DNA of 64,000 bases from Kitasatospora sp. SUK 42 (GTDB taxonomy: Bacteria > Actinomycetota > Actinomycetes > Streptomycetales > Streptomycetaceae), in assembly GCF_015776785.2 (NCBI RefSeq), contig NZ_LFMD02000007.1, positions 616,770-680,769 on the forward strand. The letters are read 5' to 3'. Below, in pieces: positions 1 through 64,000 of the stretch. The position numbers and the translations under genes are program-made. Within the stretch, counting starts at the first letter, position 1. Each line of letters opens with the position of its first letter. The notes under the pieces were generated by a model. That model had not been told where the DNA came from, searched no databases, and saw only the letters and a program-made list of their open reading frames with translations.

Positions 1-205
1 GAGGCCGGGGATGTCAACATATCTGGCGTTGACTTTTGGCACGCTGTTGAGTTCTCAAGGAACGGACGCTTCCTTCGAGCCGCCTTCCAGCGGGCCCTCC
101 GGGCGCTTCGTTCTTTCGTGTTTCCAGCTTATCAGACGTTTTCCGCTCCGTTTACCGGGGCTTTTTTCGTCTGAAATCTGGTGTTAACCGCCGGGTTGCG
201 GCGAC
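1..205 (-). promoter_or_regulatory. 5' leader (and probable promoter region) of an rRNA operon, 16S gene just off the left edge
   Basis: Read on the minus strand, this stretch matches my memory of Streptomyces pre-16S leaders. It has a block like GCGCCCGGAGGGCCC, then GGAAGCGTCCGTTCC, then a boxA-type antitermination motif TTGAGAACTCAACAGCG at about 43-59, then an AT-richer tail CCAGATATGTTGACATCCCC. Transcription would run leftwards out of the window, so 16S rRNA should start a short way beyond base 1. AT content is higher than in the rest of the window. No minus-strand -35/-10 pair of good consensus is obvious; a TAGAGT lies near 214-219 inside an inverted repeat (CGACCCG / CGGGTCG). The leader identity is recognition from known sequences. 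The upstream limit is a guess. Confidence 0.75.
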
Positions 206-354
206 CCGACCGACTCTAGCGGGTCGGCGGCCGGAGCGCGAATCGGGGCGCACCACGGGTCACCCGGGCGGCGGCATGATTTGTTGCTCTCGCGAGCATA
301 TACAGCAATGGTCCCGATTCGCCAAGATGCCTGTAGAGTGCGGCGCATCGACCA

Positions 355-370
355 AGAGGACTAGACCACT
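355..370. promoter_or_regulatory. dre-like DasR operator upstream of crr-ptsI
   Basis: AGAGGACTAGACCACT agrees at 14 of 16 positions with the palindromic dre consensus A(C/G)TGGTCTAGACCA(C/G)T. DasR is the GntR-family GlcNAc-responsive repressor that controls PTS genes in streptomycetes, and crr-ptsI is one of its known targets. The site ends about 158 bases before the crr start, which suits promoter control. Binding itself is inference. Confidence 0.7.
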
Positions 371-528
371 CACGGGTCGGTGCGACGCCGGCCGGAAGGG
401 CGGGCGGGGGCGTGGGTCTTCGCCCGGGAATGTCAACAGATGTCCGAAGTTGGCATGATTTAGGCTTCAGTTGATCGTGTGCCGCACACGCGGCCGCTCG
501 CTGTACTGCGTACTTGGGAGGCACAACC

Positions 529-978
529 ATGACCACTGTGACGTCGCCGCTGACCGGCCGGGTCGTCGGGCTCGCCAATGTTCCCGACCCGGTGTTCTCG
601 GGCGCGATGGTCGGCCCGGGCACTGCGGTCGACCCGGTTCGCGAGCCCACCGAGGCGGTGGCTCCGGTGGACGGCGTCGTCGTCTCCATGCACCCGCACG
701 CGTTCGTCGTCGTGGATGCGGACGGGCACGGTGTGCTGACCCACCTCGGGATCGACACCGTCCAGCTCAACGGCGAGGGCTTCGAGCTCCTCGTCAACAA
801 GGGCGACACGGTGACCCGCGGCCAGGCCGTGATCCGGTGGGACCCGGCGGCCGTCGAGGCCGCCGGCAAGTCGCCGATCTCGCCGATCGTGGCGCTGGAG
901 GCCACCGCCGACTCGCTGGGCGACGTGCGCGAGGACGGCGACGTCCAGGCCGGCGACAAGCTCTTCAGCTGGAGCTGA
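529..978 (+). CDS. crr: PTS glucose-type EIIA component (IIA-Glc / Crr)
   Basis: A 149-residue soluble phosphocarrier of the sugar phosphotransferase system. It takes phosphate from HPr, passes it to a membrane EIIB/EIIC permease and, in some bacteria, signals carbon status. The single-domain PTS_EIIA_1 fold is covered: HPHAFVVVDADGHGVLTHLG carries the two family histidines (about H57, and H72 as the phosphorylated residue), followed by GIDTVQLNGEGFELLVNKGD. The ATG at 529 was chosen over an in-frame TTG at 514 because GGGAG at 516-520 sits 8 bases before it. ptsI follows after about 100 bases on the same strand. No EIIBC gene and no ptsH lie in the window, so this EIIA must serve permeases encoded elsewhere. 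A dre-like site lies upstream. Confidence 0.95.
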   Translation: MTTVTSPLTGRVVGLANVPDPVFSGAMVGPGTAVDPVREPTEAVAPVDGVVVSMHPHAFVVVDADGHGVLTHLGIDTVQLNGEGFELLVNKGDTVTRGQAVIRWDPAAVEAAGKSPISPIVALEATADSLGDVREDGDVQAGDKLFSWS

Positions 979-1081
979 CCTCTTTCACTCCCTTCTAACG
1001 CCCGCCCCGCAGGAGATGACGGGGCGGCCCGGCATTCAGCGGTTCCCGGCGGGGCCGCTCCTCTCAGCGGAGAACAGGTAC

Positions 1082-2752
1082 ATGGAGAAGACACTGCGCG
1101 GCGTGGGTGTCAGCCACGGGGTCGCGATCGGCCAGGTGCGGCACATGGGCACGGCGGTCCTGGAGCCCCCGGCCACCCAGATCCCGACCGAGGACGCCCC
1201 CCGCGAGCAGGCCCGTGCCCAGGCCGCCGTCGAGGCGGTCGCCGCCGACCTGATCGCGCGCGGCAACCTGGCCGGTGGTGAGGCGCAGGCCGTGCTGGAG
1301 GCCCAGGCGCTGATGGCGCAGGACCCGGAGCTGATGGCCGACGTGTCCCGTCGGATCGCCGTCGGCAGCAGTGCCGAGCGCGGTGTGTACGACGCCTTCG
1401 CCGCCTACCGCGCGCTGCTGGCCTCCGCCGGGGAGTACCTGGCCGGGCGGGTCGCCGACCTGGACGACGTGCGCAACCGCATCGTGGCCCGGCTGCTGGG
1501 CGTGCCGATGCCGGGTGTGCCGGACAGCGACGAGCCGTACGTGCTGTTCGCGCGGGACCTGGCGCCGGCCGACACCGCGCTGCTGGACCCGACGCTGGTG
1601 CTCGGTTTCGTGACCGAGGAGGGCGGGCCGACCAGCCACAGCGCCATCCTGGCGCGGGCCATGGGCGTGCCGGCCGTGGTCGCGCTGCCGGGGGCGACGG
1701 ACGTCGCCGAGGGCACCGTCGTCGCGGTCGACGGCAGCTCGGGCGACGTGCTGCTGGAGCCGACGCAGGAGAAGCAGGACGAGCTGCGGGCGGTCGCCGC
1801 CGAGCGCAAGGCCGCGCTGGCCGCCTCCTCCGGCCCGGGTCAGACCTCGGACGGGCACCGGGTGCCGCTGCTGGCCAACGTCGGCGGTCCGGCGGACCTG
1901 CCGGCGGCGCTGGAGAACGGCGCGGAGGGCGTCGGCCTGTTCCGCACCGAGTTCCTCTTCCTGGACGACTCGGCGAAGGCTCCCAGCGAGGAGAAGCAGG
2001 TCGAGGCGTACCGCAAGGTGCTGGAGGCCTTCCCCGAGGGCCGGGTCGTGGTGCGGGTGCTGGACGCTGGCGCGGACAAGCCGCTGGACTTCCTGACCCC
2101 GGCCGACGAGCCGAACCCGGCGCTCGGCGTGCGCGGCCTGCGCACCCTGCTGGAGCACCCCGAGGTACTGCGGACGCAGCTGCGGGCACTGGCCAAGGCC
2201 GCCGACGGCCTGCCGGTGCACCTTGAGGTGATGGCCCCGATGGTGGCCGACCGCAAGGACGCCAAGGACTTCGCCGCCGCGTGTCGTGAGGCCGGGCTGG
2301 ACGCCAAGTTCGGTGCGATGGTGGAGATCCCGTCGGCCGCGCTGCGGGCTCGGGCGATCCTGCAGGAGGTCGAGTTCCTGTCGCTGGGGACCAACGACCT
2401 CGCGCAGTACACCTTCGCGGCCGACCGTCAGGTCGGTGCCCTGGCCCGGCTGCAGGACCCGTGGCAGCCGGCGCTGCTGGACCTGGTCGCCGCGGCCGCC
2501 GAGGCGGCGCGGGCGACCGGCAAGAGCTGCGGCGTCTGCGGTGAGGCGGCGTCGGACCCGCTGCTGGCCGTGGTGCTGACCGGTCTGGGCGTCACCAGCC
2601 TGTCCATGGGCGCGGCCTCGCTCCCGTACGTGCGCACCACGCTGGCGAAGTACACGCTGGCGCAGTGCCGCCGGGCGGCGGAGGCGGCCCGGGCCGCGGA
2701 CAGTGCCGAGGAGGCGCGGGCCGCGGCGCAGCAGGTGCTCTCGGGCGAGTAG
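1082..2752 (+). CDS. ptsI: PTS enzyme I (phosphoenolpyruvate-protein phosphotransferase)
   Basis: A 556-residue cytosolic enzyme that autophosphorylates from phosphoenolpyruvate and transfers phosphate to HPr, the first step of all PTS sugar uptake. The N-terminal HPr-binding domain (about 1-130) leads to the swivelling domain with the active-site histidine in GGPTSHSAILAR (H186). The C-terminal PEP-binding barrel contains GVGLFRTEFLFLD, SLGTNDLAQYTFAADR and the catalytic cysteine motif CGVCGEAASDP near residue 485. Length is close to the usual 570-575. The ATG is preceded by GCGGAGA at a normal distance. It forms a crr-ptsI unit like the one known in Streptomyces. HPr (ptsH) is not nearby, which is also usual for the genus. 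Three 9-bp repeats begin at the stop codon. Confidence 0.96.
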   Translation: MEKTLRGVGVSHGVAIGQVRHMGTAVLEPPATQIPTEDAPREQARAQAAVEAVAADLIARGNLAGGEAQAVLEAQALMAQDPELMADVSRRIAVGSSAERGVYDAFAAYRALLASAGEYLAGRVADLDDVRNRIVARLLGVPMPGVPDSDEPYVLFARDLAPADTALLDPTLVLGFVTEEGGPTSHSAILARAMGVPAVVALPGATDVAEGTVVAVDGSSGDVLLEPTQEKQDELRAVAAERKAALAASSGPGQTSDGHRVPLLANVGGPADLPAALENGAEGVGLFRTEFLFLDDSAKAPSEEKQVEAYRKVLEAFPEGRVVVRVLDAGADKPLDFLTPADEPNPALGVRGLRTLLEHPEVLRTQLRALAKAADGLPVHLEVMAPMVADRKDAKDFAAACREAGLDAKFGAMVEIPSAALRARAILQEVEFLSLGTNDLAQYTFAADRQVGALARLQDPWQPALLDLVAAAAEAARATGKSCGVCGEAASDPLLAVVLTGLGVTSLSMGAASLPYVRTTLAKYTLAQCRRAAEAARAADSAEEARAAAQQVLSGE

Positions 2753-2778
2753 GACGAGCAGGACGAGCAGGACGAGCA
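2752..2778 (+). repeat. 3 x 9-bp tandem repeat at the ptsI stop codon
   Basis: GGACGAGCA is repeated three times exactly, starting at the last base of the ptsI TAG stop and running into the spacer before the terminator. One of several short duplications at gene ends in this window. Confidence 0.9.
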
Positions 2779-2793
2779 GGGCGGACCAGCAGA

Positions 2794-2837
2794 GAAGGGG
2801 CGCTCCCCCACCTTCGCGGTGGGCGGGGCGCCCCTTC
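2794..2837. terminator. Bidirectional terminator between convergent ptsI and acetoacetate-CoA ligase
   Basis: A long hairpin: GAAGGGGCGC pairs with GCGCCCCTTC, and an inner CCCCCACC pairs with GGTGGGCGG around a TTCGC loop. It lies between the 3' ends of two convergent genes, so it can serve both. No U-tract, as is common in actinobacteria. Confidence 0.8.
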
Positions 2838-2854
2838 GGCGTTCGTCGGGCCGG

Positions 2855-4918
2855 TCAGGCCTGGCGGTCGATCCGGAGCTGCTCGAAGAAGCGCAGGTGG
2901 TCGATGTTGTCGACGGAGCCGGGGTTGACGGCCTTCTCCAGCGGGGTGCCGGAGAGGATGCGCTTGACCGGGACCTCGATGCGCTTGCCGGTGAGGGTGT
3001 GCGGCAGGCCGCGGACGGCGATGACCTCGTCGGGCACGTGGCGCGGGGAGAGTTCGGTGCGCACCGAGGTGCGGATGCGGCCGATGAGGTCGTCGTCGAG
3101 TTCGGCGCCGGGGGCGAGGACGACGAACAGCGGCATCCAGTAGCCGCCGTTGGGCTCCTCCAGGCCGATGACCAGGGATTCGGCGATCTCGGGGAGGCGC
3201 TCGACCACCTCGTAGATGTCCGAGGAGCCCATCCGGACGCCCTGGCGGTTGAGGGTGGAGTCGGAGCGGCCGTGGATGACAACGGTGCCGCGGGAGGTGA
3301 CGGTGATCCAGTCCCCGTGGCGCCAGACGCCGGGGTACATGTCGAAGTAGCTGTCGTGGAACCGGGTGCCCTCGGCGTCGTTCCAGAAGCTGGTGGGCAT
3401 GGACGGGAGGGGCTTGGTGACGACCAGTTCGCCAACGGCGTCGGTCAGCGGGTGGCCGTCGACGTCCCAGGACTCGACGGCGGCGCCCAGGCAGGGGGCC
3501 TGGATCTCGCCCAGGTAAACGGGGAGGGTGGGGACGCCGCCGACGAAGCAGGAGCAGACGTCGGTGCCGCCGCTGACCGAGGCGAGCCAGACGTCCGCGC
3601 TGACCTCGTCGTAGATCCAGCGGAAGCCGTCGGGCGGGAGCGGGGAGCCGGTGGTGCCGATGCAGCGGACGGCGGAGAGGTCGAGGTCGCGGCCGGGGTG
3701 GAGGTCCGCCTTGCGGCTGGCGCCGATGTAGGCGGCGGAGGTGCCGAAGACGGTGGTGCCGGTGCGGGCGGTGACGGACCACAGGGCGCCGGCGTCGGGG
3801 TGGCCGGGGCTTCCGTCGTAGGTGACGATCGTGGACCCGACCAGGAGGCCGGCGACCAGGAAGTTCCACATCATCCAGCCGGTCGAGGTGAACCAGAAGA
3901 AACGATCCTGCGGGCCGAGGCCCAGCTGGAGGCCGACCTGCTTGAGGTGCTCGACCAGGATGCCGCCCTGGCTCTGGACGATGGGCTTGGGCAGGCCCGT
4001 GGTACCCGAGGAGTAGAGCACCCAGAGCGGGTGGTCGAACGGGAGCTGCGCGAACTCCGGCTCGCCGTCAGGCTGTTGGGTCGGACCTGAGACGAGGTCG
4101 GCCCAGTCGAGGGCGCCCTCGGGGGCCGGGCCGCCCAGCAGCGGGACGTGCACGACGGTGCGCAGCGAGGACAGTTCGCGGCGGAGTTCGGCGACGACGT
4201 CGGTGCGGTCGTGGGCCTTGCCGCCGTAGTGGTAGCCGTCGACGGCGATCAGCACGTCCGGTTCGAGCTGCTGGAAGCGGTCGAGCACGCTGCGGGCGCC
4301 GAAGTCGGGGGCGCAGGAGGTCCAGACGGCGCCGATGGCGTTGGTGGCCAGCAGGGCGACGACGGCCTGCGGGATGTTGGGCAGGTAGGCGGCGACGCGG
4401 TCGTGCGGGCCGACGCCCCGGGCGCGCAGGGCGGCGGCGAGGGCGAGGACCTGGCGGCGCAGCTCGGCCCAGGTGGTCGGGACGGGGTGCTCGCTCGCCT
4501 CGTCGAGGTGGAGGATGGCGGGCTGGTCGGCGTGGGCCGGGTCCTCGGAGTGGCGCAGGACGTGCTCGGCGTAGCTGAGGCGGGCGCCGGGGAACCACTG
4601 CGAGCCGGTGCGGGTCCCGTCGGTGAGGACGGCGTCGGGCATCCGGGGGTCGGCGAGGACGGCCTCGGGGGCCTGGCTGAAGCGGACGTCGAACCACTGC
4701 GTGACCGCCGTCCAGAAGCGGTCGAGGTCGGTGGTGGACCAGGCGTGCAGGTCGGCGTAGCGCTGGGCGGCCTGCTGGTCGTCGTCGGCCGGGGCGAGCG
4801 GGGCGGCCGGGGCGCCGTGGTGTTCGGCGGCCCAGGCCTGGAAGGCCACCAGGGGGGTGGCTGCGGCGCGAGCGGGGTTGGGGCGCCAGAGCGGCTGATC
4901 CTGGGATGGGGTGCTCAC
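2855..4918 (-). CDS. acsA: Acetoacetate-CoA ligase (acetoacetyl-CoA synthetase)
   Basis: A 687-residue ANL-superfamily adenylating enzyme that activates acetoacetate with ATP and CoA, feeding it into central or polyketide metabolism. The N-terminal acetyl-CoA-synthetase cap domain is followed by the AMP-binding core with YSSGTTGLPKPIVQSQGG near residue 300, the acetoacetate-ligase type region GPQDRFFWFTSTGWMMWNFL, and GRSDSTLNRQGVRMGSSDIY with the C-terminal domain. Length fits the family (about 650-690). The GTG at 4918 was preferred over an upstream ATG (5002) because GGGAG lies 9 bases before it and the extra 28 residues look non-family. It faces ptsI and shares the hairpin at 2794-2837. 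Clear family call; physiological role is inferred from homologues. Confidence 0.92.
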   Translation of the reverse strand: MSTPSQDQPLWRPNPARAAATPLVAFQAWAAEHHGAPAAPLAPADDDQQAAQRYADLHAWSTTDLDRFWTAVTQWFDVRFSQAPEAVLADPRMPDAVLTDGTRTGSQWFPGARLSYAEHVLRHSEDPAHADQPAILHLDEASEHPVPTTWAELRRQVLALAAALRARGVGPHDRVAAYLPNIPQAVVALLATNAIGAVWTSCAPDFGARSVLDRFQQLEPDVLIAVDGYHYGGKAHDRTDVVAELRRELSSLRTVVHVPLLGGPAPEGALDWADLVSGPTQQPDGEPEFAQLPFDHPLWVLYSSGTTGLPKPIVQSQGGILVEHLKQVGLQLGLGPQDRFFWFTSTGWMMWNFLVAGLLVGSTIVTYDGSPGHPDAGALWSVTARTGTTVFGTSAAYIGASRKADLHPGRDLDLSAVRCIGTTGSPLPPDGFRWIYDEVSADVWLASVSGGTDVCSCFVGGVPTLPVYLGEIQAPCLGAAVESWDVDGHPLTDAVGELVVTKPLPSMPTSFWNDAEGTRFHDSYFDMYPGVWRHGDWITVTSRGTVVIHGRSDSTLNRQGVRMGSSDIYEVVERLPEIAESLVIGLEEPNGGYWMPLFVVLAPGAELDDDLIGRIRTSVRTELSPRHVPDEVIAVRGLPHTLTGKRIEVPVKRILSGTPLEKAVNPGSVDNIDHLRFFEQLRIDRQA

Positions 4919-5047
4919 GGTGGTGGTCTCCCGGCCGGTGGTGGGGACGGGCGGGCTTGTGGCGGACCCGTCCGGTTGGGCTGTCGGTGCAGACCATGCC
5001 ATGCGCGCGCCCGCTGCGCCAGGGTCGGCCGGTGGGCGGCCCGCTGG

Positions 5048-5596
5048 TCAGCGGGGGGTGTAGGAACCGTTGAACCAGGAGCGCAGGACGTTGTTGTGGA
5101 AGTCCCAGACGAGTGCGGTGTCGGCCGTGGCGAGCAGCCAGCCCTCGGTCTCGTCGGTGGGGCGGGACGGCGGAAGCTCGGCGAGCGGGCGGGCGGGGAG
5201 CAGGCCGCAGAGGAAGACGAACCGGCCGTACGGGTCGGAGGCGGTGGAGACCAGGGTGATGTCGGCCGGGTCGGCCACGATGCCCGTCTCCTCGTGCAGT
5301 TCGCGCACGCAGGCCTGCTGCCAGCTCTCGCCGTAGTCCATGTAGCCGCCGGGGAAGGCGAGTTCGCCGTAGCCGGGTTCGATGGTGCGGCGGATGACGA
5401 CCAGGGCGGGGTCGGCGTCGGGCCGGGTGACGGGAAGGACGGTGACCGCGACGGGCAGCGGGTTGCGGTAGCTGATCTCGGCGCAGCCGGGGCAGGTGCG
5501 GGGCCAGCCGTCGGTGCCGGGCGGGTAGGGGGTGCCGCAGAAGTGGCAGTGGGAGAAGGGTCGGTGGAGCGTCCGGGGTGCGTCGTCGGTGGTCAT
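5048..5596 (-). CDS. Zinc-ribbon Nudix hydrolase (NADH pyrophosphatase-like)
   Basis: A 182-residue protein beginning with a short zinc ribbon (CHFCG ... CPGC, residues about 17-37) and followed by a Nudix domain with an intact Nudix box GGYMDYGESWQQACVRELHE then ETGI. The ribbon plus Nudix layout resembles NudC-type enzymes that cleave NAD(H) or other nucleoside diphosphate derivatives, although this protein lacks the long N-terminal domain of E. coli NudC, so the substrate is open. Its ATG overlaps the stop of the upstream nrtR-like gene by 4 bases (ATGA), so the two are probably co-translated. That pairing points to NAD or ADP-ribose metabolism. No strong ribosome site of its own. Confidence 0.85.
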   Translation of the reverse strand: MTTDDAPRTLHRPFSHCHFCGTPYPPGTDGWPRTCPGCAEISYRNPLPVAVTVLPVTRPDADPALVVIRRTIEPGYGELAFPGGYMDYGESWQQACVRELHEETGIVADPADITLVSTASDPYGRFVFLCGLLPARPLAELPPSRPTDETEGWLLATADTALVWDFHNNVLRSWFNGSYTPR

Positions 5597-6531
5597 GGCC
5601 GGATGGTAGTCCGGTCGGTTGACGGGCCTTCCCCGGGCTCCGGCTCCTCTCGGGTGGGACGGAGCAGGGCGGGGTGGAGCAGTCGGGCGTCGCCGGCGTG
5701 GTAGGTGCGGGCGCGGGGGCCGCCGCGGGCGCCGCCGCGCTCGGTGGTGCCGCCGGTGCTCTCGACGAAGCCGGGGACGGAGAGGACCTTGCGGTGGAAG
5801 TTTCCGGGGTGGAGCTTCTCGCCCCAGACGGCCTCGTAGACGGCGCGCAGCTCGGGGATGGTGAAGTCGTACGGGAGGAAGGCGGTGGCCAGCGGGCTGT
5901 ACTCGATCTTGGCGCGCACCCGGTCGAGGCCGTCGGAGAGGATGCGGGCGTGGTCGAAGGCGAGCCTGATCGGGTGGGGGCCGGTGTGCCCGTCGACGCC
6001 ACCCCCGTGGGTGTCGGCGGGCACACCGGTGGCTCGGGGGCGGTCGCCGGACCGCGGGGCCAGGTCGAGGTCGGAGACCGGGTGCCAGGCGGCGGCCGCG
6101 GCGTCCGTACCGGCCCGGGGGTCGGGCAGGTTCGGGGCGAAGGCGAGGTAGGCGACGGAGACGACGTGCATCCGCGGGTCCCGCTCGGGGACGCCGTAGG
6201 TGCCGAGCTGTTCGAGGTGGAGGCGGCAGAGCGCGGCCTCGGCTCCGGAGCCCTGCAGGCCGGTCTCCTCGGCGAGCTCGCGGGCGGCGGCCTCGTCCAG
6301 GCCCTCCTCGCCGGCGCGCAGGAAGCCGCCGGGCAGCGCCCAGCAGCCCTGGTGGGGCGGAGCGCCGCGCTCGACCAGCAGCACGTGCAGGCTGCCCCGG
6401 CGCAGGGTCAGGGCGACCACGTCGACGGTGACGGCGATCGGGGTGTAGGCACGCGGGTCGTACGCGGCGAGCCACTCCTGCTCGGTCGCGGGCCCGGTGG
6501 TGGGGCCGGGGGACGGTTCGTCCGCCGCCAT
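5593..6531 (-). CDS. nrtR: NrtR-type transcriptional regulator (Nudix domain plus C-terminal winged helix)
   Basis: A 312-residue protein. Residues about 30-170 form a Nudix domain (YTPIAVTVDVVALTLRRG, then GGFLRAGEEGLDEAAARELA and EETGL). Residues about 215-290 form the winged-helix DNA-binding half with the family signature YSPLATAFLPYDFTIPELR and HPGNFHRKVLS. NrtR proteins repress NAD-related or other genes and release DNA on binding ADP-ribose-type ligands. The Nudix box looks complete, so hydrolytic activity may be retained. GAGGAG sits 7 bases before the ATG. An Ala/Pro-rich insert with TGVPADTHGGGVDGHTG lies between the domains. It is the first gene of a two-gene operon with the next Nudix hydrolase and is divergent from mmuM. 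No NAD-synthesis genes are adjacent, so the regulon is not evident here. Confidence 0.85.
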   Translation of the reverse strand: MAADEPSPGPTTGPATEQEWLAAYDPRAYTPIAVTVDVVALTLRRGSLHVLLVERGAPPHQGCWALPGGFLRAGEEGLDEAAARELAEETGLQGSGAEAALCRLHLEQLGTYGVPERDPRMHVVSVAYLAFAPNLPDPRAGTDAAAAAWHPVSDLDLAPRSGDRPRATGVPADTHGGGVDGHTGPHPIRLAFDHARILSDGLDRVRAKIEYSPLATAFLPYDFTIPELRAVYEAVWGEKLHPGNFHRKVLSVPGFVESTGGTTERGGARGGPRARTYHAGDARLLHPALLRPTREEPEPGEGPSTDRTTIRP

Positions 6532-6693
6532 CGCCGGCTCCTCTCCGCGCGCCGGGGCAACCGCCGCTGTCGTTCTCGGGCTGAGCACAACGTAGCGACT
6601 GCGTTCCCCGGCGGCAAATGGTTTTCCCCGTCGGCGAGGGGCTCCGGCTTCTAGGCTGTGACCAGGAACGACCCGCTCCCCGAGGAGGCCGAG

Positions 6694-7638
6694 ATGCCCA
6701 CTGCTCCCCCGTCGGACTTCGCCGCGGCCCTGGCGGCCGGCCCCCTGGTCCTGGACGGCGGGATGTCGAACCAGTTGGCCTCGGCCGGCCACGACCTGTC
6801 GGACGAGCTGTGGTCGGCACGGCTACTGGCGGACGATCCGGAGGCCGTGGTGGAGGCGCACCGGGCGTACTTCGCGGCGGGCGCGGACGTCGCCATCACG
6901 GCGAGCTACCAGGCGAGCTTCGAGGGCTTCGCCCGGCGCGGGGTGGGCCACGCGGAGGCGGCCCGGCTGCTGGCCGGCAGCGTGGAGCTGGCCCGGGAGG
7001 CGGCGCGGGCCGAGCCGGGCGGGCGGCGGCGCTGGGTGGCGGCGTCGGTGGGCCCGTACGGGGCGGTGCTGGCGGACGGTTCGGAGTACCGGGGCCGGTA
7101 CGGGCTGAGCCGGGCGGAGCTGACGGCCTTCCACCGGCCGCGCCTGGAGGTGCTGGCGGCGGCCCGGCCCGACGTGCTGGCGCTGGAGACGGTGCCGGAC
7201 GCGGACGAGGCGCGGGCGCTGCTGGAACTGGTGCGCGGACTGGGGGTGCCGGCCTGGCTGTCGTACAGCGTGGCGGGCGACCGGACCCGGGCCGGGCAGC
7301 CGCTGGCGGAGGCCTTCGCGCTGGCCTCGGAGGTGGACGAGGTGCTGGCGGTGGGCGTCAACTGCTGCACGCCCCAGGACGCGGACCGGGCGGTGGCGGT
7401 GGCCGCCGAGGTGACCGGCAAGCCGGTGGTGGTGTATCCGAACAGCGGGGAGCAGTGGGACGCCGGCCGTCGCGACTGGCGCGGGGAGCCGACGTTCCGC
7501 TCGGCCCGGGTGGGCGGCTGGCTGGCGGACGGGGCCCGGCTGGTCGGCGGCTGCTGCCGGGTCGGGACGGACGGGATCGCCGCGCTGGCGGCCGAAGTCG
7601 CCGTGCGGCGCGGGCTCCTGAGCGGCGTGGAGGGCTAG
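6694..7638 (+). CDS. mmuM: Homocysteine S-methyltransferase
   Basis: A 314-residue enzyme transferring a methyl group from S-methylmethionine (or SAM) to homocysteine to give methionine. It has the single TIM-barrel homocysteine-binding domain: LVLDGGMSNQL at the start, then the three zinc-ligand cysteines in GVNCCTP (about 222) and GGCCRVG (about 285), both intact. GAGGAGG lies 5 bases before the chosen ATG; an in-frame GTG 12 codons upstream has no such site. Length is normal (about 300-315). It stands alone, divergent from nrtR and upstream of gylR, with no mmuP transporter next to it. Confidence 0.92.
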   Translation: MPTAPPSDFAAALAAGPLVLDGGMSNQLASAGHDLSDELWSARLLADDPEAVVEAHRAYFAAGADVAITASYQASFEGFARRGVGHAEAARLLAGSVELAREAARAEPGGRRRWVAASVGPYGAVLADGSEYRGRYGLSRAELTAFHRPRLEVLAAARPDVLALETVPDADEARALLELVRGLGVPAWLSYSVAGDRTRAGQPLAEAFALASEVDEVLAVGVNCCTPQDADRAVAVAAEVTGKPVVVYPNSGEQWDAGRRDWRGEPTFRSARVGGWLADGARLVGGCCRVGTDGIAALAAEVAVRRGLLSGVEG

Positions 7639-7760
7639 GGCTGTCCGGCGGGTCGCCGGGGGGCGGCGGCGGAGGTTAACAGCAGCCCGAGCGCAGGTTA
7701 CCGAGGGGGAAGGTGCACGGACGGAGGAGGGCCTGGCAGACTCGTCCCGTCACCACTGCG

Positions 7761-7775
7761 GTCGACAATGTCGAC
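7761..7775. promoter_or_regulatory. Candidate GylR operator in the gylR promoter region
   Basis: GTCGACAATGTCGAC is an inverted repeat (GTCGACA / TGTCGAC) 24 bases before the gylR start. Its reverse complement, GTCGACATTGTCGA, recurs before glpF at 8789-8802. The shared site next to an IclR-family regulator gene and its likely target operon makes autoregulation by GylR the simplest reading. Confidence 0.65.
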
Positions 7776-7798
7776 CGCCTGTCAGCGCGGAGGTACTC

Positions 7799-8563
7799 AT
7801 GCCCGGCCCGATCCAGTCGCTTTCCCGGGCCGCCGCGATCATGCGCCTGCTGGCCGGCGGTGAGCGCCGGCTGGGCCTGTCCGAGGTCGCGACGGCGTTG
7901 GACCTGGCCAAGGGCACCGCGCACGGCATCCTGCGCACGCTCCAGCAGGAGGGGTTCGTCGAGCAGGACCCGGAGAGCGGCAAGTACCAGCTGGGCGCCG
8001 AGCTGCTGCGGCTGGGCCAGAGCTACCTGGACGTGCACGAGCTGCGGGCCCGGGCGCTGGTGTGGGCGGACGACCTGGCCCGGGCGGCCGGGGAGACGGT
8101 CTACCTGGGCGTGCTGCACCAGCAGGGCGTGCTGATCGTGCACCACGTGTTCCGGCCCGACGACACCCGGCAGGTGCTGGAGGTGGGCTCGATGCAGCCG
8201 CTGCACAGCACCGCGCTGGGCAAGGTGCTGCTGTCCTACGACCCGGTCGCGCGCGGCGAGCTGGGCGACGGTCCGTACGAGTCGTACACCCTGCGGACGT
8301 TGACCGAGACGGCCGACGTGGACGCCGAGTGCGCACTGATCCGCGAGCGCGGCTGGGCGGACTCGATCGAGGAGACCTGGGAGGGCGTGGCCTCGATCGG
8401 CGCGCTGATCCAGGACCGGCGGCGCAACCCGGTGGGCGCGGTGTGCGTCAACGGCCCGATCGAGCGGGTCTGCGAGGACGGCTTCGTGAAGCCCTCGCTG
8501 GTGGCCTCGGTGCGCAGCGCGGCGCGGGCGATCTCGCGCGACCTGGGCGCCGGGCGCTTCTGA
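7799..8563 (+). CDS. gylR: IclR-family regulator of glycerol catabolism (GylR)
   Basis: A 254-residue IclR-type protein. The N-terminal winged helix (about 3-65: IQSLSRAAAIMRLLAGGERR, LSEVATALDLAKGTAHGILR) is followed by the effector-binding domain with QPLHSTALGKVLLSYDP and the C-terminal GAVCVNGPIERV. In Streptomyces, GylR represses the glycerol operon and is relieved by glycerol or glycerol-3-phosphate. GGAGG lies 5 bases before the ATG. It sits immediately upstream of glpF-glpK-glpD in the same direction, separated by a terminator hairpin and a long leader. Identical operator candidates lie before gylR and before glpF. Confidence 0.93.
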   Translation: MPGPIQSLSRAAAIMRLLAGGERRLGLSEVATALDLAKGTAHGILRTLQQEGFVEQDPESGKYQLGAELLRLGQSYLDVHELRARALVWADDLARAAGETVYLGVLHQQGVLIVHHVFRPDDTRQVLEVGSMQPLHSTALGKVLLSYDPVARGELGDGPYESYTLRTLTETADVDAECALIRERGWADSIEETWEGVASIGALIQDRRRNPVGAVCVNGPIERVCEDGFVKPSLVASVRSAARAISRDLGAGRF

Positions 8564-8630
8564 GCGGACGCCCCGGGCGCCCCCTCCGGGAGCGCCGCGG
8601 GAGCACCGCGTCGCATTTTCGTCACGCTGA

Positions 8631-8661
8631 GGCGCGGACGGGCGGGAGGCCTGTCCGCGCC
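8631..8661 (+). terminator. Terminator after gylR
   Basis: GGCGCGGAC pairs perfectly with GTCCGCGCC across a 13-base loop, followed by TTGGCGTTTTGTCC, a mildly T-rich tail. It lies 68 bases after the gylR stop and before the glp promoter region, so gylR and glpF are probably separate transcription units. Confidence 0.7.
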
Positions 8662-8787
8662 TTGGCGTTTTGTCCTAATTTCTGACACTCCACTGGGTAA
8701 CTTCGACGGATGGGTCAAGGGAAGGGTCACAGCTGCGTAACCCCGCCTTGACGCGGGGGCGACCCGGGGAGGAAGCTTCCGCATGAC

Positions 8788-8804
8788 GGTCGACATTGTC
8801 GAAC
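8788..8804. promoter_or_regulatory. Candidate GylR operator upstream of glpF-glpK-glpD
   Basis: GGTCGACATTGTCGAAC contains the inverse of the site found before gylR. It lies about 100 bases before the glpF start. A plausible -35 TTGACG sits upstream at about 8747, but no convincing -10 is spaced to it. The rest of 8662-8904 holds the promoter and an untranslated leader with no gene that I can see. Confidence 0.65.
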
Positions 8805-8904
8805 GACGGCCGGGAAGATCACTCCCGCGATGCGCTCACCCGCACAGCGATCGACCGGCCCACCCCCACCCGCACCTCCGGGCCATATAGACAAGGGAGT
8901 CTTT

Positions 8905-9624
8905 GTGTCCGCGTTCTCCAACGGCGACGTCTTCGTCGGCGAAACCCTCGGCACCGCCGCCCTGATACTCCTCGGCGGTGGCGTCTGCGCCGCCGTGACC
9001 CTCAAGAAGTCGAAGGCCGTCAACGCCGGATGGCTGGCGATCACCTTCGGCTGGGGCTTCGCGGTCCTGATCGCCGCCTACATGTCGGCTCCGAAGTCGG
9101 GCGCCCACCTCAACCCGGCCGTCACCATCGCGCTCGCCGTCAAGAGCGGCGACTGGAGCCAGGTGCCGGTCTACCTCGGCTCCCAGCTGCTCGGCGCGAT
9201 CATCGGCGCCGTGCTGGTCTGGGCCACCTACCTCGGCCAGTTCAACGCCAACGAGGAGCCCACCCTCGGCATCTTCTCGACCGGGCCCGAGATCCGGAAC
9301 CCGATCCAGAACGTGATCACCGAGGTCATCGGCACCTTCGTGCTCTGCTTCGCGATCCTCACCATCGGCACCAACAACGGGCTCTCCCAGTCCGGCACCG
9401 GCACCCTGATGGTCGCCTTCACCGTCGTCGGCATCGGCCTCTCGCTGGGCGGCCCCACCGGCTACGCCATCAACCCGGCCCGTGACCTCGGCCCGCGCAT
9501 CGCGCACGCCCTGCTGCCGATCCCCAACAAGGGCGGCTCCGACTGGTCGTACGCCTGGATCCCGGTCGTCGGCCCGATCCTCGGTGGCCTGGCGGCCGGC
9601 GGCGTCTACAACGCCGTCTTCTAG
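8905..9624 (+). CDS. glpF: Glycerol uptake facilitator (aquaglyceroporin)
   Basis: A 239-residue MIP-family channel for passive glycerol entry. Both half-pore NPA motifs are present: [10 protein letters not shown] (about 68) and [13 protein letters not shown] (about 189). The arginine and aspartate after the second NPA (NPARD) mark the glycerol-conducting branch rather than a water-only channel. Six hydrophobic segments fit the family. The GTG start is preceded by AAGGGAG 5 bases away. First gene of the glycerol operon, followed by glpK after 129 bases and under a putative GylR site. Signal and length are ordinary. Confidence 0.95.
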
Positions 9625-9753
9625 AAGCCCCTCCCCCGAGGGCGGTGTCGAACCCGCCGAGCACGGGGACTGACCGGACAGCCGCACCGCCGTGCGCCCG
9701 CGTCAGGCCCACCCACCCCGTAACCCCCCGAACCCGAGCCGAGGACCCTCCAC

Positions 9754-11274
9754 ATGACCTCCACTGGCAACTACATCGCCGCGATCGACCAGGGCACCAC
9801 CTCCAGCCGCTGCATCATCTTCGGCGCCGACGGCCGGATCGTCGCCGTCGACCAGCAGGAGCACCGGCAGATCTTCCCCCAGCCCGGCTACGTCGAGCAC
9901 GACGCCGCCGAGATCTGGACCCGGGTGCAGTCGGTCGTCCGCGGTGCGCTGGAGAAGGCCGGCCTGACCAAGGACGACATCCGCGCGATCGGCATCACCA
10001 ACCAGCGCGAGACCACCGTCCTGTGGGACAAGCACACCGGTGAGCCGGTGCACAACGCGCTGGTGTGGCAGGACACCCGCACCGAGGCGCTCTGCCGCGA
10101 GCTGGGCCGCAACGTCGGCCAGGACCGCTTCCGCCGCGAGACCGGCCTGCCGCTGGCCAGCTACTTCGCCGGCCCGAAGATCCGCTGGCTGCTGGACAAC
10201 GTCGAGGGCCTGCGCGAGCGCGCCGAGCGCGGCGACATCCTGTTCGGCACCATGGACACGTGGGTGATCTGGAACCTCACCGGCGGCGTCAACGGCGGCA
10301 AGCACGTCACCGACGTGACCAACGCCAGCCGCACCATGCTGATGAACCTGCACACCCTCGCGTGGGACGACAAGATCGCCGAGTCGATGGACGTGCCGAT
10401 GGCCGTCCTCCCGGAGATCCGCTCCTCCGCCGAGGTGTACGGCGAGGCCGTCGGCGACCTGGCCGGCGTCCCGGTGGCCTCCGCGCTCGGCGACCAGCAG
10501 GCCGCGCTGTTCGGCCAGACCTGCTTCGACGAGGGCGAGGCCAAGTCCACCTACGGCACCGGCACCTTCCTGCTGCTGAACACCGGCGAGAAGGTCGTCA
10601 ACTCGTACCACGGCCTGCTGACCACCGTCGGCTACCGGATCGGCGACCAGAAGCCGGTCTACGCCCTGGAGGGCTCGATCGCCGTCACGGGCTCGCTCGT
10701 CCAGTGGCTGCGCGACCAGCTCGGCATCATCTCCACCGCCGCCGAGATCGAGACCCTCGCCAACACCGTCGAGGACAACGGCGGCGCCTACTTCGTCCCG
10801 GCCTTCTCCGGCCTGTTCGCCCCGTACTGGCGCTCCGACGCCCGCGGTGTGATCGCCGGTCTGACCCGGTACGTCACCAAGGGCCACCTGGCCCGGGCCG
10901 TCCTGGAGGCCACCGCCTGGCAGACCCGCGAGGTCGTCGACGCCATGGAGAAGGACTCCGGGGTCGAGCTCACCGCCCTCAAGGTCGACGGCGGCATGAC
11001 CAGCAACAACCTGCTCATGCAGAACATCGCCGACGTCCTGAACGCCCCGGTCGAGCGCCCGTACGTGGCCGAGACCACCGCCCTCGGCGCGGCCTACGCG
11101 GCCGGTCTCGCCGTCGGCTTCTGGAACGACCTCGACACCCTGCGGGCCAACTGGCACCGCGCCGCCGAGTGGACCCCGCGCATGGACGAGGACACCCGGG
11201 AGCGCGAGTACAAGAAGTGGCTCAAGGCCGTGGAGCGCACCATGGGCTGGGTGGAGGAGGAAGAGAACAACTGA
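9754..11274 (+). CDS. glpK: Glycerol kinase
   Basis: A 506-residue FGGY-family kinase that phosphorylates glycerol to sn-glycerol-3-phosphate, trapping it in the cell. It starts with the family motif [15 protein letters not shown] (nucleotide-binding), has the substrate region [15 protein letters not shown] and W103-type [10 protein letters not shown], and ends with the FGGY signature-2 stretch around [17 protein letters not shown]. Length matches typical GlpK (about 500). GAGG lies 9 bases before the ATG. It sits between glpF and glpD; a perfect 12-bp hairpin follows its stop codon and may set the ratio to glpD. Confidence 0.96.
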
Positions 11275-11281
11275 CCGACAG

Positions 11282-11310
11282 GCCGGTCGGGGCCGCGTGC
11301 CCCGACCGGC
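11282..11310 (+). terminator. Intercistronic hairpin between glpK and glpD
   Basis: GCCGGTCGGGGC pairs perfectly with GCCCCGACCGGC around the loop CGCGT, 7 bases after the glpK stop. It lies within an apparent operon, so it could be a partial terminator or an mRNA 3'-end stabiliser that lowers glpD relative to glpF and glpK. Confidence 0.65.
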
Positions 11311-11448
11311 TACCCGCTGTTCCGGCAACGGACGTCACTGGGCTTCACCGGCCCGCCGCACCGGGCCGACCGGTCCCTCCAGCAGGGACCGCATCGCACA
11401 CGAGAGGAGTAACGGCGCCGCCCGACCAGCGCGCCGTACACAACCACC

Positions 11449-13044
11449 ATGGCAACCATCCCGACCCTGGGCGCCGAGCGCACCGCCGGCCACACCGCAT
11501 CCCGCGCCGAGACCCGTGAGCTGCTCGGCAAGGCCACCTACGACCTGCTGGTGATCGGGGGCGGCATCCTCGGCACCGCCGTCGCCTGGACCGCGTCCCA
11601 GGCCGGCCTGAAGGTCGCCATGGTCGACTCCGGCGACTTCGCCGGCGCCACCTCCAGTGCCTCGTCCAAGCTGGTCCACGGCGGTCTGCGCTACCTGCAG
11701 ACCGGCGCCGTCAAGCTGGTCGCGGAGAACCACAAGGAGCGCCGCGCGCTCTCCACCGACGTGGCCCCGCACCTGGTCAACCCGCTGACCTTCTTCGTGC
11801 CGGTCTACAAGGGCGGCCCGCACGGCGCCGCCAAGCTCGGCGCCGGCGTGTTCCTGTACTCGGCGCTGTCCGCCTTCCGCGACGGCATGGGCCGGGTCTC
11901 CACCGCCGCGCACGCCGCCCAGCAGGTGCCCGCGCTGCGCACCGAGGGCCTGCGCTCGGTGGCCGTGTACGGCGACCACCAGATGAACGACTCGCGCGTC
12001 GCCGTGATGACCGTGCGCGCCGCGGTCGACGCCGGCGCCGTGGTGCTCAACCACGCCGAGGTCACCGGCCTGCGTTTCACCGCCGGACGGGTCACCGGCG
12101 CCGAGGTGCGCGACCGCCTGGACGGCAGCGAGTTCGGCGTCAACGCCCGCCTGGTGCTCAACGCCACCGGCCCGTGGGTCGACCACCTGCGCAAGATGGA
12201 GGACGCCGGCGCCGCGCCGTCGATCCGCCTCTCCAAGGGCGCGCACGTCGTGGTCAAGCGCCGGGCCCCGTGGCGCGCCGCGCTGACCATCCCGATCGAC
12301 AAGTACCGCGTCTCCTTCGCCATCCCGTGGGAGGACCACGTCCTGCTCGGCACCACCGACGAGGAGTACACGGGCGACCCGAAGGACGTCCGGGCCACCG
12401 ACGCGGACATCGACCAGATCATGGGCGAGGCCGCGCACGCGATCCGCGACGAGCACCTCGACCGCGACCTGATCACCTACTCCTTCGCCGGCCTGCGCGT
12501 GCTGCCGGGCGGCCCGGGCGAAACCGCCGCCGCCAAGCGCGAGACGGTCGTCACCGAGGGCCGCGGCGGCATGCTGTCGGTCTCCGGCGGCAAGTGGACC
12601 ACCTACCGCCACATCGGCCGCACCGTGCTGGAGAAGCTGGCCCACGCCCCGGGCAGCAGCCTCGGCGAGGACATGTCCCCGATCGCCCCGACGGTGCCGC
12701 TGCCCGGCGTCGGCGCGCCGAACGCGGTGGCGCACCGCCTGCTGATCGACCGGGACCCGGGCTCGCGGATGGAGCCGCTGGTGGCCAAGCACCTGGCCAG
12801 CCACTACGGCACGCTGTCCTTCGACATCGCCCGCATGATCGACGAGAACCCGGAGCTCGGCCGGCCGATCCACGAGGACGGCCCGGACGTGTGGGCGCAG
12901 GTCGCGTACGCGGCCGACAACGAGTGGGCGTACACGGTGGACGACGTGCTGCGGCGCCGTACGACCATGACCGTGCGCGGGCTGGACACTCCTGAGATCC
13001 GGGCCGAGGTCGAGGCCTTCCTCGCGAAGCGCGGAACCAAGTAA
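11449..13044 (+). CDS. glpD: Glycerol-3-phosphate dehydrogenase (FAD-dependent, respiratory)
   Basis: A 531-residue flavoprotein that oxidises sn-glycerol-3-phosphate to dihydroxyacetone phosphate and feeds electrons to the quinone pool at the membrane. The N-terminal Rossmann FAD motif is DLLVIGGGILGTAVAWTAS, followed by the GlpD signature GATSSASSKLVHGGLRYLQ. The C-terminal domain holds SVSGGKWTTYRHIGR. Length is normal. The ATG has no close Shine-Dalgarno; GAGGAG lies about 40 bases upstream, so the start may be used differently than drawn. Last gene of the gyl operon. Its final 28 bases are nearly duplicated just after the stop codon. Confidence 0.94.
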   Translation: MATIPTLGAERTAGHTASRAETRELLGKATYDLLVIGGGILGTAVAWTASQAGLKVAMVDSGDFAGATSSASSKLVHGGLRYLQTGAVKLVAENHKERRALSTDVAPHLVNPLTFFVPVYKGGPHGAAKLGAGVFLYSALSAFRDGMGRVSTAAHAAQQVPALRTEGLRSVAVYGDHQMNDSRVAVMTVRAAVDAGAVVLNHAEVTGLRFTAGRVTGAEVRDRLDGSEFGVNARLVLNATGPWVDHLRKMEDAGAAPSIRLSKGAHVVVKRRAPWRAALTIPIDKYRVSFAIPWEDHVLLGTTDEEYTGDPKDVRATDADIDQIMGEAAHAIRDEHLDRDLITYSFAGLRVLPGGPGETAAAKRETVVTEGRGGMLSVSGGKWTTYRHIGRTVLEKLAHAPGSSLGEDMSPIAPTVPLPGVGAPNAVAHRLLIDRDPGSRMEPLVAKHLASHYGTLSFDIARMIDENPELGRPIHEDGPDVWAQVAYAADNEWAYTVDDVLRRRTTMTVRGLDTPEIRAEVEAFLAKRGTK

Positions 13045-13079
13045 GCACAGCCTCGCGAAGCGTGGAGCCAAGTAGGCAC
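13021..13079 (+). repeat. Near-duplicate of the glpD 3' end including the stop codon
   Basis: The block at 13021-13048 (CTCGCGAAGC ... AGTAAGCAC) recurs at 13052-13079 with three mismatches in 28 bases, so the last codons and the stop codon are present twice. The second copy is outside the reading frame's end and is silent. Confidence 0.85.
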
Positions 13080-13093
13080 CTGGTAGGCGAGTG

Positions 13094-13131
13094 GCGGGCG
13101 GGCGTTCGGGGTTTCCCGAGCGCCCGCCCGC
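13094..13131. terminator. Bidirectional terminator between glpD and the amidohydrolase
   Basis: GCGGGCGGGCGTTCGGG pairs with CCCGAGCGCCCGCCCGC (17 bp, one G-T pair) over the loop GTTT, with CTTTC after it. It lies between two convergent genes. Confidence 0.8.
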
Positions 13132-13151
13132 CCGCTTTCAGACGAGGCCGC

Positions 13152-14372
13152 TCACATGACGGCTCCCGCCCTGACCACGTGCCTGAGGTGCCGCTCGGGG
13201 CGGGTGAGCACGGTGAGGTCGGCCAGCGGGTCGCCGTCGACCACCAGGAGGTCGGCGTGGGCGCCCGGGGCGAGGGTGCCGATCTCCCCCTCCATGCCGA
13301 GCAGCCGGGCCGCCGTGGTGGTGGCCGAGCGCAGCACGTCGGCGGTCGGCTGGACCTGGGCGCGCAGCGTGAACTCCTCCAGCTGGGCCGGGTGCAGGGG
13401 GCCGAGCAGGTCGCTGCCGTAGACCAGGTTGACGCCCGCGCGGTGGGCCCGCTCCAGCGCGGCGAGCCCCTGGTCGCGGACCTCGGTGAGCTTGGCCAGG
13501 GAGGCCGGCGGCAGTCCGGAGGCCGCGCCGAGCTCCGCGGTCTTCGCGTACGCGACCAGGGTGGGCACCAGGAAGGCGTCCTTCTCCAGCAGCAGCGCGA
13601 CCGTGGTGTCGTCGAGCAGGTTGCCGTGCTCCACGCAGCGCACGCCGGCCCGCAGGGCGCGGTCGATCGCGCGCGGGTGGTAGGCGTGCACGGTGACGTA
13701 GCGGTTGTGGTTCTCGGCCTCCTCGACGGCCGCGCGGATCTCCTCCTCGCTGTACTGGACGGCGGCGATCTCGTCGTGCGGGGAGGCGACGCCGCCGGAG
13801 AGCAGCACCTTGAGGTGCCGGGCGCCCTTGCGGAACTCGTCCCGGGCGGCGGCGCGCACGGCGTCCACGCCGTCGGCGATCCGGCCGAAGTGGGGGCGGG
13901 CCTCGCAGCAGGGCAGCGAGTCGTCGCCGAGCGGGCGCAGGTCGCCGTGGCCGCCGGTCTGGGAGAGCGCCTTGCCGCCGTGCAGCAGGCGGGGGCCGGG
14001 CACCAGGCCCTCGGTCAGGGCTCGGGCCATGCCGTGGTCGGCGCCGCCGACGTCGCGCACGGTGGTGAAGCCGCGGCGCAGCATCCGCTCGGCCTCGGCG
14101 AGGGCGCGGACGGTCGCGTAGCCGGGGGTCCAGTTGGCGGCGTCGTGCAGGTCGAGCGAGGTGATCAGCAGGTGGACGTGGGCGTCGATCAGGCCGGGCA
14201 GCACGGTGCCGCCCTGCGCGTCGACGACCCGGGCCCCGTCGGGGGCGGCGGGCGGCCGGCCGGTGCCGGTGGCGGTGATCCGGCCGTCGGCGGCCTCCAG
14301 CCAGCCCCGGTCGGTGCGGGTGCCGTCCTCGGGGTGGAGCAGGTGGGCGTCGGTGATCAGCAGTCGGCTCAT
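13152..14372 (-). CDS. Metal-dependent amidohydrolase (imidazolonepropionase / prolidase-like)
   Basis: A 406-residue enzyme of the amidohydrolase superfamily acting on an unknown amide or cyclic substrate in the cytosol. The metal-site residues are all visible: HxH in LIDAHVHL (H65, H67), the lysine that is carbamylated in binuclear members (HLKVLLSGG, K188), H229 in VTVHAYH, H249 in CVEHGNL and D321 in YGSDLLG. The closing beta-sandwich GTLAPGAHADLLVVDGDPL is typical. AAGGG lies 7 bases before the ATG. It is divergent from a TetR-type regulator across a 37-bp palindrome, so substrate-linked derepression is likely. The exact substrate cannot be read from sequence; the family includes many annotated only as amidohydrolases. 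Confidence 0.88.
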   Translation of the reverse strand: MSRLLITDAHLLHPEDGTRTDRGWLEAADGRITATGTGRPPAAPDGARVVDAQGGTVLPGLIDAHVHLLITSLDLHDAANWTPGYATVRALAEAERMLRRGFTTVRDVGGADHGMARALTEGLVPGPRLLHGGKALSQTGGHGDLRPLGDDSLPCCEARPHFGRIADGVDAVRAAARDEFRKGARHLKVLLSGGVASPHDEIAAVQYSEEEIRAAVEEAENHNRYVTVHAYHPRAIDRALRAGVRCVEHGNLLDDTTVALLLEKDAFLVPTLVAYAKTAELGAASGLPPASLAKLTEVRDQGLAALERAHRAGVNLVYGSDLLGPLHPAQLEEFTLRAQVQPTADVLRSATTTAARLLGMEGEIGTLAPGAHADLLVVDGDPLADLTVLTRPERHLRHVVRAGAVM

Positions 14373-14389
14373 GTCGCGACCCTTCGCGG

Positions 14390-14426
14390 TTCAGTACGGC
14401 TCGTATTGAATACGACTCGTACTGAA
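14390..14426. promoter_or_regulatory. 37-bp palindromic operator between the amidohydrolase and tetR genes
   Basis: The left arm TTCAGTACGGCTCGTATT and right arm AATACGACTCGTACTGAA match as inverted repeats at 16 of 18 positions around a central G. The inner CGTATT-G-AATACG is perfect. The palindrome ends 7 bases before the tetR ATG, and TACTGA at 14420-14425 could be its -10. A second small inverted repeat ATACA-CCA-TGTAT overlaps the start codon. The size fits a TetR dimer pair. Confidence 0.75.
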
Positions 14427-14432
14427 TACACC

Positions 14433-15110
14433 ATGTATCGTGCTCCTGTGAACCCGCCCCCGGCCGAAGCCGCCACCCCCCGCCCCGGAGCCGCCGCTCC
14501 CCGACCGCCCCGCCGCCGCGCCCACACCCGGGCCCGGCTGCTCGCCGCGGCGAGCGGACTGTTCCTCTCCGTCGGCTTCGCGCGGACGAGCATCGAGGAC
14601 GTCTGCGCCGCCGCCGGCTACACCCGCGGGGCCTTCTACTCGAACTTCGGCAGCAAGGAGGAGCTGCTGCTGGCGCTCTTCGACGACCAGGCGGCCGAGC
14701 GGATGGCCGAACTGGAGCGCCTGGCGGCCGCCTGCGAGGCGCTGGAGCCCCGGGAGCGGGCCCGGCTGCTGGTCGAGGCGCTGCTGCGGGTCGAGCCGGC
14801 GGAGTCCGGGTGGATCCTGCTGTTCCTGGAGTTCCGGCTGATCGCGGCCCGTACGGAGGCGCTGGCCGAGCAGGTCGCCGCACACGACCGGGCGGTCGCG
14901 CGGGCGCTGGCGGACGTCCTGGAGCGGGCGCTGCCCGAGCTGGTGCCCGCGGGGGCGAGCGCCGGGCAGGCCGCGGCGGTGGTCCTGGCGGCGCGCGAGG
15001 GCCTGCTGGCCCGTACGGCGGCGGGCGGGGCGGTCGCGGAGGAGCTGCTGGCCGCGACCACGGCGGTGCTGTCGGGGCTGCTGGGGCGGTGGTGCCTGCC
15101 TCGCGCGCTA
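14433..15110 (+). CDS. TetR-family regulator without an in-frame stop at its expected end
   Basis: Residues about 25-75 form a TetR helix-turn-helix (RLLAAASGLFLSVGFARTSI, AAGYTRGAFYSNFGSKEELL), followed by an all-helical ligand domain ending near TTAVLSGLLGRWC. It probably represses itself and the divergent amidohydrolase through the palindrome before it. The ATG at 14433 fits a leaderless start; a GTG at 14448 is an alternative. The oddity is the end. TetR proteins of this type stop at about 200-230 residues, but here the frame does not close. The nearest TAG (15109-15111) is one frame off, and the reading frame runs on to 16760, antisense to gntP and part of gntK. The end given here is where homology stops. 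Either a frameshift, a sequence error or a real stop loss explains this. Confidence 0.65.
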
Positions 15111-16505
15111 GACGACCAGGCTCAGCGGCAGGATCAGTGCTATGGCGACGACCGAGATGATCGTCTCCATCGCCGACCAGGACTTCAGCGTCTGCCCGAC
15201 GCTCATCCCGAAGTACTCCTTGACCAGCCAGAAGCCGGCGTCGTTGACGTGCGAGAGGAACAGCGAACCGGCACCGATCGCGAGCACCAGCAGGGCCGAG
15301 TGGGTCGAGGACATGCCCGCCGCGAGCGGGGAGACGATGCCGGCCGCGGTGATGGTGGCGACCGTCGCCGAGCCGGTGGCCAGGCGGATCAGCACCGCGA
15401 TCAGCCAGCCCAGCAGCAGCGCGGAGATGTGCCACTTGCTGGACCAGTGGCTGACCATGTCGCCGACGCCCACGTCGATCAGGGTCTGCTTGAAGCCGCC
15501 GCCCGCGCCGACGATGAACACGATGCCCGCGATCGGGCCGAGCGCCTTGCCGACGGTGTCGGAGATCCGGGCCTTGTCGAAGCCGGCCGCCTTGCCGAGG
15601 GTCAGCATGCCGAGCAGGGTCGCGGCCAGCAGCGCGATCAGCGGGGAGCCGATGAAGTCGAACACCCGCTGGCCGAGCGCCTTCGGGTTGTCGATCACCA
15701 CGTCGGACAGGGCCTTGCCGAGCATCAGCACGACCGGCAGCAGGATGGTCGCCATGACCGCGCCGAAGGACGGGGTGCGCTCGTTCCTGACCGTCTCCTC
15801 GGGGGTGACGGCGGTCGGGATCTCCAGCGGGCCCACCCAGCGCTCGGCGACCCGGGCGAACAGCGGACCGGCCACGATCAGGGTCGGGACCGCGATCAGC
15901 AGGCCCAGCGCCAGGGTGACGCCGAGGTCGGCCTTCAGCGCGTCGATGGCGACCAGCGGGCCCGGGTGCGGGGGCACCAGGCCGTGCAGCACCGACAGGC
16001 CCGCCAGGGCCGGGATGCCGACGCGCATCAGCGGCACGTTGCCGCGGCGGGCGACCAGCAGCACGATCGGGATCAGCAGGACGACACCGACCTCGAAGAA
16101 CAGCGGCAGGCCGAGCACGGCCGCGATCAGCGCCATCGCCCACGGCAGCGCCTTGTTGCCGGTCCGGGACAGCACGGTGTCCGCGATGATGTTGGCGCCG
16201 CCGGAGTCGGCGAGCAGCTTGCCGAGCATCGCGCCCAGGCCGATCAGCAGACCGACACTGGCGACGGTGGAACCGAAGCCCGTGGAGAAGCTGCTGAGCA
16301 GCTTGTCGAAGGGCGCGCCCGCGACGGCGGCCAGCAGACCGGAGCCGAGCGTGAGGGCGAGGAACGGGTGCAGCTTCAGCCTGGTGATCAGCAGGACGAT
16401 CACACCGATGCTGAGCAGCACCGCGATCAGCAGCTGGGAGTTGCTGCCGGTGTGCGGCAGGGCCGGTGGGGCGGCCGCCAGGAGGGTGGTGGGGGTGATG
16501 CTCAC
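15108..16505 (-). CDS. gntP: Gluconate permease, GntP family
   Basis: A 465-residue membrane transporter with about a dozen hydrophobic segments that imports gluconate by proton symport. Recognisable stretches include the N-terminal LITRLKLHPFLALTLGSGL, VPPHPGPLVAIDALKADLG, which is the most conserved GntP motif, and SHVNDAGFWLVKEYFGMSVG near the end. Length is typical (about 440-470). The GTG start overlaps the gntK stop by four bases (GTGA), so it is translationally coupled to gntK. The regulator gntR is divergent from the operon. The 3' end touches the run-on frame of the TetR gene on the other strand. Confidence 0.94.
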   Translation of the reverse strand: MSITPTTLLAAAPPALPHTGSNSQLLIAVLLSIGVIVLLITRLKLHPFLALTLGSGLLAAVAGAPFDKLLSSFSTGFGSTVASVGLLIGLGAMLGKLLADSGGANIIADTVLSRTGNKALPWAMALIAAVLGLPLFFEVGVVLLIPIVLLVARRGNVPLMRVGIPALAGLSVLHGLVPPHPGPLVAIDALKADLGVTLALGLLIAVPTLIVAGPLFARVAERWVGPLEIPTAVTPEETVRNERTPSFGAVMATILLPVVLMLGKALSDVVIDNPKALGQRVFDFIGSPLIALLAATLLGMLTLGKAAGFDKARISDTVGKALGPIAGIVFIVGAGGGFKQTLIDVGVGDMVSHWSSKWHISALLLGWLIAVLIRLATGSATVATITAAGIVSPLAAGMSSTHSALLVLAIGAGSLFLSHVNDAGFWLVKEYFGMSVGQTLKSWSAMETIISVVAIALILPLSLVV

Positions 16506-17056
16506 GCGAGGTCTCCATTGACGGGCCGCAGCAGCGCCACGGCCATCTCGACGAGTTCTTCGGGGGTCGGACCCACGTCAAGGACGGCGCCGTTCTCGTC
16601 CGCACCGAGGGGCTCCAAGGTGGCGTACTGGGAGTTGAGCAGCGACGTCGGCATGAAGTGGCCGGTGCGGTGGGAGAGCCGGTCCTCGACCAGGTCGTGG
16701 CCACCGCTGAGGTGCAGGAAGAAGGCGTCCGGGGCGTCCGCGCGCAGGATGTCGCGGTAGCCGTGCTTCAGCGCCGAGCAGGTGACCACGCCGCCGGTTC
16801 CGGCCTCGGCGTGCTCCTTGAGCCACGCGCCGATGGCGCGCAGCCAGGGCTCACGGTCCTGGTCGTCCAGCGGGATGCCGGCGGACATCTTGGCGATGTT
16901 GGCCGGCGGATGGAACTCGTCCGCCTCAGCGAAGGGGAGATCGAGGCGGTCGGCCAGGAGGCGGGCCAGGGTGGTCTTGCCGACACCGGAGACACCCATC
17001 ACCACGATGGTGCGGGGGGCGTCCGGGAGGGCGCGGTTCTCGACGTTGAGAGCCAT
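16502..17056 (-). CDS. gntK: Gluconokinase
   Basis: A 184-residue P-loop kinase that converts gluconate to 6-phosphogluconate, the entry to the pentose phosphate pathway. The Walker A is GVSGVGKTTLARLLADRL (about 21-38), followed by FAEADEFHPPANIAKMSAG and GIPLDDQDREPWL, which are hallmark GntK segments, and VVTCSALKHGYRDILR. Length is normal for bacterial GntK (about 165-190). GGAG lies 8 bases before the ATG. First gene of the gntK-gntP operon, overlapping gntP by GTGA. A -35 TTGAAT / -10 GATAGT promoter lies upstream with a candidate GntR site in its spacer. Confidence 0.95.
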   Translation of the reverse strand: MALNVENRALPDAPRTIVVMGVSGVGKTTLARLLADRLDLPFAEADEFHPPANIAKMSAGIPLDDQDREPWLRAIGAWLKEHAEAGTGGVVTCSALKHGYRDILRADAPDAFFLHLSGGHDLVEDRLSHRTGHFMPTSLLNSQYATLEPLGADENGAVLDVGPTPEELVEMAVALLRPVNGDLA

Positions 17057-17086
17057 GGGGGGTGCTCCTTCGTATTGCAGGCCGCC

Positions 17087-17140
17087 ACTATCGCTTCAAA
17101 GGTATGACGTATTCAAGTGGCGGAAACCAAATCGTCATAC
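17087..17140 (-). promoter_or_regulatory. gntK-gntP promoter with paired operator half-sites
   Basis: On the minus strand, TTGAAT (17111-17116) and GATAGT (17087-17092) are 18 bases apart, a good vegetative promoter about 30 bases before gntK. GTATGACG at 17102-17109 lies in the spacer and its exact inverse CGTCATAC lies upstream at 17133-17140, which suits repression by the divergent FadR-type GntR. Confidence 0.65.
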
Positions 17141-17280
17141 TTTTACTTCCCGGTGCCGCGACGCCCGCAGGCGGGGGGTGGCGTACGGACCCACCGGTGA
17201 GACGGGTCACGGGCCGGGGCGGAGGGGAATGGCCGGAGGGTGGCGCGGGGGTTCGGGCGGAGGGCGTCTACGCTGGGCGG

Positions 17281-17976
17281 ATGGAGATCCAGGGGCTGCC
17301 CGGTCGGGTGCTTGACGAGCTCGGGCCCGCGATCGCGTCGGGGGAGATCCCCGAGGGCGCGGTGCTGCGCGGGGAGGAGCTTGAGGAGCGGTTCGGGGTG
17401 TCCCGGACGGTGGTCCGCGAGGCGGTGCGCGTCCTGGAGGGGATGCGCCTGGTCGCGTCCCGGCGCCGGGTCGGGATCACCGTTCAGCCCAAGTCGCTCT
17501 GGGACGTCTTCGACCCGATGGTGATCCGCTGGCGCCTGGCCGGCTCCGACCGGTCCGCCCAGCTGCGCTCGCTGGGCTCGCTGCGGGTGGCCGTCGAACC
17601 GGCCGCGGCCGCGCTCGCCGCCACCCACGCCAGCGACGACGACCGGCGCGAACTCAGCTCACTGGCCGTGGATCTGACGGTCACTGCGCGGGCGGCCGAC
17701 CTGAAGACCTTCCTCACGCACGACATCGCGTTCCACTCCCTCGTGCTGCGCGCCTCCGGCAACGAGATGTTCGCCCACCTCGGGGACACCGTGGCCGCGG
17801 TGCTCACCGGACGGACCGAGTACCATCTGATGCCCCATCAGCCGGAGTCCTACGCGATCCGGCTGCACCGGGAGGTCGCGGAGGCGATCTGCGCGAAGGA
17901 CCCCGCCCACGCCGAGCAGGCGATGCGCACGATCGTCAAGGGCGCCCTGGACGAGCTCAACCAGCAGTTGGGCTGA
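17281..17976 (+). CDS. gntR: FadR/GntR-family transcriptional regulator of the gluconate operon
   Basis: A 231-residue protein with an N-terminal winged helix (about 10-75: LGPAIASGEIPEGAVLRGEE, RFGVSRTVVREAVRVLEGM) and a C-terminal FCD helical effector domain holding the metal or ligand residues in FLTHDIAFHSLVLRASGNEMF and the late H in LHREVAEAI. It is divergent from gntK-gntP, and homologous regulators repress that operon until gluconate or its phosphate binds. The ATG has only a weak upstream GGAGGG. Stop is at the usual length (about 220-240). The assignment to gluconate rests on context. Confidence 0.9.
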   Translation: MEIQGLPGRVLDELGPAIASGEIPEGAVLRGEELEERFGVSRTVVREAVRVLEGMRLVASRRRVGITVQPKSLWDVFDPMVIRWRLAGSDRSAQLRSLGSLRVAVEPAAAALAATHASDDDRRELSSLAVDLTVTARAADLKTFLTHDIAFHSLVLRASGNEMFAHLGDTVAAVLTGRTEYHLMPHQPESYAIRLHREVAEAICAKDPAHAEQAMRTIVKGALDELNQQLG

Positions 17977-18133
17977 GCCGCCGGCCCGCCCTGCCCGGAT
18001 GACACGATTTGGCGGCAGTTCGGTGGATTCGGACGCATAGTCCGGGTTCGACGGGGCAGAGTGAGGCGAGGGGGCGCGTTTCGCGTGCGCCCGTTCCGTG
18101 TCCGCCTACGAACATGCGCCTGGGGGTCGCCCG

Positions 18134-18577
18134 ATGTCCGTGCCACGCCGCCGTCGCCGACTGCCCGACGAGGTGCGCGCCGCCGCCGTACGGGCGGTGC
18201 TGTGCCTGGCCTTCACCCTGGTGGGCGTGGTCGTCGCGACCTTGGCCTCGTACGCGGGCAGTTGGCTGATGACGCCCGCGCTGCTGGCGATGGGGATCGG
18301 CGTGTTCGGGACGATGTGGTGCCTGCTGGAGATCCTGATCTCCCGCCAGATCGCCGCCCAGCGGATGCGCGGGCCGAACGCCGCGCACCCGATGGCGGGC
18401 AGCCGGGCGCCCGCCGAGCCGCTGGCCGCCCGGCCGCTCCCCCGCCCCGGCGGCGCGCCCCGGCAGCCGTACCCGGGCCAGGCCCCCCACCAGACCGGTC
18501 CGTCGGGCCAGTCGGGCCAGGCCCAGGCGCCCTACCGGCCCCAGCCGCCGCACCAGCCCCAGTTGCCCACCGCCTAG
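18134..18577 (+). CDS. Small membrane protein with a proline/glutamine-rich tail
   Basis: A 147-residue protein I do not recognise. A basic N-terminus (SVPRRRRRLPDEVRAAAVR) leads into two hydrophobic segments, LCLAFTLVGVVVATLASYAG and WLMTPALLAMGIGVFGTMWC (about 20-65). The remainder is a Pro/Gln/Gly-rich, presumably disordered cytoplasmic tail (PHQTGPSGQSGQAQAPYRPQ). The ATG at 18134 follows GGGGG; an in-frame GTG 12 codons upstream is the alternative. It stands alone between gntR and the convergent phosphoesterase. Such proteins are common in streptomycetes, with no known function. Confidence 0.75.
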   Translation: MSVPRRRRRLPDEVRAAAVRAVLCLAFTLVGVVVATLASYAGSWLMTPALLAMGIGVFGTMWCLLEILISRQIAAQRMRGPNAAHPMAGSRAPAEPLAARPLPRPGGAPRQPYPGQAPHQTGPSGQSGQAQAPYRPQPPHQPQLPTA

Positions 18578-18609
18578 GACGGAACGGCCGTAGGCCGGTT
18601 GACGTCGGA

Positions 18610-19368
18610 TCAACCGACCACCCGGTAGTGGGTGGTGAGCCGTCCGTCGCCGTCCAGGACGTGGAAGGCGAGCATCGGCGGGTGGTCGAAGGAGATGCCG
18701 GGCCCGCCCTCGCAGGGGAGGGTGATGGTGGAGACCACGCCCGGCGCGACCAGGAGCGGCAGTCCGGCGAAGGTGGTCGCCGCCGGGGTGTGGGAGTGGC
18801 CGCAGAGCAGCGCGGCGACCCGGGGGTGGCGGCGCAGCACCCGCTCCAGCCGTATCTCCCCGAACTGGCGGATCCCGTCGACCTTCGGGACGTGCAACTC
18901 GGCCGGCGGGTGGTGGAAGGCCACCAGGGCGGGCAACTCGGTGCGGCCTTCGGCGAGTTGAGCGTCCAGCCACTCCAGGGTCGAGTCGTCCAGCAGGCCG
19001 TCGTGCCGGCCCGGGATGGACGAGTCGAGCATCAGCACGTCGGCGCCGGGCAGCCGGTGCAGCCGGTTCACCGGCTGCTCCCCCGGCTCCTCGCCCAGCA
19101 GCACCTCCCGGTACGGCTCCCGGCGGTCGTGGTTGCCGGGGCAGGTGAGCACCGGGTGGCGGGAGGCCAGCACCTCGGCGGCCTGCCGGTACTCCTCGGG
19201 CAGGCCGTGGTCGGCGAGGTCGCCGGTGACCAGCACGGCGCCCAGCGGGCCGGGCAGGGCGTCGAGGTACGCCATCACCTGCTCGGCCCGCTTCCGGGCC
19301 CGCTCGCCGCCGTCCCCGTGGCGGTCCTGACCGAGGTGGATGTCACTGAGGTGCGCGATCGTCAGCAT
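18610..19368 (-). CDS. Calcineurin-like metallophosphoesterase (Icc/CpdA-type)
   Basis: A 252-residue binuclear metallophosphoesterase. All five family motifs are present: HLSDIHLG, TGDLADHG, CPGNHDRREP, AFHHPP and CGHSHTP. The short single-domain layout matches class III cyclic-nucleotide phosphodiesterases (Icc/CpdA) rather than the larger SbcD/Mre11 nucleases, but substrates in this family cannot be told from sequence. The ATG opening MLTIAHLSD was chosen; a GTG three codons upstream is possible, and neither has a clear ribosome site. It follows the SMC-like operon on the same strand, but a perfect 10-bp hairpin separates them, so it is probably an independent gene. Confidence 0.88.
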   Translation of the reverse strand: MLTIAHLSDIHLGQDRHGDGGERARKRAEQVMAYLDALPGPLGAVLVTGDLADHGLPEEYRQAAEVLASRHPVLTCPGNHDRREPYREVLLGEEPGEQPVNRLHRLPGADVLMLDSSIPGRHDGLLDDSTLEWLDAQLAEGRTELPALVAFHHPPAELHVPKVDGIRQFGEIRLERVLRRHPRVAALLCGHSHTPAATTFAGLPLLVAPGVVSTITLPCEGGPGISFDHPPMLAFHVLDGDGRLTTHYRVVG

Positions 19369-19392
19369 GGCGATCACGATAGGGCCAGTCTC

Positions 19393-19427
19393 CGAACTCC
19401 CGCCGTCCGCCCGGAGACGGGAGTTCG
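19393..19427 (-). terminator. Hairpin between the SMC-like operon and the phosphoesterase
   Basis: CGAACTCCCG pairs perfectly with CGGGAGTTCG around a 15-base loop that contains more short complementarity. It lies about 57 bases after the SMC-like stop and 25 before the phosphoesterase start, in the right place to end the upstream operon. Confidence 0.65.
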
Positions 19428-19444
19428 ACGGCAGGCCCCTGACT

Positions 19445-19496
19445 TCAGGACCGCGCGTCAGGACCGCGGTTCAGGACCGCGCGTCAGGACTGCGCG
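19445..19496 (-). repeat. 4 x 13-bp tandem repeat overlapping the SMC-like gene's stop codon
   Basis: Units on the plus strand are TCAGGACCGCGCG, TCAGGACCGCGGT, TCAGGACCGCGCG and TCAGGACTGCGCG. The first minus-strand unit supplies the last codons and the TGA stop of the SMC-like gene; the other three are downstream copies, each again carrying TCCTGA. Confidence 0.9.
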
Positions 19497-22400
19497 GGAA
19501 CCTCCGCCGGGCGCTTGAACATCCGGGTGGCGGTGATCTCGCCGTGGACGGCCGGGCCGTCCGGGTCCTGCGGGGCGGGCAGGCCCGGACGCAGGTGCTC
19601 CTCCACCGAGATGTACTTGAGGCCGGCCCGCAGGTCGGCGTCGTTGCGCAGGCGGATCACCAGCGGGAACTCGGCGAGCGCGGTGGTGTCGAACAGGCCG
19701 GTGGTGTAGATGAGCTGGACGCCGAGCGCGTCGGCCACCGCACGCTGGAGCTCCAGCAGGTAGGTGGCGTTGGCGCGGCCGATCGGGTTGTCGAGGAACA
19801 GCGTGCCCGCGTGCCGCAGCTGGGACTGGCCCCGGTCGTTGGCGCGCAGCGCGGCCATCGTGCAGTAGAGCGCGATGGCGGCGGTGAGCAGCTGGCCGCC
19901 GGAGAAGACGTCGGACATCTGGCCGACGCCGACCCGCTCGGCGCGCAGCACCGCGTCGGGCTTGAGGATCTCGACGCTGACGCCCCTGGGGCCGATCGCC
20001 GCGGCGACCCCGCGCAGCAGCAGGGACATGCCGTCGCGGCGCAGGTCGCTGTTCTTCTTGACGGCGGCGCGGGTGGCCTCGTCGATGACCTCGCCGAGGC
20101 GCTCGACCAGGGTGGCGTGGTCCGGGTCCTCGAAGCGGATCCGCAGGAACTCCTGGCCGGACCACTCCCCCAGGCCCTCGGGCAGCCGGGACAGCCGCTG
20201 GGCGGCGCGCAGGGTGGTGAGCGAGGACTCGACCAGGCCGCGCAGCCGGTCCACGATCGAGCCGCGGTTCCTCTCCAGCTGGGCGAGCTCGTCGGTGAGC
20301 ACCCGCAGCCGGGGCGCGAAGGCGGCGGCCCAGGCGGCGGCGTGCTCGGGCAGCGCGGAGGCGGGCAGTTCGCGGATCTGCTGGCGGGCGGGGGTGCGGA
20401 CGGCCTCGTAGCGGGCGGCGTTGGCGTGCCGGACCAGGGCGTCGGAGGCGTCGCGGACGGCGAGTTCGGCGGAGGACAGCTCGCCCGCGGCCGTCCGCAG
20501 GACCCGGCGGGCCTCGGTGGCGGAGTTGCGGGCCTCGGGCAGCGAGCCGAGGTAGGGCTCGACCGGCTGGCCGTCGTCCTCCTGCTGCTCGCGCAGGCCG
20601 TCGCGCAGCTGGCCGGCCAGCTCGTCGAAGTCGGCGGCGGCGGACTGCGCGGCGTCGAAGGTGCGCTGCAGGTCGGCGTGCGCGGTGCGGGCGGCGTCCA
20701 CGGCCTCACGGCATTCGGCGAGGCGGCTGGTGGCGGTGCGCAGCAGGGCCTGGGCGTGCTCGGGATCGGTGGGGACGAGGTCCTCGGGCAGCTCGGTGTG
20801 CGCCTCGCCGTCGGCGGGGGCGGAGCGTTCGGCCTCGCCGCGCAGGCGGCCGAGCTGTTCGGTGGCGGCGGTGGAGCGGGCCTCGATGGTGGCGACGAGC
20901 TCCTCGGCGCGGGCGGCGGCGGCCTGGCGGGCCGGGCCGTCGGCGCCGTCCGGGCTGCCGAGCAGTTCCTCCGCGCGGGTGCGGACCTTGTTGGTGAGGC
21001 GGTCGAGTTCGGCCGCGGCGGCGGCCTCGTCGCCCTCGGCACGGGCCTGCTCGGCGCGCAGGTCGGCGCCGACGCCGACCTTCTCGTACAGCTGGGAGGC
21101 GGCGCGGTAGGCCTCGCGCAGGGCGGGCAGCGCGGCGGGGGCGGTCTGCTCGGCGGGCTCGTCGGCCTGTTCGGCGGCGGGGATCTCGGCCCGTTCGGCG
21201 CGCAGCGCGCGGCCGGTGCGGCGGGCGTCGTCGGCGGCGCGCTGGGCGGCGCGGCGGTCCTCGTCGCAGGTGCGGGCGCGGTCGGCGCAGACGGCCTGGC
21301 GGCGGTCGCACTCGGCGGCGTCCTCGGCGAGTTCGCGTTGACGGCGGGCCCAGTTGGCGCGCTCGCGCAGCCGGAAGGCGAGGCCGGAGAGGGCGTCGGC
21401 GCGTCGGCGGGCGCGCTGGGCGGCCTCGCGGTGCTCCTCGTGGGCGGAGGCGGCGGCCGCGTGGTCGGTCTCGGCCTCGTCGTGCTCGGCGCGCAGGGTG
21501 GCCAGGGCGGCGGCGGCCTGCTCGGCGTGCTCCCGGGCGGCCTCGGCGGCGGCGGCGAGCTCGGCGAGGGTGCCGGGCGGGCAGCTGGCGTGCCAGGAGG
21601 CGAGGCGGGCGGCGAGGGCGCGGTCGGCGCCGAGGCGGCCGGCGAGTTCGCGGATGTGCTCCTCGCGGGCGGCGGCGCGGGCGCGCAGTTCGCGGCGCTC
21701 GCCGTCGGCGGCGGACTCGTCGTGCATGGCCGGGTTCGGCGGCACCAGGAAGAAGGCGGGCTCGTCGGTGATCGGGGCGATCAGCGAGGCGGCGGCGCCG
21801 ACGGCCACGGTGGAGCGCGGCAGCAGGGCGGCGGCCTGGAGGGCCTCGCGGGCTCGCTCCAGCGAGGCCGGGTCGGTGACGACCACGCCGTCGACGAGTT
21901 CGGGGCGGGCGGCGAGGATCGCCTCGTGGTCGGCCGGGTCGACGGACTGGGCGAGGTAGCGCCAGCCGGGCAGGGCGGGAATGCCGTGCTCGGCGAGGTA
22001 CTCGACGGTCGCCAGCACGTCCGGGCCGGGCGGCAGCAGGCCGCCGTCGCCGAGCGCGGCGAGGATGCGCGAGTCGTCGGCGGCGGCCGTACGGAGGTCG
22101 AAGAGGGTGCGCTCGGCGGTGGCGATGGCCTCGTCGAGGAGTTCGCGCAGGTACTCGGCGTTGCGGTCGAGCACGGTGGGGGTGAGGAAGCCGGCGTCCT
22201 CCTCGGCGCCCTCCTGGTACGGGGTGAGGGAGAGGAGGTCGGCGAGGCGCTGTTCGGTGGCGAGCAGGGCGGCGGTGCGCTGCTCGGCGGCCAGGGCCCG
22301 GGCGGCGGCCTTGCGGGCGTCGCCGGCCCGCTCGGCGCCGAGTTCGGACCGGGAGGTGGCGGCGGAGGCCTCGCGCAGCCGGGCGGCGGAGGCCTCGGCG

Positions 22401-24049
22401 GTGGTCCGGGCCTGGGCGAGGGCCGCGGCGGCGGCCTGCTCGACGTCGGCGGCGTGCAGCGCGGCGCGGGCCGGGTCCACGTCGCCGTCGGCGTCGATGA
22501 AGCCGGCCTCGACGGCGGCGGCGGTCTCCTGCTCGACCTCGGCGAGGCGCTGGCGCAGGTGCTCGGCCTCGCTGCGGGCCTTCTGGGCGGCGGTGGCGGC
22601 CTCGGTGGCGTCGGACTGCGCCTTGGCGCCGTCCTCCTGGAGCTCGCTCGCGCGCTCCTCCTCGGTGTCGGCGCGGGACTCGGCGGCCGTGGCGGCGGCC
22701 TCCAGGGCGCGGGCCAGGGCGCCGGCGGCGCGGGCACGGGCGGCGAGCGCGGGGGCGGCGTCCAGCTCGGCCTCGCGGATGGCGGCGGCGACCCGGGCGA
22801 CCCGGTCGGCGGCGGCGCGCTGGCGCAGCACGGCCTCGGCGGCCTGCCAGGCGGAGTGCAGGGTGCGGGCGTCGATGAGCTCGCGGCGCAGCGCGGCGGC
22901 TTCGGCGGTGGCCGCGGCCAGGCCCAGCGTGGCGTGCCGGTGGGTGAGTTCGTCGGCGATCAGGCCGTGCCGGGTGCGGTCGGCCTCGGCGGCGGTGACG
23001 GCGCTCGCGGCGGCGGCGACCTCGATGGCGAGGTCCTGGGCGCGGTCGCGTTCGGCGGCGGCGCGGGAGGTGAGGGCGTGGGCGAGGCGGCGGGCGCGGC
23101 GCTCGGCGGTGCGGTGGGCCTCGCGGACGCTCTCGCGGGCGGTGGTGGCGTCGACGATGCGTTCCAGCAGGTCCAACGAGCCTGCGGTGAAGTCGCGTTC
23201 GGCGGTGAGTTCGGCCCGCAGGCCGAGCTTGGCGGCGAAGCCGTGCACGAGGTCGGCGAGGCCGTCGGTGTCCCGGGTGTCGGTGACGGCGCGCAGCAGC
23301 AGGTCGGTGAAGTCCTTGTCCTGCTTGACCGCGAAGAGGCCGGCCGCCTCGCCCTCGTCGGCGTTCATCTCGCGCTGGTAGCGGAAGAGTTCGGGGTCGA
23401 GGCCGAGTTCGCCGAGGTGCTCGGTCCAACGGTCGTGCCCGTCCTCGAAGACCAGGTCGAGATGGGGGTGGGCCTTGCCGGCCTCGGTGAGGGCGTCGCG
23501 GAAGCCCTTCATCGTGCGGCGGCGGCCGCGGGCCTTCTGGTCGCCGACCAGGCTGACCCGTTCGGCGACCGGCAGCGAGTCGAGGGTGAGGCCGGGGCCG
23601 GGGCGGAAGGAGTACCAGGTCTCGGCGAACTTGCGCGGGTCCGAGGAGACCTGGCGGCCGCGCCACTCGCTGACCTTGCCGACCACGATCAGCTCGCCGG
23701 TGACGGTGTGCTGCCACTCCAGGGCGACGTGGCCGCAGTCGTCGGCGAGCAGGAACTTGCGCAGCACGCCGGAGCTGGCGCCGCCGAGGGTGTTGCGGTG
23801 GCCGGGGAGCATCACCGAGAAGATCAGCTTGAGCAGGACGGACTTGCCGCCGCCGTTCTCCAGGAAGAGCACGCCGGCCGGGGCGGGGCGGCGGACCGGC
23901 CCCTCGGCGTCCTCGCCGAACAGGCCGATCTGCTGCGGGGCCGGGTCGGCGACGGGCTCGCCGACGCCGCGCAGGTCGAGCACCGTGTCGGCGTAGCGGG
24001 CGCCGGCCGGTCCGATCGAGTAGAGGCGGACCCGGTTGAGCTCGTACAT
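19484..24049 (-). CDS. SMC/MukB-like coiled-coil ATPase (JetC/MksB-type)
   Basis: A 1521-residue SMC-like protein. A Walker A, LFLENGGGKSVLLKLIF (GGGKS about 66-70), lies near the N-terminus. It is followed by a very long Ala/Glu/Arg-rich coiled coil, a globular hinge-like block around residues 640-770 (LLPPGPDVLATVEYLAEHGI, PGWRYLAQSVDPADHEAILA), a second coiled-coil arm, and a C-terminal ABC half with signature VFSGGQLLTAAIAL (about 1381) and Walker B TLFLDNPIGRA (D about 1420). The residue after the Walker B Asp is Asn, not the usual catalytic Glu. Third gene of a kleisin / KITE / SMC operon. Such complexes act in chromosome or plasmid conformation and, with a JetD nuclease, in plasmid defence. 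No nuclease gene is adjacent. GGAGA lies about 9 bases before the ATG. Confidence 0.85.
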   Translation of the reverse strand: MYELNRVRLYSIGPAGARYADTVLDLRGVGEPVADPAPQQIGLFGEDAEGPVRRPAPAGVLFLENGGGKSVLLKLIFSVMLPGHRNTLGGASSGVLRKFLLADDCGHVALEWQHTVTGELIVVGKVSEWRGRQVSSDPRKFAETWYSFRPGPGLTLDSLPVAERVSLVGDQKARGRRRTMKGFRDALTEAGKAHPHLDLVFEDGHDRWTEHLGELGLDPELFRYQREMNADEGEAAGLFAVKQDKDFTDLLLRAVTDTRDTDGLADLVHGFAAKLGLRAELTAERDFTAGSLDLLERIVDATTARESVREAHRTAERRARRLAHALTSRAAAERDRAQDLAIEVAAAASAVTAAEADRTRHGLIADELTHRHATLGLAAATAEAAALRRELIDARTLHSAWQAAEAVLRQRAAADRVARVAAAIREAELDAAPALAARARAAGALARALEAAATAAESRADTEEERASELQEDGAKAQSDATEAATAAQKARSEAEHLRQRLAEVEQETAAAVEAGFIDADGDVDPARAALHAADVEQAAAAALAQARTTAEASAARLREASAATSRSELGAERAGDARKAAARALAAEQRTAALLATEQRLADLLSLTPYQEGAEEDAGFLTPTVLDRNAEYLRELLDEAIATAERTLFDLRTAAADDSRILAALGDGGLLPPGPDVLATVEYLAEHGIPALPGWRYLAQSVDPADHEAILAARPELVDGVVVTDPASLERAREALQAAALLPRSTVAVGAAASLIAPITDEPAFFLVPPNPAMHDESAADGERRELRARAAAREEHIRELAGRLGADRALAARLASWHASCPPGTLAELAAAAEAAREHAEQAAAALATLRAEHDEAETDHAAAASAHEEHREAAQRARRRADALSGLAFRLRERANWARRQRELAEDAAECDRRQAVCADRARTCDEDRRAAQRAADDARRTGRALRAERAEIPAAEQADEPAEQTAPAALPALREAYRAASQLYEKVGVGADLRAEQARAEGDEAAAAAELDRLTNKVRTRAEELLGSPDGADGPARQAAAARAEELVATIEARSTAATEQLGRLRGEAERSAPADGEAHTELPEDLVPTDPEHAQALLRTATSRLAECREAVDAARTAHADLQRTFDAAQSAAADFDELAGQLRDGLREQQEDDGQPVEPYLGSLPEARNSATEARRVLRTAAGELSSAELAVRDASDALVRHANAARYEAVRTPARQQIRELPASALPEHAAAWAAAFAPRLRVLTDELAQLERNRGSIVDRLRGLVESSLTTLRAAQRLSRLPEGLGEWSGQEFLRIRFEDPDHATLVERLGEVIDEATRAAVKKNSDLRRDGMSLLLRGVAAAIGPRGVSVEILKPDAVLRAERVGVGQMSDVFSGGQLLTAAIALYCTMAALRANDRGQSQLRHAGTLFLDNPIGRANATYLLELQRAVADALGVQLIYTTGLFDTTALAEFPLVIRLRNDADLRAGLKYISVEEHLRPGLPAPQDPDGPAVHGEITATRMFKRPAEVPAQS

Positions 24050-24088
24050 GTGCGGCGGTTCTCCGTGGCTTCCGTGACGGGGGGTTGG

Positions 24089-24964
24089 TCAGAGCGAGTG
24101 GAACGGCAGGCCGGCGTCGGCGACCAGCTCGTCGCCGGTGTCCGGCGGCAGCAGGCTGGCGGTGCCGTCGGAGACCGCGACGATGCCGAGGTCGAGCAGT
24201 TCGGCCATCGCGGCGCTGCCGGCCAGGTCGCGGACCTGGAGCTGGTAGCGGGCGGTGGTGCGGTAGGTGCCGCCGGAGTCGTCGGAGACCTTCTGCAGGA
24301 AGCCGGAGTCGACCAGGAACATGACGGCCTTGGCGACGATGCCGATGGTGGAGCCGGAGAGCCGGCGGGCGTCCTTGGTGGCCCCGGTGGCGGTGCGCCG
24401 GGCCCAGACCCGCCAGGCGGCCTCCAGGCCGGGGGCGTCGGAGGCCGGGTCGGTGTTGGCGCCCTCGGCGTCGGCCTGCTCCTCCAGGCGGCGGCAGGCC
24501 TGGCGGACGAAGGAGTCGACGCCGTTGACGGTAATCCGGCCGAGGTAGCCGTCGTCGGCGAGGTCCTCGGGGCGGGGGAAGGCCATCGCGGCGACGGCGA
24601 GGTGGGCCAGGCCGTGGAGGAAGCGGTCGGTGGTCTCGGAGGCGGCGCGGCGGGAGTAGTCGCCCATCCGGACGGCGAACAGCGAGTCCTCGGCGGCGGC
24701 GACGGCCATGCCGGCCCGCGGCGAGACCTCCAGGACGACCAAGCCCATGCCGGTGGCGATGGCGTCGGCGAGGCGGGCGAACGGGGGGTCCTCGCGGTGG
24801 CGGCGGACGAGTTCGGCGTACTCGGCGTCACGGGCGGGCAGCAGCTTGGCCTGGAGACCGAAGGAGACCAGCCGGGCGGCGTCGGCGACGTCGGCCGGGG
24901 TGATCGGCGCGGGGGCCGCGGGTTCGGTCTCGGCCGCCCAGGACGTGTCGTGGTGGGTCGTCAC
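24089..24964 (-). CDS. KITE-like (MukE/MksE/JetB-type) subunit of the SMC operon
   Basis: A 291-residue protein of no single recognisable enzyme motif. By position and shape it fits the KITE partner that binds the kleisin. It has an N-terminal acidic/Pro-rich tail (about 1-20), a helical winged-helix region beginning ITPADVADAARLVSFGLQAK, and a second winged-helix-like segment near residues 205-270 (RLSGSTIGIVAKAVMFLVDS, GTYRTTARYQLQVRDLAGS). GTG start with GAGGAG 8 bases before it. It lies 61 bases after the kleisin-like gene and 39 before the SMC-like gene, all in one direction, so the three are very likely one operon. The functional label is inference from gene order. Confidence 0.65.
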   Translation of the reverse strand: MTTHHDTSWAAETEPAAPAPITPADVADAARLVSFGLQAKLLPARDAEYAELVRRHREDPPFARLADAIATGMGLVVLEVSPRAGMAVAAAEDSLFAVRMGDYSRRAASETTDRFLHGLAHLAVAAMAFPRPEDLADDGYLGRITVNGVDSFVRQACRRLEEQADAEGANTDPASDAPGLEAAWRVWARRTATGATKDARRLSGSTIGIVAKAVMFLVDSGFLQKVSDDSGGTYRTTARYQLQVRDLAGSAAMAELLDLGIVAVSDGTASLLPPDTGDELVADAGLPFHSL

Positions 24965-25025
24965 GGGCGGTGCTCCTCGGGGGTGGCGCGGTGGGTGCGG
25001 TTCGTCAAGGTGGTGTTCCGGGCGG

Positions 25026-26579
25026 TCAGCCGGCGTCCTTGCGGTCGGCGGCCATGCCGACCGCGTCGAGCAGGGCGCTGCCGACGATCAGGTCGGCGCC
25101 GCCGAAGTCCCGGTCGCGCAGCGGGGTGCCGTCGTCCACGGCGAACAGCAGCCGCTCCTCGCCCTGGCGGTAGGCGGTGCCGACCGGCGGGCTGGCGGCG
25201 TGCACGGAGAGCAGGGCGACCAGGTACGCCAGTTCGGTGCCGCCCTGCTTGCGGGCGTCCTCCAACAGGCCGGAGAGGCGGCGGGGGGCGTCCGGGGGCA
25301 GGTCGAGCAGCTCCAGCGCGGTCTCCAGCTGCTCGTCGGAGAAGCGGCTGTCGTCCGGGGTGGCGACGAGGTCCGGGTCGGGCAGTTCGGCGCCGAGGTG
25401 CTCGCGCTCGACCGGCGGGGTGAGCAGCAGGTCGACCAGGTCGGCGACGCGGACCGAGACGGGGGTGCGCAGGCCGGCGCCGCGGGCGAAGAAGGCACCG
25501 GTGGGACGGACGGCCTGCTCTATCGGCAGCCGCAGCACGGGGGCGAGCAGTTGCCCGTACAGGTCGATGCCGCTGCGGGGGCCGGGGGTGGCGAAGGCCT
25601 GTCGGTCCTGCTCGGCGCGGAACAGCGGGCCGGCCTCCAGCAGCCGGGTCTGCAGCTGGGTGTGACGGCGGATGCAGTCCTTGACGATGTCGACCAGCTC
25701 GGCGGCGCGGCGCTTGTGCTCCGGGTCCTCGGCCTCGTCGCGGGCCTTGCGGATGTTGGTGAGAATCGCGTTCTCGTGCCGGTAGCGGTCGGCGATGTGG
25801 TCCAGCGCCTCGTCGATGAGGTCCGGGATCGCCTTCATCCAGTCGACCGCCCGGACGTTGCGGCGGGTCGCGTCGAGGGCGCGGCGCAGCGTCTCGGCGT
25901 ACTGGACGGTGCGGTAGCGGGCCTGCTCGGCGGCGAGCTGGGCGTCGGCCAGGCGGCCGCGGCGGATCAGCACCTCCAGCTTGACCTCGGCGGCGATCTG
26001 GGCCGAGGTCACGTCGGTGTCGAGCGCGCCGACCAGGACGTTGACGGCCTCGTCGGTGGTGCGCAGGTAGACGCCGCCGTCGGGGCCGGGGACCTCCTCG
26101 ATCAGCTTGAAGTCGTAGTCGCGGCGGACGTACTCGCCGTCCGCGCCGAAGGTGCCGTAGACGGCGCGGAAGCCCCGGTCCACGCTGCCGACGTTGATCA
26201 GCGACTCCAGCACCCAGCGGGCGACCCGCTCGTGCTCGGCGTTGTGGCGGCCCGGCGCCTGGGCGGCGACCCGGGGCAGCATCCGGGCGAGCACTATGTC
26301 GCGGTCGGCCCCGGTGTCGAAGTCCATGTGCAGGGTGACCAGGTCGATCGCGGCGAGGCCGACCTCGGCCATCGCGTAGCCGCCGTACTCGCCGGCCAGG
26401 TTGACCTTGCGGTTGTCCAGGTCGTGCAGCGGGGCGGTGCAGGCCAGCGCCTTGAGCCGGCGGGCCAGGCCCTCGTCGGCGGCGGGGCCGGGCGCGGGCC
26501 GCGCGGGGGCGGCGGGCCCGGCGGGCGGCCGGAGGCCGAGCTCGGTGGGCGGGTCAGCGATGGCGGTCACGGTGGACAA
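25026..26579 (-). CDS. Kleisin-like (MukF/MksF/JetA-type) subunit of the SMC operon
   Basis: A 517-residue, mostly helical protein. The N-terminus is a Pro/Ala-rich tail, then conserved-looking LDNRKVNLAGEYGGYAMAEV and GLAAIDLVTLHMDFD. The middle (about 195-330) is a long helical region rich in charged heptads, including AIPDLIDEALDHIADRYRHE, as in MukF. The C-terminus (about 370-510) could form a winged helix (RVADLVDLLLTPP). Size and first position in a kleisin-KITE-SMC order support the call, but there is no diagnostic motif. The TTG at 26579 is the most upstream start; a GTG three codons in (26570) is equally plausible, and no ribosome site is visible, so translation may be leaderless. 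Divergent from a secreted IPT/TIG protein. Confidence 0.65.
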   Translation of the reverse strand: MSTVTAIADPPTELGLRPPAGPAAPARPAPGPAADEGLARRLKALACTAPLHDLDNRKVNLAGEYGGYAMAEVGLAAIDLVTLHMDFDTGADRDIVLARMLPRVAAQAPGRHNAEHERVARWVLESLINVGSVDRGFRAVYGTFGADGEYVRRDYDFKLIEEVPGPDGGVYLRTTDEAVNVLVGALDTDVTSAQIAAEVKLEVLIRRGRLADAQLAAEQARYRTVQYAETLRRALDATRRNVRAVDWMKAIPDLIDEALDHIADRYRHENAILTNIRKARDEAEDPEHKRRAAELVDIVKDCIRRHTQLQTRLLEAGPLFRAEQDRQAFATPGPRSGIDLYGQLLAPVLRLPIEQAVRPTGAFFARGAGLRTPVSVRVADLVDLLLTPPVEREHLGAELPDPDLVATPDDSRFSDEQLETALELLDLPPDAPRRLSGLLEDARKQGGTELAYLVALLSVHAASPPVGTAYRQGEERLLFAVDDGTPLRDRDFGGADLIVGSALLDAVGMAADRKDAG

Positions 26580-26755
26580 GATTAGAGGTTCGCACCGACA
26601 TCGACCGAAACGGACCTAGCGGACAGGCTCGACGGCAGGTGACCGGTGGTGTGCGCGCCGGATTCAGAACTGGGTTTCGACGGAATTCCGCCATTCCCGA
26701 ACCGGTATTCGAGAAAACCGTGAGGACGGCGGACAGGTTCCATGATGATCGACGC

Positions 26756-27793
26756 ATGTTCACCCGACTGGCGAAAGCGGGCCTCGCCGCCGCGCTGTCC
26801 GTGACCACTCTCACCACCGGTGCCGCCGTCGCCGCGGCCGCGCCGACCGACGCGCCCGGCCCCTCGGCGCAGCACGTGACCGTCTCGATGTACGGCTACC
26901 TGCCGAGCACCACCCCGCCCGGGCCGGGCCAGTTCTCGCTCGGCTGGACGTCCTCCGGGACGGCCGACCTCACCGGGCCGACCCACATCACCCTCGACCT
27001 GCCGGCCGGGTTCACCACCGAGCTCGGGATGTTCTACTCCACGCCGTACGACTACACCTTCTCCGAGACCGTCTCGCCGGACGGCCGCCACCTGGACGCC
27101 GTGCTGGTCGGCAACCGGCGGGCCGGGATGTACGAGTTCATGAAGATCAGGGTGTACGGCAACCCCTCCCAGGTCTCCGGCCAGCTGGTCGCGACGGTGA
27201 GCAACCCGAACGACACCGACCCGACCGGCCACATCACGGCCGTCAACCCGGACGGCAGCACCTCGACGCCGCCCGTCCAGGCGCCGCCGGCGGTGGTCGG
27301 CCTGGACACCACCACCGGGCCGGGCGTCGGCGGCACCTCGGTGACCGTCAGCGGGAGCAACCTCACCCACGGGATGGTGCTGGTCGGCGGCGTCCCGGCG
27401 CCGGGCACCTGTACCGACACCTCCTGCACGGTGACCACGCCCGGCGGCTCGGGCAGCGCGCCGGTCAGCGTGGTGACGCCGGGCGGCACGGCCACGGCGC
27501 CGGTCACCTTCGACTACACCGGGGCCCCGCCCCCGCCGCCGCCCGCACCGACCACCGGCAGTGTGTCCCCGGCCAGCGGGCCGCTGGCCGGCGGCAACAT
27601 GGTCGGGATCTCGGGCACCGACCTGACGGGCGGGTCGGTGCGGTTCGGCGACGTGCCGGCCGCCCGCTACTCCTGCGGCCCGAAGTTCTGCTCGGCGTAC
27701 CCGCCGCCGACCACCCAGCCCGGGCCGGTGGACGTCACGGTGACGACGGTGAGCGGGACCACCGCACCGCTGACGTACACCTACACGGCGTAG
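26756..27793 (+). CDS. Secreted IPT/TIG-domain protein
   Basis: A 345-residue exported protein. Residues 1-33 are a Sec signal peptide (MFTRLAKAGLAAALSVTTLT, AAVAAAAP cleavage region). A beta-rich domain follows (about 40-165), then two Ig-like IPT/TIG domains: TTGPGVGGTSVTVSGSNLTH (about 180-260) and GSVSPASGPLAGGNMVGISG (about 280-345), joined by a Pro-rich linker PPPPPPAPTT. Each IPT domain has a paired-cysteine loop (CTDTSC; CGPKFC). IPT domains bind carbohydrate or proteins at the cell surface; here no enzyme domain accompanies them. The ATG opening MFTRLAK was chosen because a signal peptide starts there. It is divergent from the SMC-like operon and ends in tandem repeats and a strong terminator. 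Confidence 0.85.
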   Translation: MFTRLAKAGLAAALSVTTLTTGAAVAAAAPTDAPGPSAQHVTVSMYGYLPSTTPPGPGQFSLGWTSSGTADLTGPTHITLDLPAGFTTELGMFYSTPYDYTFSETVSPDGRHLDAVLVGNRRAGMYEFMKIRVYGNPSQVSGQLVATVSNPNDTDPTGHITAVNPDGSTSTPPVQAPPAVVGLDTTTGPGVGGTSVTVSGSNLTHGMVLVGGVPAPGTCTDTSCTVTTPGGSGSAPVSVVTPGGTATAPVTFDYTGAPPPPPPAPTTGSVSPASGPLAGGNMVGISGTDLTGGSVRFGDVPAARYSCGPKFCSAYPPPTTQPGPVDVTVTTVSGTTAPLTYTYTA

Positions 27794-27835
27794 CGCGGGT
27801 ACACGGCGCAGCGCCGGTACACGCGGCAGCGCCGG
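27782..27835 (+). repeat. 3 x 18-bp tandem repeat containing the IPT/TIG gene's stop codon
   Basis: Units TACACGGCGTAGCGCGGG, TACACGGCGCAGCGCCGG and TACACGCGGCAGCGCCGG follow one another. The TAG stop (27791-27793) is in the first; the corresponding positions of the other two read CAG. Confidence 0.85.
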
Positions 27836-27839
27836 TTCC

Positions 27840-27877
27840 ACGGATGCCCGGGTGCCGCTCGGCACCCGGGCATCCGT
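27840..27877 (+). terminator. Strong terminator after the IPT/TIG gene
   Basis: ACGGATGCCCGGGTGCC and GGCACCCGGGCATCCGT form a perfect 17-bp stem with a 4-base loop, 47 bases after the stop codon. Confidence 0.85.
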
Positions 27878-27926
27878 GCGTCCGGGGTCCCCGCAAGGCA
27901 TCCCGCTGGTGTGGCGATTTGTCGAT

Positions 27927-28025
27927 ATGTCGTTCGGTGTCTTCGGCGTCGTCCCCCTGCTGATCGTGCTGCGTACCGTGCGCCCGCTGGAACGTTCCTT
28001 CCAAGGACACCCGGTCGTGAACTGA
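27927..28025 (+). CDS. Possible 32-residue membrane peptide
   Basis: An ORF opening MSFGVFGVVPLLIVLRTVRP has a hydrophobic first half and a charged second half (LERSFQGHPVVN). An in-frame GTG 6 codons upstream would lengthen it. There is no clear ribosome site and no homologue that I recognise. Apart from this and the terminator, 27794-28167 holds only the pxpA upstream region. Confidence 0.25.
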   Translation: MSFGVFGVVPLLIVLRTVRPLERSFQGHPVVN

Positions 28026-28167
28026 GTCGGCGGAACGGCGGAGCCGCCCCGGGGCGCACGGCCGCGGCAGCGCGCCGGTGGGCCCTCCGGGGGCCCGGGT
28101 CACGAACAACGGCCTTCATCCACAGGCCCTACCATCTGGCTCAACAGCTGCTGGGAGGCGGACGGGC

Positions 28168-28944
28168 GTGACCGATGCGGTGATCGATCTCAATGCTGAC
28201 CTCGGCGAGGGGTTCGGGCGCTGGAGCCTGACCGACGACGAGGCGCTGCTGTCCGTGGTGACCAGTGCCAACGTCGCCTGCGGCTTCCACGCCGGGGACC
28301 CGTCGACCATGCGCCGGGTCTGCGCGCTGGCCGCCGAGCGCGGCGTTCGGATCGGCGCCCAGGTCTCCTACCGCGACCTGGCAGGCTTCGGCCGCCGCGC
28401 GATGGACGTCCCCCCGGAGGAGCTGGCCGACGAGATCGCGTACCAGATCGGCGCCCTCCAGGTCTTCGCCCGTGCGGCCGGATCCCGGGTCTCCTACGTC
28501 AAACCGCACGGCGCCCTCTACAACCGGGTGGTCGCCGACTCCGAGCAGGCCGAGGCCGTGGTGGCCGGGGTCCTGCGGGCGGGCGCGATCTGCGACGGGC
28601 CGCTGCCCGTCCTCGGCCTGCCCGGCTCCCGGCTGCTCGCGGTCGCCGAGGGCGTCGGACTGCCGGTGGTCACCGAGGCCTTCGCCGACCGCGCCTACAC
28701 CTGGGCGGGCACCCTCGTCCCGCGCCGCGACCCGGACGCGGTGGTGCACGACCCCGAGTCGGTGATCACCCGCGCGGTCGGCATCGCCCGGGACGGCACG
28801 GTGGAGGCCGTCGGCGGCGAGCTGATCGACGTCCAGGCCCGCTCGCTGTGCGTCCACGGCGACACGCCCGGCGCCGCCCAGCTGGCCTGGCGGATCCGCG
28901 GCGCCCTGGCCTCGGCCGGGGTCCGGGTGGAGGCGTTCACATGA
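28168..28944 (+). CDS. pxpA: 5-oxoprolinase subunit A (LamB/YcsF family)
   Basis: A 258-residue protein, one of three subunits of the prokaryotic ATP-dependent 5-oxoprolinase that opens pyroglutamate to glutamate. It begins with the family signature IDLNADLGEGFGRWSLTDDE and has SANVACGFHAGDPSTMRRVC, YVKPHGALYNRV and the C-terminal CVHGDTPGAAQLA. Length is standard (about 250). The GTG is preceded by GGGAGG. It is the first gene of pxpA-pxpB-pxpC. Its TGA overlaps an ATG that opens a chain of mini-ORFs leading to pxpB. Confidence 0.95.
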   Translation: MTDAVIDLNADLGEGFGRWSLTDDEALLSVVTSANVACGFHAGDPSTMRRVCALAAERGVRIGAQVSYRDLAGFGRRAMDVPPEELADEIAYQIGALQVFARAAGSRVSYVKPHGALYNRVVADSEQAEAVVAGVLRAGAICDGPLPVLGLPGSRLLAVAEGVGLPVVTEAFADRAYTWAGTLVPRRDPDAVVHDPESVITRAVGIARDGTVEAVGGELIDVQARSLCVHGDTPGAAQLAWRIRGALASAGVRVEAFT

Positions 28945-29026
28945 CGGTGGGGGCGTGCGCGTGACGGTGGGGGCGGCGCACATGACGGTGGGGGCGTGCG
29001 TATGACGGCGGAGGTGTGCTCATGAC
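28940..29026 (+). repeat. Tandem 20/21-bp repeats forming coupled mini-ORFs between pxpA and pxpB
   Basis: Four full units (CATGACGGTGGGGGCGTGCG and variants) plus the first bases of pxpB. Each unit carries a purine-rich GGTGGGGG or GGAGG block and a start codon. Reading gives pxpA TGA / ATG 28941 (7 codons) / GTG 28961 (14 codons) / ATG 29002 (7 codons) / ATG 29022 = pxpB. Every junction is an ATGA or GTGA overlap. Confidence 0.85.
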
Positions 29027-29648
29027 GGCCGGGTCGGTACGACGGGTCGGCGAGCGGGCGCTTCGGGTCGAGCTCGCCGGGGCGGCGGAGGTCGCCGCCC
29101 TGTACGGGTGGCTGCGCGAGCACCAGGCGGCGGGCCTCCTCGGCGAGGTCGAGGAGCTGGTCCCCGCCGCCCGAACGGTGCTGCTGGACGGCGTCGCCGA
29201 CGTCGGGGCGGTGGCGGCGCTGCTGCGCACCGCCCGTCCGGACCGGGCCGCGGCGGCGGGCGGGGAGCTGGTGGAGGTGCCGACGGTGTACGACGGCGCC
29301 GACCTCGCGAGGGTCGCGGCGCTGTGGGAGGTCTCCGAGGAGGCGGCCGTACGGATCCACACCGAGCACGAGTACGCCGTCGCCTTCTGCGGATTCGCGC
29401 CCGGCTTCGGCTATCTGGCCGGGCTGCCCGCGCGGTACGCCGTCCCGCGCCGGGACACCCCGCGCAGTTCCGTCCCGGTCGGCTCGGTCGCCCTGGCCGG
29501 CGAGTACACCGGCGTCTACCCGAACTCCTCCCCCGGCGGCTGGCAGCTGATCGGGCGGACGGCGCTGGCGCTCTGGGATCCCGCGCGGGAGCCGGCAGCG
29601 CTGCTGGCGCCGGGGGTACGGGTGCGGTTCACGGCGGTACGGGCATAG
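29022..29648 (+). CDS. pxpB: 5-oxoprolinase subunit B
   Basis: A 208-residue subunit (KipI / allophanate hydrolase subunit 1 family) that pairs with PxpC in the 5-oxoprolinase complex. Family motifs include VPTVYDGADLARVAAL, HTEHEYAVAFCGFAPGFGYL and PRRDTPRSSVPVGSVALAGE, then GVYPNSSPGGWQLIGRT at the cyclophilin-like end. The ATG at 29022 follows GGAGG at 8 bases and is the last start in a run of repeated start modules. pxpC follows after 33 bases. Length is normal (about 200-240). Confidence 0.94.
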   Translation: MTAGSVRRVGERALRVELAGAAEVAALYGWLREHQAAGLLGEVEELVPAARTVLLDGVADVGAVAALLRTARPDRAAAAGGELVEVPTVYDGADLARVAALWEVSEEAAVRIHTEHEYAVAFCGFAPGFGYLAGLPARYAVPRRDTPRSSVPVGSVALAGEYTGVYPNSSPGGWQLIGRTALALWDPAREPAALLAPGVRVRFTAVRA

Positions 29649-29681
29649 CGGCAGGGGGAAGTCGGCCTTGAGGGCGGGGAG

Positions 29682-30545
29682 TTGAGCGAGCTACTGGTGG
29701 TGCGGCCCGGACCGCTGACCACCGTCCAGGATCTGGGGCGGCGCGGCGTCGCCCACCTCGGGGTGCCCAGGGCCGGGGCGCTGGACCAACCGGCGCTGCG
29801 GGCGGCGAACCGGCTGGTCGGCAACGCGCCGGACGCCGCCGGGCTGGAGACCACGCTCGGCGGGGTCGCGCTGCGCGCCCTCGGCCCGGTGCTGGTCGCC
29901 GTCACCGGCGCGCCCGCCCCGGTGACGGTGGACGGACGGGCGGCCGCCTGGGGTGCGCCGGTCGAGGTGCCGGCCGGGTCGGTGGTCGAGGTGGGTCCGG
30001 CGACCGCAGGGGTGCGCAGCTACCTTTCGGTGGCGGGCGGGATCGCCGTCCCGCCGGTGCTGGGCAGCCGCTCGGCCGATCTGCTCTCCGGCCTCGGGCC
30101 GGCCCCGCTCACCGCGGACGGCCGACTGCCGGTCGGCCCCCGCCCCCCGTACCGGGACCGCCCCGACCTGGTGCCGCTGCCCGCGCCCCCGGTCGAACTG
30201 GTGCTGCGGCTGCGGCTCGGCCCGCACACGGACTGGTTCGCCCCCTCGGCGGTGGACCGGCTGGCCCGCGACGGGTACCGGGTCTCCCCCACGAGCAACC
30301 GGATCGGGCTGCGCACCGAGGGCCCGGCCGTCGCCCGCGCCCGGGGCGGTGAACTGCCCAGCGAGGGCATGGTGTTGGGCGCGGTGCAGATCCCGCCGGA
30401 CGGGCAGCCGGTGGTCTTCCTGGCCGACCATCCGACCACCGGGGGCTACCCGGTGATCGGGGTCGTGCCGGCCGTCGACCTCGCGGCCGCCGCCCAGGCC
30501 CGGCCGGGGGTGCCGGTGCGGTTCGTCCTGCTGCGGGAGCACTGA
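29682..30545 (+). CDS. pxpC: 5-oxoprolinase subunit C
   Basis: A 287-residue protein (KipA / allophanate hydrolase subunit 2 family), the third subunit of 5-oxoprolinase. It begins LLVVRPGPLTTVQDLGRRGV and has VPRAGALDQPALRAANRLVG, YLSVAGGIAVPPVLGSRSAD, SPTSNRIGLRTEG and ADHPTTGGYPVIGVV, all standard for the family. The only available in-frame start is TTG 29682, with GGCGGGGAG directly before it. Completes the pxpABC operon. A 15-bp tandem array begins at its stop codon, and the gene faces the APH-like kinase. Confidence 0.93.
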   Translation: MSELLVVRPGPLTTVQDLGRRGVAHLGVPRAGALDQPALRAANRLVGNAPDAAGLETTLGGVALRALGPVLVAVTGAPAPVTVDGRAAAWGAPVEVPAGSVVEVGPATAGVRSYLSVAGGIAVPPVLGSRSADLLSGLGPAPLTADGRLPVGPRPPYRDRPDLVPLPAPPVELVLRLRLGPHTDWFAPSAVDRLARDGYRVSPTSNRIGLRTEGPAVARARGGELPSEGMVLGAVQIPPDGQPVVFLADHPTTGGYPVIGVVPAVDLAAAAQARPGVPVRFVLLREH

Positions 30546-30618
30546 GGGACGGGGCGCCGAGGGACGGGGCACTGAGGGGTGGGGCACTGAGAGCGGGGGC
30601 GCCGAGGGCGGGGGCGCC
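30544..30618 (+). repeat. 5 x 15-bp tandem repeat from the pxpC stop codon
   Basis: Units are GAGGGACGGGGCGCC, GAGGGACGGGGCACT, GAGGGGTGGGGCACT, GAGAGCGGGGGCGCC and GAGGGCGGGGGCGCC. The first two bases are the GA of the pxpC TGA. The array fills the gap to the convergent kinase gene. Confidence 0.88.
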
Positions 30619-30623
30619 GGGTC

Positions 30624-31559
30624 TCAGCCCCGCCCCCGCTGCCCCGACAACAGCTCGGCGATGGCGCGCTGGGCCGGATCGAGTACCGTCTCCCCCTCCT
30701 CCGTACCCCAGACCGCGTTCTGCAGCACCCGGCCGAGCGTCCAGGCCGCCGCCACCTCGCGCTCCAGCTCCAGCGCCTCCACCAGCAGGTCGAAGCGCCG
30801 CCGCAGCGCCCGGGCCGGGTCGCCGGCGGCCAGTACGTCCGTCCAGCGGTTGCGCAACGCGGGCAGCAGCTCGAAACCCGGGTGCCCGGCCAGCGGCTTG
30901 GGGTCGATGGCCAGCCAGGGTCCGCGGTCGCCACCCGGCAGCGGGGCGAGGACGTTGCCGTAGTGCAGGTCCCAGTGCAGCAGCCGGTCGCCCGGCTCGG
31001 CCCGGGCCTCGCGCAGGGCCGCCGCACAGTCCGCGAGCAGCCGCCGCTCGTCCTCGTCGGCGAGGGCCGCGCCCGCCGCCGGGGCCCGGGCCAGCAGCCC
31101 GTCCGCCACGTCCGCCAACGTCCGCAGTTCTGCGGGAGCTTGATGTTGGGTCAACTCCCTCAGCAGGTCGGCCAGTACGCGCAGCGCGGCGAGGTCGTCG
31201 GGCAGGTCGAGCAGTGAGCGGGACGCGTCCAGGCGCTCCAACAGCATGGCGCCCGAGGCCGGTTCGTGGTCGAGCAGCCGGACGGCGCCGCGACCGCCCC
31301 AGGCCCGCAGCGCGACCGGCTCGCCCACCGTCTCCTCGTCCACCGGCTGGAGCTTGAGCACCGCGGGCGCCCCGTCGGTGCGCCGCACCGGCAGCACCAG
31401 CCCGATCACCCCGTGTGCCACCGGACCGTCCGGGCGCAGCTCCCAGCGGTCCAGCAACTCACCCGCCAGGGCGGGGAGTCCGGCCGCCCAGGCGCGGCCG
31501 TCCTCACCGAGGAACTCCTGGAGCGACTCGGCCAGCGCGGGTGGAACGGTGACGGCCAT
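30624..31559 (-). CDS. APH(6)/hydroxyurea-type phosphotransferase
   Basis: A 311-residue small-molecule kinase of the aminoglycoside 6-phosphotransferase / hydroxyurea phosphotransferase family. The catalytic loop LLHWDLHYGNVLAPLPGGD (D about 200) and the metal-binding LAIDPKPLAGHPGFE are intact, and APAVLKLQPVDEETVGEPVA holds the ATP lysine. GAGGAG is 9 bases before the ATG. In this family some members give streptomycin resistance, but many chromosomal copies have unknown substrates, and no antibiotic cluster is nearby, so resistance is only a possibility. Confidence 0.85.
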   Translation of the reverse strand: MAVTVPPALAESLQEFLGEDGRAWAAGLPALAGELLDRWELRPDGPVAHGVIGLVLPVRRTDGAPAVLKLQPVDEETVGEPVALRAWGGRGAVRLLDHEPASGAMLLERLDASRSLLDLPDDLAALRVLADLLRELTQHQAPAELRTLADVADGLLARAPAAGAALADEDERRLLADCAAALREARAEPGDRLLHWDLHYGNVLAPLPGGDRGPWLAIDPKPLAGHPGFELLPALRNRWTDVLAAGDPARALRRRFDLLVEALELEREVAAAWTLGRVLQNAVWGTEEGETVLDPAQRAIAELLSGQRGRG

Positions 31560-31619
31560 CGTGCGGACTCCTCTCGGGGGTTCCCTCCACCCTAGGCCGT
31601 GCCCCCCGGAGGGTTCGCG

Positions 31620-32390
31620 TCATCCCAGCCCGAGCGCGACCGCGGCCTCCGTGGCGAAGCCCTCGGGGTTGTCGAGCATGATGTTGTGCCCGCAGTCCGG
31701 CACCGCCACCACCCGCACCCCCGCCGCGCGCAGCCCGTCGGCGCCGTCCGGTTCGCCGTCCACCGCCGGATACAGGAAGGTGCGCGGAAGGTCGAGCCCG
31801 AGCAGCAGTTCGCGCATGGTCGGCTCGCTCCCCCGGGCGAGGTGCAGGGCGCTGCGGTACAGACCCTCCGCCCCGGCCAGCCGCATCGTGGACCACCAGA
31901 ACGGGCCGGCCTGCTCGGCGACCTCCTCCCGGCCGCCGGCCAGGAACTCCTCCTCGGTGTAGCTCGCGATGCCGCTGCTGCCGATCCGCTTCCGGTCGGG
32001 GGCGATCGGGTCCAGGTTGGCGTCCACCAGGAGCAGTCGCGAGACCAGCCCGGGGTGCCGGTGCGCCAGGACGATCGCGATCGCGCCGCCCATGCTGTGG
32101 CCGACCACCTCGACCCGGTCCAGCCCGGCCGCCGCGACCGCCGTGGCGACCGTGTCGGCGTGTGCCTCCAGGGTGTAGGCGAAGTCGGCGGGCCGGTCGC
32201 TGATGCCGAAGCCGAGCAGGTCGAGCAGCAGCGAGCGGCGCCCGGTGAGCAGCGGGTGGGCGGCGGCGGCCGCGAAGTAGACGGGCGAGCTGGCGCCGAG
32301 CCCGTGCAGGTAGAGCCGGGCGGGCTCGGCGCCGGGCAGCTCGACCCAGCGGATCTGGTCGCCGTTCGGGGTGACGGGGGCCGCGCGCAT
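31620..32390 (-). CDS. Alpha/beta-fold hydrolase
   Basis: A 256-residue serine hydrolase. The oxyanion-hole region is LYLHGLGASSPVY; the nucleophile elbow is VVGHSMGGAIA (S about 117), an aspartate follows in the FLYPAVDGE region, and the catalytic His is in PDCGHNIMLDNPEGFA. No lid or lipase-specific features. The ATG follows AGGAG at 10 bases; an in-frame GTG two codons upstream is possible. It is divergent from a PadR regulator across a 110-base region with a 16-bp direct repeat, so it is probably the PadR target. Substrate unknown. Confidence 0.88.
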   Translation of the reverse strand: MRAAPVTPNGDQIRWVELPGAEPARLYLHGLGASSPVYFAAAAAHPLLTGRRSLLLDLLGFGISDRPADFAYTLEAHADTVATAVAAAGLDRVEVVGHSMGGAIAIVLAHRHPGLVSRLLLVDANLDPIAPDRKRIGSSGIASYTEEEFLAGGREEVAEQAGPFWWSTMRLAGAEGLYRSALHLARGSEPTMRELLLGLDLPRTFLYPAVDGEPDGADGLRAAGVRVVAVPDCGHNIMLDNPEGFATEAAVALGLG

Positions 32391-32435
32391 GCTCACACAC
32401 TCCTGTGTCGAAGTTCGAACCGCGGAGACAATACC

Positions 32436-32467
32436 TCGGCATCGATGTATCTCGGAACCGATATACC
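32436..32467. promoter_or_regulatory. Direct-repeat operator candidate between the hydrolase and padR genes
   Basis: TCGGCATCGATGTATC is followed at once by TCGGAACCGATATACC, 11 of 16 bases identical. The AT-rich half-sites (GATGTATC / GATATACC) resemble the short A/T-type boxes bound by PadR proteins. Located in the middle of the divergent promoter region. Confidence 0.5.
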
Positions 32468-32501
32468 GGCGGGTCAAGGGACGGTCTGAGAGAGTGGCCC
32501 C

Positions 32502-33029
32502 ATGCTGAAGCTCGCGATCCTCGGGTTCCTGTACGACCGGCCGCTGCACGGCTACGAACTGCGCCGCCACCTCGCCGCGCTCACCGGCCACGTCCGCCCG
32601 ATCAGCGACGGCACGCTCTACCCCGCGATCAAGCGGCTGGAGGCCGACGGCCTGCTGGTCCGCGAGACCGAGCCCGGCAGCGCCGCCGCGCCCCGGCACA
32701 CCCTGCACCTCACCGAGGCCGGCCGCACCGCACTGCTCGACCGGCTGCGCGAGCCCGAACCGCTCGACATCAGCGACGGGAACCGCTGGTTCATCCTGCT
32801 CGCCTCGCTGCGCCACCTCGACGACCCGGCCGCCCAGGCCGCCGTGCTCCGCCGCCGCCTGGCCTTCCTCTCCGAGCCGGCCAGCTTCTTCTACGAGGAC
32901 GATCGCCCGCGCACCGCCGAGGAGTTCACCGACCCGTTCCGGAGCGGCATGCTGCTGATCGCCCGCGCCACGACCGGCACCGAGGTCGACTGGCTGCGCA
33001 CCACCCTGGCCGAGCTCGACGGCCGCTGA
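32502..33029 (+). CDS. PadR-family transcriptional regulator
   Basis: A 175-residue PadR protein. The N-terminal winged helix has the family pattern LKLAILGFLYDRPLHGYELR, ISDGTLYPAIKRLEADGLL and a C-terminal dimerisation helix (RRRLAFLSEPASFFYEDDR). Length suggests a small subfamily-2 member with a short effector domain. The ATG has a weak GAGAG upstream. Divergent from the alpha/beta hydrolase, which it most likely represses in response to an unknown aromatic or stress signal. Confidence 0.9.
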   Translation: MLKLAILGFLYDRPLHGYELRRHLAALTGHVRPISDGTLYPAIKRLEADGLLVRETEPGSAAAPRHTLHLTEAGRTALLDRLREPEPLDISDGNRWFILLASLRHLDDPAAQAAVLRRRLAFLSEPASFFYEDDRPRTAEEFTDPFRSGMLLIARATTGTEVDWLRTTLAELDGR

Positions 33030-33128
33030 CGGACCGCGAGCACCCGTACGGGAACGATCCCTGACGAACTGACCGAAAGCCGCCCGACCGGCCTTCCGCC
33101 CCCGTTCCCCCCGTGTTCCGATGGCCCC

Positions 33129-33845
33129 ATGAGCGACAACACGAACACGAGCGACGGACGGCGCGAGGGTTACGACGGAACGGGCACGGGCGCGATCACT
33201 CCGGACGGCTGCGCGGTCGAGGTGTGGACCCGCCTGCCCGTCGGCGACGCCCCGGACGTGATCGAGGGCGCCGTGCCGTCCGGCGCGAACATCCTCGAAC
33301 TGGGCTGCGGCGTCGGCCGGATGACGCACCCGCTGACCGACCGCGGCTTCACCGTCACGGCCGTGGACGAGTCCGCGGAGATGCTGGCCCGGGTGCGCGC
33401 CGAGGTCCGCACGGTGCGCAGCCCGATCGAGCGGCTGGACCTCGGCGAGCGCTTCGACGTCGTCATGCTCGCCTCCTTCCTGGTGCACGCGGGCGACCCG
33501 GCGGTCCGCCAGGGCCTGCTGGAGACCTGCCGCCGCCACGTCACCGGGGACGGCTGCGTGCTGGTGCAGCGCGAGGGCGAGGACTGGCACCTCAACGTGC
33601 CGAGGGAGAGCCGGATCGCCGGTACGGACGGGGTGGCCCGGATCGTCTCCGCCACCCCGGTGGGCGAGGGGGTGAACTCCGTCCACGCGGAGTACGAGTT
33701 CCCGGACGGCACCTGGACGCAGACCTTCCTGTCCCGCCCGCTCACCACGGAGGCCTTCGAGCGGGCCCTGGCGGACGCCGGACTGCGGGTCGAAACGTAT
33801 CTGACGGAGGACCGCACCTGGGTCCGGGCCCGGCCGGTGGACTGA
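33129..33845 (+). CDS. Class I SAM-dependent methyltransferase
   Basis: A 238-residue protein with a Rossmann methyltransferase core: motif I ILELGCGVGRMTHPL (about 55-70), motif II VTAVDESAEML, and FDVVMLASFLVHAG as motif IV. The first 35 residues are hydrophilic and probably disordered. The C-terminal beta strands (YEFPDGTWTQTFLSRPLT) fit a cap over the active site. Substrate unknown. It lies 99 bases after padR on the same strand but may have its own promoter; an AT-rich inverted repeat follows it before uppP. Confidence 0.85.
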   Translation: MSDNTNTSDGRREGYDGTGTGAITPDGCAVEVWTRLPVGDAPDVIEGAVPSGANILELGCGVGRMTHPLTDRGFTVTAVDESAEMLARVRAEVRTVRSPIERLDLGERFDVVMLASFLVHAGDPAVRQGLLETCRRHVTGDGCVLVQREGEDWHLNVPRESRIAGTDGVARIVSATPVGEGVNSVHAEYEFPDGTWTQTFLSRPLTTEAFERALADAGLRVETYLTEDRTWVRARPVD

Positions 33846-33916
33846 CGTTCCGGGCCGGCCGGCGCTCCGGGCCTGCTGACGCGCCGAAAGGACCCTGTGC
33901 GCAAAGTCCGGTTAAA

Positions 33917-33945
33917 GGGTGAACAAAGAACTGTTACCTTCACCC
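33917..33945 (+). promoter_or_regulatory. AT-rich inverted repeat upstream of uppP
   Basis: GGGTGAA and TTCACCC form a 7-bp inverted repeat enclosing AACTGTTACCT. It is an AT-rich island in GC-rich DNA, 140 bases before uppP and 70 after the methyltransferase. It could be the uppP promoter region (TTACCT as -10) or a weak terminator; I cannot tell which. Confidence 0.35.
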
Positions 33946-34083
33946 CGTACCATCGGGCGCGCCGGGTCCCTGCGCGGCCTGGGCCGTGCGGGGCGCGGTC
34001 GTCCGCACGCCCCTTCCGACCCGCAAGGACCCGTACATGCCGCACCAGCACGTCGACCGCCGGATACCCCTGGCGGGTGTCCG

Positions 34084-34929
34084 GTGATCGACTGGTTCCA
34101 CGGGGCCGTCCTCGGCCTGATCCAGGGGCTCACCGAGTTCCTGCCCGTCTCCTCCAGCGCCCATCTGCGGGTCTCCTCCGCCCTGTTGGGCTGGGACGAC
34201 CCCGGCGCGGCCTTCACCGCGGTCACCCAGCTGGGCACCGAGGCCGCGGTGCTGATCTACTTCCGCCGGGACATCGTCGCGATCGTCCGGACCTGGGCGC
34301 TGTCGCTGTTCCGCCCCGCGCTGCGCTCCGACCCGGACGCCCGGATGGGCTGGTTCGTGATCATCGGCACCCTGCCGATCGGCATCCTCGGCAAGCTGTT
34401 CCAGGACAGCATCGAGACTCATCTGCGCGATCTCCGGATCATCGGCACCACGCTGATCGTCTTCGGCCTGATCCTGGCGTTCGCCGACCGCACCCGCGCC
34501 ATCCGCCACGCCCGTCCGATCACCGACCTGACCCTGCCGCACGCCGGCGCCTACGGTCTCGCCCAGGCCCTGGCGCTGATCCCGGGCGTCTCCCGCTCCG
34601 GCGGCACGATCAGTGCGGGCCTGCTGCTCGGCTACAGCCGGGAGGCGGCGGCCCGCTACTCCTTCCTGCTCGCGATCCCGGCGGTGCTGGCCTCGGGGAC
34701 GCTGGAGCTGTTCAAGATCGGCGAGGGCCCGGCCCCGGCCTGGGGCCCGACCATCCTGGCCACCGTGATCGCCTTCGTGGTCGGCTACGCGGTGATCTCC
34801 TGGTTCCTGAAGTACATCTCGCGCCGCAGCTTCCTGCCGTTCGTGGTCTACCGGGTGCTGCTCGGCGCTCTGATCATCGGCCTGGTGGCGGGCGGCGTCC
34901 TGGCCCCGGACGCGGGCTCGATCAAGTAG
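34084..34929 (+). CDS. uppP: Undecaprenyl-diphosphatase (UppP/BacA)
   Basis: A 281-residue integral membrane phosphatase that recycles the C55 lipid carrier for peptidoglycan and other surface polymers. The two catalytic motifs are present: [18 protein letters not shown] (about 11-28) and [20 protein letters not shown] (about 170-190), with about eight hydrophobic segments. The GTG start fits the family N-terminus ([14 protein letters not shown]). Bacitracin tolerance is a known effect of its expression. Monocistronic: a bidirectional terminator separates it from the convergent HEAT-like gene. Confidence 0.95.
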
Positions 34930-34967
34930 AACGCGGTTCCAGAAACACCGCGGTTCTCCGAGGACAG

Positions 34968-35008
34968 CAGTGGGCCGGGACACCCGCGAGGGGTGCCCCG
35001 GCCCACTG
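34968..35008. terminator. Bidirectional terminator between uppP and the HEAT-like gene
   Basis: CAGTGGGCCGGG pairs perfectly with CCCGGCCCACTG, extended by CACCC / GGGGTG around a GCGA loop. Confidence 0.85.
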
Positions 35009-35020
35009 GACGTCGAGGAC

Positions 35021-36517
35021 CTAGCGCCCGGACTCCCGGGCGGTCAGTCGGCCGCGCACGGCGGCATGGACCTCGGCCTCCTCGGCCGGGTCGGCGGCGA
35101 GCCTTCGCAACCGCTCCAGCACACGCGCGTCGCCCGTGGTGGCGACATGGCGCGCGGCGAGCTCACGCGTGGACTCCTCGCAGTCCCAGAGGCACTCGAC
35201 CGCGGGCCCCTCGGGGAAGTGCACATCGGTGGCGGCGAGCGCCCGGGCCGCGCGGCCACGCAGTTCGGAGGAGGCGGCCTCCCCGTAGATGTGGCGCAGG
35301 ACCGGTACGGCGTCGGCGGCGGCCAGCCGCCCCGCACCGTCGACCAGTGACCCCAGTCCGGTACCGCTGACCCCGCGCACGGAGATCCAGCGGCGCAGCC
35401 CGGCGACCACCAGCGGCGCGTCGGCCGGCTCCCCGGCGTCGGCGAGCAGCTGGACGGCGGCCTCGCCGAGCGCGCTGTCGGCTCCCCCACTGGCCGGGTC
35501 CGCCCAGCGGCGGGCCTGCACCAGCACCTCCGGGCCGCGCATCCGGCCGAGCAGCTCCAGTGCGGCCCGCACGATCCGGTCGTCCACGTCAGCTGCGGCG
35601 ACCTCGATCAGTTCGAGGGCGGCCGCGTCCCGCTGGTCGACCAGGTAGCGCAGCGCGCACCGCCGGGCGCCGGGCAGGCCGTCGCGGGCGGCCTCCAGCA
35701 GGACGGGCCGGTCCTCGGGCCGGACCACGGCGGTCAGACAGCGGGCGGCCGCGGCGGCGCGGCGGTCCACCGCGTCCGGGCCGGACGGGTCCTCGTCGGT
35801 ACTCGCGGGCTCGGGACGGCCCAGGAAGGCGCCGACGCCGAGGCCGCCCAGCTCGCCCTGGTCGGCCCAGGCCAGCACGTCGGCGGTGGACCAGCCCGGG
35901 GTGACGCCGCTGCGGTTGAGCTGGCGCTGCCAGAGATCGAAGGGGGAGTGCTCGCTGGCCGCGGCCACTCTCGGGTGGTAGGCCGCCCAGAGCCGCCAGG
36001 GCCGGGGCTCGTACGCGTTGCGGATGAACTCACGCAGTTCGGCGTCGCCCTCGGGGCCCGGCGCGAAGCGGTCCAGCACAGCGGTGCCGAGCAGCAGCAG
36101 GCCGCGGTCGTCGTCGCGCAGGGCGAGCTCGTCCAGGGCCCAGGCCCAGTTGGCGCCGGTGGCGGCGTACTCGCGCAGCATCAGCAGCGCGTCGCGCCGG
36201 CCGTACGCGGCGAGGTGGCCCAGGACGGAGAGGGCGAGACCGGTGCGGCTCTCGTCGTCGCTGACGAGGTCCTCGGCGGCGTGGAGGTGGTCCTCGATCC
36301 CGTCGAGGGAGGCTTCCAGCTCCATGTAGAGACGGGCGTAGTAGAGGGAGCGGCTCTCGACCTGCCAGTCGGCTCGCGGATCCCTGGTGACGCACTCCTC
36401 CAGCGCGGCGATGGCCTCGGCGCGGTCGGCGGCCAGCGCATGGAGCTGCCCGTCACCGCGGCCTCGCTGCAGGAGGCCGAGGAGGCTGGCACTGGGTGCT
36501 ATCACTGGCTCGAACAT
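35021..36517 (-). CDS. HEAT-like repeat protein of unknown function
   Basis: A 498-residue, soluble, almost entirely helical protein. The C-terminal half shows HEAT-type helical pairs, e.g. ARDGLPGARRCALRYLVDQR, AAADVDDRIVRAALELLGRM, EAAVQLLADAGEPADAPLVV and LRGRAARALAATDVHFPEGP. The N-terminal half is a related helical array that reads like short TPR or HEAT units. No catalytic motif. Such solenoids bind proteins or peptides; here no partner is suggested by context except the divergent regulatory genes at 36.7 kb. The ATG opening MFEPVIAPSASLL was preferred to longer starts because upstream residues look non-coding (Cys/Arg/Thr mix). Confidence 0.78.
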   Translation of the reverse strand: MFEPVIAPSASLLGLLQRGRGDGQLHALAADRAEAIAALEECVTRDPRADWQVESRSLYYARLYMELEASLDGIEDHLHAAEDLVSDDESRTGLALSVLGHLAAYGRRDALLMLREYAATGANWAWALDELALRDDDRGLLLLGTAVLDRFAPGPEGDAELREFIRNAYEPRPWRLWAAYHPRVAAASEHSPFDLWQRQLNRSGVTPGWSTADVLAWADQGELGGLGVGAFLGRPEPASTDEDPSGPDAVDRRAAAAARCLTAVVRPEDRPVLLEAARDGLPGARRCALRYLVDQRDAAALELIEVAAADVDDRIVRAALELLGRMRGPEVLVQARRWADPASGGADSALGEAAVQLLADAGEPADAPLVVAGLRRWISVRGVSGTGLGSLVDGAGRLAAADAVPVLRHIYGEAASSELRGRAARALAATDVHFPEGPAVECLWDCEESTRELAARHVATTGDARVLERLRRLAADPAEEAEVHAAVRGRLTARESGR

Positions 36518-36698
36518 GAGGTCAGCATCCGTTGCGGCGGTCGTAGTGGCAACGGGATTTCCGTCGCCGGGGTCTCTGGTCGGTACTGCGGTGGGCGCCC
36601 GGGCGCCGGAATCACCGAAGGTTACCGCCTCGGACCCCCGTCCGCACACAGGGCGACGAGTGCTGCTGCCACAGTGGCATATGCCAGAGGAATTTTGC

Positions 36699-36809
36699 GT
36701 GCGATCTGTCCAAATCGCCCGCAACGGTCAGAACCCCGTGCGACAGTCTTCTCACTACCCGACCGGCCCACACCCCGCGGGCCGCACCAGAGCTATGGAC
36801 CTGCCATGA
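36699..36809 (+). CDS. Possible 36-residue upstream ORF coupled to the PAS-like gene
   Basis: GTG at 36699 has AGAGGA 8 bases before it and opens MRSVQIARNGQNPVRQSS. Its TGA overlaps the ATG of the next gene as ATGA (36806-36809). An in-frame ATG at 36681 lacks a ribosome site. The peptide is basic with no recognisable domain. The good start site and overlap suggest a translated leader that feeds ribosomes to the PAS-like gene. Confidence 0.4.
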   Translation: MRSVQIARNGQNPVRQSSHYPTGPHPAGRTRAMDLP

Positions 36810-37360
36810 CCATGCCTTTAGGCACCGCCCGCCCGCCGGACACCGCCACGGCCGACGTCGCCCCGGCGGGCACGGACGGCCCTGGCGCGGGACGGGCGGG
36901 CGGAACGGACCACGCCCGCGACGAGTCGGACGGCGGCTCCGAGAGCGGAACGGACGGCAGAGTGGACGGAACGGCACAGGAGCCGTCCGGCCCGCACCTC
37001 AACGACGGCGGCACCGACGGCGGCATCGACGACGGCACCATCGGCTCGGCCGAGTGGGACCTGCTGACCGACGGCGTCCACTGGAACCCGGAGACCTACG
37101 TCCTCCTCGGGTGCGACCCCGACCACGGCCCACTCAGCCTCGACCGGCTGCCCGACCGCCTCCCGGAGGCGGACCGGCCGCTGCTGCGCCGGATGATGAC
37201 CGACGCCCTGGTGCACGGCCGCCCGGCCGCCGGCACCCTGCGGATCCGCCGACCCGGCGGGCGGCACGACAGCGTCGACTGCGCGGGCGAGCCCGTGCTC
37301 GGCGCGGACGGCACCGTCACCGCGCTGCGGATGCTGCTCCGGCCCGCCCCGCCGATCTGA
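36806..37360 (+). CDS. Small PAS-like protein with a TTA leucine codon at position 5
   Basis: A 184-residue protein. Residues 1-75 are a hydrophilic, Gly/Asp/Thr-rich, probably disordered segment. Residues about 78-182 look like a PAS domain: EWDLLTDGVHWNPETYVLLG, DRLPEADRPLLRRMMTDALV, GTLRIRRPGGRHDSVDC and VLGADGTVTALRMLLRP, i.e. PAS_3-like strands without an attached kinase or phosphatase. The fifth codon is TTA (36818-36820), which in streptomycetes is read only by the bldA tRNA, so translation is probably developmentally timed. The ATG overlaps the stop of a small upstream ORF. Role unknown; it may be a stand-alone sensor or adaptor. Confidence 0.72.
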   Translation: MTMPLGTARPPDTATADVAPAGTDGPGAGRAGGTDHARDESDGGSESGTDGRVDGTAQEPSGPHLNDGGTDGGIDDGTIGSAEWDLLTDGVHWNPETYVLLGCDPDHGPLSLDRLPDRLPEADRPLLRRMMTDALVHGRPAAGTLRIRRPGGRHDSVDCAGEPVLGADGTVTALRMLLRPAPPI

Positions 37361-37516
37361 GCCGCGCGCCACCCCGGGCGCGCGCCACCTTGAACGCGCG
37401 CCCCCACTTCGCACCACACCCCGCCAGTCCGCGACGAGCACCGGCGTGCCCCGGCGCACCCCGGAGTACTCCCGCCTCCGGCGCGCGCCCGACCGTTCAC
37501 GCCGGCCGTGGCCCGC

Positions 37517-38998
37517 TCACATCGACCGCAGCCGCTTCTTCGCATCGGCCGCCCGCAGCTCCCGGCCGAGCTCCGCCCGCAGGTCGTCCACCACCGGCAG
37601 TCCCTGGTACCGCGCGGTCAACCGGTGCATCTCGCGCAGCCGGTCCCACGTCCGGTGCGAGGAGTTCTGGCCGATCAGGTCCAGCACCGCCCGGGCCTGG
37701 AACTCCGCCGCCTCCGGGTCCCCGGTGAGCCAGTGCACCGACGCCAGGGTGATCCGGTCGAACAGCGCCGAACGCAACTGCCCGGTGCCCTCGCGCAAGG
37801 TGATCACCCGCTCCGCGTGCCGCCGGGCCCGGGCGGCGGCGGCCGGGTCGTGCTCGGCCAGGGTGCGCAGCGCCAGGGCCTGCATCCCGCGCAGCTCCGC
37901 CTCGTCGAAGATCTGCATCCAGGACGGCGGCGGCTCCGGCGACTCCTCGGCGAACAGGTCCTCGGCCTCGCCGAGCAGCCGATGGGTGTCCTGCGAGTGC
38001 CCGATCGAGGCGCGCGCCCAGGCCTCGACGGTGTTGAACATCGCGCGCGTTCTCGGCAGCAGCCGGCCGCCCCCCGCCTTGGCCGCCGTCATGAGCTCGA
38101 TCGCGTCGTCGGCCCGGCCCAGGTGCACCATCTGACGCGCGGCCCGGGAGATCGCCTCACCGGTCCGCGGCCGGTCCCCGGCCTCCTTGGCCGCCTCGGC
38201 CGCGATCATGAAGTACCGCTGGGCGGTGGGCTCCAGACCCACGTCGTGCGACATCCAGCCGGCCAGCACCGCCAGGTTGGCCGCCACCAGCCACAGGCGC
38301 TGCTCCACCGCCGGTGAGTGCCGGTGCGTCAGCAGTCCACCCACCTCGTTGAGTTGGCCGACCACCGCCTTGCGCTGGAGCCCGCCGCCGCGCGCCGCGT
38401 CCCAGGCGCGGAACACCTGCACCGACCGCTCCAGCGACTCCACCTCGTCGAGCCCGACCGGGCCCGCGTCGTACACGTCCACCGCCGGGCGTGCCCCGCC
38501 CCCGGTGACCACCTGGCGCGGCCCGGGGACGGAGGCCGCGTACGCGACCGCGTCCCCGCCCAGCCAGCCCTTCAGCGAGTCGGCGATGACCGCTCCTGCC
38601 GTGAGCGCGGCTCCCGCGCCCACCAATCCACGTCGGTTCAGCATGAGGTCCATTCCCGTGAACTCGGTGAGGACCGCGGCTGTTCGATCCGGCGACCACG
38701 GCACTGCCGCGGACGACTCCGCTCCGGACCTGGTGGGCCGGTGTCGTTCCAGACCGAGGTCCTCAGTGGTGACGACACGTCCGAGCCGCTCCGTGAACAC
38801 GGCCGCCAGCACCCGCGGCACCGGATCGCGGGGAATCTCCCCCTGCTCGATCCAGCGTCGTACCCTCGACGTGTCGGTGGACAACTGCTGCTGCCCCATC
38901 GCGGCACCCCGACGGTTGACCAGCCGTGCGAGTTCGCCCTTGGACCATCCGGTCAGGACGAACAGATCGGCGAGTCGGGTGTTGGGTCCCCTGCTCAA
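37517..38998 (-). CDS. NsdA-like TPR regulatory protein
   Basis: A 493-residue protein of the streptomycete NsdA-type family. The N-terminus is an XRE-like DNA-binding segment, NTRLADLFVLTGWSKGELAR and STDTSRVRRWIEQGEIPRDP. A twin-arginine-like or membrane segment NRRGLVGAGAALTAGAVIA (about 122-140) follows, then a C-terminal helical TPR-like half. NsdA proteins restrain sporulation and antibiotic production in Streptomyces; whether this paralogue does is inference. The TTG at 38998 gives MSRGPNTRL, matching where family members begin, with GGGGG 5 bases upstream. An ATG at 39061 would add 21 residues. Divergent from a phosphotransferase gene. Confidence 0.78.
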   Translation of the reverse strand: MSRGPNTRLADLFVLTGWSKGELARLVNRRGAAMGQQQLSTDTSRVRRWIEQGEIPRDPVPRVLAAVFTERLGRVVTTEDLGLERHRPTRSGAESSAAVPWSPDRTAAVLTEFTGMDLMLNRRGLVGAGAALTAGAVIADSLKGWLGGDAVAYAASVPGPRQVVTGGGARPAVDVYDAGPVGLDEVESLERSVQVFRAWDAARGGGLQRKAVVGQLNEVGGLLTHRHSPAVEQRLWLVAANLAVLAGWMSHDVGLEPTAQRYFMIAAEAAKEAGDRPRTGEAISRAARQMVHLGRADDAIELMTAAKAGGGRLLPRTRAMFNTVEAWARASIGHSQDTHRLLGEAEDLFAEESPEPPPSWMQIFDEAELRGMQALALRTLAEHDPAAAARARRHAERVITLREGTGQLRSALFDRITLASVHWLTGDPEAAEFQARAVLDLIGQNSSHRTWDRLREMHRLTARYQGLPVVDDLRAELGRELRAADAKKRLRSM

Positions 38999-39468
38999 CG
39001 AAGCCCCCAGGTTCCTCGGCTCCTCCGAGGCTAGAGGTTCGGGCAAGTGCCAGGCGAGCATTCGCCACCGTTCGCCAGGGCCCGCCAGACTACTAAGCCA
39101 GTGCCCGGAGGGTGTGTTGTAGAGGTGCGCCACCCCGCCTCGCGGGTCGGACGGCGTTCCACCGGCGTCGGGGCACTCCCCCGGCGGTGGCACGGAACGC
39201 TCCCGGCCCTCACCCGAGGGGGTGGCGCGGCCGGGTGGCGCGGGAGCGCCGGGCACGGCCGCGGCAGTCCGGCCGACCGCATTCCCCAGGGTGCGGACGG
39301 CCGGAACACCGCCGAACAGGGGTTCCCCTACCCCGCGTCCGTGCCCGGCGCTCGCGCACCATCCACCGAAGCAGGGCCGCCGTCATGCCAGGAAGCACAC
39401 GGCACCGGCCCTCCCCCGCCCCCGCGGGGCGAACCCCCCGACGGACCGGAAGGGACCACCCTCAGCCC
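38999..39468. other. Divergent intergenic region with no gene seen
   Basis: It separates the NsdA-like gene (minus) from the phosphotransferase (plus). A small AT-richer pocket at about 39088-39125 (ACTACTAAGCC, GTGTTGTAGAGG) is the likeliest promoter zone. The rest is GC-rich, and its open frames have Arg/Pro composition typical of non-coding frames. If the NsdA-like gene starts at 39061, the first 63 bases are coding. Confidence 0.5.
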
Positions 39469-40680
39469 ATGTACTCCTCAGCGACGACCCCCACGCCGAC
39501 CGCGACCCGCGCCGCGCTGCGACCCCCCACCGCAGCCGCCGGCCGTCCCGGTCCCAAGCAGGTGCCCCCGACGAGCCGTCCGGCGGCTCCTCGCGGCACC
39601 GAGGGCCGGTCGACGGACACCCTGGTCCCGGTCGGCCGTACGGCGCTGGGACTGCGCGGCCCCGAGGCCGCGCCGCCGGCCGGGCACCGCCTCCCGCTCG
39701 CCCGTCAGATCGACGGCCAGGTGCTGCGGGCCCGGCGGCCCGGCCAGCCCGCCGGGCCGGAGCGGATCGACCCGGCGGCGCTGCAGACCCCGGCCGTGCG
39801 GGCCGCGCTGGCCGGTGTCGCGCGGATATGTCCCGCGTTCACCCCGCGCCAGGTACTGCGCGAGGGCAGCCGCCACATCCTGGTGGCGGGCACCATCGGG
39901 CGGGCTCCGGTGGTCGCCAAGTGCCTGGCGCCGCAGGCGGTGCGGAGTGAGTACTTCGAGCAGCTGGTGGCCGACTTCCACCACGAGGTCGCGGTCTACC
40001 GGGCGTTCGTCCGGCACCGCCCGCCGGTGCGGCTGCCCCGGCTGGTCGCGGCCGACCACGACCGCTGCGTGCTGGTCATGGAGCGCGTTCCGGGGCGCCC
40101 GGCGGCCCGCGAGCGCCACCCGGTCAACGCGCCCACCCCGGGCGAGGTACGGGCGCTGCTCGGCGCCGTACGGACGCTGAACCTGTGGCGGCCGCCGAGC
40201 GACGTGTTCCGGCCGCGCCTGGACTACCAGTTGGAGATCGCCCGCTACCACTCGGTGGGCCAGCTCACCGACCGGGACGCCGGCGACCTGCGCGGCCTGC
40301 TGCACGGCCTCGGCCACACCCCGCTGCAGCTGTGCCACGGCGACGCGCTGCTGAGCAACATGCTGCTGGCGCCGTCCGGGCCGGTCCTGGTCGACTGGGA
40401 GCAGGCCGGCTGGTACCTGCCGGGCTACGACCTGGCGGTGCTGTGGAGCGTGCTCTCCGGCGACACCGCGGCCCGTCGCCAGATCAGCCAACTCGCCCAG
40501 AGCGGCGGCACGATGGCCCGGGACGCGTTCCTGGTGAACCTGGTGCTGGTGCTGATGCGGGAGATCCGGCTGTACGACGTGCCGGGCGCCGGCGAGGAGC
40601 AGCGGATCATGATCCGCCGGCTCTACGACGACGCCGCGCTGGCCCGTCGGGCCGTCCGGGCCGCGGTCGGGACGCGCTGA
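39469..40680 (+). CDS. Phosphotransferase-family (APH-like) kinase
   Basis: A 403-residue protein. Residues 1-75 are a Thr/Pro/Ala-rich, probably disordered leader. From about 120 a kinase fold follows: [20 protein letters not shown] with the ATP lysine, [15 protein letters not shown] as helix [14 protein letters not shown] as the hinge, [18 protein letters not shown] as the catalytic loop, and [20 protein letters not shown] as the metal-binding segment. All key residues are present. The substrate is unknown; APH-like proteins phosphorylate small molecules or sugars. The ATG lacks a strong ribosome site (AGGGACC about 10 bases upstream). Divergent from the NsdA-like gene and convergent, 13 bases apart, with the flavoenzyme gene. 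Confidence 0.82.
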
Positions 40681-40693
40681 GTCCAGCGGGCCG

Positions 40694-42013
40694 TCACGGC
40701 CGGGCGCCCCGCTCCAGGGCGGCCCGGCCGGCGGCCTCCAGCACGGTCTCGTCCGGCGCCAGGTGCACCCGGCTGCTGAGCACGTCCCGCAGGTAGCGCT
40801 CCAGCGGGTGACGCCGGCTCAGCCCCGGGTTGCCGGTGAGTGCGACCGCCTGCTGGACCGCCGCGGTGGCGGCCCGGGTGGCCAGCAGGTGGGCCGGGCC
40901 GGTCCGGGCCACGGCGTCCGGCTCGCCCCGGTCCACCCGGGGGGCCAGGCCCGCCACCAGTTCCTCGGCGCCGATCAGTTGGGCCTCGATCTCGCCGAGC
41001 GCGCAGCGGTAGCGGGGCAGGGTGCCGAGCGGTTCGGTCAGGTTGGCCGGGGTGCGCTGGTTGAGGAAGCGGACCAGCCAGGACTCCGCGGCCCGGGCGA
41101 CACCGATCGCCACCGCGGAGAGGGCCAGATCGTGCCAGGCGCGGGCGAGTTGGACCTCCGCGTCGTCCTGGCGGGCAGGAGTGCCGAGTCCGAGCGCGAG
41201 TTCGGCCGGCACCCGGACCCGGTCGAGCACGACGTCGTGGCTGGCGCTGGCCCGCAGGCCGAGCTGGTCCCAGGTCGGGTCGATCTCCAGGCCCTCGCTC
41301 TCGCCGCGGACCAGGAAGGTCCCGACCCTCGGCTCGGGCTCGTCGGTCCGCGCGGTGACCGCCATCCAGGCCAGCGCCTCGGCGCCGGTGCAGTAGGTCT
41401 TCCGGCCGGTCAACAGCCAGCCGGAGCCGTCCCGCCGGGCCACCGTCCCGGGCAGTTCGCCCGGCCGGCCGCCGGGCTCGGCCCGGAGCGTGTTGACCAG
41501 CGCGGGCCCGCGCCGGGACTCGGTGAGCAGTCGCCGGTAGCCGGCCGTCGGCCAGCTCGCGCGGCGGGCCTGCTCGGCGTGCTGGAGCAGGGTGCAGGCG
41601 GTGACCACCGCCACCGAGGCGTCGCCGCGGCCGAGTTGGGCGAGCACCCGGACGGTGTCGGCGAGCGTGCCGCCCGGTCCGCCGTACCGCTCGGAGACGG
41701 TCAGGGTGAGCAGGCCGGCCTCGTGGACCGCCTCGATGCCCTGGTACGGGAAGGTGGCGTCGCGGTCGTGCTCCTCGGCGCGGGCGGCGAGCAGGTCGAC
41801 CACCCGGGGCAGCCCGGCCAGGGCGGCCTCGACCGCCGAGCGGTCGGGCGCGGAATGGCCGGAACCCGACGGCTCGTCTCGGCCCCGGTCGTTCGAGGGT
41901 TCGGTCCGGCGCCGGTCGTTCGAGGGGCGTTCGACGGTGGAACGATCATCGGACGAACGTTCATTGGGCGAACGGTCGTCCGACGGGCGGTCGGTGGCGG
42001 CGGTGATCGTCAT
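40694..42013 (-). CDS. Acyl-CoA-dehydrogenase-like flavoenzyme (SfnB/DszC type)
   Basis: A 439-residue flavoprotein of the acyl-CoA dehydrogenase fold: N-terminal helices, then RYGGPGGTLADTVRVLAQLG, a central beta domain (GSGWLLTGRKTYCTGAEALA, WDQLGLRASASHDVVLDRV) and a C-terminal helical domain of type 2 (WHDLALSAVAIGVARAAESW). No catalytic acyl-CoA glutamate is evident, and the C-terminal type matches flavin monooxygenases used in sulfur scavenging. Residues 8-55 are an unusual Asp/Arg/Ser-rich low-complexity stretch. GGAGG lies 10 bases before the ATG. A cysteine-containing leader peptide lies 167 bases upstream, so sulfur-responsive control is likely. Substrate is inference. Confidence 0.82.
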   Translation of the reverse strand: MTITAATDRPSDDRSPNERSSDDRSTVERPSNDRRRTEPSNDRGRDEPSGSGHSAPDRSAVEAALAGLPRVVDLLAARAEEHDRDATFPYQGIEAVHEAGLLTLTVSERYGGPGGTLADTVRVLAQLGRGDASVAVVTACTLLQHAEQARRASWPTAGYRRLLTESRRGPALVNTLRAEPGGRPGELPGTVARRDGSGWLLTGRKTYCTGAEALAWMAVTARTDEPEPRVGTFLVRGESEGLEIDPTWDQLGLRASASHDVVLDRVRVPAELALGLGTPARQDDAEVQLARAWHDLALSAVAIGVARAAESWLVRFLNQRTPANLTEPLGTLPRYRCALGEIEAQLIGAEELVAGLAPRVDRGEPDAVARTGPAHLLATRAATAAVQQAVALTGNPGLSRRHPLERYLRDVLSSRVHLAPDETVLEAAGRAALERGARP

Positions 42014-42180
42014 GGTGCTGGTGCCTCCGGGCGGCAGCGTGGGCTCAGCGAGTGCGGACGGCACGCCGTACGGGCGCGCGGAACCGGTCAGCGGCTCCGG
42101 AGGTCAGCGCACGGCGCGCCCCCGGATTCGGCGCCGACCCGGTCCGGTCGGCCACCCGCCGCCACGGGGACGAATCCCCC

Positions 42181-42264
42181 TCAGCGGCCCGGACACGCCG
42201 CGCTGGCGGTGCGTCGCAGGTCCAGGTGCCTGCGGCGGGTCAGCAACGGAAAACGGCACGACAT
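42181..42264 (-). CDS. 27-residue leader peptide (probable cysteine/sulfur attenuator)
   Basis: The ORF reads MSCRFPLL then TRRRHLDLRRTASAACPGR. The core RRHLDLRRTASAAC matches the recurring actinobacterial leader-peptide pattern (R-x-H-x-D-L-x-R-x-x-S-A-x-C) found ahead of sulfonate, sulfate and flavoenzyme genes. The ATG is 7 bases after a -10 hexamer, so translation would be leaderless. Two Cys codons (TGC at 3, TGT at 24) could report cysteinyl-tRNA supply. The flavoenzyme gene follows 167 bases downstream on the same strand. The attenuation mechanism is inference from related uORFs. Confidence 0.75.
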   Translation of the reverse strand: MSCRFPLLTRRRHLDLRRTASAACPGR

Positions 42265-42271
42265 GTCCGCG

Positions 42272-42301
42272 ACTTTACGAACCTGTGATCGATACCGTCA
42301 A
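42272..42301 (-). promoter_or_regulatory. Promoter for the leader peptide and flavoenzyme transcript
   Basis: On the minus strand TTGACG (42296-42301) and TAAAGT (42272-42277) are 18 bases apart. The start point expected 7 bases later coincides with the leader-peptide ATG at 42264, giving a leaderless mRNA. Confidence 0.75.
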
Positions 42302-42330
42302 GCAGCGTCCGGCCCCCGGGCAGGGGGCGG

Positions 42331-42825
42331 TCAGCCCTGCTGGAACATGTCCGCCGGGAGCGGCTTCAGCAGCTGATACAGGTCGTCCGAAATCGGTCGG
42401 TCCCACGACGCGATGGTGACCAGGACGCCGTCGCTGCGGCCGAACTGGGCGCAGAACACGCGTTCCTCGCTGACCTTGACCTTCTTCACGATCAGCAGGT
42501 CGTCCCCGAGCATCACCGGGAAGTCCTCGGCCGAGGCGAACTCGACCGGCTCGTCGTTCTCCAGCGCCGCGAGCAGCTGCCGCACCTCGAAGGGCACGCC
42601 GTCGCCGGTCTCCCGGGCGGGCGAGCCCTCGGGGAGGTTGCCGATGAACATCGCCGGGCCTCTGCCGCCGAACAGGTCGTAGCGCAGGAAAATCCCCTGG
42701 CAGGAGCCGTCCGGGCCGGTCATCATGGCCGCACCGAAGTCGCCGGGCCAGTCGCCCGGGTCCATGGCGAGCACGTCGAAGTCCGGACCGGCGGGCTGGC
42801 CGGAGCGACGGCGGAGAAAAGACAT
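42331..42825 (-). CDS. Conserved hypothetical protein, cytosolic
   Basis: A 164-residue protein with no family that I can name. It starts with a short basic segment (SFLRRRSGQPAGPDFDVLAM), is acidic overall, and reads as a mixed alpha/beta domain: MTGPDGSCQGIFLRYDLFGG, FMIGN-like AMFIGNLPEG, LLAALENDEPVEF, and a C-terminal VFCAQFGRSDGVLVTIASWD. No membrane segment, signal or metal motif. The ATG is the first plausible start; longer frames upstream read as non-coding. It sits upstream of the leader-peptide promoter on the same strand. Confidence 0.7.
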   Translation of the reverse strand: MSFLRRRSGQPAGPDFDVLAMDPGDWPGDFGAAMMTGPDGSCQGIFLRYDLFGGRGPAMFIGNLPEGSPARETGDGVPFEVRQLLAALENDEPVEFASAEDFPVMLGDDLLIVKKVKVSEERVFCAQFGRSDGVLVTIASWDRPISDDLYQLLKPLPADMFQQG

Positions 42826-43568
42826 GGGAACATCGTACGTGCCCAGCACACCACGCTCGCGAGGTGGGTGGGGCGCCGACGGGGCACCGGCCGGAGATCG
42901 ACGCTCAGAGACCAATGTTGACTCTGAGCAACCGTCCGGGCTACGTTCGGTTCAGCACGACAGCCGTTCTGGGTTTCACCCTTCGGGGGGACGGCATGTC
43001 GCAACGCGGCCCTACACGCGTTTCCCTCACTGTGCACTTGTCGTGCCGAACTGCCGAGCACCCAGCTTCGTCGTCGCACACAGCGCAACACAAGCCAACA
43101 GTTCCATGCAACAAGAGCCAGATCCGCGGGGCCCCGGCCCGTCGCTCCCGTGGATCTGCTCGGGACGCCGCCGCGTGGGGGCGTGCGGGTCCCGAGCACA
43201 GGTGCCGTCATCCGAGTCGCTCTCGGGCTTCGGCGCCAGCCTCCCGGCGACTGCCGGCCCCTCGTGGGCCGGGACCGGCCGACGCACCCCGGTGCGCAGG
43301 GGATGACTGGGAGGCATGGCCTGGCAGCGCTGCCGGGCTGCACAGCAGGCGCCGTGTCTGGCCGCGTGGGGGCGGTGGGCACGGCGTCTGCCTGTGCTCA
43401 TACTCTGAGCTGCGTTTGTCTAACAGTCAACAGAAATTCTGACGGGGCACGCTCAATAGATCATCAGTTGTGATGATCGGTGTCGAAATCATCCACGGAA
43501 CGGATCCGCCCGTTCCCGCCCGCTGCCGTGCTCGGCACCGGGCGGGGGCCGCTCCGCGGGGACCTGCC
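42826..43568. other. 743-base stretch without a supportable gene
   Basis: A vegetative-type promoter pair TTGACT (42918-42923) / TACGTT (42942-42947) points rightwards, and an ATG at 42996 follows GGGGGGAC, but the resulting 149-residue frame (MSQRGPTRVSLTVHLSCRTA) has Arg/Ser/Pro composition and no domain. The stretch has more A/T-rich patches than its flanks, notably 43400-43500. It precedes an orphan DUF397 gene, so it may be the remains of a lost partner gene, but I cannot identify one. Confidence 0.5.
43459..43478. promoter_or_regulatory. Perfect palindrome in the gene-free stretch
   Basis: GATCATCA and TGATGATC are perfect inverted repeats around GTTG, in an AT-rich patch; a related GAAATCATCC follows. 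It has the look of a repressor site, but no regulator or target is adjacent. Confidence 0.5.
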
Positions 43569-43640
43569 GGTCAACTCAGGCGAGGCCGGTCAACTCGGGC
43601 GGGGCCTGTCGCTCGGACGAGGCCGGGCGCTCAGGTGAGG
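43569..43640 (-). repeat. About 4 x 18/19-bp degenerate repeats at the DUF397 gene's stop codon
   Basis: GGTCAACTCAGGCGAGGCC, GGTCAACTCGGGCGGGGCC, TGTCGCTCGGACGAGGCC and GGGCGCTCAGGTGAGG follow in series. The stop codon complement TCA (43631-43633) lies in the last unit. Confidence 0.7.
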
Positions 43641-43897
43641 TCGAACTCGCCGTCCCGGGCGCCGAGCACGAAGGCCCGCCACTCGGCCGGGGTGAAGACC
43701 AGGATCGGCCCGTCCTCCTGCCGGCCGTCCCGCATCCCGATGTACCCGTCCACGAACGCGATCTGGACGTCCCCGACGCCCTGGCTGCTGCACAGCCACT
43801 CGGCCCCGGTGAAGTCCACCTTCGGCTTCCCGTTCGGTGCCGGCTCCGGCTCGGCGCCGATCGCCCCGGTGTCCGTCCCGCTGTTCACTGTCGTCAC
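43631..43897 (-). CDS. DUF397-family protein (orphan)
   Basis: An 88-residue protein. The DUF397 core is clear: VDFTGAEWLCSSQGVGDVQI, GYIGMRDGRQEDGPILVFT and PAEWRAFVLGARDGEFD. In streptomycetes DUF397 proteins are usually encoded beside an XRE regulator whose activity they modulate as antagonists (WhiJ/AbaA-like systems). Here no XRE gene is on either side: dhaM is divergent upstream and a gene-free stretch lies downstream. GGGAGGAG lies 8 bases before the GTG start. The 307 bases to dhaM carry only promoter-type sequence. It may act on a regulator encoded elsewhere or be a remnant. Confidence 0.88.
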   Translation of the reverse strand: MTTVNSGTDTGAIGAEPEPAPNGKPKVDFTGAEWLCSSQGVGDVQIAFVDGYIGMRDGRQEDGPILVFTPAEWRAFVLGARDGEFDLT

Positions 43898-44204
43898 TGA
43901 TCGATCTCCTCCCGACGGCTTTCCCCGGTCAGCCTAGTCACCCCGCCCACGCCGGTCAGCGGGTTCACGAGGACTCCCCCGACGGGGTGGAGAACCGGCG
44001 GAGGAACGCTTGAGACCGGGTGGAGCGTGTCCCGACCGGCGGGGGCCCCGGGCAGCTGCCAGAGTGCTGCCAGGAGGCGGGCACGGCCCCGCACGCCGCA
44101 CGCCGGCCGCACCGCGGCCCCGTACGGGCCCTGGGCCCTCCTGACCGCCGCTCGACCAGCACCCCGTCCACCGCCCACCCACGACCCGTTCTAGGGAGCA
44201 GCCG

Positions 44205-44744
44205 ATGAGCCGCCGGGACGGCACCCGCGCCGACGTCATCCCCATCTCCGACGCCCCCTCGGCCCACCCCCCGGCGCCCCGCACCCCGACCGCGCGCACC
44301 CCGCTGCCCCGGCCGACCCCCTCCCGGCCCGCCACCCACGGCCGGGTCGGGATCGTCCTGGTCTCGCACAGCCGGGAACTGGCCACCGCCGTACGGGACC
44401 TGGCGCTCGCGCTGACCGGATCCGACTCCCCCGCGCCGGTCGCCGCGACCGGCGGCGACCCGTCCGACGGACCGGGCATCAGCGCGGTGCTGGTGGCCGC
44501 CGCCACCCGGCGGGTCGACCAGGGCCACGGCGTGGTGGTGCTCGCCGACCTGGGCACCGCGGTCGGCACCGTACGGGCCCTGCTGTCGGAGGCCGACGAG
44601 CACGGGCTGCCGTTCCCGGTGCGCTTCGCCAACGCGCCGTTCGTCGAGGGCGCGGTGGCCGCCACCGCCACCGCCACCGCCGGCGGGGACCTGGCGGCGG
44701 TGCTGGACGCGGCCGAGGAGGCCTACCGGCAGGGCAAGGGCTGA
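44205..44744 (+). CDS. dhaM: DhaM-like PTS phosphotransferase subunit (orphan)
   Basis: A 179-residue protein. The first 45 residues are Thr/Pro-rich. The EIIA-mannose-type domain of DhaM follows: GRVGIVLVSHSRELATAVRD with the phosphorylatable histidine (H about 54), a substrate loop GGDPSDGPGISAVLVAAATR, GVVVLADLGTAVGTVRALLS and VRFANAPFVEGAVAATATAT. DhaM takes phosphate from HPr and rephosphorylates ADP on the DhaL subunit of dihydroxyacetone kinase. The usual dhaK and dhaL genes are not beside it. GGGAG lies 6 bases before the ATG. Convergent with a Nudix gene 10 bases away. Confidence 0.88.
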   Translation: MSRRDGTRADVIPISDAPSAHPPAPRTPTARTPLPRPTPSRPATHGRVGIVLVSHSRELATAVRDLALALTGSDSPAPVAATGGDPSDGPGISAVLVAAATRRVDQGHGVVVLADLGTAVGTVRALLSEADEHGLPFPVRFANAPFVEGAVAATATATAGGDLAAVLDAAEEAYRQGKG

Positions 44745-44754
44745 GCCGTTCGGG

Positions 44755-45243
44755 CTACGGGCGCTCCCTGCCCTCCCAGGTGTAGACCGCCGGCCCGCGG
44801 GACTCCAGCGCGTGCCGCAGCCGGTCGTGCTCGGAATCGATCATCGGCGGCAGTTCGTCCAGCCCGAACCAGCCCACCGCCAGCGACTCGTCGTCGTTCA
44901 CCCGGGCCTCGCCGCCGACCGCCCGGCAGCGGAAGGTCAGCACCAGGTACTGCGTCACATCGCCGTTCGGGTAGGTGACCTCGGGCGAGACGGTGGCCGA
45001 GGCGAGCAGCTCGGGCACGACCACCACCCCGGTCTCCTCCAGGCACTCGCGCACCACGCAGTCGGCGGGCTGCTCCCCGGGGTCGAGGATGCCGCCGACC
45101 GGCGCCCACCGGCCGTCGTCGGCCCGGCGGGTGAGCAGCACCCGGTCGCGGTCGTCCAGCACGACGGCGACGACGGCGCTCAGCCAGAGCGGGCGGTTGC
45201 CCACCACGGCGCGGAGTTCGGCGAGGAAGGGGGGAATGGCCAT
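44755..45243 (-). CDS. Nudix hydrolase
   Basis: A 162-residue single-domain Nudix protein. The Nudix box is intact: GGILDPGEQPADCVVRECLE then ETGV (GX5EX7REx2EEXG pattern), followed by strands VTQYLVLTFRCRAVGG and the variable C-terminal half (DESLAVGWFGLDELPPMID). This short layout is common for enzymes that remove oxidised or deoxynucleotide diphosphates; the substrate cannot be told. The ATG at 45243 starts a family-like MAIPPFLAELRAVVGNRPLW. It lies alone between dhaM and the sugar transferase. Confidence 0.88.
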   Translation of the reverse strand: MAIPPFLAELRAVVGNRPLWLSAVVAVVLDDRDRVLLTRRADDGRWAPVGGILDPGEQPADCVVRECLEETGVVVVPELLASATVSPEVTYPNGDVTQYLVLTFRCRAVGGEARVNDDESLAVGWFGLDELPPMIDSEHDRLRHALESRGPAVYTWEGRERP

Positions 45244-45310
45244 GTGGCGCAGCCTATCGAGCCGGTCTCGAACGGCTCGTACGGGTGGGCGGCTCGTACC
45301 TGCGGCAGCC

Positions 45311-45844
45311 CTACGGGCGCCGGGTGGGCGGATCGCCGGGCCGGCCGCCGGGCGGACTCAGCAGGGCGAGGACGGTGAGGGCGAGGATGCGCAGGTCGAG
45401 GCGGAGCGAGCGGTTCTCGACGTACCAGAGGTCGAGTTCGGCCCGGTCCGGCGGCGGGCCGGGCGGGTGGCCGGTGTGGAGCTGGGCCCAGCCGGTGAGT
45501 CCGGGCCGTACGGCGAGGCGGCCGCGCTCGCGGCGCGAGTAGCGGAGCACCTGGTCGGGACGGTCCGGGCCGGGGCCGATCACCCCCATCTCGCCGCGGG
45601 CGACGTTCCACAGCCGCGGCAGCTCGTCCAGGCCGGTGCGGCGCAGCAGGGTGCCGAGGCGGCCGTCCCGGCCGGTCCGGAAGCGCAGGAGCTGGAACTC
45701 GCGGCCGTGCCGTCCGGCGCGGGTCTGCCGCTGGAGCACCGGGCCGCCGGTGGTGCAGCGGAGCAGGACGGCGATCAGCAGGCCCAGCGGGAGCGCCACG
45801 ATCGCGGCCAGGGCGGCGAGGGCGAGGTCGCCACCGCGTTTCAT
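45311..45844 (-). CDS. Short bacterial sugar transferase (phosphoglycosyltransferase)
   Basis: A 177-residue monotopic phosphoglycosyltransferase that loads the first sugar phosphate onto undecaprenyl phosphate for a surface polymer. MKRGGDLALAALAAIVALPL forms the membrane hairpin, then FRTGRDGRLGTLLRRTGLDE, LPRLWNVARGEMGVIGPGPD with the catalytic Asp-Glu pair, VRPGLTGWAQLHTG and ELDLWYVENRSLRLDLRILA, all family hallmarks. No N-terminal multi-helix domain, so it is the short form. The ATG at 45844 matches where family members start; a GTG at 45988 would add 48 atypical residues. A 12-codon ORF with a strong ribosome site overlaps this ATG as ATGA. No glycosyltransferase cluster surrounds it. 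Confidence 0.82.
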   Translation of the reverse strand: MKRGGDLALAALAAIVALPLGLLIAVLLRCTTGGPVLQRQTRAGRHGREFQLLRFRTGRDGRLGTLLRRTGLDELPRLWNVARGEMGVIGPGPDRPDQVLRYSRRERGRLAVRPGLTGWAQLHTGHPPGPPPDRAELDLWYVENRSLRLDLRILALTVLALLSPPGGRPGDPPTRRP

Positions 45845-45879
45845 GAGGCGGACACGGCGCTGTCCGGTCTGCCGCTCAT
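45841..45879 (-). CDS. 12-codon mini-ORF coupled to the sugar transferase
   Basis: ATG 45879 follows GAGGGGGAGCG and reads MSGRPDSAVSAS, ending in TGA that overlaps the sugar-transferase ATG (TCATGA). Since the transferase start lacks its own ribosome site, this tiny ORF may provide it by coupling. Peptide function is not expected. Confidence 0.4.
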   Translation of the reverse strand: MSGRPDSAVSAS

Positions 45880-46129
45880 CGCTCCCCCTCCACGGCGCTT
45901 CGAGCAGCGAGAACGCATTCACAGTAGAGGGGGGATGAAGCCGGTGCCCGGGAATGGTGAAAGAAGGCGGAAGAAGATTGTCAGACACGCCGAAATTCGG
46001 TCGATCTGACCAATTTCACTCGATCTACTGATCCATCGCCCCGCAGTTCCCCACTCCCCGTTCGGGGGAATCCCCGGCCGAGGGGTTCCGGCGGAGCGGC
46101 CCTGCCCCGGGGCCCGCGCGGAGGCGCCG

Positions 46130-46402
46130 CTAGAGAGCGGTGCCCCGCCGGTAGCGGAGCACCCCGAAGGCGATCCGGCCGAGCAGCAGGACGCCCGTCG
46201 CCAGGCAGCCGGCCACCGCCATCGCCCAGGCCGGTCCGTCACTGTCCGGAACGGTCACCGCCACGACGATGCCCAGCGCCAGGCAGGCCAGGCCCGTCAC
46301 GGTCAGCGGAACCCGGTGGGTGACCAAGGCGCAGCCGCTCCAGGCGCGCGCCATCCGGGTCGCACCGTGCAGGTGCAAGTGATCACGGTCCGCATCTGCC
46401 AT
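46130..46402 (-). CDS. Small two-helix membrane protein
   Basis: A 90-residue protein. A polar N-terminus (MADADRDHLHLHGATRMARA) is followed by two hydrophobic helices, VPLTVTGLACLALGIVVAVT and AWAMAVAGCLATGVLLLGRI, and a basic end (LRYRRGTAL). No recognised domain. The ATG lacks a ribosome site; a -10-like TACCTT lies 6 bases before it, suggesting leaderless translation. Upstream on the same strand as the sugar transferase and divergent from the deacetylase. The 342-base gap to the deacetylase holds only promoter-like sequence. Confidence 0.65.
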   Translation of the reverse strand: MADADRDHLHLHGATRMARAWSGCALVTHRVPLTVTGLACLALGIVVAVTVPDSDGPAWAMAVAGCLATGVLLLGRIAFGVLRYRRGTAL

Positions 46403-46744
46403 GAGCCCAAGGTACCCCGGGCGGGCCCCGGAGGCAGCCCGCGCGGAGTGAGTCCTCCGGCACTTCGCACGACCGCCCGTCAGGGTGTGGTGCCGGCCCG
46501 TGGAAACGTGTCCGAGCTCCACAATCAGTCCACGAAAAATCCTCGTCCCCCCGGTACAACCATCCACCCGGTGCAGCGGTCTCAATGGCATCGAGTGATC
46601 CAGGAGCCGTTCCCGGGACGGGTGTGAACCCCCCACCGGAAACCGGAAATACCCAGATGGCGGAGCCGCCGCCGTCTGGAGTCGGAGGCCGGGCTCCGTC
46701 CTCCGGCGGTACCGCCACGCCGCTCGGCGACCGAGGGGGAACCG

Positions 46745-47800
46745 TTGCCGCAGTCCCAGTCCACCACATCGATCTCCATGGCCCGCGCCAGGCCCGTCCC
46801 CGGCGTCCGGGCACTGCCGCCGCCCACCGGGTGCGCGGCCGACCACCACGGCGTGGACCGGCGCCGTCCGCCCCTTGAGGCGGAACAGCAGGACGCGCGG
46901 GGCGAATGGCTGCGGTTCGCCCCCGTACAACCGCTGTTCCGGGCCCGGGCCGCCCAGCGGCTCGCCGTCCTCGCCTACCACGGGGTCACCGACCACCGTT
47001 CCTTCGGCGCCCAGCTCGACCGGCTACGGAGGCTGGCCACCCCGGTCTCGCTGGAGGCCGTGCTCCAGGCCGTCACGGAGCGGCGGCCGCTGCCGCCCCG
47101 GAGCGTCCTGGTCACCTTCGACGACGCCGACCGGAGCGTCCTCACCCACGCCCTGCCCGCCCTCGACGCCCGCGGCATCCCCGCGACCGCCTTCGTCATC
47201 TCCGAGCTGATCGGCACCGAGCGCCCCTTCTGGTGGCACGAGGCCGACTTCCTCGCCCGGCACGGCGGCCGCGCCCGCTCACTCGACTGCGGCCACCCGT
47301 CCCAGCTGCTCCGCCGGCTCAAGGCCATGCCCGATCCGGACCGGCGCCGCAGCCTGCACGAGCTGCGGGTCAGCGCCGACCGCCGGCCGCCCAGCCAGGA
47401 ACAGCTCACCCCCGCCGACCTGCTCGCCCTGCGGGACGGCGGCGTCGCCATCGGCAACCACACCCAGGGGCACCCGTGCCTCGGCCGCTGCGACGACGCC
47501 ACGGTCCGCGCCGAGATCACCGGCGCCCACGAGGCCCTCACCCGCTGGCTCGGCGAACCCCCGATCGCCTTCGCCTACCCCGACGGCGGCCACGACCCCC
47601 GTGCGGAAACCGTCCTGCAGGAACTCGGCTACCGACTCGGCTTCCTCTCCGACCACCGCCTCGGCCCCCGCATCCCCACCCACCCCCTCCAGATCAGCCG
47701 CCTCCAGGTCGACTCCAGCACCAGCACCCGCCGCTTCGACACGATCCTCTCCGGCCTCGAACCCGCCTATCGCCGCTGGCGCCGCCAAGCCGTCGCCTGA
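46745..47800 (+). CDS. Polysaccharide deacetylase (NodB fold)
   Basis: A 351-residue carbohydrate-esterase-4 enzyme that deacetylates cell-wall or capsule sugars. Motif 1 is LVTFDDADR (catalytic and metal Asp), motif 2 is GNHTQGHPCLG (metal His pair), and motif 3 is IAFAYPDGGHDPRAE. No clear signal peptide; the N-terminus is Arg/Pro-rich. The TTG at 46745 has GAGGGGG 6 bases before it and is the likely start; an ATG at 46778 is the alternative. Neighbours (sugar transferase, small membrane protein) suggest surface-polymer work. A duplicated terminator follows. Confidence 0.85.
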   Translation: MPQSQSTTSISMARARPVPGVRALPPPTGCAADHHGVDRRRPPLEAEQQDARGEWLRFAPVQPLFRARAAQRLAVLAYHGVTDHRSFGAQLDRLRRLATPVSLEAVLQAVTERRPLPPRSVLVTFDDADRSVLTHALPALDARGIPATAFVISELIGTERPFWWHEADFLARHGGRARSLDCGHPSQLLRRLKAMPDPDRRRSLHELRVSADRRPPSQEQLTPADLLALRDGGVAIGNHTQGHPCLGRCDDATVRAEITGAHEALTRWLGEPPIAFAYPDGGHDPRAETVLQELGYRLGFLSDHRLGPRIPTHPLQISRLQVDSSTSTRRFDTILSGLEPAYRRWRRQAVA

Positions 47801-47859
47801 CACCCCGCCGCACGGGAAGTCGGGGCAGTCGACTTCGTACGCGGTGGCTTCGGGGACAA

Positions 47860-47906
47860 AGCACCCGCACGGGAAGTCGGACGGACCGACTTCCCGTGCG
47901 GGTGCT
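47860..47906 (+). terminator. Very strong terminator after the deacetylase, with a decayed copy before it
   Basis: AGCACCCGCACGGGAAGTCGG pairs with its exact inverse (21 bp) around ACGGA. A related but imperfect copy of one arm, GCACGGGAAGTCGG, lies at about 47811-47824, with a partial partner CGACTTCGTACGCGG. This looks like a tandemly duplicated terminator of which the second copy stayed perfect. Confidence 0.85.
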
Positions 47907-48096
47907 CACTCCAACGGGCGATCACATCCCGGCCGGGTGCCGTGCCCGGTTCGCCACCAACGCACGCGGGAAGGCCGGGCCGGCCGCGTGCCTCACAGGC
48001 ATGCGGAATGCCCGCCGGGCCACGGACCTCATGCCCCGAGGCGCTCGCACGAGGAGTCGGGCGAGGTTTCGGGGGCTTCCCCCGCGGGTGCCGGTG

Positions 48097-48867
48097 TCAG
48101 GGAATGAGGGTGGCGAGGGCCGCGCCCTGGGGGTAGAGGGTGGCGGTGGCGGGGAGGGTGGCCGGCCGGCCCGCGTGCAGGACGGTGAGGGTGCCGGTGC
48201 CGGTGCGCGTGGGGTCGGCGACGCGGCGCAGGGCCTGGGCCGCGACCGCGTCGGCGGAGCCGAACAGGGTGAGGGCCGGGGAGGCGGTGGGGGCGACGGC
48301 GGCACGGATGCGGTCGTCCACGAGTTCGTAGTGGGTGCAGCCGAGGACGATGACGTCGGTGCCCGTCGGCGTACGGGCGGCGGCGTCGGCGATGGCGGCG
48401 GTGATGGCGTCGTCGTCACCGTGCTCGACGGCGTCCGCGAGGCCCGGGCAGGCGACCTCGGTGACCTCGGCCGTGCCGCCGAAGTCGCGGATCAGGCCGC
48501 GCTGGTAGGCGCTGCCGGTGGTGGCCGGGGTCGCCCAGATGGCGACGCGTCCGCCGAGCGCGGCGGCGGGCTTGATCGCCGGGACGGTGCCGATGACCGG
48601 CAGTCCGGGTTCGAGCTCGGCCCGCAGGGTGGCGAGCGCGTGGACCGAGGCCGTGTTGCAGGCGATCACCAGTGCGTCCGGCTCCAGGGCCGCCGCCGCC
48701 CGGCAGCAGCCGAGGGCGAGTTCGGTGACCTCTTCGGGGGTGCGCGGCCCCCAGGGCATCGAGGCCGGGTCGGAGGACAGCACCAGATCGACGTCCGGGC
48801 GCAGCTTCCGAAGGGCGGCGGCGGCGGCCAACAGGCCGATTCCGGAGTCCATCAGTGCGATCTTCAC
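48097..48867 (-). CDS. Glutamate racemase-like protein (Asp/Glu racemase family)
   Basis: A 256-residue cofactor-independent racemase of the aspartate/glutamate family, probably making D-glutamate for cell wall or another D-amino acid. Both catalytic cysteines are present: VIACNTASVHA (C about 72) and VIVLGCTHYELVDDR (C about 180). The N-terminal phosphate-loop-like DSG motif reads ALMDSGIGLLAAAA rather than the usual DSGVGGL, so it is a divergent member. The GTG at 48867 is the best start (KIALMDSG); no ribosome site is obvious. Divergent from the HpnB-like gene. A housekeeping murI may exist elsewhere. Confidence 0.83.
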   Translation of the reverse strand: MKIALMDSGIGLLAAAAALRKLRPDVDLVLSSDPASMPWGPRTPEEVTELALGCCRAAAALEPDALVIACNTASVHALATLRAELEPGLPVIGTVPAIKPAAALGGRVAIWATPATTGSAYQRGLIRDFGGTAEVTEVACPGLADAVEHGDDDAITAAIADAAARTPTGTDVIVLGCTHYELVDDRIRAAVAPTASPALTLFGSADAVAAQALRRVADPTRTGTGTLTVLHAGRPATLPATATLYPQGAALATLIP

Positions 48868-48924
48868 GGGGAACGACTTTAGTCGATCCGCCCCTCGGGG
48901 CCCGTTCTGCGGCAGACTGCCGGG

Positions 48925-50073
48925 GTGACCGCCCTGCTGTGGATCGCCTCGTCCTCCCTGCTGGTCTGGCTCTGGCTGGCGTGCTGCCACGGCTTGTTCT
49001 GGCGCACCGACGTGCGGCTGCCGCCGCGCCGCCCCCCGGTGCGGTGGCCGCAGGCGGCGATCGTGGTTCCGGCCCGGGACGAGGCGGCGGTGCTGCCGGT
49101 GAGCCTGCCGAGCCTGCTGGCGCAGAAGTACCCGGGGCGGGCGCGGGTGATCCTGGTGGACGACCACAGCTCGGACGACACCGGCGCACTGGCGGCGGCG
49201 CTGCGGACGATCGACGGGCTGGAGCTGACCGTCACCACCCCTCCCCCGCTGCCGCCGGGCTGGACGGGCAAGCTGTGGGCGCTGCGGCACGGGGTGGAGC
49301 TGGCCGGTCCGGACGTCGAGTACCTGCTGCTCACGGACGCGGACATCGCGCACGGCCCGGATTCGCTGGCCGAGCTGGTGGCCGCCGCCGAGAGCAACGG
49401 TCTCGACCTGGTGTCGCAGATGGCCCGGCTGCGGGTGGAGACCGGCTGGGAGCGGTTGGTCGTCCCGGCGTTCGTGTACTTCTTCGCCCAGCTGTACCCG
49501 TTCCGGTGGAGCAACCGCCCCGACGGCCGGACGGCGGCCGCGGCGGGCGGCTGCTCGCTGGTGCGGCGGGAGGCGCTGGAGCGCGCGGGCGGAGTGGCCG
49601 CGATCCGGGGCGCGGTGATCGACGACGTGTCGCTGGCCCGGGCGGTGAAGTCCTCGGGCGGTCGGATCTGGCTGGGCCTGGCCGGGGAGGTGGACAGCGT
49701 CCGCCCGTACCCCCGGCTGGAGCAGCTGTGGCGGATGGTGTCGCGCAGCGCGTACGCCCAGTTGAGGCACTCGCCGGCGCTGCTGCTCGGGACGGTGCTG
49801 GGGCTGCTCCTGGTGTACCTGGTGCCGCCGGTGGCGGCGGTGGCCGGGCTGGTCGCGGGGGCACCGCTGGTGGCGGGCGTCGGCGCGGCGGCCTGGGCGC
49901 TGATGGCGGGCACCTACCTGCCGATGGTGCGGTACTACGGGCGGCCGGCCGCGGCGGTCCTGCTGCTGCCGTTCACCGCCGTGCTGTACCTGCTGATGAC
50001 GGTGGACTCGGCGGTGCAGCACTGGCGCGGCCGGGGCTCGGCCTGGAAGGGCCGGACGTACTCGCGGGGGTGA
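48925..50073 (+). CDS. hpnB: Hopene-associated glycosyltransferase HpnB-like
   Basis: A 382-residue family-2 glycosyltransferase anchored by an N-terminal hydrophobic helix (ALLWIASSSLLVWLWLACC) and several C-terminal helices (LLLGTVLGLLLVYLVPPVAA). The nucleotide-binding part reads AAIVVPARDEAAVLPVSLPS and VILVDDHSSDDTG; the HpnB marks are GWTGKLWALRHGVELAG and LLTDADIAHGPDSLAELVAA. HpnB proteins are tied to hopanoid decoration in many bacteria, but no hpn genes are adjacent, so the link is by family only. GTG start after CCGGGG. Followed 43 bases later by a methyltransferase. Confidence 0.83.
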   Translation: MTALLWIASSSLLVWLWLACCHGLFWRTDVRLPPRRPPVRWPQAAIVVPARDEAAVLPVSLPSLLAQKYPGRARVILVDDHSSDDTGALAAALRTIDGLELTVTTPPPLPPGWTGKLWALRHGVELAGPDVEYLLLTDADIAHGPDSLAELVAAAESNGLDLVSQMARLRVETGWERLVVPAFVYFFAQLYPFRWSNRPDGRTAAAAGGCSLVRREALERAGGVAAIRGAVIDDVSLARAVKSSGGRIWLGLAGEVDSVRPYPRLEQLWRMVSRSAYAQLRHSPALLLGTVLGLLLVYLVPPVAAVAGLVAGAPLVAGVGAAAWALMAGTYLPMVRYYGRPAAAVLLLPFTAVLYLLMTVDSAVQHWRGRGSAWKGRTYSRG

Positions 50074-50116
50074 GAATTCCCCGCCGCGCCGGCCCCGGCG
50101 GATCCATACTGCTCGA

Positions 50117-50863
50117 ATGGACCGTCAGCAGATCTCCCGGCTCGCCCACGCCCACCACCCGATCGCGGCGCCGCTGGCGGACGAGTCGGTGGCCCGGCTA
50201 CTGGACCGCGCGCTGGCCGGACGGGAGTCCGGCCGGATGCTGGACCTCGGCTGCGGCGAGGGCTCCTGGCTGCTGCGGGCGCTGGCCGCGCGCCCGGGCT
50301 GGCGGGCCGTGGGGGTGGACGTGGACGCGGCGGCGCTGACGAGGGCGTGGGAGAGCGCGACCACGCTCGGCCTGGTGCGCCGGATCGGCCTGCACCACCA
50401 GGACGTCCGGGAGTTCACCGCCGTGGGACCCTTCGACCTGGTGCTGTGCGTCGGCGCCACCCACGCCTTCGACGGACTGCTGCCGACGCTCGCGGCCGCC
50501 CGTGAACTCCTGGCCCCGGGCGGCCTGTTGCTGGTCGGCGAGGGGTTCTGGGAGCGCGAGCCGTCCCCGGCCGCGCTGGACGGCCTGGGCGCGGCCCGGG
50601 AGGACTTCGCCGACCTCGCGACCACCACCGACCGGGTGCTCGCGGACGGTTGGACTCCGGTGTACGGGCACGTCAGCACGGTGCGGGAGTGGGACGACTA
50701 CGAGTTCTCCTGGACCGGTTCGCTGGCCGAGTGGGCGCTGGACCACCCGGACCACCCCGACGCGGCGGCTGCCCGGGAGGCCGCGGACCGGCACCGCGCC
50801 GAGTGGCTGCACGGCTACCGGGGGACGCTCGGCTTCGTCACCTACCTGCTGCGCCGCGACTGA
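50117..50863 (+). CDS. Class I SAM-dependent methyltransferase
   Basis: A 248-residue methyltransferase with motif I RMLDLGCGEGSWLLRALAAR (about 40-60), an acidic motif II VGVDVDAAAL and FDLVLCVGATHAF as motif IV. The C-terminal lobe is His/Asp/Trp-rich (YEFSWTGSLAEWALDHPDHP). Substrate unknown. No ribosome site before the ATG, but ATACTG lies 5 bases before it, so a leaderless start is possible. It may be co-transcribed with the HpnB-like gene 43 bases upstream. Confidence 0.85.
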   Translation: MDRQQISRLAHAHHPIAAPLADESVARLLDRALAGRESGRMLDLGCGEGSWLLRALAARPGWRAVGVDVDAAALTRAWESATTLGLVRRIGLHHQDVREFTAVGPFDLVLCVGATHAFDGLLPTLAAARELLAPGGLLLVGEGFWEREPSPAALDGLGAAREDFADLATTTDRVLADGWTPVYGHVSTVREWDDYEFSWTGSLAEWALDHPDHPDAAAAREAADRHRAEWLHGYRGTLGFVTYLLRRD

Positions 50864-50912
50864 GCAGCCGCCAGGGGAGCGAACCGACCGGGCGTCATCC
50901 GCGCGGTGCGGC

Positions 50913-51587
50913 TCAGCCCTTCTGAAGCCGCTCCCGCTGCACCAGGTAGTCCAGCACCTCGGGCATCGCCTCGACGCCGCCGGCCTTGGTCGGCGAGGTG
51001 CGGTACTCGCCCTGGACGACCACCGTCGGGAGCTCGTTGACGCCGTAGCGCTTGAACTGCGCGGCCGCGTCGTCCACCGACCGCCGCACCTCGGCGGAGC
51101 CGTACGCGGCCCGGAACCTCTGGGCGTCGACGCCTTGGCGCGCGGCCCAGTTGGTGGCGGTGGCCTCGGTGGTGACGTCGACCCCGTCGTTGTGGATCGA
51201 GCGGAAGGCGGTGGTCTGCAGGCGCTCGACCAGGCCGAGGCGCTCCAGTGTGAAGTACAGGCGCGCGTGGGCACGCTGCACGCGCTCCTCCGGGCTGCCC
51301 GGCCAGATCGCCGGGACGCGGCGCAGCGCGACGTCGGCGCGGTGCTTCTCGGCCCAGGCCTGCAACGACGGTTCGAGCGCCTGGGAGTGGCCGCAGTCGT
51401 ACCAGAAGAACTCGGCCGCCTCGGTGCGGGCGCTCTCGCGCACCGGCTGGGGGTGGTCGAGCCTGACGAACTGGACGCCCTCGACGGGGTGCCGGTGGGG
51501 CGCCGCGCCGGCCTGGAGGGGGGACGCGACGATCCCGGCGGCGACGGCGAGCAGGACGGTGGACCGCAGCAGCGACTTCGATTTCAC
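50913..51587 (-). CDS. Exported DsbA-like thioredoxin-fold protein with a CGHS motif
   Basis: A 224-residue protein. Residues 1-28 are a signal peptide (MKSKSLLRSTVLLAVAAGIV, LQAGAAP). The thioredoxin fold follows, with AAEFFWYDCGHSQALEPSLQ at the place where DsbA has a CxxC disulfide, then a helical insert and the cis-proline strand GVNELPTVVVQGEYRTSP. The second active-site cysteine is Ser (CGHS), so classical disulfide oxidation is unlikely; a monothiol, chaperone or isomerase-type role is possible. GTG start. Located between the methyltransferase (convergent) and the GT4 gene. Confidence 0.8.
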   Translation of the reverse strand: MKSKSLLRSTVLLAVAAGIVASPLQAGAAPHRHPVEGVQFVRLDHPQPVRESARTEAAEFFWYDCGHSQALEPSLQAWAEKHRADVALRRVPAIWPGSPEERVQRAHARLYFTLERLGLVERLQTTAFRSIHNDGVDVTTEATATNWAARQGVDAQRFRAAYGSAEVRRSVDDAAAQFKRYGVNELPTVVVQGEYRTSPTKAGGVEAMPEVLDYLVQRERLQKG

Positions 51588-51724
51588 ACCGGGCAGTGTG
51601 CTGGTGACGTTTCGTTACCGACGAGTCCGCTGCGGGCGGCCGGGCCGGATTCCCCCGAACGGCGCACCGCGGTCCCTCGGCAGGACTCGCGACGCGAGCC
51701 CGCTCCGAACCCCCGAGCCCCCCG

Positions 51725-52996
51725 TCAGCGCGCGACCGGTGGACCGGCGGACCACACCTCGGCGACCAGCCGCTGCCAGTCGTCCACCACCGAGCCCAGC
51801 TCGAAGTGCTCCAGCGCGTGCGCCCGGGCGGCCGCGCCGAGGCCCGCCCGGTTGACCGCGAGCACCTTGGCCAGCGCCTCGGCCAGGGCGAGCGGGTCCC
51901 CGGGGGCGACCAGGGCTCCGGTGGCGCCGTCCCGGACCACTTCGCGCACCCAGCCGACGTCGGTGGCGACGGCCGGCACCCCGGCCAGCGCCGCTTCGAT
52001 CAGCGCGCCGGGCACGCCCTCGCTGTCGCTGGTGAGCAGCAGCGCGTCGGCGGCGCGGTAGAGCGGGGCCGGGTCGGGCAGGGCGCCGAGGAAGTGGGCG
52101 CGGGCGGCGGCCGGGTGGCGGGCCAGGGCCTCGCGCAGCGGGCCGTCCCCGGCGATGGCGAGCCGGACGTCGGGCAGGCGGTCGAGCACGTCGAGGGCGA
52201 GGTCGAGCCGCTTCTCCGGGGATATCGCACCGATCCAGGCGACCAGCAGGACGTCCGCGGGCAGGCCCAGGGCGTGCCGGGCGGCACGCCGGTCGGCCCG
52301 GCCGTCGGCGGGCGGATAGCTCTCGGCGGCACGGGAGTTGGGGATCACCCGCACCTTTCCCGCGGGGAGTCGGAACTGCTCCTCCAGCACCGCGCGCGCC
52401 TCGTCGGTGAGCGTGGTGACGGCGGCCGCGCGGTGCATCAGCGCGCCGCCGCGCAGCCGGCGCAGGCGGGTGACGGTCCAGTAGCGGGGGTGGCCGACCG
52501 AGACGTAGACGAAGGGGGTGCGGGTGCCGGCCAGGGCGAGGGCGCAGGCGGCCAGGGTGTGGGAGCCGTGGGCGAGCACCACGTCGGCGGCGCGGGCGGC
52601 GGAGCGCAGCGCCAGCAGGGTGCTCGGGTGCATCCGGCCGGGGCCGAGGACGGCGGCGTAGTGCAGGGCGGAGGCGCCGGGGCCCTCGTCGGGGAGTCCC
52701 TCGGGCGGCTCCCCCGAGCGGGGTTCGAGGGGTTCACCGGCCTCGGCCCCCGCCGCGTCGTCCCGGCGTCCGCCGGTTCCGGCGCGCATGCCGGACTCGG
52801 GGCGTCTGCCCGGTGGGACGGCGAGCGCGGCGGGGTGCGGGGCGAGGGCGCACAGCGCGGAGGACTGGCCCCGGCGCCGCAGTTCCCGGTGGAGGTCACG
52901 GGCGAAGTTCTGGGCTCCACCGCGTCGGGAGTCACTGATCAGGTGCAGGACGCGCGGGCGGGTTCCGGCCGGATCGGCCGACGTACGGTCGGGCAT
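51725..52996 (-). CDS. GT4-family glycosyltransferase
   Basis: A 423-residue GT-B enzyme. The N-terminal acceptor domain starts RPRVLHLISDSRRGGAQNFA. The C-terminal donor domain shows the GT4 signature around AWIGAISPEKRLDLALDVLD, AIAGDGPLREALARHP, FLGALPDPAPLYRAADALLL and the ExE-like SDSEGVPGALIEAALAGVPA. A low-complexity insert of about 55 residues (GRRDDAAGAEAGEPLEPRSG and beyond) interrupts the N-terminal domain. AAGG lies 7 bases before the ATG. Sugar and acceptor unknown; it may act on a surface glycan. The 418 bases upstream to mscL carry only divergent promoter sequence, with no gene evident. Confidence 0.87.
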   Translation of the reverse strand: MPDRTSADPAGTRPRVLHLISDSRRGGAQNFARDLHRELRRRGQSSALCALAPHPAALAVPPGRRPESGMRAGTGGRRDDAAGAEAGEPLEPRSGEPPEGLPDEGPGASALHYAAVLGPGRMHPSTLLALRSAARAADVVLAHGSHTLAACALALAGTRTPFVYVSVGHPRYWTVTRLRRLRGGALMHRAAAVTTLTDEARAVLEEQFRLPAGKVRVIPNSRAAESYPPADGRADRRAARHALGLPADVLLVAWIGAISPEKRLDLALDVLDRLPDVRLAIAGDGPLREALARHPAAARAHFLGALPDPAPLYRAADALLLTSDSEGVPGALIEAALAGVPAVATDVGWVREVVRDGATGALVAPGDPLALAEALAKVLAVNRAGLGAAARAHALEHFELGSVVDDWQRLVAEVWSAGPPVAR

Positions 52997-53414
52997 GGAC
53001 TGACCTTGGCACAGCAACGCGCCCGGTACAGCCCCTTCGCGCAACCTCGCGGTGGCCCGTGCGCCCGCGCCCGTACACCCGATGTGCGCTGAAGAGCCGC
53101 TGTCGTGCGCCGGTTGCGACCGCCGTGCGCCCCGCCTCGCCCCGTACCGCTCCACGTCGCCGCCCTCCGAACCACCGCACGCCGCGTCAAGTACCGGCTC
53201 ACGACGCCATGTTGTCGGTCGCCCGGACACCGATGGACCGGTACGCGGAGCACCCTCCGGCCGTCCGGGGACAGCGGGTGCGGGCCGTCGACCGGTTACG
53301 CGGTTCGGGTGAACGCGGTTGGACCTCGACCCGGGCCGCTCGGCAGGATGTCCGGCCAGGGCGTCGTCGTACCGCCCCATCTCCCCCTCTCCCGCTCGGA
53401 TTTGGAGTCACCCG

Positions 53415-53864
53415 GTGTTCAAGGGATTCCGCAGCTTCCTGCTGCGCGGAAACGTGGTCGACCTCGCGGTCGGCATCGTGATCGGCGCGGCCTTCACCGC
53501 CGTCGTCACCGGGTTCGTCAGCGCCTTCCTCACCCCGCTGGTCGGGGTCGCCTCCGGCGCGGTCGGCGACTTCACCCAGAAGACCTTCGAGGTGGGCGGC
53601 ACCGAGTTCCCGTACGGGCTGTTCGTCAACGCGGTGATCGGCTTCGTGCTGACCGCCGCGGTCATCTACTTCGCCGTGGTGGTGCCGGTCGGCAGGCTGC
53701 GGTCGCGCTTCGAGAAGGAGAAGCCGGCCCCGGCCGCGAAGGTGGACTGCCCGGAGTGCCTGAGTTCGATCCCGGCCGCCGCGACCCGGTGCTCCTTCTG
53801 CACCTCGGAGGTCGGCCCCCGGCCCACCCTGCCCGCGCAGTCCCAGGCGCTGCAGTCGCACTGA
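53415..53864 (+). CDS. mscL: Large-conductance mechanosensitive channel with a zinc-ribbon-like tail
   Basis: A 149-residue MscL subunit that opens under membrane tension to release solutes. FKGFRSFLLRGNVVDLAVGI is the N-terminal helix and start of TM1, GAAFTAVVTGFVSAFLTPLV continues it, and YGLFVNAVIGFVLTAAVIYF is TM2. The C-terminal end carries CPECLSSIPAAATRCSFC, two CxxC pairs that could bind zinc, as seen in several actinobacterial MscL proteins but not E. coli. GGAG precedes the GTG start by 8 bases. A terminator follows at 53965. Confidence 0.93.
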   Translation: MFKGFRSFLLRGNVVDLAVGIVIGAAFTAVVTGFVSAFLTPLVGVASGAVGDFTQKTFEVGGTEFPYGLFVNAVIGFVLTAAVIYFAVVVPVGRLRSRFEKEKPAPAAKVDCPECLSSIPAAATRCSFCTSEVGPRPTLPAQSQALQSH

Positions 53865-53964
53865 CGCCGTGCGGGCACCCGCGACCGCGCCCGTTCGACC
53901 GGTGCCGGCGCGGCCCGTGGCGGCCTGACCTGTGCTGACGGGAATTTTATTCCCGAAACATTCA

Positions 53965-53996
53965 CGAGCCCCCGTCGCACCGGCGGCGGGGGCTCG
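53965..53996 (+). terminator. Terminator after mscL
   Basis: CGAGCCCCCGTCGC pairs with GCGGCGGGGGCTCG (one G-T pair) around a 4-base loop, 100 bases after the stop. The rest of 53865-54262 holds an AT-rich patch at 53940-53962 and the promoter zone of the next gene, where a frame reading MSVLPTFETFVRAKTV (54148) is too short to support. Confidence 0.75.
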
Positions 53997-54262
53997 AACG
54001 CGCCGGCGCACGCCCTGCCCGCAAAAGTTTCTCCGCAGGGACCGCGACCGTCCATCGCCCGGTCACCACAAGGCCTCGCGGCACCACCGTCCGGGCGCTG
54101 TTCGATCACTGACGGAACGCCAGGGTTGTCCGGAAGTGGTCGCCGTTATGTCCGTTCTTCCTACTTTCGAAACCTTTGTGCGAGCGAAGACTGTGTAAAC
54201 ACTCGAACTGCTCCGCCTCCCGCTCTCCTCAGCAGGCGCATTGTGGGCTTACCGTATGCCCC

Positions 54263-55057
54263 ATGACCTCGCCCCGCTCCTACGACGGAGTCGGCTACCC
54301 CTCTCCGTCCTTCTCCTCCGGCACGCCGATCTACGACAGCCTCGTGGCTGAGCGCGGCGTCCCCCAGATCGCGCCCATCAACGTGCCGGCCGCCCTCCCG
54401 CCGGCACTGCCCTCCGCCTACGGCTCCGGTCTCAACCCGTCCTACGAGAACCGGTACGGCACCGGGTACGAGAGCGCCGGCAGCAACCTCCCCGCGCTGC
54501 CGCCCGCCCGCCTCGCCCTGGGCCCGGGCCCGAGCAGCGGCCCCTCCTCCGGCCCCGCCACGGCGTACATCCCTGCGCAGAGCGCGCCGGCGTACGCCTC
54601 CGCCCCGCAGCCGCCCGTCCCCGGGTACGGCGGCCCCCAGCCGTACCAGCGGCCGCAGCCCGCCGCCCCGGCCTTCGCGCAGACCTCCAGCGGCGGCTAC
54701 CAGCCGACCGGCGGCCAGAGCTTCGGCGGCCAGAACACCTTCATCGGCCAGGGCGGCGGCCAGCAGACCTTCGGCGCGCAGCCGACCGGCGGACCGGCCG
54801 GTTTCGGCCAGCCCGGCGGTCAGCCGCAGGGCGGTCCGCAGAGCTTCGGCGGCCAGCAGTCCTTCGGCGGTCCCGCCCCGGCCGGCCCCGGCCTCCAGGG
54901 CCAGGGCGGCGACCAGGGCTTCGGCGGCGCCCAGTTGCGCCCGGCCATGGCTCCGGTCGCGCCGGTCCGCCCGATGCAGCCGCAGCGCCCCGGCCCGTAC
55001 GGCGAGCCGGGCAACTACCAGCAGGGCGGCTACCAGCCGCAGGGCCAGGGCTACTGA
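54263..55057 (+). CDS. Pro/Gly/Gln-rich protein, DUF6643-like
   Basis: A 264-residue, low-complexity protein. The first 45 residues are the conserved part, MTSPRSYDGVGYPSPSFSSG and TPIYDSLVAERGVPQIAPIN, as in a streptomycete family I recall as DUF6643. The rest is Gly/Gln/Pro/Phe-rich with near-repeats such as GGQSFGGQNTFIGQGGG and GGPQSFGGQQSFGGP, presumably disordered. No enzyme or membrane motif. Low-complexity Gly/Gln/Phe tails can drive self-association, but that is speculation here. The ATG has no ribosome site; a TACCGT 7 bases before it would give a leaderless start. Confidence 0.75.
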   Translation: MTSPRSYDGVGYPSPSFSSGTPIYDSLVAERGVPQIAPINVPAALPPALPSAYGSGLNPSYENRYGTGYESAGSNLPALPPARLALGPGPSSGPSSGPATAYIPAQSAPAYASAPQPPVPGYGGPQPYQRPQPAAPAFAQTSSGGYQPTGGQSFGGQNTFIGQGGGQQTFGAQPTGGPAGFGQPGGQPQGGPQSFGGQQSFGGPAPAGPGLQGQGGDQGFGGAQLRPAMAPVAPVRPMQPQRPGPYGEPGNYQQGGYQPQGQGY

Positions 55058-55156
55058 GCCCGACGCCCCAGGGCCGACCCCACCCGGCCCGCACCCGCAC
55101 CACCTGAGCACACCCCGGCGGGCCTGAACGCCGGGCGAACGGAGAAACGGGTCATC

Positions 55157-55203
55157 CACGGACCGCCCGGAACGCCCCCCACACGGCGTCCGGGCGGTCC
55201 GTG
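55157..55203 (+). terminator. Strong terminator after the DUF6643-like gene
   Basis: CACGGACCGCCCGGAACGCC pairs with GGCGTCCGGGCGGTCCGTG with a single bulged base, about 20 bp, loop CCCCACAC. Confidence 0.8.
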
Positions 55204-55280
55204 CGCGTACGGGGCCGGCATCTTCGGGGCCTGCCCCCCGGAGGAGAGCGTCGGGCCGTCCGTGCGCGTACGGGGCCGGC
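55197..55280 (+). repeat. Exact 23-bp direct repeat downstream of the terminator
   Basis: GTCCGTGCGCGTACGGGGCC plus GGC occurs at 55197-55219 and again at 55258-55280, 61 bases apart; the first copy overlaps the right arm of the terminator. No gene lies between. Confidence 0.85.
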
Positions 55281-55334
55281 CGGGGCCCACGGGGGCCCGC
55301 GAGCGGGCGGCGGTGCGGCTGGCAGGATGGGGGA

Positions 55335-56210
55335 ATGCACCTCACCGGACTGCACGTCTACCCCGTCAAGTCGATGTACCGTCTGAGCCCGGACACCGCC
55401 GCGGTCCACCCGTGGGGCCTGGACGGGGACCGCCGCTGGATGCTCGCCGACCCCACCGGACGGTTCGTCAGCCAGCGCGAGAACCCCGCCATGGGGCAGA
55501 TCCGGGTCGGTCTGCTGCCCGGCGGCACGCTGACCCTGACCGCCCCCGACGGCTCCCGGATCGAGGTCCCCGCCCCCGCCGTCACCGCCGGCGACCCCGT
55601 CGCCGACGTCGAGGTCTGGGGCACCCGCTTCCGCGCCGTCGAGGCCGCGAAGGAGGCGCACCAGTGGATCGCCGACCACCTCGGCGACTACCGCCTGATC
55701 CACCTGGACGACCCGCGCGCCCGCCCCGTCGACCCCGAGTACGGCGAGCCCGGCGACACCGTCTCGATGGCCGACGGCTTCCCGCTGCTGCTCACCACCA
55801 CCGCCTCGCTGGACCGGCTCAACGAACTGATCGCCGCCGAACACCCGGACGGCCACGAGACCCTGCCGATGGAGCGCTTCCGCCCCAACGTGGTGGTCGG
55901 CGGCTCCGAGCCGTGGGCGGAGGACGGCTGGCGCCGGATACGGATCGGCTCGGTGACCTTCAAGGTGGTCAAGCCCTGCGGCCGCTGCGTGGTCACCACC
56001 ACCGACCAGGAGAGCGGCGAGCGGCGCGGCCCCGAGCCGCTGCGCACCCTGGCCCGGCACCACCGGCTGATGCGCAAGGCCGCGTTCGGGCAGAACCTGA
56101 TCCCCGAGCGCGCCGCCGGTGTGACGGGCGACGTGCTCGGCACGCTGCGCGTCGGCGACGACGTCGAGGTGCTGGAGGACGGGGCGCACTGGCCCGCCGA
56201 CGGGCGCTGA
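55335..56210 (+). CDS. MOSC-domain protein
   Basis: A 291-residue protein with an N-terminal MOSC beta-barrel (MHLTGLHVYPVKSMYRLSPD, LDGDRRWMLADPTGRFVSQR) and a C-terminal MOSC domain with the conserved cysteine in VVKPCGRCVVTTTDQESGER, plus FRPNVVVGGSEPWAEDGW. MOSC proteins bind molybdenum cofactor or catalyse N-reductive reactions such as mARC-type amidoxime reduction; this one has no attached ferredoxin domain. GGGGGA lies just before the ATG. Stands alone, followed by the repeat array before the AAA+ gene. Confidence 0.9.
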   Translation: MHLTGLHVYPVKSMYRLSPDTAAVHPWGLDGDRRWMLADPTGRFVSQRENPAMGQIRVGLLPGGTLTLTAPDGSRIEVPAPAVTAGDPVADVEVWGTRFRAVEAAKEAHQWIADHLGDYRLIHLDDPRARPVDPEYGEPGDTVSMADGFPLLLTTTASLDRLNELIAAEHPDGHETLPMERFRPNVVVGGSEPWAEDGWRRIRIGSVTFKVVKPCGRCVVTTTDQESGERRGPEPLRTLARHHRLMRKAAFGQNLIPERAAGVTGDVLGTLRVGDDVEVLEDGAHWPADGR

Positions 56211-56447
56211 CCGCACGCTCCGCCACCGTTCCGACGCGTCGTCCGCCGGTTCCCTGCGGGCGCGCCGGGCCCGGCCACGGTGCGCCCCGACGGAACCCGG
56301 GCTGTGCGCGCTCGTTGAAACAAGTGGTCGGAACCTGTGGCCGTGACGGGTGCTACCGGTGTCCGCGCGACGGCGGGCGGCAGGACCACTCACCCGGGCG
56401 CGCTACGGTGGGCGGGCGGCCCGCGCACCCCGCGCGTACGGCCCGTT

Positions 56448-56578
56448 GATCGCCGGCACGACCGACCGGCGGCAGGACCGACCGCCGGTACGACCGATCG
56501 CAGGCGGCACGACCGACTGTCGGTACGACTGATCGCCGGTACGACCGATCACCGGTGCGACGGATCGCCGGTACGACG
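56448..56578 (+). repeat. 8 x 16-bp direct-repeat array upstream of the beta-helix/AAA+ gene
   Basis: Units such as GATCGCCGGTACGACC, GACCGCCGGTACGACC and GATCACCGGTGCGACG repeat eight times (one unit is 19 bp), ending 37 bases before the start codon, then AAGGTGGGCACGACG starts a partial second repeat that runs into the ribosome site. There are no unique spacers, so it is not CRISPR. The region 56211-56447 upstream holds no gene. Confidence 0.88.
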
Positions 56579-56615
56579 AAGGTGGGCACGACGAAGGTGG
56601 GGAGGGCAGACCGTC

Positions 56616-59048
56616 ATGGCTGAGCACAGGGTCCGGGTCACCCAGGACAGCGCATCCCGCTGGCGTCGCCGCGCGGGCGAGTACGACACGCTCGCCGAGG
56701 CCCTGGCGGCCGCCGAGCCGGGCGACACCGTGACCGTCCGGCCGGGCACCTTCCGGGAGAACGTGCTGCTGGACAAGCCGGTGACGATCGTCCCGGCCCA
56801 GGGCCCGGGGACCGTCCGGATCGAGCCGGCCTCCGGGGTGGCGATCACCGTGACCGCCGCCGCCACCGTGCGCGACCTGGTCGTCGAGGGCGGCGACACC
56901 TCCACCCCGGCCGTCCTGATCACCGGACCGCAGGCGGCGCCCGCGTTCAGCGGCTGCCGGATCGAGACCCGCTCCGCCACGGGCGTCGAGGTCGCCGACG
57001 GCGCCCGGCCGACCCTGCGCGGCTGCGTGATCGCCAACCCGGCCGGGCTCGGACTGCGGCTGCGCGGCGAGGGAACGGCCGCCGCCTTCGAGGACTGCGA
57101 GGTCGCCGCGGCCGGGCAGGCCGGGCTCGCCGTCCTCGGCGGCGCGACCGCCGCGCTCGACCGCTGCCGCGTCCACCACGCCACCGGCGCCGGGGTGTTG
57201 CTCTCCGACCCGGGCAGCGCCGCCGAGCTGACCGGCTGCGAGATCTACGAGATCCGCGGCAGCGGCGTGCAGGCCGAGGCGCAGGCGGGCGGACGGCTGG
57301 TCGACTGCGAGATCCACCGGGTCACCGGCAACGGCCTGACCCTGGACGGTGAGGCCGAACTCGTGCTCACCGGCTGCCGGGTGCACGACCTGCCGGAGAA
57401 CGGCGCCGACCTGCGCGGACGCTCCCGGCTCAGCCTCGACCACAGCACCGTGCGGGACTTCGGGCGCGGGGCGCTGTCGGTCTGGGACCAGGGCACCGAG
57501 GCGATCGCCGAGTCCTGCCAGATCCACGGCTCCAGCGGCGAGTACCCGGCGCTGTGGGTCAGCGACGGCGCCAGGCTCACCCTCAACGACTGTTCCCTGC
57601 ACGACCTGCCGGACGCACTGTTCGTCCTGGACCGGGACTCCTCCGCCGTCGCCCAGGGCTGCTCGTTCAGCCGGATCCGCAGCTCGGCGGTCTCGGTCAG
57701 CGGCGGGGCCACCGTCTCGCTGGCCGCCTGCCGGGTGCAGGAGGCCGGGACCGGGCTCTGGTTCCGCGACCACGGCAGCGGCGGGGTGCTCACCGACTGC
57801 GAGATCTCCGACGTGGCCACCGGGGTGATCGTCACCAAGGGCGCCGACCCGGTGCTGCGCGACTGCACCGTACGGGCCAGCACGGACGCCGGGGTGTACA
57901 TCTCGGCGCAGGGGCGGGGCACCTTCGAGGACTGCCGGGTCTCGCACGGCAAGGGCTTCGGCTTCCACATCATCGACGGGTGCCGCACCCAGCTCACCCG
58001 GTGCCGGGCGGAGCAGAACGCGCGGGCCGGGTTCGAGTTCTCCGAACCGGGGCCGGTCACGGAGGGGTGCACCTCGGACGACGTGGCGCCGGCGCCGGCC
58101 GGTGGCGGCGCCACCGCCGAGGTACCGGCTCCTCGGTCAGCCCAACTGGCCGCTTCCGCAGCCGTGTTGGCCGGCCTTCCGGGCGCGGCCACCGCTTCCG
58201 CCGGCTCCGCCATCGGACCGATCCCGGACTGCCGGCCGGCCGAGGAGGCACTCGCCGAGCTGGACTCGCTGGTCGGGCTGGCCACGGTGAAGCAGGAGGT
58301 CCGCACCCTGATCGACCTGATCTCGGTCGGGCGGCGGCGCCGGCAGGCCGGGCTCAAGGCGCCCTCGCTACGCCGGCACCTGGTCTTCACCGGAGCCCCC
58401 GGCACCGGCAAGACCACGGTCGCCCGGCTCTACGGCGAGATCCTCGCCTCGCTCGGGGTGCTCCAGCGCGGGCACCTGGTCGAGGTGGCCCGGGTCGACC
58501 TGGTCGGCGAGCACATCGGCTCCACCGCGATCCGCACCGCCGCCGCCTTCGACCGGGCCCGCGGCGGGGTGCTGTTCATCGACGAGGCGTACGCGCTCGC
58601 ACCCGAGGACGGGGCGCGGGACTTCGGGCGCGAGGCGATCGACACCCTGGTCAAGCTGATGGAGGACCACCGGGACGAGGTGGTCGTCATCGTGGCGGGC
58701 TACACCGCCGAGATGGAGCGCTTCCTCTCCGCCAACCCCGGTGTGTCGTCGCGCTTCTCACGCACCATCACCTTCCCCGACTACACGGCGGACGAGCTGC
58801 TGGAGATCGCCCGGGCGCAGTGCGCGGAGCACGAGTACGCGCTCTCCGAGGCGACCGAGGGCGCACTGCTGGACCACTTCGCCCGGCTGGAGCGCGGCCC
58901 CAACTTCGGCAACGGGCGCACCGCGCGGCAGGTGTTCGAGACCATGGTCGAGCGCCACGCGGTGCGGGTCGCGGCGCTCGCCGACCCGTCGACGGAGGAG
59001 TTGCAGCTCCTCGTCCCGGCCGACCTGCCGGTCGTGCCGCTGCCGTAG
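56616..59048 (+). CDS. Beta-helix (NosD/pectate-lyase-like) protein fused to a CbxX/EccA-type AAA+ ATPase
   Basis: An 810-residue fusion. Residues about 25-510 are tandem beta-helix coils with recurring Gly/Val/Cys patterns (GCRIETRSATGVEVADGARP, GCEIYEIRGSGVQAEAQAGG, DCEIHRVTGNGLTLDGEAEL). After a short Ala/Pro linker, residues about 545-810 are a CbxX/CfxQ-type AAA+ domain: Walker A FTGAPGTGKTTVARLYGEIL (about 591-599), Walker B GGVLFIDEAYALAPEDGARD, then a C-terminal helical lid with GNGRTARQVFETMVERHAVR. Related AAA+ proteins remodel complexes (rubisco activase CbbX, type VII EccA). GGGAGGG lies 8 bases before the ATG. An eight-unit repeat array lies just upstream. Partner unknown. Confidence 0.9.
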   Translation: MAEHRVRVTQDSASRWRRRAGEYDTLAEALAAAEPGDTVTVRPGTFRENVLLDKPVTIVPAQGPGTVRIEPASGVAITVTAAATVRDLVVEGGDTSTPAVLITGPQAAPAFSGCRIETRSATGVEVADGARPTLRGCVIANPAGLGLRLRGEGTAAAFEDCEVAAAGQAGLAVLGGATAALDRCRVHHATGAGVLLSDPGSAAELTGCEIYEIRGSGVQAEAQAGGRLVDCEIHRVTGNGLTLDGEAELVLTGCRVHDLPENGADLRGRSRLSLDHSTVRDFGRGALSVWDQGTEAIAESCQIHGSSGEYPALWVSDGARLTLNDCSLHDLPDALFVLDRDSSAVAQGCSFSRIRSSAVSVSGGATVSLAACRVQEAGTGLWFRDHGSGGVLTDCEISDVATGVIVTKGADPVLRDCTVRASTDAGVYISAQGRGTFEDCRVSHGKGFGFHIIDGCRTQLTRCRAEQNARAGFEFSEPGPVTEGCTSDDVAPAPAGGGATAEVPAPRSAQLAASAAVLAGLPGAATASAGSAIGPIPDCRPAEEALAELDSLVGLATVKQEVRTLIDLISVGRRRRQAGLKAPSLRRHLVFTGAPGTGKTTVARLYGEILASLGVLQRGHLVEVARVDLVGEHIGSTAIRTAAAFDRARGGVLFIDEAYALAPEDGARDFGREAIDTLVKLMEDHRDEVVVIVAGYTAEMERFLSANPGVSSRFSRTITFPDYTADELLEIARAQCAEHEYALSEATEGALLDHFARLERGPNFGNGRTARQVFETMVERHAVRVAALADPSTEELQLLVPADLPVVPLP

Positions 59049-59122
59049 CTGCCGTAGCGCGGGCAACCACCACGTCACCCGTGCAGGGAACTCCCGGCCG
59101 ACGGTGAGGCGTTGGGGTCGGT

Positions 59123-59446
59123 ATGAGTGCGCTTCTGACGGGCGCGGCGGGTGGGCTACTGCTTCCGGCCGGGCTGGTGGTGCTGTTCTTCCTGGGCGCG
59201 GTGGTGCGGCGGCTGCGCAGCCACCCGGCAGCGGGTCCGGGCGTCTCGGCGGGCGGCCGGGGCGCCGGTGCGACGGCCACGGAGGAACTCCACGCGCTGC
59301 TCTACCCGAGCAAGCGGGTGCAGCTGGAGCAGCGGCGGATCGAGCTGGTGCTGCGGGACGACGAGCACGACGGTGCGCCGAAGCGCACCGGGATCGACCT
59401 CGCGGGAGGGCGGGCGGTGATCCGGCGCGGGGCGGCGGGCGGGTGA
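59123..59446 (+). CDS. DUF6191-like small membrane protein
   Basis: A 107-residue protein. One N-terminal hydrophobic helix (LLLPAGLVVLFFLGAVVRRL) is followed by a conserved-looking soluble half, EELHALLYPSKRVQLEQRRI and ELVLRDDEHDGAPKRTGIDL, as in streptomycete DUF6191. Role unknown. The ATG at 59123 gives MSALLTGAAGGL; no strong ribosome site. Follows the AAA+ gene by 74 bases on the same strand and could be in its operon. A large palindrome follows. Confidence 0.8.
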   Translation: MSALLTGAAGGLLLPAGLVVLFFLGAVVRRLRSHPAAGPGVSAGGRGAGATATEELHALLYPSKRVQLEQRRIELVLRDDEHDGAPKRTGIDLAGGRAVIRRGAAGG

Positions 59447-59458
59447 CCGCTGACAGGT

Positions 59459-59506
59459 GACAGCCGACAGATAACAGATTTCGAAATCTGTCATCTGTCG
59501 GCTGTC
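59459..59506. terminator. Long palindrome after the DUF6191-like gene (terminator-like element, copy 1)
   Basis: Two 24-base arms beginning GACAGCCGACAGATAACAG and ending ATCTGTCGGCTGTC match at 23 of 24 positions with the centre TTTCGAAA, so the loop is only TCGA. It lies between convergent genes. A relative with the same AGATAACAG / CTGTCATCT core occurs after the MFS gene at 63401-63452. Confidence 0.85.
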
Positions 59507-59524
59507 GGCTGTTCACTGCCTGCT

Positions 59525-59564
59525 GTCAGCCCGTCAGCCCGTCAGCCCGTCAGCCCGTCAGCCC
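59525..59564 (-). repeat. 5 x 8-bp tandem repeat at the Cds1-like gene's stop codon
   Basis: GTCAGCCC is repeated five times exactly. The stop codon complement (59558-59560) and the last codons of the PLP-enzyme gene lie in the last unit. Confidence 0.9.
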
Positions 59565-60697
59565 GCCCACTCTCCGCCCGCCAGGAACGACTCCAGCGCG
59601 GCCCGGTACGGCGCGATGTCGATCCGCTCGCCCGCCAGCCACTCGTCCGAGTAGTACTTGTCCAGGTAGCGGTCCCCCGGGTCGCAGATCAGCCCGACCA
59701 CGCTCCCCGTCCGCCCCGCGGCCCGCATCTCGGCGACGATCCGCAGCGCGCTCCACAGCCCCGTCCCGGTGGAGGCGCCCGCCTTCTTCCCCAGGACCTG
59801 CTCCAGCACCCGCACGGCGGCGATCGAGGCGGCGTCCGGCACCTTCATCATCCGGTCGATCGCGCCGGGCACGAAGCTCGGCTCCATCCGGGGCCGCCCG
59901 ATGCCCTCGATCCGGGACCCGTTCTCGCACACGGCGCCCGGATCGTGGTTGACCCAGCCCTCGAAGAAGCAGGAGTTCTCCGGGTCCGCGACGCAGATCC
60001 GGGTGTCGTACTGCATGTAGTGCACGTACCGGGCGATGGTCGCCGAGGTGCCGCCCGTCCCGGCGGTGGCGACGATCCAGGCCGGCTCGGGGTGGGGCTC
60101 CAGCCGCAGCTGAGCGAAGACCGACTCGGCGATGTTGTTGTTGCCCCGCCAGTCGGTGGCCCGCTCGGCATAGGTGAACTGGTCCATGTAGTGCCCGCCG
60201 GTCTCCTCGGCGAGCCGGGCGGAGGCCTCGTACACCTCGTCCGAGCGCTCGACCAGGTGGCACTCGCCGCCGTGGAACTCGATCAGGTCGATCTTGGCCT
60301 GACTGGTGCTCTTGGCCATGACCGCGATGAACGGCACTCCGATCAGCTGGGCGAAGTACGCCTCCGAGACGGCGGTGGAGCCGCTGGAGGCCTCGATCAC
60401 CGGCTTGCCGGGGCGGATCCAGCCGTTGCAGAGCCCGTAGAGGAAGAGCGAGCGGGCGAGGCGGTGCTTGAGCGAGCCGGTCGGGTGGGTGGACTCGTCC
60501 TTGAGGTAGAGGTCGATCCCCCACTCGGCCGGCAGCGGGAAGCGCAGCAGGTGGGTGTCGGCGGAGCGGTTGGCGTCGGCCTGAACCTTGCGCACCGCCT
60601 CCTTGAGCCAGGCGCGGTACGCCTGGTCGGAGCGGTCGACGTCGACGGTCGGCTCGATGCCCCGGTCGCCACGGGTGCCGTCGGGCTGGGTGCTCAT
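59558..60697 (-). CDS. PLP-dependent cysteine synthase-family protein (Cds1-like desulfhydrase)
   Basis: A 379-residue fold-type II PLP enzyme. The Schiff-base lysine is in [20 protein letters not shown] (K about 76), the phosphate-binding loop and substrate residues are in [20 protein letters not shown], and [14 protein letters not shown] binds the PLP phosphate. Overall it resembles actinobacterial Cds1-type cysteine desulfhydrases (cysteine to pyruvate, sulfide and ammonia) more than CysK/CysM. GAGGGAG lies 9 bases before the ATG; a GTG two codons upstream is possible. Sulfur role is inference; the leader-peptide flavoenzyme is 18 kb away, so no operon link. Confidence 0.85.
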
Positions 60698-60847
60698 GGT
60701 CACTGACTCCCTCGTTGCGGCCCCCCACTGCTCACTACGAGTGTACGAGCGTCACGATAAGTGACCGTTTCCAGAGCTCCAGCTTCCGCTTATCACCCCT
60801 GGGGCAACACCACTCCGCCGACGACCGCCGACGACCGCCGACGGCCC

Positions 60848-62122
60848 TCAGACCTGCACCGACTGCGGGTCCGCCAGGTACGGCCCCCAGCCGAGCTCGG
60901 CCGCACCCGCGAGCGCGCCGTGCGCCAGTTCCGCGCCGACGATCGGCACCCGTCCGCTGCGTCCCCACAGCGACCGGTCGGCGACGACCGCGCGCAGCCG
61001 GTCGGGCGCGGCCTCCAGCAGGTCGAGGTGGAGGCCGCTGAGCACCACCCGGTCCGGGTTGAGGATGTTGGCGACCCCGGCCAGCCCGAGCCCGAGCCGG
61101 TCGATGACGTGCTCCACCGCCGCCCGCGCCCGTTCGTCGGTCGCGGCGGCCCAGCACAGCTCGCGCGCCTGGTCGAGCAGCGGTCGACCAGGCTCCGGGG
61201 TGAGCCCGGCGGCGGCGAACAGCGCGTCGGGGTCGGTCTCGGAGTTGAGGCAGCCCCGGTTGCCGCACATGCAGGGACGGCCCTGCGGGTCGACGGTGAG
61301 GTGACCGACCTCCAGGGCGAGTCCGGCACTGCCGGTGTGCAGGTGGCCGTCGATCACCAGCGCGCCACCGACGCCGCGGTGGCCGGAGGTGACGAAGAGC
61401 AGGTGGCGGGCGCCGCGCCCGGCGCCGTGCCGGTACTCGGCGAGCGCGGCGAGGTTGGCGTCGTTGGCGATGGTGGTGGGCAGCGGGTGCACCGAGTTCG
61501 GGCCGTGGTCGGCGCGGCCCACCTCGACGTCGTACAGGTCGGCGACCGGGGTGCCGCTGGGCCAGGCGAAGTGCAGCGCGGCGAGCGCGGTGCCGTCGGG
61601 CTCGGTGACCGGGTTGGGCAGGGCGAGCGCGGCCGCCAGGCAGCGGCGGTCGGTCGAGCGGGCGAGCTCGGCACCCGCCTGGGCGACCGCGCGCAGCATC
61701 CGGACCGGGTCGGTGGCGGCGGGCAGCGGCAGGTGGACGGGCGGGTCGAGCAGTCCGCCGAGACCGGCCAGGGTGACGCTCAGCCCGTCGGAGTGGATCT
61801 GCCCGGCAACCACGACCGGGCCCTGCGGATCGATCGCCAGCCGGTGCGAGGGGCGGCCGCGGCCGCCGCCCGCCGGGCGCGAGTCGACGGTGATCAGGCC
61901 GAGCGCCTCAAGCTCGGCCGTGACCGCACCGGCGGTGGCCCGGGTGACGTCCAGCGCGCGGGTGAGCGCGGAGCGGGTCGGGGTCTGACCGGTGTGGATG
62001 AGCGAGAGCGCAGGGCCTAGCAGCGTCCGACCTCGGTCGGGGGCCGCGCGGCGGTGGGCGTCGCGCTGCGCGTCGGGGTCGGTCCCGGAGCGGGGCCGCG
62101 GGCTTGAAGGTGAGAGCTGCAC
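60848..62122 (-). CDS. ROK-family transcriptional regulator
   Basis: A 424-residue ROK protein. The N-terminal winged helix spans about 35-95 (LIHTGQTPTRSALTRALDVT, AELEALGLITVDS). The sugar-kinase-like domain has a DxGxT-like start (VVVAGQIHSDGLSVTLAGLG), the glucose-type motif LALEVGHLTVDPQGRPCMCG and CGNRGCLNSETD with the zinc cysteines, which is the ROK signature. The GTG fits a leaderless start, with CACAAT 6 bases before it. Divergent from the MFS transporter with overlapping promoters, so it probably controls a sugar carrier. Just after its stop codon is a 10-bp tandem repeat (CGCCGACGAC x about 3, 60816-60844). Confidence 0.88.
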   Translation of the reverse strand: MQLSPSSPRPRSGTDPDAQRDAHRRAAPDRGRTLLGPALSLIHTGQTPTRSALTRALDVTRATAGAVTAELEALGLITVDSRPAGGGRGRPSHRLAIDPQGPVVVAGQIHSDGLSVTLAGLGGLLDPPVHLPLPAATDPVRMLRAVAQAGAELARSTDRRCLAAALALPNPVTEPDGTALAALHFAWPSGTPVADLYDVEVGRADHGPNSVHPLPTTIANDANLAALAEYRHGAGRGARHLLFVTSGHRGVGGALVIDGHLHTGSAGLALEVGHLTVDPQGRPCMCGNRGCLNSETDPDALFAAAGLTPEPGRPLLDQARELCWAAATDERARAAVEHVIDRLGLGLAGVANILNPDRVVLSGLHLDLLEAAPDRLRAVVADRSLWGRSGRVPIVGAELAHGALAGAAELGWGPYLADPQSVQV

Positions 62123-62133
62123 ACCCCTATTGT
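62104..62133 (+). promoter_or_regulatory. Leaderless promoter for the MFS transporter, overlapping the ROK gene start
   Basis: TTGAAG (62104-62109) and TATTGT (62128-62133) are 18 bases apart, with the MFS GTG 7 bases after the -10 end (62140). The ROK start (62122, minus strand) lies inside this element, so the two transcripts overlap at their 5' ends and cannot be freely transcribed together. Confidence 0.7.
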
Positions 62134-62139
62134 GACTTT

Positions 62140-63372
62140 GTGTCGCTTCGAAACAAAATCCGTTCCCACCGCCACCCCGACCGCTCCCTCCCCCAGTCTC
62201 GCAGCACACCCCCCGTGGCCGACAGCCCCTGGGGCCCGGCACGTCTCGCGCTCACCGCCATCTTCGCCGTCGACGGCTTCCTCTTCGCCGCCTGGGTCGT
62301 GCGCATCCCGAACGTCCGCAGCCAGGTCAGCGCCTCGCACAGCACCCTCGGCCTCGCCCTGCTCTGCCTGTCGATCGGCGCCGTCCTCACCATGCCGGTG
62401 GTCGGCCGACTCTGCCTCAGGTACGGCTCACGGCCGGTGACCGTCGGCTCGCTCACCCTGCTCAGCCTCGCCGTCCCGCTGCCCGCGCACGCCCACTCGG
62501 TGTTCTCGCTCGGCGGGGTGCTGCTGCTGTTCGGCGCCGGGTACGGCGGCGCCAACGTCGCGATGAACAGCGCCGCCGTCGACCTGGTCGCGCAGCTGCG
62601 ACGACCCGTGATGCCGAGCTTCCACGCCGGGTACAGCCTGGGCGGGCTGCTCGGCGCGGGCTTCGGCGGGCTGCTCGCCGACCGGCTGACCACCGCCTGG
62701 GCCCTCGCGCTCTGCGGGCTGCTGGGGCTGGCGGTCACCGCCGGCGCGGGCCTCGCGCTGCTGCGCAGCCCGGCGGCGCCGATGGTCGTGCCGGACCGCT
62801 CGGCCGAGGAGGCGACCGGCCGCCCGGCCGCCGGGCGTGTCCGGGTGCTGGTCGTGCTGCTCGGCCTCACCGCGCTGTGCACCGCGTACGGCGAGGGCGC
62901 GATCGCCGACTGGACCACCCTCCACCTCACCGACGACGTCCACGCGAGCGCCGGGACGGCGGCCGCCGGGTACGCCGCGTACGCCTTCGCGATGACCAGC
63001 GGGCGGGTCGGCGGCACCTGGCTGTCCATCAGGCTCGGCCAGAACCGGCTGATGCTGCTCGGCGGGCTGACGGCTGCGGTCGGGATGCTGATCGCCGCGC
63101 TGGCTCCGGCCGCACCCCTCGCCATCGGCGGGTTCGTCCTGGTCGGGCTCGGCCTGGCCAACCTCTTCCCGCTCGCGATCGCCCGGGCCGGCACGACGGG
63201 TGGTCCGCAGGGGGTCGCGCTCGCCTCGACGCTCGGGTACGGCGGGATGCTGATCGGGCCGGTGGTGATCGGCTTCCTCGCCGACGCCGTCGGACTGCCG
63301 CTGGCCCTGACCACGGTCGCGCTCGCGGCCATCACGGCGGCCCTGCTGCCGCTGGCGGTCGGGCGGCGCTGA
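62140..63372 (+). CDS. MFS transporter
   Basis: A 410-residue major facilitator protein with about 12 hydrophobic segments. The first starts ARLALTAIFAVDGFLFAAWV after a polar N-terminus (RSHRHPDRSLPQ). The TM2-3 loop motif reads GRLCLRYGSRPV, and charged residues in VDLVAQLRRPVMPSFHAG fit the central region. Substrate unknown; pairing with a ROK regulator suggests a sugar or sugar derivative. The GTG at 62140 matches a leaderless start from the TTGAAG / TATTGT promoter. Two GCTGACGG repeats run on from the stop codon, then a palindrome. Confidence 0.88.
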   Translation: MSLRNKIRSHRHPDRSLPQSRSTPPVADSPWGPARLALTAIFAVDGFLFAAWVVRIPNVRSQVSASHSTLGLALLCLSIGAVLTMPVVGRLCLRYGSRPVTVGSLTLLSLAVPLPAHAHSVFSLGGVLLLFGAGYGGANVAMNSAAVDLVAQLRRPVMPSFHAGYSLGGLLGAGFGGLLADRLTTAWALALCGLLGLAVTAGAGLALLRSPAAPMVVPDRSAEEATGRPAAGRVRVLVVLLGLTALCTAYGEGAIADWTTLHLTDDVHASAGTAAAGYAAYAFAMTSGRVGGTWLSIRLGQNRLMLLGGLTAAVGMLIAALAPAAPLAIGGFVLVGLGLANLFPLAIARAGTTGGPQGVALASTLGYGGMLIGPVVIGFLADAVGLPLALTTVALAAITAALLPLAVGRR

Positions 63373-63400
63373 CGGACAGACGACGGCTGACGGACGACGG

Positions 63401-63452
63401 CTGACAGTTTTCAGATAACAGCTGATGAAATCTGTCATCTGAAAGCTGTCAG
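63401..63452. terminator. Palindrome after the MFS gene (terminator-like element, copy 2)
   Basis: CTGACAGTTTTCAGATAACA and its partner arm TGTCATCTGAAAGCTGTCAG match at nearly all positions (two G-T or A-C pairs) around a 10-base loop. The core AGATAACAG / CTGTCATCT is shared with the element at 59459. It lies 29 bases after the MFS stop codon. Confidence 0.8.
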
Positions 63453-63511
63453 CCGAAAGCTGTCACCCACCCGCTGACACCCCTCCCCCGCAGCTGGCAG
63501 GATGCGAGGCC

Positions 63512-64000
63512 ATGACGAACACCCGACGCATCCAGGTACTGCGGGCAAGCGAGCGCCCGGCCACCCCGTGGCTCAACGGAGGCGGGGTGACCAGGGAGGT
63601 CGCCGGATTTCCGGCCGGGGCCGGGCTCGACGGCTTCGACTGGCGGGTCAGCCTCGCGGACGTCGCGACGGCCGGGCCGTTCTCGCCCTTCCCCGGCATC
63701 GACCGGGTGATCACCCTGGTCGAGGGCGCGGGCATGGCACTCACCGTGAACGGCGCCGAGCAGCTGATCGACGCACCGTTCCGCCCGTTCGCCTTCCCCG
63801 GCGACGCCGCGACGGACTGCCGACTGCTCGGCGGGCCGGTGGTGGACTTCAACGTGATGACCCGCCGCGGCCGGGTCGAGGCCACCGTGGAGCTGGTGAG
63901 CACGCCCCGCACGGTGGAGGTCCCGGCCGAGGCGACCGTCCTGCTGGTCTGCCTCGCCGGTTCGGCCGTCGCCGACGGCACGCCGCTGGCCCGCCACGAC
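63512..64000 (+). CDS. hutD: HutD/Ves-family protein, 5' part only
   Basis: The first 163 codons of a gene cut by the right edge. It starts MTNTRRIQVLRASERPATPW and follows the HutD/Ves family: LNGGGVTREVAGFPAGAG, FDWRVSLADVATAGPFSPFP and GIDRVITLVEGAGMALTVNG, i.e. a small bicupin seen near histidine-use genes and as a cold-stress protein in E. coli. No hut gene is visible inside the window. GAGG lies 3 bases before the ATG. Function of this family is unsettled. Confidence 0.82.
   Translation, partial: MTNTRRIQVLRASERPATPWLNGGGVTREVAGFPAGAGLDGFDWRVSLADVATAGPFSPFPGIDRVITLVEGAGMALTVNGAEQLIDAPFRPFAFPGDAATDCRLLGGPVVDFNVMTRRGRVEATVELVSTPRTVEVPAEATVLLVCLAGSAVADGTPLARHD

Follow-up and report, generated by a model that had tools for sequence, protein, structure and literature searches.

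A conserved, predicted leaderless cysteine leader peptide before a flavoenzyme gene of Kitasatospora: a likely cysteine-responsive attenuator

Introduction

Leader-peptide attenuators are usually pictured with runs of the codon whose amino acid is sensed, and the arrest peptide TnaC responds to tryptophan. In mycobacteria, according to what Canestrari et al. reportedly described in 2020, stalled ribosomes free a blocked ribosome-binding site.

The leaderless Cys short ORFs of mycobacteria were first proposed by Shell et al. in 2015 (PMC4633059, available in part), and cysteine-responsive leaderless short ORFs of this group are cited in the accessible text of PMC9031893, PMC9094748 and PMC13236596. 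The citing papers, in their available parts, describe translation attenuation on Cys codons in mycobacteria (e.g. PMC9031893). Ribosome arrest peptides such as TnaC are covered in the accessible part of PMC10941005. For Streptomyces lividans, the available portion of a transcriptome study lists eight leader peptides, none of which is of the Cys-leader type (PMC8079986). One of its entries, the metNIQ leader, is printed in Table 4 of the same paper (partial text) as methionine-dependent; it ends in RCMCRRMCAF, which includes three Cys residues, and it might sense cysteine instead.

Here we describe a short leader ORF that precedes a flavoenzyme gene in Kitasatospora sp. SUK 42. The window, i.e. 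the whole stretch of DNA that was analysed, is 64,000 nt long.

Results

Promoter, leader ORF and flavoenzyme gene

The locus is read on the minus strand of the window and comprises the following elements.

42296-42301, minus strand: -35 hexamer TTGACG, from a promoter scan
42272-42277, minus strand: -10 hexamer TAAAGT, 7 nt 5' of the leader ATG, from a promoter scan
42181-42264, minus strand: leader ORF MSCRFPLLTRRRHLDLRRTASAACPGR, 27 codons, above the cutoff of NF042934
42193-42195, minus strand: putative sensor Cys codon TGT, residue 24 (Asp15 + 9), kept in orthologues
42183-42181, minus strand: leader stop codon TGA, from the open-reading-frame reading
42024-42028, minus strand: Shine-Dalgarno (SD) sequence GGAGG of the flavoenzyme gene, 10 nt before its ATG at 42013
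40694-42013, minus strand: flavoenzyme of the acyl-CoA dehydrogenase superfamily, 439 amino acids, the presumed controlled gene

The two hexamers are separated by a spacer of 18 nt, and the scan of positions 41900-42450 returned this one site, compared with a mean of 0.0 across 50 shuffles. Because TTGACG-N18-TAAAGT ends 7 nt 5' of the ATG at 42264, the message should begin at the leader ATG, and a leaderless start is predicted at 42264 on the minus strand. The initial annotation had likewise read a consensus promoter that places the transcript start on the ATG of a 27-codon ORF, and the scan bears out this prediction. The spacer of the promoter at 42301-42272 (minus strand) is nearly as conserved as the hexamers among orthologous promoters. 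Many of these promoters carry TTGA-N9-TCAA, and the copy of this genome at 42301-42272 ends in TCAC; a regulator site in the conserved spacer is possible.

The leader peptide matched the NCBIfam model NF042934, "putative leader peptide", with 32.5 bits (cutoff 27, E 4.6e-8). Its scores against the mycobacterial Cys-rich leader models NF042936 and NF042933 were 19.7 and 10.1 bits, respectively, which lie far under their cutoffs of 45. Two Cys codons are present in the leader ORF, at residues 3 and 24, with no contiguous Cys run. The Cys at residue 24 is kept throughout the orthologous leaders, with TGT as its codon in 28/28, and the Cys at residue 3 comes and goes. The gene upstream (42331-42828, minus strand) has no significant family match in NCBIfam or Pfam and gives no link to sulfur.

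The leader would be the first ORF of the flavoenzyme message, and its stop codon lies 167 nt from the flavoenzyme ATG at 42013, the distance given in the initial annotation. The protein, queried against NCBIfam and Pfam with one extra codon before the ATG, exceeds the cutoffs of Pfam PF02771, PF02770, PF00441 and PF08028. It scores 109.3 bits against SfnB (TIGR04022), whose cutoff is 430.9, and 30 bits against the DszC model, whose cutoff is 850; since both scores are far under their cutoffs, the earlier label "SfnB/DszC type" is valid at the superfamily level only, and the enzyme is SfnB-related yet below the cutoff of that model. When the residues from 41887 on were compared with solved chains, the best sequence matches were 5z8t (E 8e-49) and 5gj7 (9e-49), "acyl-CoA dehydrogenase type 2 domain protein". 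Among the records searched, the nearest named one is from Streptomyces sp. FH025, 96% identical in the flavoenzyme, a ranking from which records of the host's own genome may be excluded. The flavoenzyme is probably a sulfur-scavenging oxygenase.

Conservation of the leader at orthologous loci

Matches to the flavoenzyme were found in 70 of the 150 genomes sampled from the host's family. Of the 30 best orthologous loci, 28 have the leader upstream of the gene (it was not seen at L028 and L044), as do 29 of 34 named flavoenzyme loci, a set that overlaps the 30 best and leaves out a 35th locus, L210, which is a remote 26% match. A TANNNT -10 element is positioned 6 or 7 nt 5' of the ATG in 26 of the 28 orthologous leaders, the exceptions being L039 and L045, and TTGACG is present in the 26 orthologous upstream stretches compared. 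Across 14 core codons of the 28 leaders the changes are mostly synonymous, with a pN/pS of 0.33. The short distance between promoter and start codon extends beyond the flavoenzyme loci: among 176 distinct leaders, 80 have a gap of 7 nt between the -10 element and an in-frame ATG or GTG, another 20 have a gap of 6 nt, and any other gap between 0 and 35 nt occurs in at most 10.

The NF042934 score, the promoter and the conservation at 28/30 loci make the leader more than a chance frame, and comparison supports it as a real, conserved, predicted leaderless Cys leader of a known family. The likeness of its core to sulfur-linked actinobacterial leaders, which had been noticed at first reading, is confirmed by the family score.

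Distribution of the family and its link to sulfur genes

A search of the host genome with NF042934 returned eight places at E<=1, of which four score over the cutoff, one at 26.9 bits and three at 24.4, 18.3 and 15.4 bits. The motif occurs in a short ORF at every one of them, and the flavoenzyme leader is among the eight. Since weak matches at E<=1 also occur in 6 of 14 control genomes, none over the cutoff, the weakest places of the host genome rest on architecture and not on score. According to sequence reading, the leaders of this genome precede genes for nitrite/sulfite reductase, rhodanese, a ThiS-like ORF (which we take to be CysO-like) with a cysteine-synthase-like gene, the flavoenzyme, cysteine dioxygenase, a 2OG-Fe(II) oxygenase, a luciferase-like monooxygenase and FMN reductase. 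The Pfam counts, which include the first genes behind seven of the eight leaders, agree with this reading.

In a survey of the host's class, up to 13 NF042934 matches were seen per genome, and 94 of 148 genomes had a match above the model's cutoff, versus 0 of the 14 control genomes. In a sample of the phylum, 6 of 119 genomes had such a match, and all six belong to the class of the host. The Pfam families behind 120 distinct leaders include NIR_SIR (21), DUF4395 (20), Rhodanese (16), ThiS (9), Bac_luciferase (8), CDO_I (8), PAPS_reduct (6), SBP_bac_5 (6) and ROK (5), followed by FMN reductase, SDF symporter, APS kinase, TauD, sulfatase and others with three cases or fewer each; these figures come from a list that shows 25 of the 37 families, and the starts of the main genes were assigned by script rather than annotation, so that some downstream genes may be wrong. 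The sulfur/cysteine reading of the leader is well supported by these comparisons of sequence.

Several of the downstream genes deserve mention in their own right. DUF4395 proteins are encoded behind 20/120 Cys leaders, for example at L047, which marks this uncharacterized family as a candidate for a role in sulfur metabolism; genes for ROK and family-5 binding proteins are repeatedly found in the same position. The same leader precedes the cysteine dioxygenase genes at L013 in the host genome and at 7 other loci. To judge from its name, this enzyme consumes cysteine, and its presence is odd for a switch that would be ON when cysteine is short, unless the enzyme acts on other thiols.

An invariant UGU at a fixed distance from the conserved peptide

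The leaders were aligned on their invariant Asp (D), D+9 being the position nine residues after it. Of 137 leader loci, 133 were parsed; L156 and L164 had TGT at D+9 on inspection, and L068 and L159 remained unparsed. Cys is at D+9 in 131 of the 133 parsed leaders, and all 131 codons are TGT, as are all 120 once identical cores are removed. These 131 leaders span 73 genomes and 40 genera. The other Cys codons of the same leaders are mostly TGC (44 TGC and 3 TGT at D+2; 31 TGC and 9 TGT at D+7), and those of the downstream ORFs comprise 382 TGC and 69 TGT.

NF042934 itself favours Cys at D+9, and therefore the spacing is tested solely by leaders located otherwise; as a protein model, it cannot favour TGT. 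Loci were thus also chosen by their downstream gene. For sulfite reductase, a leader was found at 20 of 30 loci, with Cys at D+9 in 18 and TGT in 18/18, and three of the 20 leaders (L231, L236 and L240) stand at an upstream distance of over 1 kb and are possibly the leaders of other genes. For rhodanese, a leader was found at 27 of 30 loci, all 27 with Cys at D+9 and TGT in 27/27, and the 29 leaders at the named flavoenzyme loci all have Cys at D+9, with TGT in 29/29. Overall, the distance from Asp to Cys is 9 in 74 of the 76 leaders located via the downstream gene, in a search that used the motif with a small score bonus for Cys at any later position and at loci that overlap the earlier ones. 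The two exceptions, L234 and L235, have Cys at D+10, which is again encoded by TGT.

When all loci were combined, 196 distinct 48-nt cores matched the motif near a stop codon with no Cys required, the cores being distinct by DNA and drawn from overlapping sets of loci. Cys is at D+9 in 191 of these, with TGT in 191/191. The remaining five are one chance match, the two D+10 cases, L016 and L112. In L016, from the host genome, Cys occupies D+7 and D+10 and is encoded by TGT each time, and L112 has Ser instead of Cys. The deviations at L016, L112, L234 and L235 are natural tests of the spacing rule. The base after TGT is C or T in 180 of the 191 cores, versus 105 of 277 after Cys codons in the downstream ORFs. 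Since the leaders are related by descent, the 191 cores are not independent trials; nevertheless, these peptides differ in their remaining codons. Indeed, the Arg and Asp residues and the neighbouring hydrophobic residues are kept as amino acids with varying codons, and the Cys is kept as codon and distance. A switch from TGC to TGT exactly at D+9 in poly-Cys leaders was considered and rejected: in five such leaders, D+7 is TGT in four, D+8 is TGC in five and D+9 is TGT in five.

UGU is read by wobble and, with a weak pyrimidine context on its 3' side, makes a place of slow decoding; known arrest peptides have a peptide segment held at about 9-13 residues ahead of the codon being decoded. The invariant UGU at one fixed place points at the decoding of Cys-tRNA as the signal, and the sensor looks like a conserved nascent peptide combined with one slow Cys codon, from which we infer peptide-dependent arrest.

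Attenuation by the codon alone would share the cysteine-attenuator core of this explanation and differ from it on the part played by the peptide: the ribosome would slow at the Cys codon for lack of Cys-tRNA, the peptide would be idle, and the motif would be kept for another reason, e.g. RNA pairing. A slow-decoding site would be expected to show just such a UGU with a pyrimidine after it, and the published mycobacterial case is described, in the accessible text, as elongation speed on contiguous Cys codons (PMC9031893). However, if the Cys codon alone mattered, there would be no need to keep the Arg, Asp and hydrophobic residues while their codons vary, nor to hold the Asp-to-Cys distance at nine in leaders found through their downstream genes. 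We regard codon-only attenuation as a serious contender whose chances fall somewhat short of even.

Output of the leader within the family

The relation between leaders and the SD of the next gene was examined in the 97 of the 120 leaders that have a good SD; the other 23 were set aside for a weak SD or low GC3. Complementarity to the leader's own SD peaks just past the Cys codon and over the leader stop, and in many leaders the sequence ...TCCTGAC pairs against GTCAGGAG at the SD. Pairing of the leader tail from nt +3 to +21 was matched by 1 of 5000 permutations and that from nt 0 to +24 by 7 of 5000, compared with 477, 2951 and 4896 of 5000 for the other stretches tested. With one vote per cluster of downstream genes (22 clusters), the number of matching permutations rose to 227 of 5000 (+3 to +21) and 630 of 5000 (0 to +24), and the pairing is marginal.

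The cost of opening the SD was computed for the 76 of those 97 leaders that have a UTR of 35-200 nt, by folding only the RNA beyond the ribosome edge, which was counted from the start of the UGU. The mean cost decreased from 6.57 to 4.99 kcal/mol as the edge moved from +4 to +12; it was nearly flat up to +4 and flat past +12, with no comparable step elsewhere, and the 20 cluster means went from 5.74 to 4.84. In about 30% of the 76 leaders the cost drops by more than 1.5 kcal/mol between 0 and +12, and 71% gain no more than 1.5. When UGU occupies the A site, the edge of the ribosome lies at about +12. By the folding model, stalling at this codon would make the SD of the downstream gene accessible in about 30% of the 76 testable leaders; in about a third of them, an SD-blocking sequence would lie under the stalled ribosome. 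Such release agrees with the mycobacterial account, in which stalling reportedly unblocks the ribosome-binding site.

A second possible output concerns Rho, in which the waiting ribosome would shield or expose a C-rich Rho-loading stretch past the leader stop. The 80 nt past the stop of 122 leaders are indeed rich in C and poor in G (C 0.44, G 0.28; C>G in 95%), unlike the stretch upstream of the same leaders (C 0.34, G 0.34; C>G in 46%), and the skew behind most Cys leaders is as expected of Rho loading sites. The flavoenzyme locus does not show it: G outweighs C there (C 0.34, G 0.46), and just 54% of the 28 orthologues have more C than G. Rho loading by C-rich RNA was therefore rejected as the flavoenzyme output, a family trend in which this locus does not share, and we consider the Rho-dependent version unlikely.

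A peptide that acts in trans as a product, its position being incidental, would account for the conserved amino acid sequence. It fits poorly with up to 13 matches per genome before different, mainly sulfur, genes, and a role in cis is further favoured by the invariant synonymous codon and by the SD pairing that part of the family shows under a stalled ribosome, so that we give the trans reading very little credence. That the ORF is a chance reading frame and the promoter alone matters can practically be dismissed: larger open frames on the opposite strand do overlap the leader ORF, but the NF042934 score, the pN/pS value and the same leader before other sulfur genes stand against it.

RNA structure at the flavoenzyme locus

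An alignment (A1) of 18 of the 28 orthologous leaders was used for a consensus fold, and the candidate RNA elements between the sensor codon and the flavoenzyme gene are listed below.

42187-42193, minus strand: UCCGGGC, complement of the SD context GCCCGGA, starting at the U of UGU (consensus fold, 18 sequences)
42166-42180, minus strand: hairpin GGGGGAUUCGUCCCC, directly 3' of the leader stop (consensus fold)
42097-42103, minus strand: CCTCCGG, perfect complement of CCGGAGG at the SD, a second candidate anti-SD in the UTR
42061-42079, minus strand: UTR hairpin GCGCGCC...GGCGUGC (consensus fold)

Helix 1, formed by UCCGGGC and the SD, has 96.0% of its cells paired and 0/7 pairs changed on both sides, i.e. 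it is conserved without covariation. In helix 2, the hairpin after the stop, 97.8% of the cells are paired and 2/5 pairs are changed on both sides among the 18 sequences; the corresponding values for helix 3, the UTR hairpin, are 96.8% and 1/7. The mean cost of opening the SD in 27 of the 28 flavoenzyme leaders (L046, which has no GGAGG, was omitted) is 7.34 kcal/mol with the ribosome edge at 0 and 7.34 at +12. Because none of the seven pairs covaries and the opening cost is unchanged, we rejected the gating of the SD by UCCGGGC, and SD release by a ribosome at the Cys codon was likewise rejected for the flavoenzyme locus, with no gain in SD access across the 27 leaders.

No intrinsic-terminator-like site (GC hairpin plus U run) was found in 41900-42450, the fold of leader plus UTR is not unusually stable (z +0.72), and the four Rfam matches obtained up to E 5 for 40000-43500 are all far under their gathering scores. 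The attenuation by Cys-tRNA or cysteine supply suggested in the initial annotation thus survives in part: a Cys leader before sulfur genes and a fixed UGU speak for it, and no support was obtained for a terminator, an unusually stable fold or SD release at this locus.

Discussion

Taken together, we consider it likely that the flavoenzyme leader is a cysteine-responsive, ribosome-mediated attenuator. Judged from its promoter, ORF, family, conservation and sulfur link, together with the fixed spacing and the invariant UGU-pyrimidine, it very probably serves to gauge the supply of cysteine and to control an enzyme that likely scavenges sulfur. In the proposed mechanism, the transcript would begin at the leader ATG, so that the first ribosome would start on the leader. 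The conserved peptide R-R-x-x-D-L-x-R would then enter the exit tunnel, and nine residues past the Asp the ribosome would reach the single UGU, which is followed by a pyrimidine. If Cys-tRNA is plentiful, the ribosome would pass and terminate three codons on. If Cys-tRNA is short, the ribosome would wait at the UGU, and the waiting ribosome would act on the leader RNA, by altering either its structure or its fate, so that the flavoenzyme would be produced. The cysteine response, its ON state under shortage and the stalling at UGU are accordingly phrased here as a proposal.

For the Actinomycetes as a whole, we tentatively suggest, at slightly less than even chances, that the family is a cysteine-tuned arrest peptide, in which R-R-x-x-D-L-x-R primes one UGU and different operons use different outputs. 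A tunnel segment at a fixed distance would make one UGU in a poor 3' context enough, and the same sensor would feed differing outputs, with SD release in some operons and another route for the flavoenzyme. If this is true, up to about a dozen operons per genome (<=13 matches) may be coordinated without a regulatory protein.

One Cys codon seems to be enough for sensing, unlike the usual picture of such attenuators. The new element is that 191/191 distinct leaders with Cys at D+9 use the same synonymous codon, which is not the favoured one, at a constant distance from the conserved peptide; the literature searched, mostly papers outside subscription and accessible in part, described neither this UGU constraint nor the present flavoenzyme leader. 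The UGU signature may serve as a tool for finding the actinobacterial cysteine regulon, including unknown genes behind such leaders, and the leader would tie the flavoenzyme to sulfur supply.

Among described systems, NF042934 is a cis_reg_atten model, and the flavoenzyme leader scores above its cutoff. The model differs from the locus in representing amino acids only; it covers neither the UGU-pyrimidine constraint nor the leaderless promoter nor the output step. In Rhodobacterales, uORFC-8-2 before cysS is a Cys-codon attenuator before a Cys gene, as far as the available text goes (PMC8632094), and the leader described here may be of this type. That system has tandem Cys codons, dominated by UGC, and an intrinsic terminator in the same partial account, whereas the flavoenzyme leader has one conserved UGU and no terminator-like site. 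With TnaC and other arrest peptides, the leader would share conserved residues at a fixed distance from the arrest point, arrest here being the proposed step.

The closest relatives are the mycobacterial attenuators, as described in the accessible portions of their literature. Both consist of a leaderless small ORF with a Cys near its end, the leader here being leaderless as predicted from its promoter. In mycobacteria this ORF comes first on a sulfur or cysteine message; many other leaders of the NF042934 set precede clear sulfur genes, and the leader here would come first on the message of an SfnB-related flavoenzyme. Leaders with RRAVDLCR and a run of six Cys, e.g. L047, fall into the same NF042934 set, and part of this set also appears to share SD blocking as an output. 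In contrast, the mycobacterial leaders have a Cys tract and the flavoenzyme leader has one conserved Cys, before another gene and in another clade, and SD release is unsupported at the flavoenzyme locus in the 27 leaders examined. Since it has no Cys tract and shows no SD release, we call the flavoenzyme leader a variant of the mycobacterial attenuators; by analogy, it very probably works like these cysteine-responsive leaderless attenuators.
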